In this document: one piece after another, positions 1 to 41,681 of the stretch
Position numbering within the stretch: the stretch's first letter is position 1
Layout of the letters: every line of letters begins with the position of its first letter
NCBI GenBank assembly: GCA_026414545.1
Contig: JAOAIU010000058.1
Coordinates: forward strand, 1-41,681
Direction of reading: 5' to 3'
Length of the DNA: 41,681 nt
Origin: Candidatus Saccharicenans sp.
GTDB lineage: Bacteria > Acidobacteriota > Aminicenantia > Aminicenantales > Saccharicenantaceae
Program-made: the position numbers and the translations under genes
Notes under the pieces: generated by a model
Told to the model about the DNA's origin: nothing
Database searches by the model: none
The model's input: only the letters and a program-made list of their open reading frames with translations

Positions 1-7
1 GTCGCGG

Positions 8-1465
8 TTAGCGACCATCCTGCCCTGTGGAGTTCGGACTTTCCTCCCCTTCTTCCTCTTCGGAAGAAGAAGCGACCGCCTCGCCTGCTCCAGCCTTTAA
101 TTTTATACCATATTGCTCCAGTTTTTTGTAGAGGTTGCTGCGGGGGGTATCAATTTCCCTGGCGGTTCTGGAGACATTCCAGTTATTGCTTTTCAACTTG
201 AACAGGATGAAGTTCTTTTCTGCTTCCTCCCGGAAATCCTTCAGGGTTTTTACCCGGCGCAGGTCTGGCAGCAAGAGCTCTCTATCCTGCCACAAGTAGT
301 CGGGCAGGTCTTCAGGCCTGATAATTTCCCTATCGGACAGAATGATCAGTCTTTCCACCAGGTTCCTCAGCTCCCGGACATTTCCCTTCCAGGGATACTT
401 CATCATGATTTCCAGGGCCTCGGCCGAGAATTTCTTAGGGCGAAAATTATTTTCTTCTGAATAGACGGCGCAGAAATAATCAACCAGAAGGGGGATATCT
501 TCCCTCCTCTCCCTGAGCGGTGGAACGTAAATCGGGACAACGTTCAGTCGGAAATAGAGGTCGTCGCGGAAGCGGCCCTCCTTCATCTCTTTTTTGAGGT
601 CTTTGTTGGTGGCGGCGATTATCCTGACGTCCACCTTGATAATCTTGCTGGAGCCAACCCTCTGAACCTCACCTTCCTCCAGAACCCGGAGCACCTTGGA
701 CTGGGTTTTCAGGCTCATGTCCCCTATTTCATCCAGAAAGATGGTCCCCCCGTCAGCCAGTTCAAATTTGCCGGGTTTGCGCTCGGTAGCACCGGTAAAA
801 GCACCTTTCTCGTGGCCGAACAACTCGCTTTCAATCAGTTCCTCTGGAATGGCCGCGCAATTGACCTGGACGAAATTCTCATTAGCCCGCGGGCTGTGGT
901 CGTGGATAGCTCTGGCCACCAGCTCCTTTCCTGTACCGCTTTCACCCTGGATGAGGACGGTGGCGTTGGTCGGGGCGATTTTTTGGATTTCCTGCCAGAG
1001 AGCGAGCATCAGCGGGTGTTGACCGATAATCCGGTATTTTTTTTCTGTTCTTTTCTTTATATCCTGGACCGTCGACTTCAATCTCCTGGCTTCCAGAGCA
1101 TTGCGAACAGAGAGCAAGACCCGCTCCCGGTGCAGCGGCTTTTCCAGGAAATCAAAGGCACCCAGCTTAGTGGCCTCCACAGCCATGGTAATCGTTCCAT
1201 GACCGGAAATCATGATAACCTCGGGAGCCAGCGGTTTTTTCCTGACCTCGGCCAGCAAGCTCAGGCCGTCAGTATCGGGCAACCTGATGTCCAGCAGGAT
1301 AAGGTCAATTTCAGGATGGCTCTCGATAACCTCCCTGGCCTTTACGCTGTCCGCGGCTTCGAAGAAGACATAGCCTTCGTATTCTAGAATCATCTTCAGA
1401 GTCTTGCGGATATTGTCCTCATCATCGACCACCAGAATCCGGTATTTTCTTTCTTTGGCGTTCAT
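8..1465 (-). CDS. NtrC/NtrX-type sigma-54-dependent response regulator
   Basis: This is a 485-residue cytoplasmic transcription activator that remodels sigma-54 RNA polymerase after phosphorylation. The receiver domain (about 8-120) has the acidic pair D14/D15, the expected phosphoacceptor D59 and K109. The AAA+ domain (about 148-385) shows Walker A GESGTGKE (174-181), the sigma-54 contact loop GAFTGA (221-226) and Walker B TIFLDE (241-246). A Fis-type helix-turn-helix lies at about 428-454, followed by an acidic low-complexity tail. The C-terminal domain resembles NtrX more than NtrC. No sensor kinase is visible, so it may lie beyond the left edge. No Shine-Dalgarno precedes the ATG, and an extended -10 places the transcription start at the ATG. 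It is divergent from the M16 operon. Family call is secure; target genes are unknown. Confidence 0.95.
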   Translation of the reverse strand: MNAKERKYRILVVDDEDNIRKTLKMILEYEGYVFFEAADSVKAREVIESHPEIDLILLDIRLPDTDGLSLLAEVRKKPLAPEVIMISGHGTITMAVEATKLGAFDFLEKPLHRERVLLSVRNALEARRLKSTVQDIKKRTEKKYRIIGQHPLMLALWQEIQKIAPTNATVLIQGESGTGKELVARAIHDHSPRANENFVQVNCAAIPEELIESELFGHEKGAFTGATERKPGKFELADGGTIFLDEIGDMSLKTQSKVLRVLEEGEVQRVGSSKIIKVDVRIIAATNKDLKKEMKEGRFRDDLYFRLNVVPIYVPPLRERREDIPLLVDYFCAVYSEENNFRPKKFSAEALEIMMKYPWKGNVRELRNLVERLIILSDREIIRPEDLPDYLWQDRELLLPDLRRVKTLKDFREEAEKNFILFKLKSNNWNVSRTAREIDTPRSNLYKKLEQYGIKLKAGAGEAVASSSEEEEGEESPNSTGQDGR

Positions 1466-1471
1466 GTTTCA

Positions 1472-1480
1472 ATTCTATCA
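1472..1480 (-). promoter_or_regulatory. Extended -10 promoter of the response regulator
   Basis: On the minus strand TGATAGAAT forms an extended -10 (TGN plus TAGAAT). The hexamer ends 7 bases before the ATG at 1465, so the predicted transcription start coincides with the start codon. No convincing -35 is present. Inference from spacing only. Confidence 0.45.
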
Positions 1481-1508
1481 CATCTGAGCCCGGGCCCGAA
1501 AATAGATG

Positions 1509-1537
1509 TTGATTAATTGACCCATAACTCGTATATT
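1509..1537 (+). promoter_or_regulatory. Sigma-70-type promoter of the M16 peptidase operon
   Basis: TTGATT (1509-1514) and TATATT (1532-1537) are separated by exactly 17 bases. The predicted transcription start is near 1544, downstream of the in-frame TTG at 1517, which argues against that TTG as the initiation codon. Confidence 0.5.
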
Positions 1538-1555
1538 TTCTTCGGGAGGCAGAAT

Positions 1556-2944
1556 ATTTCGATTTCGAAGAGGACGGCAGTAGCCGGCTGTTTCTTCTTT
1601 CTGGCCTGGCTGGTCATTCTGGTAATTCCCGGGCCAGCCCTGAAGTTAATTGTCCAAGCAGACAGGCAAAGTGAAACTGAGTTCAGGCTGGATAATGGCC
1701 TGACCGTCTATTTGCTCCCCTATGCCGGGTCTCCTCTGGTGACTATGGTCCTGGCGGTAAAGGTCGGGAGCGCCGATGAAACCCCCGAGACCAGCGGCCT
1801 GCTCCATCTGCTGGAGCATTGCCTGCTTTTCCGGCAATCGCACCTTGTGGCTGATAACCGCCTTTTCCGGACAATCAGTCAGCACGGACTCTATTATAAT
1901 GCTCGAACCGAACAGGACATGATGTTTTTTGAAATCAGTCTGCCCGCAGACTGCCTGGAACTGGGCCTGGGCCTGCTCAAGGATGTTATTTTTTCTTTTA
2001 ACCTGACCGAAGAGGCCCTAGCCCAGGAGAAATCTGTGTTGCTAAGAGAACTGGCCGATAACTCGCGCCAGCCAGAAAAAGTTGGGCTGGCCAGAATCTA
2101 TGAACTGGCTTTCCCGGAAAGCGGTTATGCCCTTCCGGTTTATGGAAAAGAGGAGGTGGTCAGACGAGCTGACCTGACAGGGCTTAAGAACCTGCATCAG
2201 AAATTTTTCCACCCCGACAATGCCGCCCTGGTGGTGGTTGGGGCCGTTGAGCCTGAGAAATTAAGAGAAACCATCAAGCCCATTTTTCTGGACCTTAAGG
2301 GTGGCGGTGGCCGGTCGGAGCGGCCTCCCCTGCCTCCACAATTTCCGGCCTCGGGTCCGCAGTTTGAGTTGAGAATGAAGGTCTCTGATACCTACATACT
2401 GGCCGGGTTGCCGGCGCCTGGATACAACCATCCAGACCGCCTGCCCATGGATATGCTCAGCGAGCTGGCCGGCCAGGGCTTAAGCCCCCTGATTTATCAG
2501 GCCTTTTCAGGTCAATCCGACCTCATCTATACAGCCCGATTTCATTATTTCAACCATGAACAGACTGGACTGATTTTTATATTGGTGACCTCCAGGGAGG
2601 ACCGGGTACCTTCGGTAAAGCGTCTGCTTCAGAACTTCCTTCCTCGCCTGGCTGAAATGAACTATTCCCTCCAGGATTACCTTCCAGATCAGCAATTCCT
2701 GGTGTTTGATTTTCTTCAGGGAGGGAAAAACCGGTTCCAATGGTTGTCTGAAAAGATGACTGAAAGCCCGTCGGTTCTGGCCCTGTCGTTGGCCAAGCAT
2801 CTGCTGCTTCGGGACGGCCGACAACCAGGAAATTATCTTGAGGCTATCTCCCGCCTTGATTCATCCCATCTCAGGCAAACAGCTCGTAAATACCTGACCC
2901 GGTCCCGGCCTGTCTGGGTGGTGATAAAGCCGGAAAAACAATGA
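1556..2944 (+). CDS. M16 family zinc metallopeptidase (active subunit)
   Basis: This is a pitrilysin/M16-type processing peptidase, probably exported. The zinc motif HxxEH appears as HLLEH (about residues 84-88 from the start chosen here). The distal glutamate of the motif falls in LRELADN about 77 residues later. The N-terminus reads as a signal peptide: a short basic region (SISKRT), then a long hydrophobic stretch ending near VQA. The reading frame is open back to a TTG at 1517, but that codon has no Shine-Dalgarno and lies upstream of the predicted transcription start. GGGAGG at 1544-1549 sits 6 bases before an ATT at 1556, so I propose the rare ATT start (462 aa). The next gene starts in the ATGA overlap at 2941, so the two are translationally coupled. 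Confidence 0.85.
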   Translation: MSISKRTAVAGCFFFLAWLVILVIPGPALKLIVQADRQSETEFRLDNGLTVYLLPYAGSPLVTMVLAVKVGSADETPETSGLLHLLEHCLLFRQSHLVADNRLFRTISQHGLYYNARTEQDMMFFEISLPADCLELGLGLLKDVIFSFNLTEEALAQEKSVLLRELADNSRQPEKVGLARIYELAFPESGYALPVYGKEEVVRRADLTGLKNLHQKFFHPDNAALVVVGAVEPEKLRETIKPIFLDLKGGGGRSERPPLPPQFPASGPQFELRMKVSDTYILAGLPAPGYNHPDRLPMDMLSELAGQGLSPLIYQAFSGQSDLIYTARFHYFNHEQTGLIFILVTSREDRVPSVKRLLQNFLPRLAEMNYSLQDYLPDQQFLVFDFLQGGKNRFQWLSEKMTESPSVLALSLAKHLLLRDGRQPGNYLEAISRLDSSHLRQTARKYLTRSRPVWVVIKPEKQ

Positions 2945-4260
2945 AAAAGTATGGCTTTAATGTCCTCCAGATGTTTCTGGTTTTAACCCTGGCTGGCCTG
3001 GCCAGACCGCACCCGTTGCCGGCCCAGCCCTTAACCTTTGAGGTCTTCAGCCTGGAAAACGGCTTGAAGGTTTATTATCAGTTTCAACCGGAAGCCAGAG
3101 TAACCTCCGTCGTTTTCCATTTTTGCGGCGGGCAATCTCTGGAAAAGACCGGACAGGCCGGCCTGGCCTATCTGACAGCCAGGTTGATGGCTGAAGTAAG
3201 CGATGAAGACAGACTGGCCGAGCTTCTGGCTTCGGGGATAAATCTTTCGGCTGGCAGTCGGCCTGATTTTTCTATCATCCAGTTTGAAGGACCTACCAGC
3301 CATTTCGATAAAACGTTGGGAATAGTAGCTGCCGGTCTCAAGAATCCTCTTTTCTCAGGTCCGCGAATAGACCGGGTTCGGAGCCTCCTGAAACTGGAAG
3401 CTGGACAGGAAGCCTGCCGACTGGTAGATTCAGCTTTACTCTGCCTGCGCCGCCAGATATTTCCCGGGAGCCCCTATGGCCAGTCGCTTTACGGGCAGGA
3501 ATCCGACCTCAAATCGGTCTCCAGAAAGGACATCAGCCAATTTTATGAAGCGATCATGAACAGCGGCTCTCTTAGCCTGCTGGTCATTACTGACCTAGAA
3601 AAAAAGGCACTCCAAGAAATTCTGGCCAGGCACCTGGGCTGGGTCAAGAATGAAATTCCCCGGGCCGGGAAAAAATTTCTAGTGGCGGATGGGCCGCCAG
3701 AAAAAACTCCAGCCGGAAGTTGCAACCATTACCAGGGCCCCCCGGGGGCAGCCGTAGCTCTTGGCTACCTTCTCCCCGGGGAGCTGGCTGAGACCTATCC
3801 GGCTGCCTATTTGCTTGACAAGATAATCGGTGAAGGACCTGGTTCCTTGATCTGGAAGCTCAGGCAGGAGAGCGGACTGGCCTATAACCTGAGCAGCCGG
3901 CTGGAAATCCTGGGCGGAAAAATCCTGTTTATCTGCTATCTGGAATCGGAAAAAGAACTGGCTGCCTCTTCTCTTGACATGTTAAAGCAAACTTTCTCAC
4001 GCCTTGGCCAGCAGGGTCTTGAGCCGGAAGCGGTGGCCCGGGGCAAGGTCATGGCCATAAATTGCTACCGCCGCGAATCCTTTTCGCGTGATAATCGCCT
4101 GGGATTTCTGTCGCTGGTATTGGCCGGAAACCTGACCGTGGACTTTTATAACAGCTTTCTGGAGCGATTGGAAAAAATAAGCCCTGACCAGCTCATCGAG
4201 CTGGTCAGGGCAACTTTTACTTCGGAGCGAGCCTTTGAGGTGTTGATCGTCAGGGACTGA
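2941..4260 (+). CDS. M16 family peptidase-like protein, catalytically inactive partner
   Basis: This 439-residue protein has a signal peptide (MKKYGFNVLQ... to about PAQ, residue 29) and the M16 fold, with typical N-terminal segments (FEVFSLENGLKVYY, GQSLEKTGQAGLAYL). The zinc motif is lost: where HxxEH is expected the sequence reads LAYLTARLM. Many bacterial M16 enzymes work as an active subunit plus a non-catalytic subunit; the 4-base ATGA overlap with the HLLEH-bearing gene upstream suggests such a pair here. The last 80 bases of coding sequence also carry a perfect hairpin that appears to terminate the opposing nifJ gene. Its TGA stop abuts the nifJ stop with no gap. Confidence 0.88.
   Translation: MKKYGFNVLQMFLVLTLAGLARPHPLPAQPLTFEVFSLENGLKVYYQFQPEARVTSVVFHFCGGQSLEKTGQAGLAYLTARLMAEVSDEDRLAELLASGINLSAGSRPDFSIIQFEGPTSHFDKTLGIVAAGLKNPLFSGPRIDRVRSLLKLEAGQEACRLVDSALLCLRRQIFPGSPYGQSLYGQESDLKSVSRKDISQFYEAIMNSGSLSLLVITDLEKKALQEILARHLGWVKNEIPRAGKKFLVADGPPEKTPAGSCNHYQGPPGAAVALGYLLPGELAETYPAAYLLDKIIGEGPGSLIWKLRQESGLAYNLSSRLEILGGKILFICYLESEKELAASSLDMLKQTFSRLGQQGLEPEAVARGKVMAINCYRRESFSRDNRLGFLSLVLAGNLTVDFYNSFLERLEKISPDQLIELVRATFTSERAFEVLIVRD
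4171..4211 (-). terminator. Intrinsic terminator of nifJ inside the convergent M16 gene
   Basis: A perfect 14-bp stem (arms 4181-4194 and 4198-4211, loop ATC) is GC-rich. Read on the minus strand it is followed at once by TTATTTTTTC (4180-4171), the classical rho-independent layout, 50 bases past the nifJ stop. Read on the plus strand it is followed only by AACTTTTACTT, so any action in that direction would be weak. Confidence 0.75.
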
Positions 4261-7200
4261 TCAGCCCTCGGCCAGCTTCTTGTAATATTCGAACCTCTTC
4301 TTGGCTTCCTGAGCGGCCTGGGCAAATAGTTCGCGGGCAATATCGGGGTAATCCTGGAGTACCGACCGGTAACGTATCTCATTCTTCAGGAAAGCTTCGT
4401 ATTCCATTTTCGGTTCCTTGGAATCAAGAATGAACGGGTTCTTGCCCTCTCTGGCCAGCATCGGATTATAGCGATAGAGTATCCAGTAACCGGAGTCCAC
4501 AGCCAGCTTCTCTTCCTGGATGGATTTGCTCATATCGATTCCATGGTTTATGCAGGGAGAATAGGCAATGATGAGCGACGGGCCGTCATAGGCTTCGGCT
4601 TCAAGGAAAGCCTTAAGGCACTGATTCATGTTAGCTCCCATGGCCACCGAGGCCACGTAAACATAGCCATAACTCATGGCCATTCGGCCCAGGTCCTTTT
4701 TGACGGTCTTTTTTCCGGACGAGGCGAACTTGGCCCGGGAACCGGTGGGCGTGGACTTAGAAGCCTGGCCGCCGGTGTTGGAATAAACTTCGGTATCCAG
4801 GACCAGCAGGTTGACATTGCGGTTCATGGCCACCACGTGGTCCAGACCGCCAAAACCGATATCATAAGCCCAGCCATCACCACCTATGCACCAGATGCTC
4901 TTGTCGACAAAATAATCCTGCAACGCGGCCAAAGTGGTCAGGTAGGGTTTAGCTGCGTCATTTCTGGCCAGGGCTTTGGGCAGCAGATCCTGAATCCTGC
5001 GAGCGGTGGCTTTGGCCTGGTCGCCCTTATCGTTCCACAGCTCTTTCATCTTCTGCAAGGCCTCAACCAGCTCGGGCAGCGTCCCGGCTTCAATGACTGC
5101 GTTCAGGCTGGTCCAGAGCTGTCTTCTTATGGTGTCAACTGCCAATCGCATGCCAAAACCGTATTCAGCATTATCCTCAAATAAAGAGTTGGCCCAGGCA
5201 GGACCTTTCCCTTCTTTATTTTTGGCGTATGGGGAAACCGGGAAGGTTCCGCCGTAGATGGAAGAACAACCGGTGGCATTGGCGATAATCATTCGGTCGC
5301 CGAACAACTGGGTGGCCAGTTTAATGTAAGGCGTTTCACCGCAGCCGGCACAGGCCCCGCTGAATTCAAAAAGCGGAGTCAGGAACTGCGAGCCCTTGAT
5401 GGTATCAATCTTAACGCCGTCCATATGGCTATCGGGGAGACTTTCGAAGAATTTTTCGTTAATGTTCTGGCCGGCGGCTCTTTCTTCTTCAATCGGAACC
5501 ATGACCAGAGCTTTCTCCTTGGCTGGGCAGGTTTCCACACAGACACCGCAGCCGACACAGTCTTCGATGTAAACCTGGAGGCGGTATCTGAGGTTCTTAT
5601 CATTCTTGGTATTGGAAACCAGGGTGTTAAACCCGGCAGGGGCCTCCTTCAGGTCGGCTGGCAGAATCTGTTTGGCCCTGACCGCGGCGTGGGGGCAGAC
5701 CAAAGCACACTGATTGCACTGGATGCAGTTGTCCGGCAGCCAGCGTGGTACCAGTTCAGCAATGCCTCTTTTTTCCAGCTTGGCCGTGTCGGTCGGGATG
5801 CGGCCGTCGTCGGGCATCTTGGAGACCGGAATGGTATTGCCCTTGAAGTGCATGATGGGTTCGATAACATTGCGGGCAAAATCGCTGGCCTCCTCAGGAA
5901 TTAACTTGGGTACCGGAGCTGACTTGGTGATTCTATCCGGAACCGGAACCTCTTCCAGGGCCTCCAGGGCTCTATCCACAGCAGCCATATTCATTTTGAC
6001 CACATCTTCGCCCTTCTTGTGGTAGGTCTTGTAGATGGCCTTCTTGATCAGGTCGATGGCCTCTTGTTCGGGCAGAACACCAGAAATCTTAAAGAAACAG
6101 ACCTGCATGATGGTGTTGATTCTGTTCTTAAGGCCGACCTCGCTGGCAATCCTGAAGGCGTCGATGTTGTAAACCTTGATCTTCTTCTGAATGATAGTCT
6201 GCTGCATATCCTCGGTCAGGTGCTCAAAGACTTCCTCTTTTTTCCAGGGGGAGTTCAACAGGAAGGTGCCTCCTTCCCTCAAACCTTCAAGCACATCATA
6301 ACGGCCGATGTAGGCCGGCTTGTGCAGGGCAACGAAATCGACTGTATTCAACAGGTACTCAGATTTTATCGGGTGCTTTCCGAACCTGAGGTGGGATATG
6401 GTCACCCCACCGGATTTCTTGGAATCATACTCGAAGTAACCCTGGGCATAGAGGTCGGTATTATCACCAATGATGGTGATAGAGTTTTTGTTGGCTCCCA
6501 CGGTCCCGTCAGAACCATAGCCCCAGAACTTGCAGCGAACGGTTCCGGCCGGTTCGGTTTCCAGAACCTCGCCCACTTTTAAGGAGGTTCCAGTTACATC
6601 ATCCTCGATGCCCACGGTGAAGCCGTGAAAACAGGGACCGTCGAGATGGTCATAAACGGCTTTAACCATGGCCGGGGTGAATTCTTTAGAAGACAATCCA
6701 TAGCGTCCGCCGATAATCTTGATATCACGCCCGCAGAGGGCCGTCACCACGTCCAGGTAGAGCGGTTCGCCGATGGCCCCGGGTTCCTTGGTCCGGTCCA
6801 GTACCGCTATTTTCTTGACGGTCTGGGGAATGATTGCCCGGAAAGCTTCGGCCGAGAAGGGACGGTAGAGGCGAACCTTAACCAGCCCTACCCGGTAGCC
6901 GTGTTTATTGAGGTAATCGATGGTTTCTTCGACAGTTTCAGCCCCCGAACCCATGATGACAATCACCCGGTCGGCATCGGGGGCACCGAAGTAATCAAAA
7001 AGATGGTACTGACGGCCGGTAACCCTGGCCACCTTGTCCATGTATTCCTGGACGATGGCCGGAGTGGCGGCGTAGTATTTGTTAACGGTTTCCCGGCCCT
7101 GAAAATAAACATCCGGGTTCTGGGCTCCAACCTTCATCATCGGCTTTTCCGGGTTCAGTGCTCTCTTCCTGAAGTCTTCAAGATACTTAGGCTCAAACAG

Positions 7201-7779
7201 TTCGGCCAGGGTCTCGTAAGGCACAACTTCAATTTTCTGAACCTCGCTGGAAGTGCGAAAACCGTCGAAGAAATGCAGAAAAGGCACCTTGCTCTTGAGG
7301 CTGGCCAGGTGACAGACTATGGCCAGGTCCATGATTTCCTGAACTGAGCCCGAACACATCAGAGCAAAGCCGGTGTTGCGGGCGGCCATGACGTCAGAAT
7401 GGTCGCCGAAGATGGAGAGAGACTGGCAGGCCAGAGAACGGGCTGAGACATGAAAGACTGTCGGCAGCAGCTCACCGGCAATCTTGTGCATGTTGGGCAG
7501 CATCAGCATCAGCCCCTGAGAAGCGGTAAAGGTGGTGGTCAGGCAGCCGGCGCTCAAGGAGCCGTGGACAGCTCCGGCCGCACCGGCTTCAGACTGCATT
7601 TCCACTACCTCCACCCTCTGTCCGAAAATATTCTTTCTTCCCTGGGCTGACCATTCGTCGGCCATTTCGCCCATGGTGGAAGAAGGAGTAATCGGATAGA
7701 TGGCAGCCACTTCTGAATAAGCGTAGGCCACATGAGTGGCCGCGGTATTACCGTCGATTGCTTTGAATGTTTTTGCCAT
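4261..7779 (-). CDS. nifJ: Pyruvate:ferredoxin (flavodoxin) oxidoreductase, single-chain
   Basis: This cytoplasmic enzyme converts pyruvate, CoA and oxidised ferredoxin (or flavodoxin) to acetyl-CoA, CO2 and reduced carrier. About 1172 residues is the usual length of the fused homodimeric form. Numbered from the upstream Met at 7782, two ferredoxin-type 4Fe-4S motifs begin at C686 (CIQCNQCALVCP) and C742 (CVGCGVCVETCP). The proximal cluster CAGCGE starts at C811, and the TPP-binding part contains GDGWAYDIGFGG and SNTGGQASKSTP. There are two adjacent ATGs; the second (7779) lies 7 bases from AAGGAG and is preferred. The gene follows recR on the same strand after about 70 bases and may have its own promoter. 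It is probably a central fermentative enzyme fed by amino-acid and sugar breakdown. Confidence 0.96.
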   Translation of the reverse strand: MAKTFKAIDGNTAATHVAYAYSEVAAIYPITPSSTMGEMADEWSAQGRKNIFGQRVEVVEMQSEAGAAGAVHGSLSAGCLTTTFTASQGLMLMLPNMHKIAGELLPTVFHVSARSLACQSLSIFGDHSDVMAARNTGFALMCSGSVQEIMDLAIVCHLASLKSKVPFLHFFDGFRTSSEVQKIEVVPYETLAELFEPKYLEDFRKRALNPEKPMMKVGAQNPDVYFQGRETVNKYYAATPAIVQEYMDKVARVTGRQYHLFDYFGAPDADRVIVIMGSGAETVEETIDYLNKHGYRVGLVKVRLYRPFSAEAFRAIIPQTVKKIAVLDRTKEPGAIGEPLYLDVVTALCGRDIKIIGGRYGLSSKEFTPAMVKAVYDHLDGPCFHGFTVGIEDDVTGTSLKVGEVLETEPAGTVRCKFWGYGSDGTVGANKNSITIIGDNTDLYAQGYFEYDSKKSGGVTISHLRFGKHPIKSEYLLNTVDFVALHKPAYIGRYDVLEGLREGGTFLLNSPWKKEEVFEHLTEDMQQTIIQKKIKVYNIDAFRIASEVGLKNRINTIMQVCFFKISGVLPEQEAIDLIKKAIYKTYHKKGEDVVKMNMAAVDRALEALEEVPVPDRITKSAPVPKLIPEEASDFARNVIEPIMHFKGNTIPVSKMPDDGRIPTDTAKLEKRGIAELVPRWLPDNCIQCNQCALVCPHAAVRAKQILPADLKEAPAGFNTLVSNTKNDKNLRYRLQVYIEDCVGCGVCVETCPAKEKALVMVPIEEERAAGQNINEKFFESLPDSHMDGVKIDTIKGSQFLTPLFEFSGACAGCGETPYIKLATQLFGDRMIIANATGCSSIYGGTFPVSPYAKNKEGKGPAWANSLFEDNAEYGFGMRLAVDTIRRQLWTSLNAVIEAGTLPELVEALQKMKELWNDKGDQAKATARRIQDLLPKALARNDAAKPYLTTLAALQDYFVDKSIWCIGGDGWAYDIGFGGLDHVVAMNRNVNLLVLDTEVYSNTGGQASKSTPTGSRAKFASSGKKTVKKDLGRMAMSYGYVYVASVAMGANMNQCLKAFLEAEAYDGPSLIIAYSPCINHGIDMSKSIQEEKLAVDSGYWILYRYNPMLAREGKNPFILDSKEPKMEYEAFLKNEIRYRSVLQDYPDIARELFAQAAQEAKKRFEYYKKLAEG

Positions 7780-7852
7780 CATAACGCTCCTTAATAAATT
7801 AAACAGATTATTATATCAGAATGCCGGAAAATATCTAACAGTGAACTGAATT

Positions 7853-8458
7853 TTACCCTTTCAGTTCAGTCCGGCCTTCCAGAGCCTTCTTAATTGTCAG
7901 CTGGTCGGCAAAGTCGAGGTCGGCTCCAACCGGCAGGCCCATGGCCAGCCTGGTGATCCTTACCGGCATTTCTCTCAGAACCTGGCAGATGAGCGAGGCC
8001 GTAGCTTCGCCCTCAACGGTCGGATTGGTGGCAATGATCACTTCCCTGAACTGGCCGCTCTGCAGGCGCTTTACCAGCTTTTCCAGACGGAGCTCATCCG
8101 GGCCGATACCTTTAATCGGAGACAGGGAACCCAGAAGGACATGGTAGCGGCCGCTGAAAATTCCAGTTTTTTCGATCGAAGCCACGTTGAATGGTTCTTC
8201 CACCACGCACAGCTGTTCCTCGGTGCGACGGGGGTCGGTACAGATCAGGCAGGGGTCGACATCGGTGATATTATTGCAGACAGAACAATAAAAAATTTTG
8301 TTCTTAACCTCGACTATGGCCCGGACCAGCTCGGCCGCTTCTTCAGCCGGCAGCCCCATCAGATAAAAGGCCATGCGCTGGGCCGACTTCAGTCCGACTC
8401 CAGGAAACTTCCTCAGCTGTTCGATCAGATCATGCAAAGGTCTGGCGTATTCAAACAT
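7853..8458 (-). CDS. recR: Recombination mediator protein RecR
   Basis: This 201-residue protein has the RecR length and order: N-terminal helix-hairpin-helix (LRKFPGVGLKSAQRMAFYL), a C4 zinc finger (C58, C61, C70, C73), then a Toprim domain (about 80-175, with VVEEP and GRYHVLLG). RecR acts with RecF/RecO in loading RecA onto SSB-coated single-stranded DNA. The start codon follows GAGGGG by 6 bases, and that Shine-Dalgarno overlaps the ybaB stop. It is third in the conserved dnaX-ybaB-recR order. Confidence 0.97.
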   Translation of the reverse strand: MFEYARPLHDLIEQLRKFPGVGLKSAQRMAFYLMGLPAEEAAELVRAIVEVKNKIFYCSVCNNITDVDPCLICTDPRRTEEQLCVVEEPFNVASIEKTGIFSGRYHVLLGSLSPIKGIGPDELRLEKLVKRLQSGQFREVIIATNPTVEGEATASLICQVLREMPVRITRLAMGLPVGADLDFADQLTIKKALEGRTELKG

Positions 8459-8468
8459 CGGCAGCCCC

Positions 8469-8780
8469 TCAGAACAGGCCTGGAATCTTCAGGCCTCCGG
8501 CCAGTCCGGACATCTTGGACTGAACTTCGGAATCCACCCTGGCCACCGCTTCCCGGAAAGCTGAAACGATCAGGTCTTGAAGCATTTCCACGTCGTCCCG
8601 GTTGACCACCTCAGGGTCCAGTTTTACATCCAGGCAGTTTTTCTGACCATCGAGCACCACGGTTACCATTCCTCCGCCGCTCGACCCTTCAACCCTCATT
8701 TCTGCCAGCTCTTTCTGCAGCCTTTCCTGCATTTCTTGAGCAGCTTTCATCATTTTTTGTAAATCGGCTAAGTTTTTCAT
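8469..8780 (-). CDS. ybaB: YbaB/EbfC family nucleoid-associated protein
   Basis: This 103-residue protein has the family layout: an N-terminal amphipathic helix (LADLQKMMKAAQEMQERLQKE), a glycine-rich turn (GSSGGGMVTVVLDG), then the LDPEVV...D.EMLQDLIVSAFREA helix. YbaB forms DNA-binding dimers and is usually encoded between dnaX and recR, as here (27 bases after dnaX, 10 before recR). The start follows AGGGG by about 8 bases. Its precise role in this organism is unknown. Confidence 0.95.
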   Translation of the reverse strand: MKNLADLQKMMKAAQEMQERLQKELAEMRVEGSSGGGMVTVVLDGQKNCLDVKLDPEVVNRDDVEMLQDLIVSAFREAVARVDSEVQSKMSGLAGGLKIPGLF

Positions 8781-8807
8781 CTCGTTTCCCCTGCGTGGAT
8801 TGGCCGG

Positions 8808-10550
8808 CTAAGTTTTTTCGGGCCCGGCTTTTTTCCTGACGGCCACCACCTGGCCCTTGAGCGTGTTAAGCAGGGCCCGGGCTTTGGGGTCGTTAAGCAA
8901 GGCCCGGGTTTCATCGCCGGCGGCATTCTTATGATTCTGTTCTGACTTTTCTTTGACCGAGGGCACCGGGCGACTGGAACTGGCCGGTCCGGTCGGGATT
9001 CCCGCTTCTTCCAGCTTCAATTCCAGAGCCTGCCCGCCAATTTCATTCCAGACACGGTTAAGATATGGCAGGTTTTGCTCGATCAGGTCGGCAAAATGTT
9101 TGCGGTCACGGGCATAAATCAAACTCAGCTGGCCTCCGCTGACCTCTACCCGGCTAACCATTTTTATGATGGGAGCCAGAGCCGGTTTTTCTTGCATCAC
9201 CCGGAAATAGAGTTCGTCTGCCTTTTCCTGGTTGAAGATAGACAGACCATTCTTTCTGGCCGGGTTCAGGTTATTCTTGGCGCGGTCGCTGGTGTTGGAC
9301 CGGACCGAGTGTTCCGGGCCCGGACGGCCGGAAGAGGCCGCCAGAGAATATGCCGGCTCGACTGGCTTTTTTCCCCCCGGCTCGGACTTTGGGGTGGATA
9401 GCTCACCCAGAGCCTGTTCCAGGGGTTTGAGGTGCTTAAGGTAGCAGAGCTTTATCAACCAGGCCTCCAGGAAGAGACGCGGCTGGGAGGAATAGCGCAG
9501 TCCGGACTCGCCTTCCTGTAACATCAGGATGAAGCGTAAAAGTTCTTCAGGCTGAAATCCCCGTGACCTCTCCCGGAGATCCTGAATTTCTTCTTCAGAC
9601 AGAAGGAGCAGCTCTGAAGGCCTGGATGAAACCTTGACTACCAGCAGATTGCGGAAGTATTCAATCAGGCCGCCGTAAAAATGCTTGAGGTCGATTCCGG
9701 CTGAGACCAGAGATTCAACCAGAGGAAAGATTTCTTCGCTTCTCCCGGTCAGAATGGCTCCGGCCAGGTTTTCATAAAGACTCCGATTGATGACCCCCAG
9801 GACTTCCTCGGTCTCCCTGTCCTGCACCTGGGGTCCGCTGAAAGAGACCACCATGTCCAGAAGAGTCTCGGCATCCCGCAGGCTACCGTCAGCGGCCCCG
9901 GCAATCAGCTTGAGGCTGTAGGGGCTGATGGTGATGTTTTCCTGGCGGGAAATGTAATGGAGATGGTCCATTATCTGCTGGTTGGACAATCTCTTGAAAA
10001 CAAAATGCTGACAGCGGGAAGCAATGGTTCGGGGAACTTTGTGAAACTCGGTGGTAGCAAATATAAAAACTGTCCTGCTGGGTGGCTCTTCCAGGGTCTT
10101 CAGCAGTGCGTTAAAAGCGTCCCGACTGAGCTGGTGGACTTCATCTATTATGATCACCCGGTAACGGCTGTGCATGGGTTCATACTGGATGCTATCCCTC
10201 AGGGCCTTGACATCCTCTATGCCCCGGTTAGAAGCTCCGTCAATTTCTATGAAATCGAGAAGTGATTCCTCGTTGATGGCCTGGCACATTGAGCATCGGT
10301 TGCAGGGTTCAGGAGCTGGACCCTGCTCACAGTTCAGGGCCTTGGCCAGAATTCTGGCTACAGTGGTCTTCCCCACCCCTCTCATTCCCGAGAACAGGTA
10401 AGCATGGCCGATGCGGTTTTCTTTAATGGCGTTCTGAATGGTTCTGACCACGGCTTCCTGACCGACCACTTCGCCAAATTGGCGCGGCCGGTATTTTCTG
10501 GCCAGAACCAGATAGCCGGACTTGCTAGTTTCTTCAGCTCTGGATGACAT
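8808..10550 (-). CDS. dnaX: DNA polymerase III subunit gamma/tau
   Basis: This is the clamp-loader ATPase of the replicative polymerase. The AAA+ module shows Walker A GMRGVGKT (55-62), four zinc-ligand cysteines (C74, C83, C86, C89), and the DEVH box (136-139). Clamp-loader lid and collar regions follow to about 370, then a low-complexity linker and a C-terminal domain, giving a 580-residue tau form. In the linker, codons 393-395 read GGA AAA AAG, so the heptamer A-AAA-AAG (9372-9366) lies in the same phase as the E. coli dnaX slippery site. A -1 slip would end at a TAA at 9273-9271, giving a 426-residue gamma-like product. It heads dnaX-ybaB-recR. The Shine-Dalgarno before the ATG is weak. 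Confidence 0.96.
   Translation of the reverse strand: MSSRAEETSKSGYLVLARKYRPRQFGEVVGQEAVVRTIQNAIKENRIGHAYLFSGMRGVGKTTVARILAKALNCEQGPAPEPCNRCSMCQAINEESLLDFIEIDGASNRGIEDVKALRDSIQYEPMHSRYRVIIIDEVHQLSRDAFNALLKTLEEPPSRTVFIFATTEFHKVPRTIASRCQHFVFKRLSNQQIMDHLHYISRQENITISPYSLKLIAGAADGSLRDAETLLDMVVSFSGPQVQDRETEEVLGVINRSLYENLAGAILTGRSEEIFPLVESLVSAGIDLKHFYGGLIEYFRNLLVVKVSSRPSELLLLSEEEIQDLRERSRGFQPEELLRFILMLQEGESGLRYSSQPRLFLEAWLIKLCYLKHLKPLEQALGELSTPKSEPGGKKPVEPAYSLAASSGRPGPEHSVRSNTSDRAKNNLNPARKNGLSIFNQEKADELYFRVMQEKPALAPIIKMVSRVEVSGGQLSLIYARDRKHFADLIEQNLPYLNRVWNEIGGQALELKLEEAGIPTGPASSSRPVPSVKEKSEQNHKNAAGDETRALLNDPKARALLNTLKGQVVAVRKKAGPEKT
9271..9372 (-). other. Candidate programmed -1 frameshift region in dnaX
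   Basis: The slippery heptamer AAAAAAG (9372-9366) is in phase A-AAA-AAG and preceded by six G residues. After a -1 slip, 31 new codons run to TAA (9273-9271). A GC-rich hairpin (GGCGGCC paired with GGCCGTC, one wobble) starts about 23 bases downstream, farther than the usual stimulator distance. The heptamer and phase are seen directly; its use is inferred. Confidence 0.55.
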
Positions 10551-10580
10551 TGTTTTTTGAGTTCAACGAGATCAGCCGTT

Positions 10581-10589
10581 ATCTTACCA
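10581..10589 (-). promoter_or_regulatory. Possible extended -10 promoter of dnaX-ybaB-recR
   Basis: On the minus strand TGGTAAGAT fits an extended -10 and lies about 31 bases before the dnaX ATG. The -35 region is poor. This is a weak call. Confidence 0.3.
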
Positions 10590-10636
10590 CAACCGGTCTG
10601 AAATTCAAACAGAGCCCCGGGCAACTGATAAAATCT

Positions 10637-10666
10637 CTGGCAATTTTTGCTGATATGACGTATAAA
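10637..10666 (+). promoter_or_regulatory. Promoter of the DMT transporter gene
   Basis: TATAAA (10661-10666) lies 18 bases after CTGGCA (10637-10642, 4 of 6 matches to the -35 consensus). The predicted transcription start is within about 4 bases of the ATG at 10677, so the mRNA would be almost leaderless. Confidence 0.4.
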
Positions 10667-10676
10667 AATTCCGAAA

Positions 10677-11546
10677 ATGAAACCCAGGAATTATGGTCTG
10701 CTGCTGGTCCATCTGGCCGTTCTTTTTTTTGGCTTTCCCGGAGTCATCGGTAAATCCCTTCCGCTCAGCCCGGTCGAGTTGACCTGGCTTAGAGTTTTTC
10801 TGGCCAGTCTGGGCTTACTGGTGATCATTGTCATCCAGAAAGCGAAACTGGCAGTTTCTGGCAGCCGGGCCAGGCTTCTTCTGTTGGCCGCCGGATTTCT
10901 GCTGGCTTTTCACTGGACGGCTTTTTTTAAGTCAGTACAAATCTCCACGGTGGCCGTTGGTTTGTTATCCTATTCCACTTTCCCCATATTCACCGTATTT
11001 CTGGAGCCCCTGATTTTGCGGACAGGGTTCAAAAAGTCATACCTGTTTTTTGCTCTGGCCTGTTTCCTGGGAGTGGCTCTAATGGTTCCTGAATACACCT
11101 TTGACAACCGAATTTTCCAGGGAGTGGTCTGGGGAATTCTGGCTGGTCTGTCCTTTGCCCTCCTGGCGGTAGTCAACCGGGTACTATCACCTCAACATTC
11201 CAGCCTGGTGCTGGCCTTCTACCAGGATACGGTGGCCATGCTTTTCCTTCTTCCTCTTTTCTTAAAGTCTCACGAGCTAAAACATCTCGAGGCCGACAGC
11301 ATCGGACTTATTCTTTTTCTCGGTCTGGTCTGTACCGCCGGGGCTCACACCATTTTCATCTGGGGGCTGCGCTTCATTGAAGCCAGGCTGTCCAGTTTAA
11401 TCAGTTCTCTGGAGCCGGTATATGGAATATTTTTTGGCTTCCTGTTTCTGGGCGAGATACCTGACTTCAGGACACTGGCCGGAGGCTTTCTTATTTTAGC
11501 CTCGGTCGTCATCCTCTCCTGGAAAAGTTCGGGCCCCAGCTCCTGA
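10677..11546 (+). CDS. EamA/DMT family transporter
   Basis: This 289-residue inner-membrane protein has about ten hydrophobic segments, arranged as two EamA repeats. The first repeat contains LSPVELTWLRVFLASLGLLVI and the second GLRFIEARLSSLISSLEPVYGIFFGFLFLGEI, a hallmark of the family. Relatives export or import metabolites such as amino acids, nucleosides or sugars; the substrate cannot be told from sequence. No Shine-Dalgarno is visible, and the -10 just upstream suggests a leaderless or near-leaderless mRNA. The gene is divergent from dnaX and convergent with the lipoprotein gene, with a hairpin spanning both stop codons. Confidence 0.9.
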   Translation: MKPRNYGLLLVHLAVLFFGFPGVIGKSLPLSPVELTWLRVFLASLGLLVIIVIQKAKLAVSGSRARLLLLAAGFLLAFHWTAFFKSVQISTVAVGLLSYSTFPIFTVFLEPLILRTGFKKSYLFFALACFLGVALMVPEYTFDNRIFQGVVWGILAGLSFALLAVVNRVLSPQHSSLVLAFYQDTVAMLFLLPLFLKSHELKHLEADSIGLILFLGLVCTAGAHTIFIWGLRFIEARLSSLISSLEPVYGIFFGFLFLGEIPDFRTLAGGFLILASVVILSWKSSGPSS

Positions 11547-11565
11547 ACGCTGGCTGCTCAGCGTT
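11546..11565 (+). terminator. Hairpin terminator between convergent genes
   Basis: A perfect 7-bp stem (AACGCTG with CAGCGTT, loop GCTGCT) overlaps the transporter stop and the stop of the opposing lipoprotein gene. On the plus strand it is followed by TCTCTTC, a weak pyrimidine tract. Confidence 0.45.
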
Positions 11566-12712
11566 TCTCTTCATCCGTTTTGCGTTTCAGGTCTTCTTTG
11601 CGGATGGTCCTTTTCTCCTCGGCCTGTCTTTTTTGCAATTCCTGCTTTTCCTGCTCGTGTCTTTTCCTCAGCTCTTCTAGCCTGGACTGACCTTCAGCTA
11701 TTTTCCTCTGTCTCTCCTGGGGCGGGGCGCTTTTGGCTTCTTCTTCAGCCTGTCTTTTGAGTCGTTCCAGCTCGAGCTTCTGGGTCCTCTCCAGCAGGCT
11801 GTTTTCCTGACGGTGAACGACCTCGACCTCTTCCGGCCGGATGTCCTGAACGGGGCTGATTTTCTGCTCGGCCTCTTCTTTCTTGAGCACCGTCTTGGGA
11901 GCGGTTTGCTCCTGCTTAATCTGAGGCCGGTAGATTCTTATCTCGTCCATTCCTGCACCAGCTTCCTCTGGTTTCTTAACCTCTCTAACGCTTACCCTGG
12001 TCACGGGTCGGCGAGTTAATCTTTCAATTTCCTGGGGTGAAAGGGCATCGTTGATAATCAGGTCCCGATTCCTGACAGTATATCTATCTCTGACCACAGT
12101 GAAATTGATAATAGTCATGTTTCGTTCTGGTGGCAGGATCCAGGCCTGCAGCTGCCTGGAGTGGAAATGACGCCCCTCAATGAATATCCAGTAATGATCG
12201 GGCAGGTCGCGTCTTCCCCACCTCAGACCGAAACCCGGGACGAAATCCACACCGGGAGGCAAGGGGGCCCAGCCTATATACAAGTCGCCGAATCTCCAAA
12301 TTACCCAGGCCGGAGCCCAGATGACATCAGGCACCCAGAACCAGCCCAGACGGTTGTCCCAGCCCCAGCGGCCATAATGGAAGGGAATCCAGCCCCACGG
12401 ATGATTTGAGACCCAGGTCCAGCCGTAATCGGTCCAGACCCAACGCCCGTGGGCGTACGGTCGCCAGTGCCGGCCAACTCCTCTGGGAATCCAGACATAC
12501 CCATAAGGGTTGTAATAAACCCAGTATCCATAGTTACCAAGATATTCGTATATATAAGTAATAGAAATTTCTCCGTAGGCAGGTGCAGCCGCAGCCGGCG
12601 ATGGCGGTTCATAGGTTCTGACTCCCGGCTCCCGGGAATCATCATAAGGAACGTACATGATGCAGCTCGAAAACATGAGGATCAAAGTCAGGATAAAACC
12701 TATCTTTTTCAT
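11558..12712 (-). CDS. Lipoprotein with tryptophan/tyrosine-rich DUF6600-like repeats and C-terminal coiled coil
   Basis: This is a 384-residue predicted lipoprotein: signal MKKIGFILTLILMFSSC, with the lipobox cysteine at residue 17. Residues of about 50-175 form repeated aromatic units (YYNPYGYVWIPRGVG, GRWVWTDYGWTWVSNHPWGW, YGRWGWDNRLGWFWVP) typical of DUF6600-type proteins. Residues of about 290-384 are a highly charged, Glu/Lys/Arg-rich coiled coil. The function of this family is not established; the architecture suggests an envelope structural or adhesive role. The start is supported by GGGAGG 5 bases upstream. It stands alone as a transcription unit, convergent with the transporter. Confidence 0.82.
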   Translation of the reverse strand: MKKIGFILTLILMFSSCIMYVPYDDSREPGVRTYEPPSPAAAAPAYGEISITYIYEYLGNYGYWVYYNPYGYVWIPRGVGRHWRPYAHGRWVWTDYGWTWVSNHPWGWIPFHYGRWGWDNRLGWFWVPDVIWAPAWVIWRFGDLYIGWAPLPPGVDFVPGFGLRWGRRDLPDHYWIFIEGRHFHSRQLQAWILPPERNMTIINFTVVRDRYTVRNRDLIINDALSPQEIERLTRRPVTRVSVREVKKPEEAGAGMDEIRIYRPQIKQEQTAPKTVLKKEEAEQKISPVQDIRPEEVEVVHRQENSLLERTQKLELERLKRQAEEEAKSAPPQERQRKIAEGQSRLEELRKRHEQEKQELQKRQAEEKRTIRKEDLKRKTDEEKR

Positions 12713-12832
12713 CGCATCCTCCCGCTATTAATTTAGCAAGAAATATGCCGATTATTAAGCTGGCCTCGGCCAGACTGGACTGTCCCGGAACGGGTTACAT
12801 GGCGTCCTTTTTTGGGGACACTTTAAACAATA

Positions 12833-14044
<1,212 letters not shown>

Positions 14045-14067
14045 GTTATTACTCCCTTTAAAATTTA

Positions 14068-14160
<93 letters not shown>

Positions 14161-14232
14161 GCTGGTTAAAATTCTTCCTTAGATTATCAGAATAAGTTTC
14201 TTAAATCAATTGCGGCCCGCTTGAGCCAGCTT

Positions 14233-15261
14233 CTAAAAATCTCGCCAGTAGATGGAGATAATATCCTTGATCAAAGCCGCGGCTGCTCCCCGGGGATCGG
14301 ACTTGCCTCCGGCCAGGACTATATAACCCATGCAATCAGTGTAAAAAATGATTCCTTTGTTGCTTCCGTCCACCGCGGCCAGGGGATGGTCGGGGTTGAG
14401 CAGGGCCAGTCCCACCTCAACCTTCCAGGGGGCTTCAGGAGTCTCACGGCTGCAGCGACCAATAAGTTTAATAGTCTTGCCGAGCCGGGCCGCTTTGGCC
14501 ATTATTTCTTCGGTCAGTCCGTTAATACCGTTGACCCTGGCCTCAGACAGCTTGATTTCCGTTCCCAGAACCCGATTGGCAATGATAATCATCTTGGCCG
14601 CTGTATCCCAGCCCTCGATGTCCTGGACCGGGTTGGGTTCAGCTATTCCCTTTTCGCTGGCCTCCATCAGTGCCCGGGAGAAGCTCAGGCCTTCTGACAT
14701 CCTGGTCAGGATGTAATTAGTGGTACCGTTAAGGATGCCTTCTATGGCCAGGATTTCAGCTCCAGCCAGAGAATGCAGTCCAACGTCCAGTGTCGGCAGG
14801 GCGGCGGCGGTGGCTCCGCTGGCCTTCAGGGCCACCTGGTGCTGGCGGGCTTCAGCTGCCAGTTCAGAGGGGTGAACCACCAGGGCTCCTTTGCTGGCCG
14901 TTACCACATGCCAGCCGCTCGACAGAGCCGTCTTCATCAGGCTAAAGCCTGGCTCCCCGGTATTCAGGTCTGAGGGTGTGCAATCGACCAGGACTCCTGA
15001 CTTGAATTCTTCAAGAAGGTCAACCAGGCTGAAGGTCTGAACCCAGCCGGATAATTCAGACTTCTCCTTTCCTGCTTCGGCTTCAGAAACCATTTTCCTG
15101 GTCCCGGACAGCAGAACCGCTCCTGACTTTCTTATTATTCCTCTCAGTTCCAGGAATAAGCCGTACCGCTCCCGGCAATAATCGTATTTTTCTTTTAAGA
15201 GCTCATAGAAGGCCCGGCCCACCCGGCCGAAACCGACCAGAATGATGTTTACTTTTTGCAT
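14233..15261 (-). CDS. hom: Homoserine dehydrogenase, short form without ACT domain
   Basis: This enzyme reduces aspartate semialdehyde to homoserine, the branch point to threonine and methionine. An N-terminal Rossmann motif (VGFGRVGRAFYELL, about 9-22), a central lid with VVTASKGALV, the catalytic-domain motif GILNGTTNYILTRM and DIEGWDTAAKMIIIAN are all visible. At 342 residues it lacks the C-terminal ACT regulatory domain of many bacterial forms, so threonine feedback through that domain is not expected. It sits between two serine tRNA genes on the same strand. Threonine synthase is 0.8 kb away in divergent orientation, with no homoserine kinase in the window. A GGTGG precedes the ATG by 5 bases. 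Confidence 0.92.
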   Translation of the reverse strand: MQKVNIILVGFGRVGRAFYELLKEKYDYCRERYGLFLELRGIIRKSGAVLLSGTRKMVSEAEAGKEKSELSGWVQTFSLVDLLEEFKSGVLVDCTPSDLNTGEPGFSLMKTALSSGWHVVTASKGALVVHPSELAAEARQHQVALKASGATAAALPTLDVGLHSLAGAEILAIEGILNGTTNYILTRMSEGLSFSRALMEASEKGIAEPNPVQDIEGWDTAAKMIIIANRVLGTEIKLSEARVNGINGLTEEIMAKAARLGKTIKLIGRCSRETPEAPWKVEVGLALLNPDHPLAAVDGSNKGIIFYTDCMGYIVLAGGKSDPRGAAAALIKDIISIYWRDF

Positions 15262-15296
15262 CCTGCCACCAGCCCCTGTTTATTTTATCTGAATCA

Positions 15297-15391
15297 TGGC
15301 GGAGAGGGCGGGATTCGAACCCGCGATTCCGGATATTACCCGGAATAACGGTTTTCGAGACCGTCGCCTTCAACCTCTCGGCCACCTCTCC
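15297..15391 (-). tRNA. tRNA-Ser(CGA), CCA end encoded
   Basis: The minus strand forms a 95-nt class II tRNA. The acceptor GGAGAGG/CCTCTCC is followed by G and an encoded CCA. The anticodon stem ACGGT/ACCGT holds loop CTCGAAA with anticodon CGA. The long variable arm has a 7-bp stem (ATTCCGG/CCGGAAT type). It reads UCG. Its 3' 30 bases are identical to those of the tRNA-Ser(GGA) gene 1.2 kb away. Confidence 0.96.
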
Positions 15392-15404
15392 GCTTCCCTG
15401 TAAT

Positions 15405-15911
15405 TTACTTTAAGGCCGTCCGGTTTTCAACAGCCTGATGAATTTTGCCTCTTCTTTTCTGGCGAAAAAAATCTTTCAGCAGCTGCCCGCATTCTTCCTG
15501 GCAGAGACCGCCAGCTATCTCCGGCCGGTGATTGGCCTGACTCAGGTTGAATTTCAACCGGGAAACAACTGCTCCCGCTTTGGGGTCCTCAGCCCCATAA
15601 ACCAGCCTCCTGACCCGGGCCTGAATTATGGCCCCCAGGCACATGGGACACGGCTCGACGGTCACATACAGGGTGGAACCTGGCAAACGGTAGTTGCCAG
15701 ACTTCCTGGCTGCTTTCCTGATGGTTACTATTTCAGCGTGGGCAGTGGGGTCGGAACTGGCTAACGGTCGATTGTAACCCCGGGCCAGAACCCGCCCTTC
15801 TTTAACCAGCACTGCTCCTACCGGCACCTCTCCCCTGGCCGCTGCTTTTCTGGCCTCAGCCAGAGCCAGCCGCATAAAATAAATATCGGGGGCTTCGACC
15901 TTCTTTTTCAC
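15405..15911 (-). CDS. tadA: tRNA-specific adenosine deaminase
   Basis: This enzyme converts adenosine-34 to inosine in the anticodon of tRNA-Arg(ACG). The 168-residue protein has the cytidine/deoxycytidylate deaminase zinc site: H58-A-E60 with catalytic Glu60, and PCPMC with C88 and C91. The start is GTG at 15911 with a weak TAGG upstream. A perfect 7-bp inverted repeat (15924-15945) lies just upstream of the start. Linkage of tadA to a serine tRNA and to the dnaX cluster is common in bacteria; here dnaX is 5 kb away. Confidence 0.95.
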   Translation of the reverse strand: MKKKVEAPDIYFMRLALAEARKAAARGEVPVGAVLVKEGRVLARGYNRPLASSDPTAHAEIVTIRKAARKSGNYRLPGSTLYVTVEPCPMCLGAIIQARVRRLVYGAEDPKAGAVVSRLKFNLSQANHRPEIAGGLCQEECGQLLKDFFRQKRRGKIHQAVENRTALK

Positions 15912-15923
15912 CGCGGCCTAATT

Positions 15924-15945
15924 TTAAGACTATCGGCCGTCTTAA
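15924..15945. repeat. Perfect inverted repeat upstream of tadA
   Basis: TTAAGAC and GTCTTAA are separated by 8 bases (TATCGGCC) in the tadA-thrC divergent gap. It could be a protein-binding site or a leader hairpin for tadA; it has no terminator-like T tract. The rest of the 172-base gap (15912-16083) shows no gene that I can support. Confidence 0.35.
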
Positions 15946-16083
15946 TCAAACGCCGCTAAGTTAGCCGAGCCTGATTATCCAGCATCGGGTTCTTCAGGCA
16001 ACTCCGATTGCCCGGTGAACGACAGACCTGGCTTTACTTGCCTTTCTCCTTCAGGTAGACTACCGACATAGAGAAAATCTTCG

Positions 16084-17274
16084 ATGAACGACCGCCTGAA
16101 ATGCCTGATTTGCGGACTGGAATTTGATTTTCAGCCGAATGAGTTTTTTTGCCCCACCTGTGAACAACCCGGGCTGTTTAATAAAACAATTTCCGGGAAG
16201 GCTCAAATTGCTCAAGAGGCAGGAATCACGCTGGAAAAATTCGCCTCCTTCCTTCCCCTTAAAAAGGTCCGGGCCGAATTGAGCCTGGGAGAGGGGCAGA
16301 CTCCCCTTCTGGCTCTGAGCAGCCTGGAAGATGGCCACCGACTCCTGGCCAAGCTGGAATCGGTCAATCCCACATTGAGTTTCAAGGACAGGGGTTCGGT
16401 CCTGGTTGTGCAAAAGGCACTGGAGCTGGGCTGGTCGGCTGTCGGCACGGTTTCAACCGGGAACATGGCTTCCTCTACGGCAGCCTATGCTGCCCGGGCC
16501 GGGCTTACTTGTGTCCTGCTGGTAAAGAAGGGCACTTCAACCGGGGCCCTGGCCTCCTCCGCCATCTTCAATCCCCTGATCATTGAAGTCGAAGGTGATT
16601 ACGGACAGCTGTTCCGAGAAAGCTATGAGCTGGGTAAAGAGTTCAGCATCTATTTTGCCAATTCGGTTGACCCGGTGAGGCTGGAGGGCTATAAGCTTAC
16701 AGCCTTTGAACTCTGTCTGCAGTTGGGCGGCGTTCCCGACTTCGTTTACGTGCCGGTTAGCTCAGGCGGACATTTCATCGGGCTTTATAAAGGCTTCTTA
16801 GAAATGAAACAGGCCGGATACATCAAGAAGATTCCGGTCATGGTTGGGGTCCAGGCCTCGGGCTGTGCCCCCATTGTCCAGGCTTTTGAAGAGGGACACA
16901 AGACGGTCAGCCCGATCAGACCATCCGGGACAATTGCTCACTCCATCTCTAATGCCGACCCTCCGGCCGGAAACCTGGTCCTCAAGCTGGTCAGGGACCA
17001 TGATGGCTGGCTTACGGCGGTGACGGACGAAGAGATGCTTCAGGCCCAGAAGGAGCTGGCCAGAAGCCAGGGGCTGTTCGTCCAGCCGGAATCAGCGGCC
17101 ACTCTGGCTGCCTTTTTTAAGCTGCGGAGTCGCTTTAAGGGAATGTCGGTCTTGATTCTGACCGGACAGGGTTTGAAGGCAGTTCATCAACCCGCGCTGG
17201 AAGGCCTGAATTATCATGTGTCCAGGGCCGGAGAGTTGAGAGAATTTTTCCGCTCAATTTATCGCCAGAAATAA
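16084..17274 (+). CDS. thrC: Threonine synthase
   Basis: This PLP enzyme converts O-phosphohomoserine to threonine. The 396-residue protein starts with a zinc-ribbon-like segment (C7, C10, C23, C26), as in archaeal-type threonine synthases. It continues with LGEGQTPLL, the PLP lysine K101 in LSFKDRGS, and the phosphate-binding loop VSTGNMASSTAAYAARAG. The C-terminal part has VQPESAATLAAFFKL. It is the second threonine-pathway gene in this neighbourhood (hom is on the other strand). Its upstream region lacks a strong Shine-Dalgarno. A related PLP lyase is the alternative, but the zinc-ribbon start and overall layout favour threonine synthase. Confidence 0.88.
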   Translation: MNDRLKCLICGLEFDFQPNEFFCPTCEQPGLFNKTISGKAQIAQEAGITLEKFASFLPLKKVRAELSLGEGQTPLLALSSLEDGHRLLAKLESVNPTLSFKDRGSVLVVQKALELGWSAVGTVSTGNMASSTAAYAARAGLTCVLLVKKGTSTGALASSAIFNPLIIEVEGDYGQLFRESYELGKEFSIYFANSVDPVRLEGYKLTAFELCLQLGGVPDFVYVPVSSGGHFIGLYKGFLEMKQAGYIKKIPVMVGVQASGCAPIVQAFEEGHKTVSPIRPSGTIAHSISNADPPAGNLVLKLVRDHDGWLTAVTDEEMLQAQKELARSQGLFVQPESAATLAAFFKLRSRFKGMSVLILTGQGLKAVHQPALEGLNYHVSRAGELREFFRSIYRQK

Positions 17275-17307
17275 AATAAACAAGATAGTTAAACGAGAGG
17301 AGGGACA

Positions 17308-18291
17308 ATGCCAGGAGAATTTAAGACTGGCTGGTCCGGCTATGACCTACCGAAGATTCCCGGCCGCTGGCTGAAGTACGCAGTTGCCGGCTTCCTGGTG
17401 GTCATCTTGCTGGCCACCTCAATCTACCAGATCAAACCTGAGGAAATCGGGGTCATCCTGCGCTTCGGCCGGTTTGTCAGGACCAGCGAACCGGGATTGC
17501 ATTTCAGGTTGCCGCTGGGAATTGAAAAGCTGACCAGAGTGCCGGTGCAACGCCAGCTCAAACTGGAATTCGGCTACCGCACAGCCCGGCCAGGAGTAAA
17601 ATCCGAATATTTTGTAAACGACGAGACCCAGAAGGAATCGATGATGTTAACCGGAGACCTGAACGTGGTGGTGGCCGAATGGATTGTGCAGTACAAGATC
17701 AAGGACCCGTATAAGTTCCTGTTCAAAGTGCGGGACCCGGTGCAGACTTTCCGGGCCATGACCGAAGCCACGGTCAGACAGGTGGTGGGAGATGCCTCGG
17801 TCGATGAAGTCATTACCTTTGGCCGGGCCAACCTGGCGGCTGAGGCCATGACCGCCCTGCAGAAACTGGTTGATACCTATGAACTCGGACTGGAAATAAA
17901 CCAGCTTATTTTCCAGGATGTCAATCCGCCCGACCCGGTTAAGCCTTCTTTCAACGAAGTTAATCAGGCCTTGCAAGAAAAAGAAAGGAAGATCAATGAG
18001 GCCTGGGCTGAATATAACCAGGAAATACCCAAGGCTCAGGGCGAGGCCGAGCAGATGATCAGGGGGGCAGAAGGCTATGCCGCCGAGCGCGTCAACAATG
18101 CCCGGGGAGATGCCGCCAGGTTCATTTCCATCTACCGGGAATACTCCAAAGCCCCGGCTGTTACCAGGAAAAGGCTTTATCTGGAAACGCTGAACGAAGT
18201 GCTGGCCGGTATAGACCGCAAGATAATAGTTGATGAAGTCCAGAAAAACCTGATTCCCCTGCTGAACCTGGGAGAGGAGGTGAAAAAATGA
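17308..18291 (+). CDS. hflK: FtsH protease modulator HflK
   Basis: This SPFH/stomatin-family protein is anchored by one N-terminal membrane segment (about 25-43, VAGFLVVILLATSIYQI), with the band-7 domain on the periplasmic side. The domain has IKPEEIGVILRFGRFV...PGLHFRLP and a long C-terminal helix rich in Glu/Ala/Arg (QALQEKERKINEAWAEYN, AEGYAAERVNNARGDA). HflK and HflC form a cage around FtsH and modulate membrane-protein turnover. At 327 residues it is shorter than the E. coli protein and lacks its glycine-rich N-terminal stretch. GAGGAGGGA precedes the ATG. hflC starts in the ATGA overlap. Confidence 0.93.
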   Translation: MPGEFKTGWSGYDLPKIPGRWLKYAVAGFLVVILLATSIYQIKPEEIGVILRFGRFVRTSEPGLHFRLPLGIEKLTRVPVQRQLKLEFGYRTARPGVKSEYFVNDETQKESMMLTGDLNVVVAEWIVQYKIKDPYKFLFKVRDPVQTFRAMTEATVRQVVGDASVDEVITFGRANLAAEAMTALQKLVDTYELGLEINQLIFQDVNPPDPVKPSFNEVNQALQEKERKINEAWAEYNQEIPKAQGEAEQMIRGAEGYAAERVNNARGDAARFISIYREYSKAPAVTRKRLYLETLNEVLAGIDRKIIVDEVQKNLIPLLNLGEEVKK

Positions 18292-19232
18292 AGCCATCTT
18301 CCCTGAAGATACTCATAACCATCATGGTGGTCATCGTGCTGCTGGCTCTGATTGATGGAGTCTACATAGTTTCCGAAACCAACCAGGTTATCATCACCCA
18401 GTTTGGCGAACCCATCGGAGCGGCAGTCACCTCACCGGGAATGCATTTCAAGGTGCCCTTTATCCAGAAGGCCAACTATTTCGAGAAGAGGTGGCTGGAG
18501 TGGGACGGGGATGCTAACCAGATTCCCACCCGGGACAAGAAGTACATCTGGGTCGACACCTACTGCCGCTGGCGAATCAGCGACCCCCTGGTCTTTTACC
18601 AGAGGGTGAAGGATGAACGAGGGGCCCACTCCAGGCTGGACGATGTGGTCGACGGCGAGACCAGAAACGTCATCGCCAGTTATGACCTGATTGAGATCGT
18701 CCGCTCAACCAACCGCGAATTCAACCTGAGCGAAGAATCGGCCCTGCTCGACTACTCGGAAGTCATTGGCAAAATCCAGGTGGGCCGGGGCCGGATAGCT
18801 GAAATGATTCTGGAAAGAGCCTCAAAGATTACACCTGAATTTGGAGTCGAATTGAAAGACGTCAGGATAAAGAGAGTAAACTACGTGGACGAAGTTCAGA
18901 AAAAGGTCTTTGACCGGATGATAGCCGAAAGACGACGGATAGCCTCCAGGTACCGGTCGGAAGGAGATGGCCGCAGCGCCGAAATCCGCGGCCAGAAAGA
19001 GCGCGAGCTGAAGATCATCACCTCGGAAGCCTACCGCAAGGCCCAGGAAATAAAAGGCCAGGCTGAGGCCGAAGCCACGAAAATCTATGCCCAGGCCTAC
19101 AACCTCGACCCGGAATTCTACCAGTTTCTGAAAACGCTGGAAACCTACCGCGGCACCCTGGCTAAGAATACCTGGCTGATACTGACCACTAATTCCGAGT
19201 TTCTAAAATACCTGAAATCAACCTCACGCTGA
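18288..19232 (+). CDS. hflC: FtsH protease modulator HflC
   Basis: This is the partner of HflK: an N-terminal membrane segment (about 7-27), then a band-7 domain (ETNQVIITQFGEPIGAAVTSPGMHFKVPF). A coiled-coil region (IAERRRIASRYRSEGDGRSAEIRGQKERELKIITSEA in part) and the conserved HflC tail (LDPEFYQFLKTLETYRGTL) follow. It is 314 residues long and overlaps hflK by 4 bases (ATGA), so the two are a coupled operon. It converges with the PLP enzyme gene across 37 bases without a clear terminator. Confidence 0.94.
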   Translation: MKPSSLKILITIMVVIVLLALIDGVYIVSETNQVIITQFGEPIGAAVTSPGMHFKVPFIQKANYFEKRWLEWDGDANQIPTRDKKYIWVDTYCRWRISDPLVFYQRVKDERGAHSRLDDVVDGETRNVIASYDLIEIVRSTNREFNLSEESALLDYSEVIGKIQVGRGRIAEMILERASKITPEFGVELKDVRIKRVNYVDEVQKKVFDRMIAERRRIASRYRSEGDGRSAEIRGQKERELKIITSEAYRKAQEIKGQAEAEATKIYAQAYNLDPEFYQFLKTLETYRGTLAKNTWLILTTNSEFLKYLKSTSR

Positions 19233-19269
19233 CTTTTAATTGATTCCGACGGTATAACTTTAGGGCCAG

Positions 19270-20331
19270 TTAGGAGAGCAACTGGTCGGCAAAGGCAAAC
19301 AGGGCCGGGGTTCCGCCGGTGTGGACGAAGACAATCCTGTCTGAAGCCGAAAAATAACCTTTCTGGGAGAGGTCAAGCAGGCCGATCATAGCCTTGCCGG
19401 TATAAACTGGGTCCAGGACCAGGGCCTCTTTTTGAAGAACTGTGCTTATTATTTTTGAAATTTCCGGGGTAACCCGACCATAGCCCTGGCCCAGATAATC
19501 GTCAAACAGAATAATGTCTCGGTCATCAATATTTATCCTTAAACCCAGAGTCTCAACCAGTTCCCCGGCAATTTTTTTAACCCGAGGGAGAAAGTCCTCT
19601 TTCCTGTCAGAAACGCAGATGCCGACAATTCGGGTACTGAGTCCCAGAGCCTTGGCTCCTACCACCAGCCCGGCCTGGGTGCCGCCCGAACCGGTGGCCA
19701 CAATCACATAATCCGGTTCTCCTGACCCGGCCGTCTGCCTGGCTATTTCAATCATCTCCATTAGGTAAGCCAGAGCACCCAGAGGCTTTCCCATGTTTCC
19801 CCCGGTCATGGAACCGCCGACCGAAACCAGATAGGGATTACGGCCGTTTTTTCTTTCGCCGCTGGCCACTTCTTCGAGTAGCCTGAAGGCCTGTTCCTGG
19901 TCAGGAGATTTACCCCCGGTCTCGGTTTCCACCAGCCTGAGCTCCGCACCCAGCAGCTTTTCTATCAGGATGTTGCCCTGGTCTGGAGTCGACAGTTCAT
20001 AGGTCTTAAACAGGACCAGGATGGACTTCAGCCCGCACCTGCGGGCCGCGGCTGCGGTCTGAAGACACCAGTTCGATTGCAGGCTGCCCCAGGTAATAAT
20101 GGTGTCGGCTCCCTGACTGAGGGCATCGGCCAGTACGAATTCCAGCTTGCGAGATTTGTTTCCGCCAAAAGCCAGACCGGTCAGGTCGTCCCGTTTGACC
20201 ATCATTTCCCGTAAACCGAGCTCTCCCGACAGGTTTTCCAGGCGGTAAAGCGGCGTTGGCAGGCAGGTGAGCCGGACCCGGGGATATTTGTTTATCAATT
20301 TCTCCAGTTGATCCGGACTATAGGTGGTCAT
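19270..20331 (-). CDS. D-cysteine desulfhydrase / ACC deaminase family PLP enzyme
   Basis: This 353-residue fold-type II PLP enzyme has the family start (RLTCLPTPLYRLENLSGELG), the VKRDDLTGLAFGGNKSRKLEF block with likely PLP lysine K59, and WGSLQSNWCLQTAAAARR. It also has the glycine loop ATGSGGTQAGL and the late segment ILDPVYTGKAMIGL in slightly varied form (VLDPVYTGKAMIGL). Members desulfurate D-cysteine to pyruvate, H2S and ammonia, or open 1-aminocyclopropane-1-carboxylate; sequence alone does not separate them. The 245-base region upstream holds a 7-bp hairpin and a palindrome that could be regulatory. Confidence 0.85.
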   Translation of the reverse strand: MTTYSPDQLEKLINKYPRVRLTCLPTPLYRLENLSGELGLREMMVKRDDLTGLAFGGNKSRKLEFVLADALSQGADTIITWGSLQSNWCLQTAAAARRCGLKSILVLFKTYELSTPDQGNILIEKLLGAELRLVETETGGKSPDQEQAFRLLEEVASGERKNGRNPYLVSVGGSMTGGNMGKPLGALAYLMEMIEIARQTAGSGEPDYVIVATGSGGTQAGLVVGAKALGLSTRIVGICVSDRKEDFLPRVKKIAGELVETLGLRINIDDRDIILFDDYLGQGYGRVTPEISKIISTVLQKEALVLDPVYTGKAMIGLLDLSQKGYFSASDRIVFVHTGGTPALFAFADQLLS

Positions 20332-20374
20332 TGAATTCTCCTTTATATAAAGGATAAATAAACTAAAATCCGGG

Positions 20375-20393
20375 GCGGCAGATAAACTGCCGC
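20375..20393 (-). promoter_or_regulatory. Perfect 7-bp leader hairpin upstream of the PLP enzyme
   Basis: GCGGCAG and CTGCCGC are separated by ATAAA, 44 bases ahead of the ATG at 20331. On the minus strand it is followed by CCCGGATTTTAG, not a clean T tract. It may be a leader structure or a weak attenuator. Confidence 0.35.
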
Positions 20394-20403
20394 TGACCGG
20401 TCC

Positions 20404-20416
20404 TTGACCAGGTCAA
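20404..20416. promoter_or_regulatory. Operator-like palindrome upstream of the PLP enzyme
   Basis: TTGACC-A-GGTCAA is a perfect 13-base palindrome, with a further TTGACC at 20423-20428. A near-identical palindrome overlaps the outer-membrane barrel promoter at 22349. Binding protein unknown. Confidence 0.4.
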
Positions 20417-20543
20417 CCACATTGACCATTATTCTTTCAGCTCCATACATCAGGAAGAATTCTCACCAGCCCCTTCAACCTGAGTATTCCTCAGCAAAGA
20501 AACCCAGACCTTTTTTGGAGCCACCAATTGTCTCCCACATTTA

Positions 20544-20565
20544 GTTGGTTTATAAAAAAACCAAC
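20544..20565 (-). terminator. Possible terminator of the sugar-isomerase-like gene
   Basis: A perfect 8-bp inverted repeat (GTTGGTTT with AAACCAAC, 6-base A-rich loop) starts 12 bases after the stop at 20577. There is no strong T tract beyond the stem, so it is a weak call. Confidence 0.4.
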
Positions 20566-20576
20566 CCTGGTTCGGC

Positions 20577-22190
20577 TCAGGCTTCTTCCTCCACCGAGTA
20601 GCCCAGGGCCGAAGCCAGATCATAAGCGGCTTTCTTTAGGTCTCCATAAAAAGTTACCCGGTGCCAGCCCCACCGGTCCCAACGGGTAAATAATTTTTCA
20701 AAATCGCCCAGTGGCTCGGCTACCAGTTTGGTCCGACAGGCCCGATCATCAAAGGAATTGCCGAGGGCCTTAGCCTGATGAACCAGAATGGCCCTTTGGC
20801 CCTGGTCAATCTCCAGACTGGTGGTCAAGTAGCCGGCTGGCAAAATAGAGCGCACCGAGGCTCCCTGTCGGTCTTCGGAATGAGTCAGAATTTCAAAAGG
20901 ATTGGCCGGGCCATTCGGTCCGAAAACCCGGCTGGAAGCCACACAGTGAGCATAGATAATATGCCGGCCTGCCATATCCAGGACGGGGTCGGATATGTAT
21001 CCCGGGCGACCACCGGTCATTACCCCGAAAGCCACCATGGTGGCAGTGGACCTCAGGTCGGCCTCACAGGCTCCGACCAGTCCGTGATTATTTAGTTCAT
21101 AAAAACCCAGGCAGGGATAAGCATGGATATGGCCTCCGTAGAATCCCCCCAGGCAATTTATGGTGATAGCCCTGGCCTGGTACCGCTGCAGGAGTTGTTT
21201 CATACCAAGGTACATGGCTGCCGAGTTTACCAGTTCTGAAAACTTTACGTTCTGAACCAGGGCTGCCTGCCGCCACCAGCCGCGGGCTACAGACTTAGCC
21301 TCTTCCCTATCCGCCTTTTCCCAGGCAGTGTTCAATTCAGAAAAAGGCAGGTTTATAACCGGTATGCCCGCTATATCCAGGTTCTCTCCTCCATTCTGGT
21401 CTCGAAACAAGAGAATGGGAGAATATTTCATACGATACACGGTTTCCTCGGGGGCGAGAAGGACCAGAGGGTCAGGGTAGCAGTTGAGATAACCGGGGCT
21501 GGGAGTCAAGTTTTTCCTGACATCAGCAATGAGACCGGAAAAAGTTTTCTCTCCCGGCCCGGTCTTTATCAACTTAAAGGCTCTGACTGCGGCCAGCAGA
21601 TGTTTCGGGTTGGAAGAACAGAGAAACCCAAAGTTTTTCCGGTTCTGACGGGCCAGGTCAGCAGAATAAACCAGAAAACCGCCACTGCCGCCGTACTGGA
21701 AATCCACATAGAGCACAGGCTTCCCGGTTTCTACCGCGGGCTGAACCACGCGGTTCCAGCAGTTCATCTGGAAAACCACATAGCCATCAATTTGGTTTTC
21801 CCGGTCGGCCTCCAGAATGGCGGTTGCCTCTTCAGGGTTGCTGACGGTGGAAACAAGTAGCGAGAATTCTGGCAGATTCTTCTCCAGAATAGACACATAT
21901 TGCTCCATGACCGGCCTGAAGTCAAAACCGAGGTTTGGCCAATCCGGGCGGTCCTGGACCGGACGATGCAGGGCAAAGAGCAGCCTGAGCCGGACCTCTT
22001 TTTTGATGGGCAAAGAAGACAGGTCAAGCAGGGCCACGTTCTGAGCGGCGCTTGATTTTCTGCCTGAACCCAGGAGGCATCCGCCAGCCAGCAGGGCACA
22101 GCGGCCGCAATTGTTGAAAAATTCTCGCCTTCTCATAGAGAAGCAGTTGATGTTGGAGCCACTGCGACTTTTTGATTTTCTGTTGCCCAT
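20577..22190 (-). CDS. Tat-exported protein with L-fucose/L-arabinose isomerase-like fold
   Basis: This 537-residue protein has a twin-arginine signal (RRREFF at about 20-25, then CALLAGGCLLGSG); the Cys after LAGG could also be a lipidation site. The mature part resembles the sugar ketol-isomerase fold. An N-terminal Rossmann-like region has IDGYVVFQMNCWNRVVQPAVETGKP in part, and the C-terminal part has CLGFYELNNHGLVGACEADLRSTATM plus IYAHCVASSR, matching the metal-site regions of fucose isomerases. Those enzymes are normally cytoplasmic, so an exported version is unusual; substrate is unknown. AAGGA stands 8 bases before the ATG at 22190, so the extended n-region appears genuine. The promoter is shared in a divergent region with the barrel gene. 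Confidence 0.72.
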   Translation of the reverse strand: MGNRKSKSRSGSNINCFSMRRREFFNNCGRCALLAGGCLLGSGRKSSAAQNVALLDLSSLPIKKEVRLRLLFALHRPVQDRPDWPNLGFDFRPVMEQYVSILEKNLPEFSLLVSTVSNPEEATAILEADRENQIDGYVVFQMNCWNRVVQPAVETGKPVLYVDFQYGGSGGFLVYSADLARQNRKNFGFLCSSNPKHLLAAVRAFKLIKTGPGEKTFSGLIADVRKNLTPSPGYLNCYPDPLVLLAPEETVYRMKYSPILLFRDQNGGENLDIAGIPVINLPFSELNTAWEKADREEAKSVARGWWRQAALVQNVKFSELVNSAAMYLGMKQLLQRYQARAITINCLGGFYGGHIHAYPCLGFYELNNHGLVGACEADLRSTATMVAFGVMTGGRPGYISDPVLDMAGRHIIYAHCVASSRVFGPNGPANPFEILTHSEDRQGASVRSILPAGYLTTSLEIDQGQRAILVHQAKALGNSFDDRACRTKLVAEPLGDFEKLFTRWDRWGWHRVTFYGDLKKAAYDLASALGYSVEEEA

Positions 22191-22256
22191 AAGATTATCC
22201 TTATTTAATTTTCATATTAAAAAATTTATCTGTTAATCAGCCTGGCCATCAAGATG

Positions 22257-22286
22257 ACAATACTTTCAGTCGAGAGCCGGTGTCAA
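22257..22286 (-). promoter_or_regulatory. Promoter of the Tat-exported isomerase-like gene
   Basis: On the minus strand TTGACA (22286-22281) and TATTGT (22262-22257) are separated by 18 bases, giving a leader of about 60 bases to the ATG at 22190. Confidence 0.5.
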
Positions 22287-22348
22287 GACAAAATTATTCA
22301 ATAAATGGCATTTTTTTGAAAAAATTTGACCGTAAGCGACTAAAAATA

Positions 22349-22377
22349 TTGACAGGTCAACAATTTAGGCCTAATAT
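22349..22377 (+). promoter_or_regulatory. Consensus sigma-70-type promoter with overlapping palindrome
   Basis: TTGACA (22349-22354) and TAATAT (22372-22377) are separated by exactly 17 bases. The -35 lies in the perfect palindrome TTGAC-AG-GTCAA (22349-22360), which could be an operator. The predicted transcription start is near 22384, at the start codon itself. Confidence 0.65.
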
Positions 22378-22380
22378 CTA

Positions 22381-23556
22381 ATGAAAATGTTTATATCGGC
22401 TGATAACAAAAGACTAAGGAAGACCGGAAAGAAAGGGTTACTCTTCCTCTGTCTTTTTCTGGCATTTCTAACGACAGCTATTTTCCCTCAACAGACTGTC
22501 GTCAAGAAAGATGGTCAACAGATTGTGATAAGTAGAGAGTCAGAGCCAGACCGGATGGGTCTGACCCTCCTGCCCATAATTTATTATACGCCTGAAACTA
22601 GGCTGGCCTTTGGACTGGGCGGCCTGGTTACCTATCGTTTCGGCCTGATCTTCAAACAGGCCCGCCCCAGCACCATGTTCATAGGTGCCGTCTATACCCA
22701 GTTGAAACAGTTTACCCTTCAGATCAAACCGGAAATATACCTAAACAACAATTCATTCTTTCTGGCTGGAAACTTCATGGCCGAACGTTTCCCGACCAAA
22801 CTCTGGGGAATTGGCCCGGATACCTCTGATGATATGGAAGAAGTGTATACGCCGCAGAGGTTTCTGATGGAAATTGGGCTGCAACACAGCCTGGGCCGGA
22901 ACCTCCCGCTCTACCTCGGCTTGAAGTATCGCCTGGAAAGCACCAAGATAGTTGAAACCGAGCCGGGCAAGCTTCTGGATCAGGACCTGGTTCTTGGAAG
23001 CCGTGGCGGGCTTCTGTCCGGACCGGGCCTGGTGGCCAGCTATGATAACCGTGATAATATTTTCTATCCGAACAAAGGCTTTTACCTTCAGGCAAATATC
23101 AACTGGAACGACCATTTCTTCGGGAGCGATTATGACTTTTTGAGCTTCCAGCTCGACCTGCGTAACTACCATCGGGTTGGCGATGATCAGGTCCTGGCCA
23201 TTCAGGCCCTGGCCGAAACCAGTACCGGTGATGTTCCGTTCTACCGGCTGCCCCGCCTCGGAGGGGATTCCCTGCTCCGCGGTTTTTACAATGGCCGTTT
23301 CCGGGATATGAACCTGGTAGCCTTTCAGGCCGAGTACCGCTTCCCGGTCTGGAAAAGACTGGGGGCAGTTGTTTTTGGGGCTATGGGCAGCCTGGCCGAC
23401 CGTTTCCGAAACCTATCCTTCGATAACCTAAAATACGCAGCTGGCTTCGGCTTAAGGTTTAAGATCATCCCCAAAGAGAACGCCAACCTGCGGGTGGACC
23501 TGGCCTTTGGACCCGGAACCTATGGGATTTATTTTAAGGCCGGGGAATCCTTCTGA
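22381..23556 (+). CDS. BamA/TamA-like outer-membrane beta-barrel (surface antigen D15 domain)
   Basis: This 391-residue predicted outer-membrane protein has a basic start and a hydrophobic signal (GLLFLCLFLAFLTTAIFPQQ). It then shows alternating beta strands and the conserved late D15-barrel motif RLPRLGGDSLLRGFYNGRF followed by FQAEYRFPVW. No POTRA repeats are visible, so it is a stand-alone barrel related to BamA/FhaC rather than BamA itself. An upstream consensus promoter ends only 3 bases before the ATG. Either the mRNA is leaderless or initiation uses the third codon, also ATG (22387). No Shine-Dalgarno is seen. Function (transport, lipid or protein insertion) is not determinable here. 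Confidence 0.82.
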   Translation: MKMFISADNKRLRKTGKKGLLFLCLFLAFLTTAIFPQQTVVKKDGQQIVISRESEPDRMGLTLLPIIYYTPETRLAFGLGGLVTYRFGLIFKQARPSTMFIGAVYTQLKQFTLQIKPEIYLNNNSFFLAGNFMAERFPTKLWGIGPDTSDDMEEVYTPQRFLMEIGLQHSLGRNLPLYLGLKYRLESTKIVETEPGKLLDQDLVLGSRGGLLSGPGLVASYDNRDNIFYPNKGFYLQANINWNDHFFGSDYDFLSFQLDLRNYHRVGDDQVLAIQALAETSTGDVPFYRLPRLGGDSLLRGFYNGRFRDMNLVAFQAEYRFPVWKRLGAVVFGAMGSLADRFRNLSFDNLKYAAGFGLRFKIIPKENANLRVDLAFGPGTYGIYFKAGESF

Positions 23557-23638
23557 AAACAGTACTCATAACAATCAGGCAGGTCTTTTCGGCCGGATTC
23601 ATATCATCCATTTCTAACTGCCTCTTCGCATTTGATTT

Positions 23639-24541
23639 TCAAGGCCGGATTCTTGTTGTCTGACCCGCTCCTGTTGCCGAAAGGCTGAAACCATGAGAGA
23701 GGCAGGAGGTCGGACAGACCTGTTCACATTTCAAGCATCTGATACACTGCGAACTGTCTGGATTCTCATATATCCTGATACTTACCGGACAAATCTTCTG
23801 ACAGGCGTCACAGACAATGCATCTCTCCAGGTCGACTTTCATTCTGAAGGCACTGACCCGATTAAAGAAGCCCAGCATCGTCCCCAGAGGGCAGACCGTC
23901 CGACAAAATGGCCTCATGGAAACGGACATCCATGCCAGAAATATAACCAGCAGGCCCAGCTTCCAGGCAAACAGATAACCAAGCTGGGCTCTGATGCCTG
24001 GATCAAGTCCCGAAAGAATCAGACCGGCCTCAAGGGTGCCCGCTGGACAGACCCACTTGCAAAACCAGGGCCAGCCCAGTCCTGAGGCATCCATTACCAG
24101 CAGAGGCAAAAGCCAGACCAGAAAAACCAGGACTATGTACCGGAAATAGGTCAAAAAAGCAGGAATCCGAATTTTTGGCAGCGGGATCTTATAAACCAGC
24201 TCCTGCAGCAGCCCAAAAGGACACAACCAGCCGCAGGGAAGCCTCCCCCCTATTGTTCCCATCAGGGCGATACTTCCCATAACATACAGCCCCAGCTTTT
24301 TCTGGCCGGCAGCCAGGTTGTATCTCAGAGAATTAAGGGAGTTCTGGAGAGCTCCAACCGGGCAGGCGCCTATGGCCGCCGGGCAGGAGTAACAGTTAAG
24401 AGCTGGCAGGCAAAGCCCCTTGGTCCTGGCCTGGCTGATATTTCCTTTCAGGGGAGAAAGAAAATCAAGGTTGAAGCCCAGGGCGGCCGCAATTTGAAAT
24501 ATCCTTCTCTTGCCTTCAGTCTTCAAGCCCGTGATTTTCAT
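23639..24541 (-). CDS. NapH/YccM-type polytopic membrane 4Fe-4S protein
   Basis: This 300-residue inner-membrane protein has five or so hydrophobic segments and many cysteines. An N-terminal motif CLPALNCYSCPAAIGACP is followed by three NapH-like CPxG elements (CGWLCPFG, CKWVCPAG, CRTVCPLG). Two ferredoxin-type sites sit at the C-terminus (CIVCDACQKICP, CIRCLKCEQVCP). Such proteins pass electrons from quinol or a soluble donor across the membrane. The frame opens at 24571, but the ATG at 24541 has GAGGGA 8 bases upstream and starts 11 bases after the CXXC gene stop, so it is preferred. It is third in a tight operon with a periplasmic rhodanese and a 47-residue CXXC protein, suggesting a sulfur or thiol redox role. 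Confidence 0.86.
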   Translation of the reverse strand: MKITGLKTEGKRRIFQIAAALGFNLDFLSPLKGNISQARTKGLCLPALNCYSCPAAIGACPVGALQNSLNSLRYNLAAGQKKLGLYVMGSIALMGTIGGRLPCGWLCPFGLLQELVYKIPLPKIRIPAFLTYFRYIVLVFLVWLLPLLVMDASGLGWPWFCKWVCPAGTLEAGLILSGLDPGIRAQLGYLFAWKLGLLVIFLAWMSVSMRPFCRTVCPLGTMLGFFNRVSAFRMKVDLERCIVCDACQKICPVSIRIYENPDSSQCIRCLKCEQVCPTSCLSHGFSLSATGAGQTTRIRP

Positions 24542-24552
24542 GACTAAGTCCC

Positions 24553-24696
24553 TCAGCCGATGCCGATGCATTCCAGACAGACCGTGACTGCCTTTTGCCA
24601 GACGACACGGAACTCTCCTGCCAGCAATCCCAGGACTATGAAGACAACCGACACCAACAGAAAAGCAAAAAATAGTATCCGTCTTTTTTTAATCAT
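24553..24696 (-). CDS. Small CXXC membrane protein, CD1871A-like family
   Basis: This 47-residue gene is easily missed. It starts MIKKRR, then has one hydrophobic segment (about 7-26), a GE turn (27-28), and ends in KAVTVCLECIGIG, with C40 and C43. The positive-inside rule puts the CXXC end in the periplasm. GGAGG lies 5 bases before the ATG, inside the final codons of the rhodanese gene. The next gene begins 11 bases after the stop. The C-terminal CLECIGIG signature fits the small CD1871A-type CXXC family, which I recall being encoded beside 4Fe-4S membrane proteins; this is from memory, and its function is unknown. A thiol-disulfide or persulfide handover role is inference. Confidence 0.78.
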   Translation of the reverse strand: MIKKRRILFFAFLLVSVVFIVLGLLAGEFRVVWQKAVTVCLECIGIG

Positions 24697-24698
24697 AA

Positions 24699-25604
24699 TT
24701 ACCTCCGGCTGGTTTCAACCGGCAGGTCGTCCCGGTTACTCCACTCGTTGAAACTCCCGTCGTACAATTGTACTCTGGGATAATTTAGAAGATATTTTAG
24801 AGTCAGATAGGTATGGGAAGCCATCAATCCCTGTCCACAGGAAACAATTATGGTCCGGTCGGGGGTTATGCCCATCTCCTTAAGGTTTTCAGCTATCATC
24901 CTGAGGTCTTTCCAGGTTCCGTCCTCCTTCAGAAAAGATGCCCAGAAGATGTTGACCGCACCGGGGATATGTCCATTTCTCTTCCAGTTTCCGCGCTCTC
25001 CTGAGAATAGTTCAGCCGACCGGACATCGAGGAGGACGGTAGTCCGGTGGTCGCGATTTCTGACCTGGTCCAGAAGCACCCGGACCGATTCGTCGGGATT
25101 GACTTTCTGGCCATAACTTTTTCGGCTCAATACCGGATAATCGCGCGACACCGGCCTGTTTTCGCTCTTCCAGCGGTTAAAACCGCCGTCAAGAATGGCC
25201 CAGCTCGAATGCCGGATATAATCAAGGGCCCAGGCCAGATAGGTTGCGCGGTAATTATTGATTTCGGTGTAGATGATTATGGTTGTCTTGTGATCGATGC
25301 CCATTTCTTCCAGCAACCTAGTCAGGATTTCGGCTGGAATGAGACGCCCTGGGACTCCGTTCTGTGGCCAGCGCAAGACAGTCTCATCCAGGTAAACGGC
25401 TCCCGGGATATGCCCAGACCAGTAGTCTCTTATATCAGCTCTCATATCTATGACCCTGAGATTGGGCAGGTTGAGGTTGGCCTGCAGCCATTCTCCCGAT
25501 ATCAGGCGACGGTCCGGACTTTGAGCCCGGAGAACATAACAAAATGCTAAGCTCATGATAAACAGAGCTGCCACCCGAATAGCTTGTTCAGTTCTTCTTT
25601 TCAT
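24699..25604 (-). CDS. Exported tandem-domain rhodanese (thiosulfate/3-mercaptopyruvate sulfurtransferase-like)
   Basis: This 301-residue protein has a Sec signal (VAALFIMSLAFCYVLRAQ) and two rhodanese domains. The N-terminal domain (about 33-155) has the fold motifs RVIDMR and GHIPGAVYLD but no cysteine at the active loop (IYTEINNYRA). The C-terminal domain (about 165-300) carries LLDVRS, GHIPGAVNIFW and the catalytic loop CGQGLMAS with Cys256. It would form a persulfide and pass sulfane sulfur to an acceptor, here in the periplasm. The small CXXC gene starts 2 bases after its stop and uses a Shine-Dalgarno inside it, so the two are translationally linked. The GH127 gene lies 69 bases upstream on the same strand. 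Confidence 0.88.
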   Translation of the reverse strand: MKRRTEQAIRVAALFIMSLAFCYVLRAQSPDRRLISGEWLQANLNLPNLRVIDMRADIRDYWSGHIPGAVYLDETVLRWPQNGVPGRLIPAEILTRLLEEMGIDHKTTIIIYTEINNYRATYLAWALDYIRHSSWAILDGGFNRWKSENRPVSRDYPVLSRKSYGQKVNPDESVRVLLDQVRNRDHRTTVLLDVRSAELFSGERGNWKRNGHIPGAVNIFWASFLKEDGTWKDLRMIAENLKEMGITPDRTIIVSCGQGLMASHTYLTLKYLLNYPRVQLYDGSFNEWSNRDDLPVETSRR

Positions 25605-25673
25605 TTTAACCTGTCCTCTTACCTGTAATTATCAATATTCAATATAACAATATTCGGCAGAACTGATATACTG

Positions 25674-27698
25674 TCATTCAGCCCTGGCCCAGGGGAAGCA
25701 GGTTATTCTCAGTCTGGCGCACCCCATGGGAACCAGCCTGATTCTGGTGTCAGGCTGCCTGGAAACAACCGGACTCGGCGGAACCTTTCCCACCATCCGG
25801 CCTTCTTCTTTCCATTCCGGCAACCTTCTGGCCCTGGCCTCAAGTACCAGCGGGGCTGATTGCAGGGAAAAGGGTTGGTAATCAAGCTGTCTCTTTTCGG
25901 TTAACTTCATTCCCCCGGTCGGGTCCCGGGGGTCCAAGAGCAGAGCAAAATTCCAGGGCGAGGCCGGCAGTACTTCCCAGGCTGGCCAATCGTCGGTTCC
26001 GCCCGCCCTCTTCCATTCTTCCTTGATTTCCAGAGAATACCAGAGAGGGCCACGTCTGACCGAGGCGGCCTGGCCCAGACCTGGCCAGAAATGGACTCTT
26101 ATCGGCTGTTCCAGCTCTATGATTACCCGGTCCCCGTATTTCCAGGACCGCTCGATGACCGCCAACTCGCCCGCCGCTCGGATTTCCTTTGGCCTGCCGC
26201 CGTTGATGGAAATAGAAGCCTGCTCTGCCCAGCCGGGAATTCTCAAATAAAGCGGAAAGAAAACCGGTTGGCCAGTGTAGATAGTCAGCTCAATCCTGCC
26301 GTCAAAAGGGTAATCGGTATCCTGGATGATTCTAACCTCCCGGCCCTCACTGCCGGCCTTGAAATTAACCATGGATGGTCCATAAAAAACGGCAGCCAGC
26401 CCGTTGTCGGAAGTGGCCAGCCAGAGGTGTTCCAGATAATAAGGCCAGCCAAAAGCCACGTTGTGCTGGCAGCAACGGTACTTCCATGGGTCAAACGATA
26501 GCAGGGTACCTGAATTCTGAAAATCGTGCTCTCCCGAGCTGTCGCAGGAGATCAGGTTGGCGGCAGTCAGGTAATGGAGGGCTTTCAGGTCCGGGGTCAT
26601 GGCTGCCGGCAGAGAATTGACGGCGATTTCTTCGGCCCGGTCGGCGTAAATCACCTGCCCGGTTATCTTCAGCAGCGATTCGAAGCTGTTCATGAATTCC
26701 ACCATGGTGCAGGTTTCTGCTCCCTGCCTGGGGTCGCCGTATCCGGGTCTTATATTTTCATCAGCAGCAAACAGACCTCCAGGTTGTTGGCCATAGGCCT
26801 CCATGACCTGGCGGTAGTTTCTTTCCACGGCTTCCAGCAGACCCCGGTCGCCAGTCTGCTGGAAATAGACCCCCGGATATCTGAAGCCCATAGCGATATT
26901 TACCCCGTGGTAGAACGAGCTTTCTTCCCAGAGACGGTCGCGATCTGGCGTTAATATGGGAGAGGCCCAGTCGGCCGTACGACGGTATATTCTGCTGGCC
27001 AGTTCCAGAAGCCAATTTTCCCCGGTCCGGTTATACAGCCAGTAGATACTTTCCAGGTTTTCCCCGCCCCGCAGTTTCTGCCAGCTTCCAGGAAGCAATT
27101 TTTCTTCGGGCAGATTAAACTGGTAACGAAAATAATTGGACATGAAGTCGAGAACTCTCTGGTCGCCGCTTAATTCATAATATCTCTGCAGGCAGGCCAG
27201 GGCCACCATGTTGGGCCAGAGGTCGTTATTTTCTTTATTTTCCACCGGTCCAAAGTAACCGTCGGGCTGCTGGCTTTTCAATATGGCTTCAATCCATTTC
27301 CGGGAGGTAGCCATCAATTCCGGGTCCTTCAGCAGATAGGACAGGTCTTGGAAACCCTTGAGCCAGTAAGGCATCTCTTCCCAGCCGCGTCCTTTGAGGG
27401 TCAGCCAGCCTGAATCGGCCTGCAGAAACCTGGATATTTCCGGAAGGCGACCGGTCAGGCCGGTGGCCATCAACCTGAGCTGACTCAATAACCAGCCCCT
27501 GGCTTCTATCTGACCCGGGAGAAGTTGGCCCAGAGGGTTGGCCCGGAGTGGTGGCCTGTTGCCCGGATAATGCAAGTTCGTTCTGTCAACTGGTGGAGTC
27601 TTGACCAGCCTGATTTCATTCACCATCTGCCCTCCGAAAATAGAAGATACAGTTAATATGACCAGTATTATCGGGAAAAACATCCGGATTCTTTTCAT
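25674..27698 (-). CDS. GH127-family beta-L-arabinofuranosidase-like glycosidase
   Basis: This 674-residue exported glycosidase has an (alpha/alpha)6-barrel followed by beta domains (formerly DUF1680). The family zinc/cysteine site is intact: E328-T-C330 (in GAETCTMVEF) and the pair C409-C410 (RCCQHN). The spacing is like that of HypBA1 (Glu338, Cys340, Cys417, Cys418), where a zinc-bound cysteine acts as nucleophile. Substrate is probably a beta-L-arabinofuranoside, but GH127 relatives vary. The frame is open to 27746; the ATG at 27698 is chosen because AGGAG lies 6 bases upstream and the signal peptide (MKRIRMFFPIILVILTVSS) begins there. The GNAT gene is about 100 bases upstream. Confidence 0.86.
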   Translation of the reverse strand: MKRIRMFFPIILVILTVSSIFGGQMVNEIRLVKTPPVDRTNLHYPGNRPPLRANPLGQLLPGQIEARGWLLSQLRLMATGLTGRLPEISRFLQADSGWLTLKGRGWEEMPYWLKGFQDLSYLLKDPELMATSRKWIEAILKSQQPDGYFGPVENKENNDLWPNMVALACLQRYYELSGDQRVLDFMSNYFRYQFNLPEEKLLPGSWQKLRGGENLESIYWLYNRTGENWLLELASRIYRRTADWASPILTPDRDRLWEESSFYHGVNIAMGFRYPGVYFQQTGDRGLLEAVERNYRQVMEAYGQQPGGLFAADENIRPGYGDPRQGAETCTMVEFMNSFESLLKITGQVIYADRAEEIAVNSLPAAMTPDLKALHYLTAANLISCDSSGEHDFQNSGTLLSFDPWKYRCCQHNVAFGWPYYLEHLWLATSDNGLAAVFYGPSMVNFKAGSEGREVRIIQDTDYPFDGRIELTIYTGQPVFFPLYLRIPGWAEQASISINGGRPKEIRAAGELAVIERSWKYGDRVIIELEQPIRVHFWPGLGQAASVRRGPLWYSLEIKEEWKRAGGTDDWPAWEVLPASPWNFALLLDPRDPTGGMKLTEKRQLDYQPFSLQSAPLVLEARARRLPEWKEEGRMVGKVPPSPVVSRQPDTRIRLVPMGCARLRITCFPWARAE

Positions 27699-27800
27699 CC
27701 TTTGCTCCTGCCATTTACATTTAAGCATAAACTGCCGGGCTTTCATAATTTCTCCGGCAACTGGCGTTCACCCGGGTTAGTCCTTAAAGACAACCGTCAC

Positions 27801-28886
27801 TCAGATTTGAACCTCATATATTTTTTTCATTTTCCCCAGCTGAAGGCCGGAACGAAATACCCAGGCATAAAGATTAACACTTCGGAAATACGGGAAGAAT
27901 CGATTACGGTAGAGAAATCCCTGAGAATAGTATTGCTTATTCCATTCGATAACTCCGACCATACCACGCCCGGCCAGATGATTCAGAAAACTGCTAATAA
28001 TTCCCTTTTTTTCCTCGGTAGTCAAAAGGTCGAGATGAAGGTGGTTCATCCAGGCCCAGCGTTCCACGCTCTTTCCCAGATGGTCGTGTTCGAGATAGTT
28101 AATTAAGCCCACCAGCCGCCCTTGCTTTCTTACGGCCAGGGTCGTCGAAACATTCGGGCATGATATTTCTTTGTTCAATTCTTCAGGCCCCGACCAGACC
28201 CTGGCCAGGTCAGCCCGCTGGCTATAGGAATTGAGCAGGCCCACGGCTTCTGGCAGGTCAGCTGGCCTCAATTCTTCAAGACTCAGGCCATCCGGTAGCC
28301 GACCTGAAGGCAACCTGTTTGCGCCCCACATCTTTATGGCCATCTTTTCCCAGTTTTTCAGCCCCTCGGAATAGGCTACCCTCTCCAAGTCAAGTACCCG
28401 GCCCAGGACATGCATTCTTTTCAGAAATTGAAGGGGCGCTCCTTCCCTCTTAAATTTCTCTATTAATTGTGACGAACGATGACCCGATTCCAGGTAAAGA
28501 AGGGCGAAATCATAGCTGGTAATTTCCTGATTGATCCTGACCGCTTCATTGATAATGGCCTGGGCCAGCCCCCTGCGGGCGTATTCTTTGCGGCTCACTA
28601 GCAGGCAGCTGAGGATAGCCCGAAAATTCTGGCCGCGGTAGGCAAAAGTACGGGGGATGTTGGCCAGGAAGGCCAGTATCTCTCCATTCCTGTAAGCGGC
28701 TATAAAATGGCGAGAGTCTGGAGCCAGCCGCATCAGGTAGCTGACAAATTCCGGTCGGTAAAGATTGGGAAAAGAGGCCAGACCGTATTCATCCCGCCAG
28801 GCGTGATGGGCCATTCTTTCCAGGGCCTCCAGGTCGCCCCGAAAGGGCTCGATGGTTACTCCCTGCAAGTCTGTCAGGTCTAACAT
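27801..28886 (-). CDS. GNAT family acetyltransferase
   Basis: This 361-residue protein has an N-terminal GNAT domain (about 1-165) with the acetyl-CoA-binding motif region SCLLVSRKEYARRGLAQAIINEAVRI and a preceding FLANIPRTF strand. The C-terminal half looks like a second, more divergent GNAT-like domain (AVRKQGRLVGLINYLEHD). The acceptor is unknown. The open frame begins at 28913, but the ATG at 28886 has GGAG 6 bases upstream and is preferred. It is divergent from the amine dehydrogenase operon and leads the GH127 and rhodanese genes on the same strand. Confidence 0.8.
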   Translation of the reverse strand: MLDLTDLQGVTIEPFRGDLEALERMAHHAWRDEYGLASFPNLYRPEFVSYLMRLAPDSRHFIAAYRNGEILAFLANIPRTFAYRGQNFRAILSCLLVSRKEYARRGLAQAIINEAVRINQEITSYDFALLYLESGHRSSQLIEKFKREGAPLQFLKRMHVLGRVLDLERVAYSEGLKNWEKMAIKMWGANRLPSGRLPDGLSLEELRPADLPEAVGLLNSYSQRADLARVWSGPEELNKEISCPNVSTTLAVRKQGRLVGLINYLEHDHLGKSVERWAWMNHLHLDLLTTEEKKGIISSFLNHLAGRGMVGVIEWNKQYYSQGFLYRNRFFPYFRSVNLYAWVFRSGLQLGKMKKIYEVQI

Positions 28887-28987
28887 CTGACTCTCCTTTA
28901 AATTCAGGATCAAGCACGGGAAAAACTTTCTGAACTCTCAGGCCATTCCCGGCTGCTCAGTTCGTTCAGTTTCAAACACTCGGCTCA

Positions 28988-28993
28988 ATTATA
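28988..28993 (-). promoter_or_regulatory. -10 element for the GNAT gene
   Basis: TATAAT on the minus strand lies about 100 bases upstream of the GNAT start. The -35 (TTCAGG at 17 bases) is weak. It is in an AT-rich 288-base divergent gap (28887-29174), which otherwise shows only the facing promoter at 29102. Confidence 0.4.
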
Positions 28994-29101
28994 ATAAATT
29001 CTTTGGCTGACCTGAAATTGTTATTATAAGAAGCATCATCCGTCTCACCAAACCCGGATACCAAGAATTTTCAGGCCGCATTTTTTTCTTAAAATTTGTT
29101 G

Positions 29102-29110
29102 TGCTATAAT
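29102..29110 (+). promoter_or_regulatory. Extended -10 promoter of the amine dehydrogenase operon
   Basis: TGCTATAAT is a full extended -10. The -35 position is only a T-rich tract. The predicted leader is about 58 bases and includes AAGGAG at 29163-29168. Confidence 0.55.
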
Positions 29111-29174
29111 CCCTGTCTTATATTCGGATGACCCGATTTTTTTTGCTGGTCATTCCTGATTAAAGGAGTACCCT

Positions 29175-31289
29175 TTGATCGATAATCGCCTTTATAAACA
29201 TCCCATTCTGCCAGTGGAGGACAAACCTCTATTCACATTTTATTTTCGCGAGCAGGAGCTGAAAGCCCGGGAAGGAGAAACCATAGCCTCTGCCCTCTTT
29301 GCCAACGGAATCCGGATTTTCAGCTTCCATCACAAAGATGGCGCGCCACAGGGAATTTTTTGCGCTAACGGTCAGTGCGCTCAGTGCCTGGTTCTGGCTG
29401 ACGGCTTCCCGGTGAAATCCTGCATGGAATTGATTAAACCTGGAATGAAAATTGAGCCGGTGGTTGGCCTGCCCCATCTTCCTCCGGTCGACCCGGAAAA
29501 GCCTATGGATTTCAAACCAGTGGAAGAACTTGAGGTGTCGGTGTTGATTATCGGTGGCGGTCCGGCCGGACTGTCAGCAGCCATAGAGCTCGGCCAGCGC
29601 GGCGTGGACTGCCTGCTGGTGGATGATAAACATCGACTGGGTGGCAAATTGGTTCTCCAGACCCATCGTTTCTTCGGTTCGGTGGAGGCGGTCTATGCCG
29701 GGACCAGGGGCATCGATATCGCCACCAGGCTGGAAAACGAGGTTCGGCAATATCCTGGAGTAACAATCTGGCTGCAGAGCACGGCCCTGGCCGTTTTTAG
29801 CGATAAGAAAGTAGGGATTCTCAAAGAGAACAGGAAATATGCTCTGGTCAAACCAAAAATCCTGCTGGTAGCAGCCGGGGCCAGGGAAAAGTCGCTGGCC
29901 TTCCCGGGAAATGACCTGCCTGGGGTTTACGGAGCGGGTGCCTTCCAGACTCTGGTCAATCGCGACCTGGTCAAACCTACCGAAGAGTTATTCATAGTCG
30001 GCGGCGGGAATGTTGGCCTGATCGCTGGCTACCATGCTCTTCAGGCGGGAATCAAGGTGGTGGCCCTGGTTGAAGTCATGCCCGAAGTCGGCGGTTACAA
30101 GGTTCACAAAGATAAGCTGGCCAGGCTGGGGGTTCCCATTCTCACTTCTCATACCATTCTGAGCGCCAACGGGAAAGATAGCGTTGAATCGGTGACCATA
30201 GCCAGGGTGGACGATAAATTCCATCCCGTTCCCGGCACGGAAAGAACGCTGAGGTGCGATACCGTCTTAATCGCTGTCGGGCTTGATCCTGTCAACGAGT
30301 TTTATCTTAAGGCCAGGGAATTCGGTCTTCCGGTATATGCCGCCGGCGATGCCGAGGAAATCGCCGAGGCTTCGGCGGCCATTTTTTCCGGCAAGATCCG
30401 CGGTCTGGAGATTGCCAGAGAGCTGGGTGTTTACCAGGACGAAATTCCTCAGGACTGGTACCGGACAGCTGAGATCCTGAAATCCAGACCGGGCCGGACT
30501 TACCCCGAGTATTTTCTGGAAAAAGAAGAGGGGGTTTTCCCGGTAATCCACTGTCTCCAGGAGATCCCCTGCGACCCCTGCTCGGCCGTCTGTCCGAGAA
30601 AGCTGATCGAGGTGGACCGGACCGATGTCCGTAAACTGCCCGTCTATTACGAAGAAAAAGAAGGCAAGGGATGCAGCGGCTGCGAAAGGTGCGTGGTTTT
30701 CTGCCCCGGGTTGGCCATCACCCTCGTCGATTACCGCCGAAATCCAGAATTTCCCGAGGTAACTATTCCCTTTGAGTTCTTGAAAGAAATAATAAATCCT
30801 GGAGATGAAATTTCAGTGGTAGATATTGCTGGACAGGAACTGGCCAGGAGCCGGGTGACCTCGGTTAAATCGATTAAGGGCAACGACCGGACAATTCTGG
30901 TTAAGGTCCAGGTTCCCAAGGCCGTGGCCAAGAAGGTCAGCGGTTTGAAACTCCAGCCAGAAATCCCTGAAACGGCTGAAAAATACCTGGAAAGGATTTC
31001 GGACGAGGCCATCATCTGCCGTTGCGAAAGAGTTACAGCCGGAGAAATCCGAAAGCTGATCCGCGAAGGCATCAGAGATATTAATGAAATCAAGACCATA
31101 ACCAGGGCCGGCATGGGACCTTGCGGAGCCAAGACCTGCACTCCGCTGGTGCACCGGCTGTTCCGGGAGGAAGGAGTTCCTGAAAGTGAAATCGTGGACC
31201 AACCCAAACGGCCCCTGTTCATAGAAGTGCCGCTGGGATTGTTTGCCGGTCTGGAAAAGGGAAAGGAGTCCGAGCATGAGCCGCGCTGA
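29175..31289 (+). CDS. Fe-S/FAD dehydrogenase alpha subunit (SoxA/HcnAB/hydroxyproline dehydrogenase-like) with extra 4Fe-4S domain
   Basis: This 704-residue oxidoreductase begins at TTG, with AAGGAG 6 bases upstream. Domains in order: a 2Fe-2S ferredoxin-like domain (C63, C68, C71, C83); an FAD/NAD(P) disulfide-reductase-like module starting at VLIIGGGPAGLSAA (about 123), with a second dinucleotide motif FIVGGGNVGLIAG. A 4Fe-4S segment (HCLQEIPCDPCSAVCP and CSGCERCVVFCPG) and a C-terminal BFD-like 2Fe-2S domain (CRCERV, GPCGAKTC) complete it. Relatives are alpha subunits of sarcosine, D-hydroxyproline, proline or glycine dehydrogenases. The overlapping next gene supplies the DAO-type beta subunit. 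The extra 4Fe-4S domain suggests electrons go to ferredoxin rather than oxygen; that is inference. Substrate undetermined. Confidence 0.85.
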   Translation: MIDNRLYKHPILPVEDKPLFTFYFREQELKAREGETIASALFANGIRIFSFHHKDGAPQGIFCANGQCAQCLVLADGFPVKSCMELIKPGMKIEPVVGLPHLPPVDPEKPMDFKPVEELEVSVLIIGGGPAGLSAAIELGQRGVDCLLVDDKHRLGGKLVLQTHRFFGSVEAVYAGTRGIDIATRLENEVRQYPGVTIWLQSTALAVFSDKKVGILKENRKYALVKPKILLVAAGAREKSLAFPGNDLPGVYGAGAFQTLVNRDLVKPTEELFIVGGGNVGLIAGYHALQAGIKVVALVEVMPEVGGYKVHKDKLARLGVPILTSHTILSANGKDSVESVTIARVDDKFHPVPGTERTLRCDTVLIAVGLDPVNEFYLKAREFGLPVYAAGDAEEIAEASAAIFSGKIRGLEIARELGVYQDEIPQDWYRTAEILKSRPGRTYPEYFLEKEEGVFPVIHCLQEIPCDPCSAVCPRKLIEVDRTDVRKLPVYYEEKEGKGCSGCERCVVFCPGLAITLVDYRRNPEFPEVTIPFEFLKEIINPGDEISVVDIAGQELARSRVTSVKSIKGNDRTILVKVQVPKAVAKKVSGLKLQPEIPETAEKYLERISDEAIICRCERVTAGEIRKLIREGIRDINEIKTITRAGMGPCGAKTCTPLVHRLFREEGVPESEIVDQPKRPLFIEVPLGLFAGLEKGKESEHEPR

Positions 31290-32433
31290 ATACGAGGTCA
31301 TCATCATCGGGGCTGGCAGCGTCGGCACCCCAACTGCTCTATTCCTGGCCCAGAAGGGTTTCAAAGTCCTGGTACTGGACCGAAACCCCAGTCCCGGCCA
31401 GAGTTCCAATAAGAGAGCCATAGGAGGATTAAGGGCTACCCACTCCGACCCGGCTAAAATTAAGCTGGGCCTGCGCAGTCTCAAGATTTTTTCCACCTGG
31501 AAAGAAACCTACGGAGATGAAATTGAATGGCATCAGGGTGGTTACTGTTTCGTTGCTTACAGGGAAGAAGAAGAAAGGACGCTGAAAGAAGTCCTTCCCC
31601 TCCAGAAGAGACATGGCTTGAAAATAGACTGGCTGGAAGCGGAAGACCTCAGGAAATTGCTTCCCGACCTGAATCCCCGTGGATTGAGGGGCGGGACTTT
31701 TTCGCCTGAGGACGGCCATGCCTCTCCCCTGCTGGCGGTCGAAGCCTTTTACCGCCAGGCCCGGAGAGCCGGGGCCGAGTTCAGGTTCAGGGAAAACGTC
31801 ATGAACCTAATGATTGAAAACGGCCAGGTCAGAGGCGTGGTGACTGACGTCGGAAGATATGAAGCTGGCGTGGTCATCAATGCTGCCGGAGCCTGGGCAA
31901 CAGAGGTGGCCAAACTGGCCGGAACGACAGTCCCGGTTACTCCGGACTCTCACGAGGCAGCGGTCACCGAACCCGTCCAGAGGTTTTTTGAGCCCATGGT
32001 GGTCGACATCCGTCCGGTCAAGGGGTCGGCCAACTATTATTTCTATCAGCACGCCACCGGTCAGATTATCTTCTGTATTACTCCCAGCCCCAGCCTCTGG
32101 GGTTTCGATGAGAGGGAAACCAGTGAATTCTTGCCCATGGTCTCCAGGAGAATGATTGAACTCATGCCCCGGCTTCAGAATATTCGCGTCAGGCGCACCT
32201 GGCGGGGCCTCTATCCCATGACCCCGGATGGCTTCCCGATTGTCGGCTGGTCAAGAGAAGTGTCTGGTTTTCTGCTGGCCGTGGGCATGTGCGGCCAGGG
32301 TTTCATGCTGGGACCGGGAGTGGCCGAGTTGTTGACCCGGCTGGTCTCCGGCCAGCCCGGACCCGATGACGAAGAGATATTATCCTATCTCTCACCATAC
32401 AGGAGCTTTGTCAGCGAAGAAAAACTTAAATAA
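31276..32433 (+). CDS. DAO-family FAD oxidoreductase beta subunit (SoxB/HcnC-like)
   Basis: This 385-residue protein has the amine-oxidising D-amino acid oxidase fold. The FAD motif is VIIIGAGSVGTPTALFLAQKG, followed by SSNKRAIGGLRATHSDPAKIKL, the VINAAGAWATEVAKLAG block and the late GLYPMTPDGFPIVG motif. It would oxidise a secondary or primary amine such as sarcosine, proline, hydroxyproline or glycine and pass electrons to the alpha subunit. The ATG at 31276 has AAGGAG 7 bases upstream and overlaps the alpha gene by 14 bases, so the subunits are coupled. It converges on the importer genes with a 20-base gap. Confidence 0.87.
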   Translation: MSRAEYEVIIIGAGSVGTPTALFLAQKGFKVLVLDRNPSPGQSSNKRAIGGLRATHSDPAKIKLGLRSLKIFSTWKETYGDEIEWHQGGYCFVAYREEEERTLKEVLPLQKRHGLKIDWLEAEDLRKLLPDLNPRGLRGGTFSPEDGHASPLLAVEAFYRQARRAGAEFRFRENVMNLMIENGQVRGVVTDVGRYEAGVVINAAGAWATEVAKLAGTTVPVTPDSHEAAVTEPVQRFFEPMVVDIRPVKGSANYYFYQHATGQIIFCITPSPSLWGFDERETSEFLPMVSRRMIELMPRLQNIRVRRTWRGLYPMTPDGFPIVGWSREVSGFLLAVGMCGQGFMLGPGVAELLTRLVSGQPGPDDEEILSYLSPYRSFVSEEKLK

Positions 32434-32453
32434 GAAAGAATCAAGCTGCCCTT

Positions 32454-33212
32454 TTATCTGAGAATTAATTGTTTTCCTTCTGCCTCCACTACCCGGAGCG
32501 GGTAGTCAAACAGGGACTCCAGAAGCTCGGCCCTGAATATTTCGGTAGTCGGGCCGGTTGCCAGAATTCGCCCGGCCTTAATCATGACCAGGAAGTCAGC
32601 CAGTCTGGGTATCAGGTCGATGCTATGAACCGAAGTGATTATGGTCTTGGCCCGGTCTGCGGCCAGCCTTCTCAGAAGGTTGATTACTTCCATCTCGTGT
32701 TTCAGGTCTAAAAAAGTTGTCGGTTCGTCCAGGAGGATTATTTTAGAATCCTGGGCCAGGGCTCTGGCGATGAGCACTATTCTTCTCTCCCCGCTGCTCA
32801 GCTCCTGGCACTTCCTGCGGGCCAGGGCTTCCAGCCCCAGATAAGAAATTACCTCTTCCACCTTTTGGTAATCGGCCCTGGCTGGCGACGAAAAAATGTT
32901 CAGATACCCGCTCCGGCCCATCAGGATGAAATCAAAGACGCTGAAATTCAGAGCGGCATTGTGCTCCTGAGGAACGTAACTTACCAGACCGGCCCTTTCC
33001 CAGCCGCGGAGCCGAGCCAGTTCCAGACCATCTATAAAAACAGAATTGACGATGGGTTTTATCAAGCCGGCCAGGGCTCGGAGCAGGGTTGACTTGCCGG
33101 CACCGTTAGGCCCCACCAGGGCCGTGACCCGGTTGGTTGAAAAAAGAAGATTATCCACACTGAGCTCAAAATCCTGATACCTGACGCGCAGCCGTTCAAC
33201 TCTGATCTGCAT
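32454..33212 (-). CDS. BtuD/FecE-type ABC importer ATPase
   Basis: This is the 252-residue ATPase of a type II importer. Walker A is GPNGAGKST (about 36-44), the Q-loop region is SYVPQEHN, the signature is LSSGERRI, Walker B is KIILLDEPT, and the H-loop histidine is in SVHSIDL. It powers uptake of an iron chelate, haem, cobalamin or related ligand. The permease stop (TAG) overlaps a GTG at 33215; the ATG at 33212 has GGAG 6 bases away and is preferred. It is the last gene in substrate-binding, permease, ATPase order. Confidence 0.93.
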   Translation of the reverse strand: MQIRVERLRVRYQDFELSVDNLLFSTNRVTALVGPNGAGKSTLLRALAGLIKPIVNSVFIDGLELARLRGWERAGLVSYVPQEHNAALNFSVFDFILMGRSGYLNIFSSPARADYQKVEEVISYLGLEALARRKCQELSSGERRIVLIARALAQDSKIILLDEPTTFLDLKHEMEVINLLRRLAADRAKTIITSVHSIDLIPRLADFLVMIKAGRILATGPTTEIFRAELLESLFDYPLRVVEAEGKQLILR

Positions 33213-33214
33213 CA

Positions 33215-34243
33215 CTAACTCCAGGTGGCCCTGGACCTCCTTATCAAATAAAGAAAGAACGGAATTCCCACCAGGCTGGTTAGGATGCCCACCGGAAATT
33301 CAAAGGGGAATAAGGTTCTGATGAGGTCGTCAGCCAGCACCATCAGACTGGCTCCCAGGCCGGCTGAGACCGGGAGTACCAGCCGGTTGTCGGCTCCGAC
33401 CAGGCCCCTGACAGCATGGGGAACAATGAGTCCCACCCAGCCGATGATGCCGGCCACAGCCACTACGGCCGAAGTGATGAGCGTGGCCAGGCAGATTACC
33501 AGAATCCTTTCTCTTTTTACGGCCAGTCCGAGAGACCTGGCTTCATCATCGCTCAGGCTCAGAACGTTAATCCGCCAGCTCATCTTGAGCAAGAAGGCCA
33601 GGCCGGCCAGAATGAGTGGTACCGACCAGAGAAGGTCAGACCAGGTAGCCTGAGAAAAGCTGCCCAGGAGCCAGAAAAAGAGCGACTGAAGAGCATAGGG
33701 ACTGGCTATGAATTCCAGGGCTGAAAGCAGGGCCTGAAACAGCGCCGAAACTATTATTCCGGTCAGCAGAACTGCCACCAGGGTATTTCTGGCTCCCTCC
33801 GAGATGACCAGCACCAGGGCCACAGCCAGCAAACCACAGGTAAAGGCCAGTATCTGTGGCGGAAAATTACGGCTCAGCAGCACCAGTGAGGCAGCCGCTC
33901 CAAACCCGGCTCCAAATGAAACGCCAAGGATGTACTCATTAACCAGGGGATTTCGGAAAAGAGACTGGAGGGATGCCCCGGAAACGGAAAAGGCAGCTCC
34001 GGCCAGAAGAGCCAGGAGGACTCTTGGCAACCTGATATTCAGAACAATATTGGCTGAGGGGGTAGTCAGCAGCTCGGCCGGCTCACCTGAAATCCTGGCC
34101 AGAAGGATTTCCAGCACCTCCCTCAAGGAAACCTTCAAGGTCCCAAGACATAAAGAGACTATCAACAGGAACAGCGGTAAAAGAATGGCCGCATAGAGGA
34201 TGCGCCTGTTCTCAATCTTTCTTTGCGAACCAGTCATAAGCAT
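33215..34243 (-). CDS. FecCD/BtuC-type ABC importer permease
   Basis: This 342-residue inner-membrane protein has roughly ten hydrophobic segments and the family signatures IRLPRVLLALLAGAAFSVSGASLQ in part and FRNPLVNEYILGVSFGAG. It also has the cytoplasmic LSLSDDEARSLGLAV coupling helix and GWVGLIVPHAVRGLVG. It forms the channel for an iron-siderophore, haem or B12-like substrate. Its start lies 32 bases inside the upstream binding-protein gene, with no clear Shine-Dalgarno, so translation is probably coupled. The third codon (34237) is an alternative ATG. Confidence 0.93.
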   Translation of the reverse strand: MLMTGSQRKIENRRILYAAILLPLFLLIVSLCLGTLKVSLREVLEILLARISGEPAELLTTPSANIVLNIRLPRVLLALLAGAAFSVSGASLQSLFRNPLVNEYILGVSFGAGFGAAASLVLLSRNFPPQILAFTCGLLAVALVLVISEGARNTLVAVLLTGIIVSALFQALLSALEFIASPYALQSLFFWLLGSFSQATWSDLLWSVPLILAGLAFLLKMSWRINVLSLSDDEARSLGLAVKRERILVICLATLITSAVVAVAGIIGWVGLIVPHAVRGLVGADNRLVLPVSAGLGASLMVLADDLIRTLFPFEFPVGILTSLVGIPFFLYLIRRSRATWS

Positions 34244-35279
34244 TTATTTTAGCACATAGTTCATGGAACAGGCCCGGCCGGCCATAGAAATAAGCGAAGA
34301 TTTCATTGCCAGCCGACAGCATGGTCTGACTGGCCGGCGGGCCGGAGTGCAGCAGTTCAGCTAAGTAAAGGCACTCCACCAGAACCAGAGCTGGGTCCCA
34401 CCAGTACCAGAAACCAAAGGTATAATATACCTTTTTTTCGCGCACAGCCCGGACGGTCTGAAGTCTCGGGTCTGAGAGAACGGTTTCTACAGTTACGATC
34501 CTCTCCTCCGGAAGATAGTTGCCATGCACCAGGATTATTTCTGGGTCAAGAGATAGCAGCGTTTCCAGGTTGAGCACTGCCGTGTCGGACCCCGGGTAAA
34601 CTCTCCGGAAGCGGCTGGCCAGGTTCCGCCCTCCGGCCAGGTCCACGGGTTCGTAACTTACGGGAGACCTCAGAAGAGAATTCCAGAAGCTGAGATAGAC
34701 GAGAGGCCTATTGGCCGCGGGTATGGTTTCTGTCTTTTCCCTAATTTCTGCCAGTCTGGAACGCATATAAGCTATCAGTTCACGGCCACGTTTTTCGCTT
34801 CCCGTAATTATGCTTAGCAACTCAATTTCGGTTAGCAGGTCATCGAATTTGCCGGCGGCACTGAGACTGACTACCGGGCAATTAAGTTTCTGGCTGAGTT
34901 GCCTGGAAAGGGAAAACTCAGAAGGTGAGACCAGAACCAGGTCGGGTTCCAGTTGCAGTATGGTCTCTACCCTGGCGTCCTCTCCCGTAATCGAGACCAC
35001 CGGTAGCTTAGCTACCCCAGGAAAGATTAGCGGCAACAGGTGGTCATAGCGGGATGGAAAGCGGTCAACCGCCACCACTTTGTCCTGCTGTCTTAAGGCC
35101 ACCAGAATTCTGAGCAATTCAGGCTGAAGACAGACTATTCTCTCCACCCTTGATGGTATTCGCACCTGACGGCCCAGACTATCCTTAATGGAGACCTGTG
35201 GATTAACAGAACTGGATTTTCCTGGAATTATTGACGCAAAGAAGAGCAGAAACAAAAGAAACCGTCTAAAAACCGCCAT
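34212..35279 (-). CDS. BtuF/FecB-type periplasmic substrate-binding protein
   Basis: This 355-residue exported protein has a signal peptide (MAVFRRFLLFLLFFASIIPGKSS) and the two-lobed helical-backbone fold of cluster A-II binding proteins. SIKDSLGRQVRIPSRVERIVCL is the usual start; ETILQLEPDLVLVSPSE and LLSLDPEIILVHGN are the lobe motifs. The ligand cannot be told; the family binds siderophores, haem or cobalamin. The ATG at 35279 follows AGGGA, which makes it better than the upstream GTG/Met positions to 35312. No cobalamin riboswitch is visible: the gap to the GH20 stop is only 48 bases. The permease gene overlaps its 3' end. Confidence 0.88.
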   Translation of the reverse strand: MAVFRRFLLFLLFFASIIPGKSSSVNPQVSIKDSLGRQVRIPSRVERIVCLQPELLRILVALRQQDKVVAVDRFPSRYDHLLPLIFPGVAKLPVVSITGEDARVETILQLEPDLVLVSPSEFSLSRQLSQKLNCPVVSLSAAGKFDDLLTEIELLSIITGSEKRGRELIAYMRSRLAEIREKTETIPAANRPLVYLSFWNSLLRSPVSYEPVDLAGGRNLASRFRRVYPGSDTAVLNLETLLSLDPEIILVHGNYLPEERIVTVETVLSDPRLQTVRAVREKKVYYTFGFWYWWDPALVLVECLYLAELLHSGPPASQTMLSAGNEIFAYFYGRPGLFHELCAKINAYDWFAKKD

Positions 35280-35327
35280 GCCACTTCCCTTTTGAGTTCT
35301 GCCGGGTACCAAGAATTTCCGGCTGTG

Positions 35328-37451
35328 TTATTTTATTATCTGTCTCACTTCCAGGGCTAACAGCAACTTTTCGATAGCCGGAATTATGGCCAACTGGCAC
35401 TCAGCCTGGGGTTTGTTAAGCTCTGCCAGTAGTTTTTTCTGGTTTTCCAGCCATTGAGCTCCCGGGTTGGTTCCAGATTCCAGATAAGACATAGCCTCCG
35501 ACCCCATGACAACCAATTGCCCCAGGTTACCGATCAGAGGCTTAATTTCTTTCAGGGCCGGGACTTGATCAGACAGGCGGGAGAGCGGGGCGACGATGGC
35601 GCCCAGGGGCAAGAAATAACTGTTTTTCAGAGCTCTGGCTTTTTCGGCCTGCCTGGATGACAGATATTCTTCGACCATTTTTCTGAAATCCCTGGCCTCG
35701 AGCGACTCGGGGAAACAGCTGTCCACAAACCGGGTCAACGGAACCAGTGAAGTGTATCTGCGTCCCTGGCTGTGCCGGGCATATCCCTCGACCGGCTCGG
35801 ATATCATGGCCAGGGTCCGGAGGGCGGCCATTTCCATAGAACTTATGGGAACAGAGCCAACCAGCCGTCGTAGCATCATGTCCTGGTTCCTTAGGTGCTG
35901 TACCCCATGTTCTTCAAGCTGAACGCTTACGAGGCGAAGCCGGCGGTACATATCATCTACATCTCTAACTTCCTGTGGAGACCAGAGCCTTTCAGCTATG
36001 ACCGCGGTCCGTGGCCAGATTCTGGAATCGACTGTTTCGGGCGAGACCAACTCGGCCCACATGGTGGCCTCTCCACCTAAAATCAGTTGTTTTTCGGCCT
36101 CGGTCAGGGGAGATTCGGGCGGAATGGGGTCGTTGAGGTAATGTTGCTCGGCCGGTTGGCAAAGGTCAATATAATAACCATTGGACAGAATCCCCTGGTA
36201 GCCCTTTCTGGCGCCCTCCACCAGAGCCTGGGTCCCACGCCAGGATTGAATGACAATATCCCGGGGAAGGCCGGGCTGATAAATCTCATCCCAGCCAACC
36301 ATCTTCTTGTTGTATTTGGTCAGAATCTTCAAGATTTCCCGGTTGAAATAGGCCTGGAGAGCATGATTATCGGCTAGGTTATGCTTCTTCATAAAAGCCT
36401 GTATTTGAGGATTTTCCTTCCAGTGAACAGCCTCGACTTCATCGCCGCCGATATGCAGGTAGGGGTCCGGAAAGAGAGTAGCGATTTCCCTGAAGAATTT
36501 ATCAAAAAATTTATAGGTAGCCGGATTGGCCGGATTGAATACGGGGTGAAAGACCCCGAAGCCGCGTTCGATCCGATACGGTCCCGGAGCGCTGGCATAT
36601 TCCGGATGACCAACAAACCAGCTGGTCGAATGGCCGGGAATATCGAATTCGGGCATAACCCTGATTCCCAGGTCAGAAGCAAATTGTATGACTTCCCGAA
36701 TCTGTTCCTGAGTATAGTAAAAGCCGTCCGAGCCCATCTGGTGAAGCCTGGGAAAAGTCCGAGTCTCAACTCGAAACCCCTGATCCTCGCTGAGGTGCCA
36801 GTGTAAGACGTTGAGTTTAACTGCGGCCATGGCCAGGAGGTTTCTTTTAATTACCTCCAGTGGCATAAAATGACGGCAGGAATCTATCAGCAACCCCCTC
36901 CAGGTAAACCGGGGACGGTCCTCAACCCGTCCGCAGGGAAAATAATATCCTTGTTCATCAGCGGAAAGAAGCTGCAGGAGAGTTTCCAGGCCGCGCAGGA
37001 TTCCCAGGTCGGTCGGAGCTCGAAGCTCTATCCTATCGGTCGAGATTTCAAGAATATAGGATTCGTCTTCATTGGGTATCAGGCGTCCCGTTCTCTCGTA
37101 ATTATAGAACAGCCGGGTAGCTGGTCCTGTAGTCTGGTCAGCCAGAAAATCCTGTTCCAGGAACAAGCCGGTCCGGCCCCCCAGTCTGGACATGAACCTG
37201 GCTATCGCTTTAAAAACGCGACCTCCCTGTTTCTCCTGCCCGCCGGCATAAAACTTTTCGTCGAGTCTGAATTTGCCATCGGAGAGCTGGACTCTGGCCG
37301 GAACGGGCATCAAGGCCGGAACCCGGGCTTCCTTTCCGAGCTCCCCGATATTTCTGGCTTCAAGGCCCAACGAGAAAAATATGAAAAGGGTCAGGCTGGC
37401 CGATACAAACTTGGCTGTTGTTTTCAGTCTTTTTTTGAGAAAGCCAGACAT
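35328..37451 (-). CDS. GH20 beta-N-acetylhexosaminidase
   Basis: This 707-residue exported enzyme removes terminal N-acetylglucosamine or N-acetylgalactosamine by substrate-assisted catalysis. An N-terminal signal (about 1-32) and a GH20b domain with PVPARVQLSDGKF precede the TIM barrel. Barrel motifs are RGLLIDSCRHFMPLEVI, NVLHWHLSEDQGFR, RVMPEFDIPGHSTSW, the catalytic pair D337-E338 in HIGGDEVE, and WDEIYQPGLP. A helical C-terminal extension of about 180 residues follows. The start has GAGGAG 8 bases upstream. A strong terminator separates it from the propeller gene. The binding-protein gene follows after 48 bases on the same strand, so co-transcription is likely. Confidence 0.94.
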   Translation of the reverse strand: MSGFLKKRLKTTAKFVSASLTLFIFFSLGLEARNIGELGKEARVPALMPVPARVQLSDGKFRLDEKFYAGGQEKQGGRVFKAIARFMSRLGGRTGLFLEQDFLADQTTGPATRLFYNYERTGRLIPNEDESYILEISTDRIELRAPTDLGILRGLETLLQLLSADEQGYYFPCGRVEDRPRFTWRGLLIDSCRHFMPLEVIKRNLLAMAAVKLNVLHWHLSEDQGFRVETRTFPRLHQMGSDGFYYTQEQIREVIQFASDLGIRVMPEFDIPGHSTSWFVGHPEYASAPGPYRIERGFGVFHPVFNPANPATYKFFDKFFREIATLFPDPYLHIGGDEVEAVHWKENPQIQAFMKKHNLADNHALQAYFNREILKILTKYNKKMVGWDEIYQPGLPRDIVIQSWRGTQALVEGARKGYQGILSNGYYIDLCQPAEQHYLNDPIPPESPLTEAEKQLILGGEATMWAELVSPETVDSRIWPRTAVIAERLWSPQEVRDVDDMYRRLRLVSVQLEEHGVQHLRNQDMMLRRLVGSVPISSMEMAALRTLAMISEPVEGYARHSQGRRYTSLVPLTRFVDSCFPESLEARDFRKMVEEYLSSRQAEKARALKNSYFLPLGAIVAPLSRLSDQVPALKEIKPLIGNLGQLVVMGSEAMSYLESGTNPGAQWLENQKKLLAELNKPQAECQLAIIPAIEKLLLALEVRQIIK

Positions 37452-37476
37452 TTTTGTTTCTCCTCAATTTTTTGAG

Positions 37477-37495
37477 TTCTTATTGCCAATAAGAA
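37477..37495. repeat. Perfect inverted repeat in the GH20 upstream region
   Basis: TTCTTATT and AATAAGAA flank GCC, an 8-bp perfect repeat just beyond the terminator stem and about 26 bases upstream of the GH20 start. It may extend the terminator or be an operator. Confidence 0.35.
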
Positions 37496-37531
37496 TCCGC
37501 CGGCTAGAGCCTCTCGGGCTCCAGCCAGCGG
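37488..37531 (-). terminator. Strong intrinsic terminator of the Asp-box propeller gene
   Basis: On the minus strand a 15-bp stem (arms 37531-37517 and 37511-37497, two G-U wobbles, loop CGAGA) is followed by ATTCTTATT (37496-37488). It lies 25 bases after the stop at 37556, between two co-directional genes. Confidence 0.75.
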
Positions 37532-37555
37532 CTTCATAGGTCTTAAGATTTCTGC

Positions 37556-40500
37556 CTACTTGTAAAGCGGGTCCGAACTTACCTTAATGGTCCGACTCAT
37601 GACTTCCTGGCCATCCACCAGAAGGCTGGCCTTATAAAGGCCAGGTTCAACCAGCCTGGCTCCCATGCGTCCGAAACCAAATTGACCGGGAGCCTGGGTG
37701 CTCCTGCGGTTCAGTCCCCAGAAGACTTTCTGCAACCCAGGCGAAACGGAGCCGTTAATTTCCTGGACCACTTCTCCCCCAAAATCCTTTATGACCAGGC
37801 TCAGTTTGGAAGCTTTGTTTTTAAGATAATAATAGATATTTACGCCCACCGGGGGATTGGGTGAGCTGGCAAATTCCCCGTAGGACTGGCCGCGACGGTC
37901 GAGCATTTGCCATATAATTCCTTCCTGAATATCAAACAGGTAGGCCTCCTTCTTGAGGTTTTCCTCAGTAAACTCCTTGAAAGGATAAATATCTGTTATG
38001 TAGATCCCACGGCCGTAGGTAGCGATAACCATTTCCCTGTCTCTTTTCTGTATGGCCAGGTCGTTGATTACCACATCCGGCACCTGAGGACCGGTTAGCC
38101 TCATCCAGTTCTTTCCCCGGTTGAAGGTGACATACAGACCGTAATCAGTAGCCAGGTACAGAATATCTGGATTATTTGGGTCCTCTTCAATATCATTGGC
38201 CGGGTTGTTCATTCCGCCTGATATATCCTCCCACGTCTTGCCCAAGTCTTTGGTTACATAGACATAGGTCCTGTCTTCGTTATGAGTCCGGTAACCAGAA
38301 TAGACGACATAGCAGGTATTGGCCTCATGCTGGCTGGGCAGGACTCGCATTACCCAGCGGTCGTAGGGAATCAGGGCGCCCTTTATTCCCGGCTTTGGCT
38401 TGCCTTTGGAATCATAAAAATTGGCCGTGAGGTTGGTCCAAGTCTGGCCGAAATTGGTGCTGACCTGAAGATTTCCGTCATCGGTCCCGGCCCAGTAGAT
38501 TCCGGGTTTTTTCGGCGACTCAGCAAAGGTGTAAATGGTAGCGTACTGAAGGTTAGTCTTTTTGGAAAGGTCGATCCGGTTCTTGTCCTGTTTGCTGAGG
38601 TCGGGAGAAATTGTTTCCCAGGTATCGGGGTCCCCATGGCTCAAGGAACGGTGGACAAACTGGGAACAAACAAAGACTATCCCCGGGTTATGGGGCGAAA
38701 GATAAATGGGCGCATTCCACTGATACCTCAGGTCAGGAGCTCCGGCTGCTTCTTCCTCCGGCGTGTAGCGCCGGGCCAGGGAGATACTCTCTCCAGTTTT
38801 GAAATTCAGGCGGCGGGAAGCCCCGAACTGGCTTTCCCAGTAAATAAATTCTGGATTCCACCAGTCGCGGACCACATAAAAGCCGTCTCCCGAAGGCAGA
38901 TACAGCCAGTCGGAGGGATAAACACCATTAGGGTTGCGGTTGCGTGAAGGTCCGAACCAGCAGCCGTTGTCCTGGGTGCCACCCATGACATTATAAGGAA
39001 GCTCATTGTCCACAAAAACATCATAGAATTGCTGGGCCGGTATAGTCTCTTTTTGTGACCAGTGGAGGCCGCCGTCCCAGGTCTCGCTGACACCGCCGTC
39101 GTTGGCGTTCAGGATATGTTTAGAATTGAGCGGGTCTATCCAGACCGCCCGGGAATCAACGTGGCATTTCTTGTTGGCTTCCCAGTTGGCAAACTGAAAA
39201 GTCTTCCCGGCATCGCGGGAAATCACTGTCCTGGTTTCAGGAGCAATCAAGACCCGGTCATCGTTGGGGTCAAGGGTCAGCCGTCCATAATAGCCGGCTT
39301 CCACCTGGTTGACTATTTCGCTGCCCCCGCTCATCTTGTATTCCGTCATCCGCTGCCAGGTCTCTCCCTGGTCGTCGGAGCGGTAGATTACCCCGGCCTT
39401 CTTAACAGGTTCCAGCGGCTGAAGGGCTTCAGCGTAAAGAATATCCAGCAGGCAGCGGTTAAGGGTCTGATAACGGCCCCTGATCTGGTCATAATCTCTG
39501 GCCAGGGCCTCTCCGTCCTTTAGCAGGTCGAGAATATCCTTCCTGTCCTTGTATACGCTCTTGGCCTTGCTGAAAACTCCAGAGGGGCTAATCTTGAGCT
39601 TGACCAGCAAATTCGGGTCGCTAGCCAGAGTCTGCAGGTTATCCAGCAGGTAGGCTTCATCCTTGATAAATTTTTCATCATAGGTCAGACTATCCTTAAA
39701 ATCCTTTCTTATCGACGTCTGGTTGCGGTCCCTGATAGAAAAGGCAGCCGCCTCAAAGCCGGGCGAATCAGCCAGCAAAGCGGTCAGAACCAGCCGATTC
39801 AGGCGAAGCCAATCCTTTTCCCCCTCTTCGGCCTTTTTCAGAATCTTTTCCGTTTCTTCAATCGCCGACAGAGCCACCTCATCCCGAGAATAGACCTTCC
39901 TGGCGGCGGCCAGCAAACCCTTCCAGTTAACGGCGGTTTTCTTCTGTAAATCAGGGTCGCGCACCAGATCATTGAGCTTATTGGCCAGGTCTTCGGCTTT
40001 ATCGGCTTTAAGGTGTTCGAATTTTACAAACTTGAGGAGCTCAGGCTTAATCCTGTATTCTTTGAATTTATTAAGATAATAACCGTCGCGGAAAAGAGCC
40101 CTCTGGTTATAGACTGCTGCTCCTTCCCTTTCGCTCAAGCCGAGGTTAACTTCTTCATCGAGGCGCAGGTAGACAATTTTCGGGTTCTTAGGATGGATGG
40201 CCAGGCCATTGCGCCCGGTCTTCATCTGGCTGAGGTCCGGCAAGCCGGAAGTCAGCTTTTTCCAGGTTTGTCCCCCATCGACAGTCTTCCAAAGGTAGTT
40301 TCCGGTCTGCCTGTCCAGGAAGGTCCAGGTCCGCCGGTAGATTTTATAGGCAGCGGCAATTATTACCTCCGAATTGGCCGGGTCCATGACAAAATCTCCG
40401 ACCACCCGGTCTTTCAGGTCCAGTACCCTTTTCCAGGTCTGGCCTCCATCGGTCGATTTATAGAGACCCCGTTCACAATCCTGGTCGGTATCGTCATATA

Positions 40501-41059
40501 GCTTGCCCTCGGCCGCCACATAAACAATATCCGGGTTTTTGGCATCTACCTCGATTTTGTTTATGAAAAAGCTCTTTTCCAGCCCGACATGAGTCCAGGT
40601 CTTCCCGGCATCGGTCGATTTCCAGACACCGTTTCCATGATAAGCCGCCCGGCTGTGGATAGGTTCCCCGGTTCCAAGATATAATATGTTCGGATTGGAG
40701 GGAGCAATGGCCAGGTAGCCCATGCTCTGGTTGCCGTATTTTTCGAAAATCGGCTCAAAATGTATCCCGCCATCCACGGTCTTCCACACTCCCCCGGAGG
40801 CCGTTAGCACATAATATGTCTGGCTCTGGCCGGGCGGCACGGCAAAATTGGTTATTCGGCCGGAAAAAGGCCAGGGACCGATATGCCGCCAGGTAAACTG
40901 TTCCAGGTCCTTCGCCGTCAGAGGAATTTTATCCGAAAAAACAACCGGCTTTTGGGCTTCATCTTTCTGCGGCACTCCGCTGCCCATAACAGGAAACAGG
41001 AAAAGAAACAGGAGGAGCACCGACAGATAGGCCTGCTTTCTGAAAGACTTGGGCTTCAT
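37556..41059 (-). CDS. Exported sortilin/VPS10-like Asp-box (BNR) beta-propeller protein
   Basis: This 1167-residue protein has a Sec signal (AYLSVLLLFLFLFPVMGSG) and many sialidase-type Asp boxes, for example KSTDAGKTW, KSTDGGQTW, KTVDGGQTW, RSDDQGETW, VSTNFGQTW and VTKDLGKTW. These are spread over two propeller halves. Between them, about residues 330-545 are Lys/Glu/Leu-rich and look helical, unlike a propeller. The C-terminal 150 residues look like a beta sandwich (EGIIWQMLDRRGQS, KLSLVIKDFGGEVV). Such proteins occur in polymer-degrading bacteria, annotated as glycosyl hydrolases; most lack shown enzyme activity, so a binding or scaffold role is equally possible. AAAGGAGG lies 10 bases before the ATG. 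Confidence 0.85.
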   Translation of the reverse strand: MKPKSFRKQAYLSVLLLFLFLFPVMGSGVPQKDEAQKPVVFSDKIPLTAKDLEQFTWRHIGPWPFSGRITNFAVPPGQSQTYYVLTASGGVWKTVDGGIHFEPIFEKYGNQSMGYLAIAPSNPNILYLGTGEPIHSRAAYHGNGVWKSTDAGKTWTHVGLEKSFFINKIEVDAKNPDIVYVAAEGKLYDDTDQDCERGLYKSTDGGQTWKRVLDLKDRVVGDFVMDPANSEVIIAAAYKIYRRTWTFLDRQTGNYLWKTVDGGQTWKKLTSGLPDLSQMKTGRNGLAIHPKNPKIVYLRLDEEVNLGLSEREGAAVYNQRALFRDGYYLNKFKEYRIKPELLKFVKFEHLKADKAEDLANKLNDLVRDPDLQKKTAVNWKGLLAAARKVYSRDEVALSAIEETEKILKKAEEGEKDWLRLNRLVLTALLADSPGFEAAAFSIRDRNQTSIRKDFKDSLTYDEKFIKDEAYLLDNLQTLASDPNLLVKLKISPSGVFSKAKSVYKDRKDILDLLKDGEALARDYDQIRGRYQTLNRCLLDILYAEALQPLEPVKKAGVIYRSDDQGETWQRMTEYKMSGGSEIVNQVEAGYYGRLTLDPNDDRVLIAPETRTVISRDAGKTFQFANWEANKKCHVDSRAVWIDPLNSKHILNANDGGVSETWDGGLHWSQKETIPAQQFYDVFVDNELPYNVMGGTQDNGCWFGPSRNRNPNGVYPSDWLYLPSGDGFYVVRDWWNPEFIYWESQFGASRRLNFKTGESISLARRYTPEEEAAGAPDLRYQWNAPIYLSPHNPGIVFVCSQFVHRSLSHGDPDTWETISPDLSKQDKNRIDLSKKTNLQYATIYTFAESPKKPGIYWAGTDDGNLQVSTNFGQTWTNLTANFYDSKGKPKPGIKGALIPYDRWVMRVLPSQHEANTCYVVYSGYRTHNEDRTYVYVTKDLGKTWEDISGGMNNPANDIEEDPNNPDILYLATDYGLYVTFNRGKNWMRLTGPQVPDVVINDLAIQKRDREMVIATYGRGIYITDIYPFKEFTEENLKKEAYLFDIQEGIIWQMLDRRGQSYGEFASSPNPPVGVNIYYYLKNKASKLSLVIKDFGGEVVQEINGSVSPGLQKVFWGLNRRSTQAPGQFGFGRMGARLVEPGLYKASLLVDGQEVMSRTIKVSSDPLYK

Positions 41060-41081
41060 GATTATTAGACCTCCTTTTTTA

Positions 41082-41681
41082 TCATGATTTTGTTTTTTTC
41101 ATGATATAATCACGGCGGCCAGGCGCGAACTTTTCCAGGGCATATCTGACAGTCACCCTCGGCAGCGTCTTTCCATATGTTAGCAAAAACTTCTCCAGGG
41201 AATGACGGTCAGTTTTCCCCGCTTCCCGCAACAGCCAGCCAGCGGCCTTGGCCACCAATCCATTAGCTCCATCAGGCAGAACGGCAGCTCTAACCATCTT
41301 GAATATGAGATTGAGATTCTTACTGTCTCCGGACAGCTTGACCAGGCTGACCAGGGCCGCCCTCCTGACAGCGGGGTGGCTATCGAGGGCCCAGGTTTCC
41401 AGAATATTCAATTCAGCTGGATTCTTCCGGAAAAAGGGTCCGAGAACCTCCAGAGATAGGGTATCGATCAGAGCCCAATTATCAAGGTAACCTTTCTTTA
41501 GCCAGGACCTTATTTTATTCAGACGACGGCGGTCAAGCTCCGAATTGAAACGACTGAGGACCAGAAGACCGCAGGACCGTGCTTCCAGTTCGGGACGGAC
41601 GAACAGGGCTTCAGCCAGTTCCAGGACCTGGTCGATTTTCCAATCCAGCTCGATTTTACTATATATTTCGCGGCTCAGAGC
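41082..41681 (-). CDS. AlkD-like DNA alkylation-repeat (HEAT) protein, 5' end outside window
   Basis: The frame is open from the window edge to the TGA at 41082, giving at least 199 C-terminal residues. The internal TTG at 41411 is not the real start. HEAT-like helices and the motifs LDNWALIDTLSLEVLGPF and LDSHPAVRRAALVSLVKL fit the DNA alkylation repeat family (AlkD), whose members excise bulky alkylated bases by a HEAT solenoid. Whether catalytic residues are kept cannot be judged, because most of the N-terminal half is missing. It is upstream of the propeller gene by 22 bases on the same strand. Confidence 0.78.
   Translation of the reverse strand, partial: ALSREIYSKIELDWKIDQVLELAEALFVRPELEARSCGLLVLSRFNSELDRRRLNKIRSWLKKGYLDNWALIDTLSLEVLGPFFRKNPAELNILETWALDSHPAVRRAALVSLVKLSGDSKNLNLIFKMVRAAVLPDGANGLVAKAAGWLLREAGKTDRHSLEKFLLTYGKTLPRVTVRYALEKFAPGRRDYIMKKTKS

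Follow-up and report, generated by a model that had tools for sequence, protein, structure and literature searches.

The three-gene unit

The window, by which we mean the whole 41,681-nucleotide stretch of Candidatus Saccharicenans sp. analysed here, carries on its minus strand three consecutive reading frames, encoding a rhodanese, a 47-residue protein, and an Fe-S protein (Table 1). The genes are separated by 2 bases (rhodanese/small gene) and 11 bases (small gene/Fe-S gene), and the ribosome-binding sites, identified by eye, lie 5 bases before the start of the small gene and 7 bases before the ATG of the Fe-S gene. An alternative in-frame ATG for the Fe-S gene exists at position 24571; a protein started there would overlap the small gene. 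The sequence thus bears out what the initial annotation had described, namely three packed genes with a Shine-Dalgarno sequence in or at the end of the preceding gene, and equally its cysteine features: Cys256 of the rhodanese, the CXXC of the small protein, and the Fe-S motifs with an N-terminal cluster. Because synonymous codon differences exceed replacement differences in all three genes (raw counts against two relatives, with a margin in the small gene of just 12 to 9 and 12 to 10), and because this gene order is seen repeatedly in the genus to which the window belongs, this unit is not a product of chance.

Table 1. Positions of the genes, ribosome-binding sites, and cysteine motifs of the unit in the window
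Feature	Position	Strand	Basis
Exported tandem rhodanese, thiosulfate/3-mercaptopyruvate sulfurtransferase type, 301 aa	24699..25604	-	Pfam, PDB matches
Catalytic Cys256 codon, CGQGLMAS loop	24837..24839	-	conserved in 16/16
GGAGG ribosome-binding site of small gene, within last rhodanese codons	24702..24706	-	by eye
CD1871A-family protein, 47 aa, one membrane span, C-terminal CLECIGIG	24553..24696	-	NF040920
CXXC motif, C40-L-E-C43	24568..24579	-	sequence
GAGGGA ribosome-binding site of Fe-S gene, overlaps TGA stop of small gene	24549..24554	-	by eye
NapH-like polytopic Fe-S protein, 300 aa	23639..24541	-	TIGR02163 sub-cut-off, Fer4_5, Fer4, model
N-terminal four-Cys cluster C44/C50/C53/C60 (C-x5-C-x2-C-x6-C), outside NapH match	24359..24412	-	191-192/192 rows
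CxxxC element 1 (C103, C107; CxxxCP)	24221..24235	-	192/192 rows
CxxxC element 2 (C161, C165; CxxxCP)	24047..24061	-	192/192 rows
CxxxC element 3 (C213, C217; CxxxCP)	23891..23905	-	192/192 rows
Two ferredoxin motifs, C241-C251 and C266-C276	23714..23821	-	190-191/192 rows, remainder gaps; Pfam Fer4

The rhodanese matches Pfam PF00581 (6.5e-32) and the PDB rhodanese 1uar (1.5e-45), and scores 137.2 bits against the 3-mercaptopyruvate sulfurtransferase model NF008557 (NCBIfam), under its cut-off of 250. It consists of tandem rhodanese domains with the catalytic cysteine in the second, its N-terminus looks signal-like by eye, and its two cysteines are residues 22 and 256, the latter present in every one of the 16 family rhodaneses examined (the window included; one ended by its contig).

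The 47-residue protein belongs to the CD1871A family (NCBIfam NF040920; 58.2 bits, cut-off 32). The suggestion that the unit is under-described was therefore wrong in part, as the small protein has this model and a related trio with TlpA appears in the preprint PMC12637426; our literature search found no paper naming CD1871A or carrying its motif letters. Like the consensus over 129 sequences, the window protein has one span and a C-terminal CxECIGxG, whose Cys, Ile, and Gly were in the search pattern, so that their conservation is not independent. The N-terminal flank is more positive than the C-terminal tail in 114 of the 129, less so in 5, and equal in 10, and from this charge distribution an N-in/C-out topology is predicted, with the CXXC facing outside. 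The initial annotation had named a CXXC and a rhodanese on opposite sides of the membrane as fatal to its proposal; the charges place the CXXC outside, on the same side as the rhodanese with its signal-like start.

NapH and MauN proteins are characterized by CxxxCP elements and two ferredoxin motifs. The Fe-S protein of the window has both, and matches Pfam Fer4_5 and Fer4; it scores 50.3 bits against the NapH/MauN family model TIGR02163, under the cut-off of 213.05. This distant similarity is seen in all 61 scanned members of the Fe-S family. The predicted model of the window protein has a pLDDT of 91.5. Solved relatives of its membrane core were not found, the sequence matches being to soluble ferredoxin domains, and a fold search gave no match at E 0.001 or better. 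All 18 cysteines are invariant in a 61-row alignment, obtained from 97 dissimilar rows with a filter on the pattern of three N-terminal cysteines; in a recount made without the cysteine pattern (191 frames plus the window, near-copies included), the count for each is 190 to 192 out of 192, and the rows that lack one have a gap or, once, a Trp. The N-terminal cysteine loop carries a net positive charge, which does not favour a location outside.

A conserved pair and its usual third gene

Across genomes, the Fe-S gene lies near CD1871A in 115 of 118 loci genome-wide and in 27 of 28 Clostridia loci, and a TlpA thioredoxin gene in 97/118 and 23/28, respectively. In other words, the lasting partner of CD1871A is the NapH-like Fe-S protein and the usual third gene is TlpA, and the proposed partnership of the CXXC and Fe-S proteins proves to be a real and very widely conserved one. 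The genome-wide set is made up of 119 loci minus L102, a chance match with stops directly before the motif. Three loci lacking an Fe-S match still count toward the 118: the frames of L074 contain none, L088 stops 99 bases downstream, and L109 gives just a 9-residue chance match. A position filter found 107 of the 115 Fe-S genes, and reading added the other 8: in 5 loci the Fe-S frame begins further upstream, inside the small gene, and in 3 the gene is on the upstream side, separated from CD1871A by one gene in L054 and L094. The Clostridia count covers 28 of 32 matches, the genomes of the other four being already represented in the genome-wide set by L042, L059, L103, and L105.

In the window, CD1871A and the Fe-S gene are adjacent, as in the TlpA-CXXC-4Fe-4S operon, whereas the third gene is a rhodanese rather than TlpA, and the TlpA-type genes of this genome are unlinked. 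Methionine sulfoxide reductases (MsrA/MsrB) were dropped as candidate clients, the neighbour motif scan having yielded a single MsrB-like match. Three Desulfobacterota/Proteobacteria loci have a gene of thiamine-binding type as neighbour instead.

TlpA fusions and probable selenocysteine forms

Two natural fusions join the Fe-S protein to TlpA (L072 and L198). An in-frame TGA replaces the codon of the first cysteine of the CxxC of the linked TlpA in L041, L043, L089, and L103, and that of the first cysteine of the CD1871A CXXC in one homologue, L179. These TGA codons probably encode selenocysteine: SelB scores above its cut-off in all five TGA-bearing genomes and below it in G000, G224, G327, and G410, and it is above the cut-off in G209 as well, despite an ordinary WCxxC TlpA there. 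The hairpin at L179 is weak and varies with the folded length, and the 3.5 kb to either side of this probable selenocysteine form of CD1871A contain no TlpA. All 11 genomes tested, out of the 19 of the window's genus, encode a WCPPC protein of TlpA type whose N-terminus resembles that of a secreted protein or a lipoprotein; in the two loci read, its gene directly follows genes resembling 2-oxoacid:ferredoxin oxidoreductases (named by eye).

The thiol-redox role first suggested for the CXXC fits the one Sec-for-Cys form and the usual TlpA neighbour. On another reading, CD1871A would be a structural subunit that contributes its two cysteines to forming or completing a cluster of the Fe-S protein, the rhodanese providing sulfur for cluster repair. 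The near-obligate pairing agrees with this, and rhodaneses are able to rebuild Fe-S clusters in vitro; however, the Fe-S protein has 18 conserved cysteines of its own, and the selenocysteine at the first position (one case) and the TlpA neighbours suggest dithiol chemistry, so that we consider a purely structural role unlikely.

Distribution of DsbD/CcdA

The membrane domain DsbD_TM (PF02683) is absent from the three proteins in a Pfam scan and from the genome of the window (93% complete), and is found in 1 of the 19 genomes of the genus. In a phylum sample of 297 genomes it occurs in 5 of 12 with CD1871A versus 271 of 285 without, and in a Clostridia sample of 196 genomes in 9 of 32 versus 89 of 164, both comparisons being uncorrected for kinship; the seven DsbD-less CD1871A genomes of the phylum sample all belong to one family. 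Elsewhere, 10 of 35 CD1871A genomes (a hand-picked part of the 118) have DsbD_TM. Replacement of DsbD/CcdA is therefore not strict, as the domain is present in those 10/35 and in 9/32 of the Clostridia.

The fusions, the TGA forms, the outward CXXC, and the fewer DsbD/CcdA genes together point to the pair as an extracytoplasmic thiol reductant, which probably carries electrons outward across the membrane and possibly stands in for the usual DsbD/CcdA system. Electrons might also flow the other way, outside thiols or sulfide being oxidised and quinone or ferredoxin reduced inside, as NapH-type quinol dehydrogenase chemistry in reverse. The distant NapH similarity throughout the Fe-S family agrees with this, as does the part that rhodaneses play in sulfur oxidation. 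Against it, TlpA and its Sec form usually act as reducing partners, and the CD1871A family tends toward DsbD-poor genomes; inward flow thus seems distinctly unlikely.

Rhodanese linkage and its losses

Among the genomes searched, the rhodanese takes the place of TlpA at 15 of 18 CD1871A loci in the genus of the window and in one related genus. The initial annotation had expected the three families to be linked across phyla, and here it failed: in the neighbour tabulation with a rhodanese HMM, none of the 118 genome-wide and none of the 28 Clostridia loci (many of which end at 8 kb or at a contig edge) had the window-type rhodanese, and the only two genera with the linkage both belong to the family of the window. 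The exchange for TlpA may have been one swap or two, the second genus (L160) being placed on partial sequence (41% of columns).

Three genomes of the genus, on separate branches of the tree, have lost the rhodanese and retain CD1871A. Their loci (L147, L149, and L151) were taken for loci with different neighbours until rhodanese fragments were found on reading: the fragment in L149 is 50% identical (2e-13) and has lost the catalytic cysteine, that in L151 matches at 6e-6, and L147 keeps only a few residues, recognized by eye (tblastn E 1.4). A search finds no rhodanese elsewhere in genomes G307 and G316, and in G315 just the fragment. Where the rhodanese is present, there is one match per genome (in G314, two pieces on two contigs). 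Because it is restricted to two genera and was lost three times, it looks like an accessory or a client rather than a fixed link of the relay.

It could even do no more than share the operon, with sulfur-transfer work of its own, the pair acting as a relay all the same and serving the unlinked exported TlpA-type protein of the genus. The WCPPC proteins in all 11 tested genomes, the absence of DsbD_TM from 18 of 19, and the three losses beside an intact CD1871A are in keeping with this idea. We rather doubt it, real possibility though it is, as the rhodanese occupies the position of TlpA in the same tight unit in both genera and, where present, is the only match and keeps Cys256.

A putative ferredoxin-fed relay

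We favour, with a probability of roughly one half, the reading that CD1871A works with the NapH-like Fe-S protein as a transmembrane thiol-reducing relay fed by ferredoxin, to which a linked rhodanese has been added in the window as an optional client. Low-potential electrons, probably from ferredoxin, would enter the cytoplasmic C-terminal ferredoxin domains of the Fe-S protein, cross the membrane by way of the CxxxCP clusters, and bring about reduction of the outward CXXC of CD1871A, which would recharge an exported thiol protein by thiol-disulfide exchange. In most bacteria this client would be the TlpA thioredoxin encoded adjacent. In the genus of the window the linked client would be the exported rhodanese; reduction of a persulfide on its Cys256 could release sulfide. 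The unlinked exported TlpA-type protein is probably served too. The direction of the electrons, ferredoxin as the donor, and the persulfide as a substrate are what we infer from the sequences. Of the relay first proposed, the CXXC/Fe-S pair, the outside CXXC, and the thiol-redox role stand, and the rhodanese as a fixed member across phyla does not. More tentatively, the pair may represent a separate class of ferredoxin-driven transmembrane thiol reductases, an alternative to DsbD/CcdA with an exchangeable client: TlpA, Sec-TlpA, or the rhodanese of this genus.

The genus exports thioredoxin-like proteins and has no DsbD/CcdA in 18 of its 19 genomes, which poses the question of how these proteins stay reduced, as it does in many Clostridia. 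The CD1871A/Fe-S pair is a small, concrete candidate for this task, one that would take its electrons from ferredoxin. The form with a rhodanese further raises the question of whether such a relay also reduces protein persulfides outside the cytoplasm; if so, the rhodanese would turn it into an extracytoplasmic sulfane-sulfur reductase.

Comparison with known systems

The closest known arrangement is a three-gene operon of gut Clostridia described in a 2025 preprint (PMC12637426), comprising a TlpA disulfide reductase, a CxxC protein between, and a 4Fe-4S protein with 3-4 spans, and termed there a novel operon for redox homeostasis. From its description we infer that the CxxC protein is CD1871A; by that description the small protein and the Fe-S partner are the same, and in the window a rhodanese replaces TlpA. 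The words rhodanese, sulfurtransferase, selenocysteine, selenoprotein, CcdA, and DsbD are absent from the main text of the preprint. As it reports an association between immunotherapy side effects and how abundant the Clostridia form is in stool, the function of the operon would be of wider use.

With NapH/MauN, the Fe-S protein shares the membrane core, the CxxxCP elements, and the two C-terminal ferredoxin motifs; it differs in its score far under the cut-off and in the four-cysteine N-terminal cluster outside the match, and no nap genes occur among the window neighbours scanned. ExtH, of selenite/tellurite reduction operons, is likewise rhodanese-like, and the window protein lies far under the cut-off of its model (NF040901; 58.8 bits against 200). 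TsoB, listed in PMC13188914 as a rhodanese/DsbD fusion-like selenoprotein, is a precedent, by name, for a rhodanese domain joined to a transmembrane thiol reductase; it differs in its DsbD-type membrane part, its single fused chain, and its selenoprotein nature, and the listing names no CD1871A/NapH-like part.

CcdA/DsbD proteins pass reducing power from the cytoplasm to exported thioredoxin-like proteins, and their genes lie beside exported thioredoxin genes, as described in PMC12288474. The relay proposed here would likewise supply exported thioredoxin-like proteins, whereas it would do so without DsbD_TM, the crossing being made by Fe-S clusters and a one-span CXXC protein, and the donor probably being ferredoxin, not thioredoxin. 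The family of the small protein and the trio in its TlpA form are thus already known, and the rhodanese variant is a swap of partner in the genus of the window and one related genus.

The Three-Gene Unit and Its Neighbours

In the window, the genes for a tandem rhodanese, a 47-aa protein and a NapH-like Fe-S protein are separated by gaps of 2 and 11 bases, and the ribosome-binding sites lie within the end of the preceding gene, as the initial annotation had claimed. Domain matches, together with sequence matches in structure databases, place the rhodanese among the thiosulfate/3-mercaptopyruvate sulfurtransferases. The 47-aa protein matches the NCBIfam model NF040920 (the CD1871A family; 58.2 bits, cut-off 32), whose name carries no function. 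The 18 motif cysteines of the Fe-S protein are invariant in 61 aligned sequences; with the cysteine filter off, each is conserved in 190 to 192 of the 192 rows aligned. The AlphaFold model of this protein is confident (mean pLDDT 91.5, pTM 0.86) and matched no solved structure at an E-value of 0.001 or better.

Features of the window and of related loci (L, fetched locus; G, genome; C, contig)
Feature	Position	Strand	Basis or remark
Tandem rhodanese, signal-like start	25604-24699	minus	sequence
47-aa one-span protein, C-terminal CLECIGIG	24696-24553	minus	sequence; NF040920 match
NapH-like Fe-S membrane protein	24541-23639	minus	sequence
Sulfo-lyase-like gene	19270-20331		D-cysteate sulfo-lyase (CuyA, 309 bits, under cut-off 450) and D-cysteine desulfhydrase models
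537-aa protein	20577-22190		weak sulfoquinovose isomerase match (33 bits)
704-aa protein, sarcosine-oxidase-alpha-like	29175-31289		2Fe-2S, FAD/NAD, 4Fe-4S and BFD-like domains combined
CD1871A gene with in-frame TGA	L179:4425-4535; G448:C17:29424-29534
299-aa membrane-protein-like frame closed by the CD1871A motif	L198:4034-4930	minus	beside Fe-S/TlpA fusion gene
TlpA-type gene (signal- or lipoprotein-like start) immediately following 2-oxoacid:ferredoxin oxidoreductase-like genes	L257 (G000:C18:6000-17000)		same order in L258

Among the other genes near the unit, the sulfo-lyase-like gene, whose product might generate sulfite or sulfide, has a homologue near the unit in five of six genus loci compared, and the gene for the 537-aa protein in all six.

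A pattern scan of GTDB contigs for the CD1871A motif gave at least 119 loci; one (L102) was a chance match to the pattern and was dropped, and 118 were counted. The initial annotation named repeated linkage with both rhodanese and NapH-like genes as the support to be sought, and the Fe-S part of this expectation was borne out: by profile search of the loci listed, an Fe-S gene lies on the same strand within about 2.5 kb of CD1871A in 115/118 loci, almost always directly following it (upstream in three of the 115), but a rhodanese of the window's kind is near CD1871A in none of the 118. Among the same listed loci, 97/118 have a TlpA-type thioredoxin on the same strand within 3 kb, before or after the pair. 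A Pfam scan covered 18 of the TlpA proteins, and all of them match both Redoxin and AhpC-TSA. By the titles of 80 loci among the matches listed, Bacillota predominate, with Coriobacteriia, Spirochaetota, Synergistota, Desulfobacterota and "Proteobacteria" also represented. Three Desulfobacterota/Proteobacteria loci have a thiamine-binding-type gene upstream, in TlpA's frequent position (L039, PF01910 by scan; L052 and L133, assigned by clustering with it).

Because the pattern scan gave a lower bound and required the motif, the count was redone on a sample of 196 genomes from the class that contains an Anaerosphaera genome, here termed Clostridia. The CD1871A family occurs in 32 of them, and 28 of these 32 loci were fetched. 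Within 3.5 kb of CD1871A, 27/28 have an Fe-S gene, 23/28 a TlpA gene and 0/28 a rhodanese; the sole locus lacking the Fe-S gene carries a CD1871A match scoring under the family cut-off.

Rhodanese in the Family of the Window

Of 297 sampled genomes of the window's phylum, 12 have CD1871A (11 from its family and one from its order), and 29 of 34 genomes of the family do. In the window's genus, a rhodanese lies directly upstream in 15 of 18 loci, one of the 15 being cut by a contig end. It persists as fragments in L149 and L151 and, by eye, as a few residues in L147; CD1871A is intact in all three, and the Fe-S gene is intact in two and contig-cut in L151. Cys256 is kept in 16/16 rhodaneses. L160, from a second genus of the family, also has the rhodanese (57% identical), and the remaining genera have TlpA at their CD1871A loci. 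A family-wide search gave a single rhodanese match in each genome that has one (split into two pieces on separate contigs in G314); G307 and G316 gave no match, and G315 a fragment only; in the TlpA genera, the single match (33%) was in G300. In the Fe-S protein tree, the window's genus forms one clade (100/99), with three rhodanese losses on separate branches. From the genus loci, the tree and the losses, we conclude that the rhodanese swap is real and old within this genus, and that CD1871A can be retained after loss of the rhodanese.

Predicted Topology and Evidence for Thiol Chemistry

The N-flank of CD1871A is more positive than its C-tail in 114/129 sequences (reverse in 5, ties in 10), which suggests that its CXXC faces outside. 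By eye, the N-termini of the rhodanese and of the TlpA proteins read resemble those of signal-bearing proteins or lipoproteins. Two loci, L072 and L198, have a fusion in which an extra hydrophobic stretch (by eye) joins the Fe-S protein to a TlpA domain; because this stretch separates the ferredoxin domains from TlpA, a TlpA on the outside would place the ferredoxins on the inside. The charge of the Fe-S protein's N-terminal cysteine loop is net positive.

The linked TlpA genes in L041, L043, L089 and L103 have a single interruption, a TGA precisely at the position of the first CxxC cysteine, and would encode UxxC thioredoxins downstream of the Fe-S gene. The CD1871A gene of L179 has a TGA at its first CXXC cysteine (V-U-LECIGIG) and is followed by an intact Fe-S gene; its product, seen in a single case, is probably a new selenoprotein of small size (about 48 aa). 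This TGA could instead be a sequencing error. A hairpin is predicted 3' of each TGA (without a shuffle control), and that of L179 is weak and varies in shape with the length folded. SelB scores above the cut-off in all five genomes with TGA forms and was not found above it in G000, G224, G327 and G410; G209 has such a SelB, yet the motif of its TlpA is the ordinary cysteine form, WCxxC. A dithiol reductant would be expected to carry selenocysteine at the attacking position; a purely structural role of the cysteine explains it less easily.

A Candidate Relay and Its Proposed Client

DsbD_TM (PF02683), the marker domain of DsbD/CcdA, occurs in 276/297 genomes of the phylum sample: 5/12 with CD1871A versus 271/285 without it, all seven CD1871A genomes lacking the domain belonging to one family. 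In the Clostridia sample, it occurs in 9/32 CD1871A genomes versus 89/164 others (Fisher tests, 2e-6 for the phylum and 0.011 for Clostridia; pooled odds ratio 4.6; kinship ignored), and elsewhere in 10/35 hand-picked CD1871A genomes. It occurs in 1/19 genomes of the window's genus, and none was found in the window's genome (93% complete). Because the domain co-occurs with CD1871A in some genomes, its shortage is a tendency, not a rule.

We propose that ferredoxin would feed a transmembrane thiol-reducing relay of CD1871A and the Fe-S protein, whose outer client would be exchangeable. For the window's genus, this would make the rhodanese the linked client: the CXXC would reduce the persulfide on Cys256, releasing sulfide. 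Thioredoxin does likewise for mercaptopyruvate sulfurtransferase. This step is the least supported of the mechanism, because the rhodanese was lost three times. The main rival explanation gives the client role to the unlinked TlpA and treats the rhodanese as a neighbour with a separate function. A WCPPC TlpA-type protein with a signal- or lipoprotein-like start is encoded at a separate locus in 11/11 genomes tested of the genus's 19, directly 3' of 2-oxoacid:ferredoxin oxidoreductase-like genes at both loci read (names by eye). An exported TlpA in the absence of DsbD/CcdA needs some reductant, and the CD1871A/Fe-S pair is the best candidate found.

Comparison with Known Systems

An excerpt of PMC12637426 describes a TlpA/CxxC/4Fe-4S trio as a novel three-gene operon of gut Clostridia, with a suggested role in redox homeostasis, possibly reducing outside targets; the main text never mentions rhodanese, sulfurtransferase, selenocysteine, selenoprotein, CcdA or DsbD. 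Among open-licence PMC papers, a literature search turned up none that treats the rhodanese form. An excerpt of PMC13188914 lists a TlpA selenoprotein with a different motif (UGC) and TsoB, a rhodanese/DsbD fusion-like selenoprotein, and one of PMC12288474 has CcdA feeding an exported thioredoxin. The Fe-S protein of the window resembles NapH; however, it scores 50 bits against the NapH model, where 213 are needed, and it carries an extra N-terminal four-cysteine cluster.
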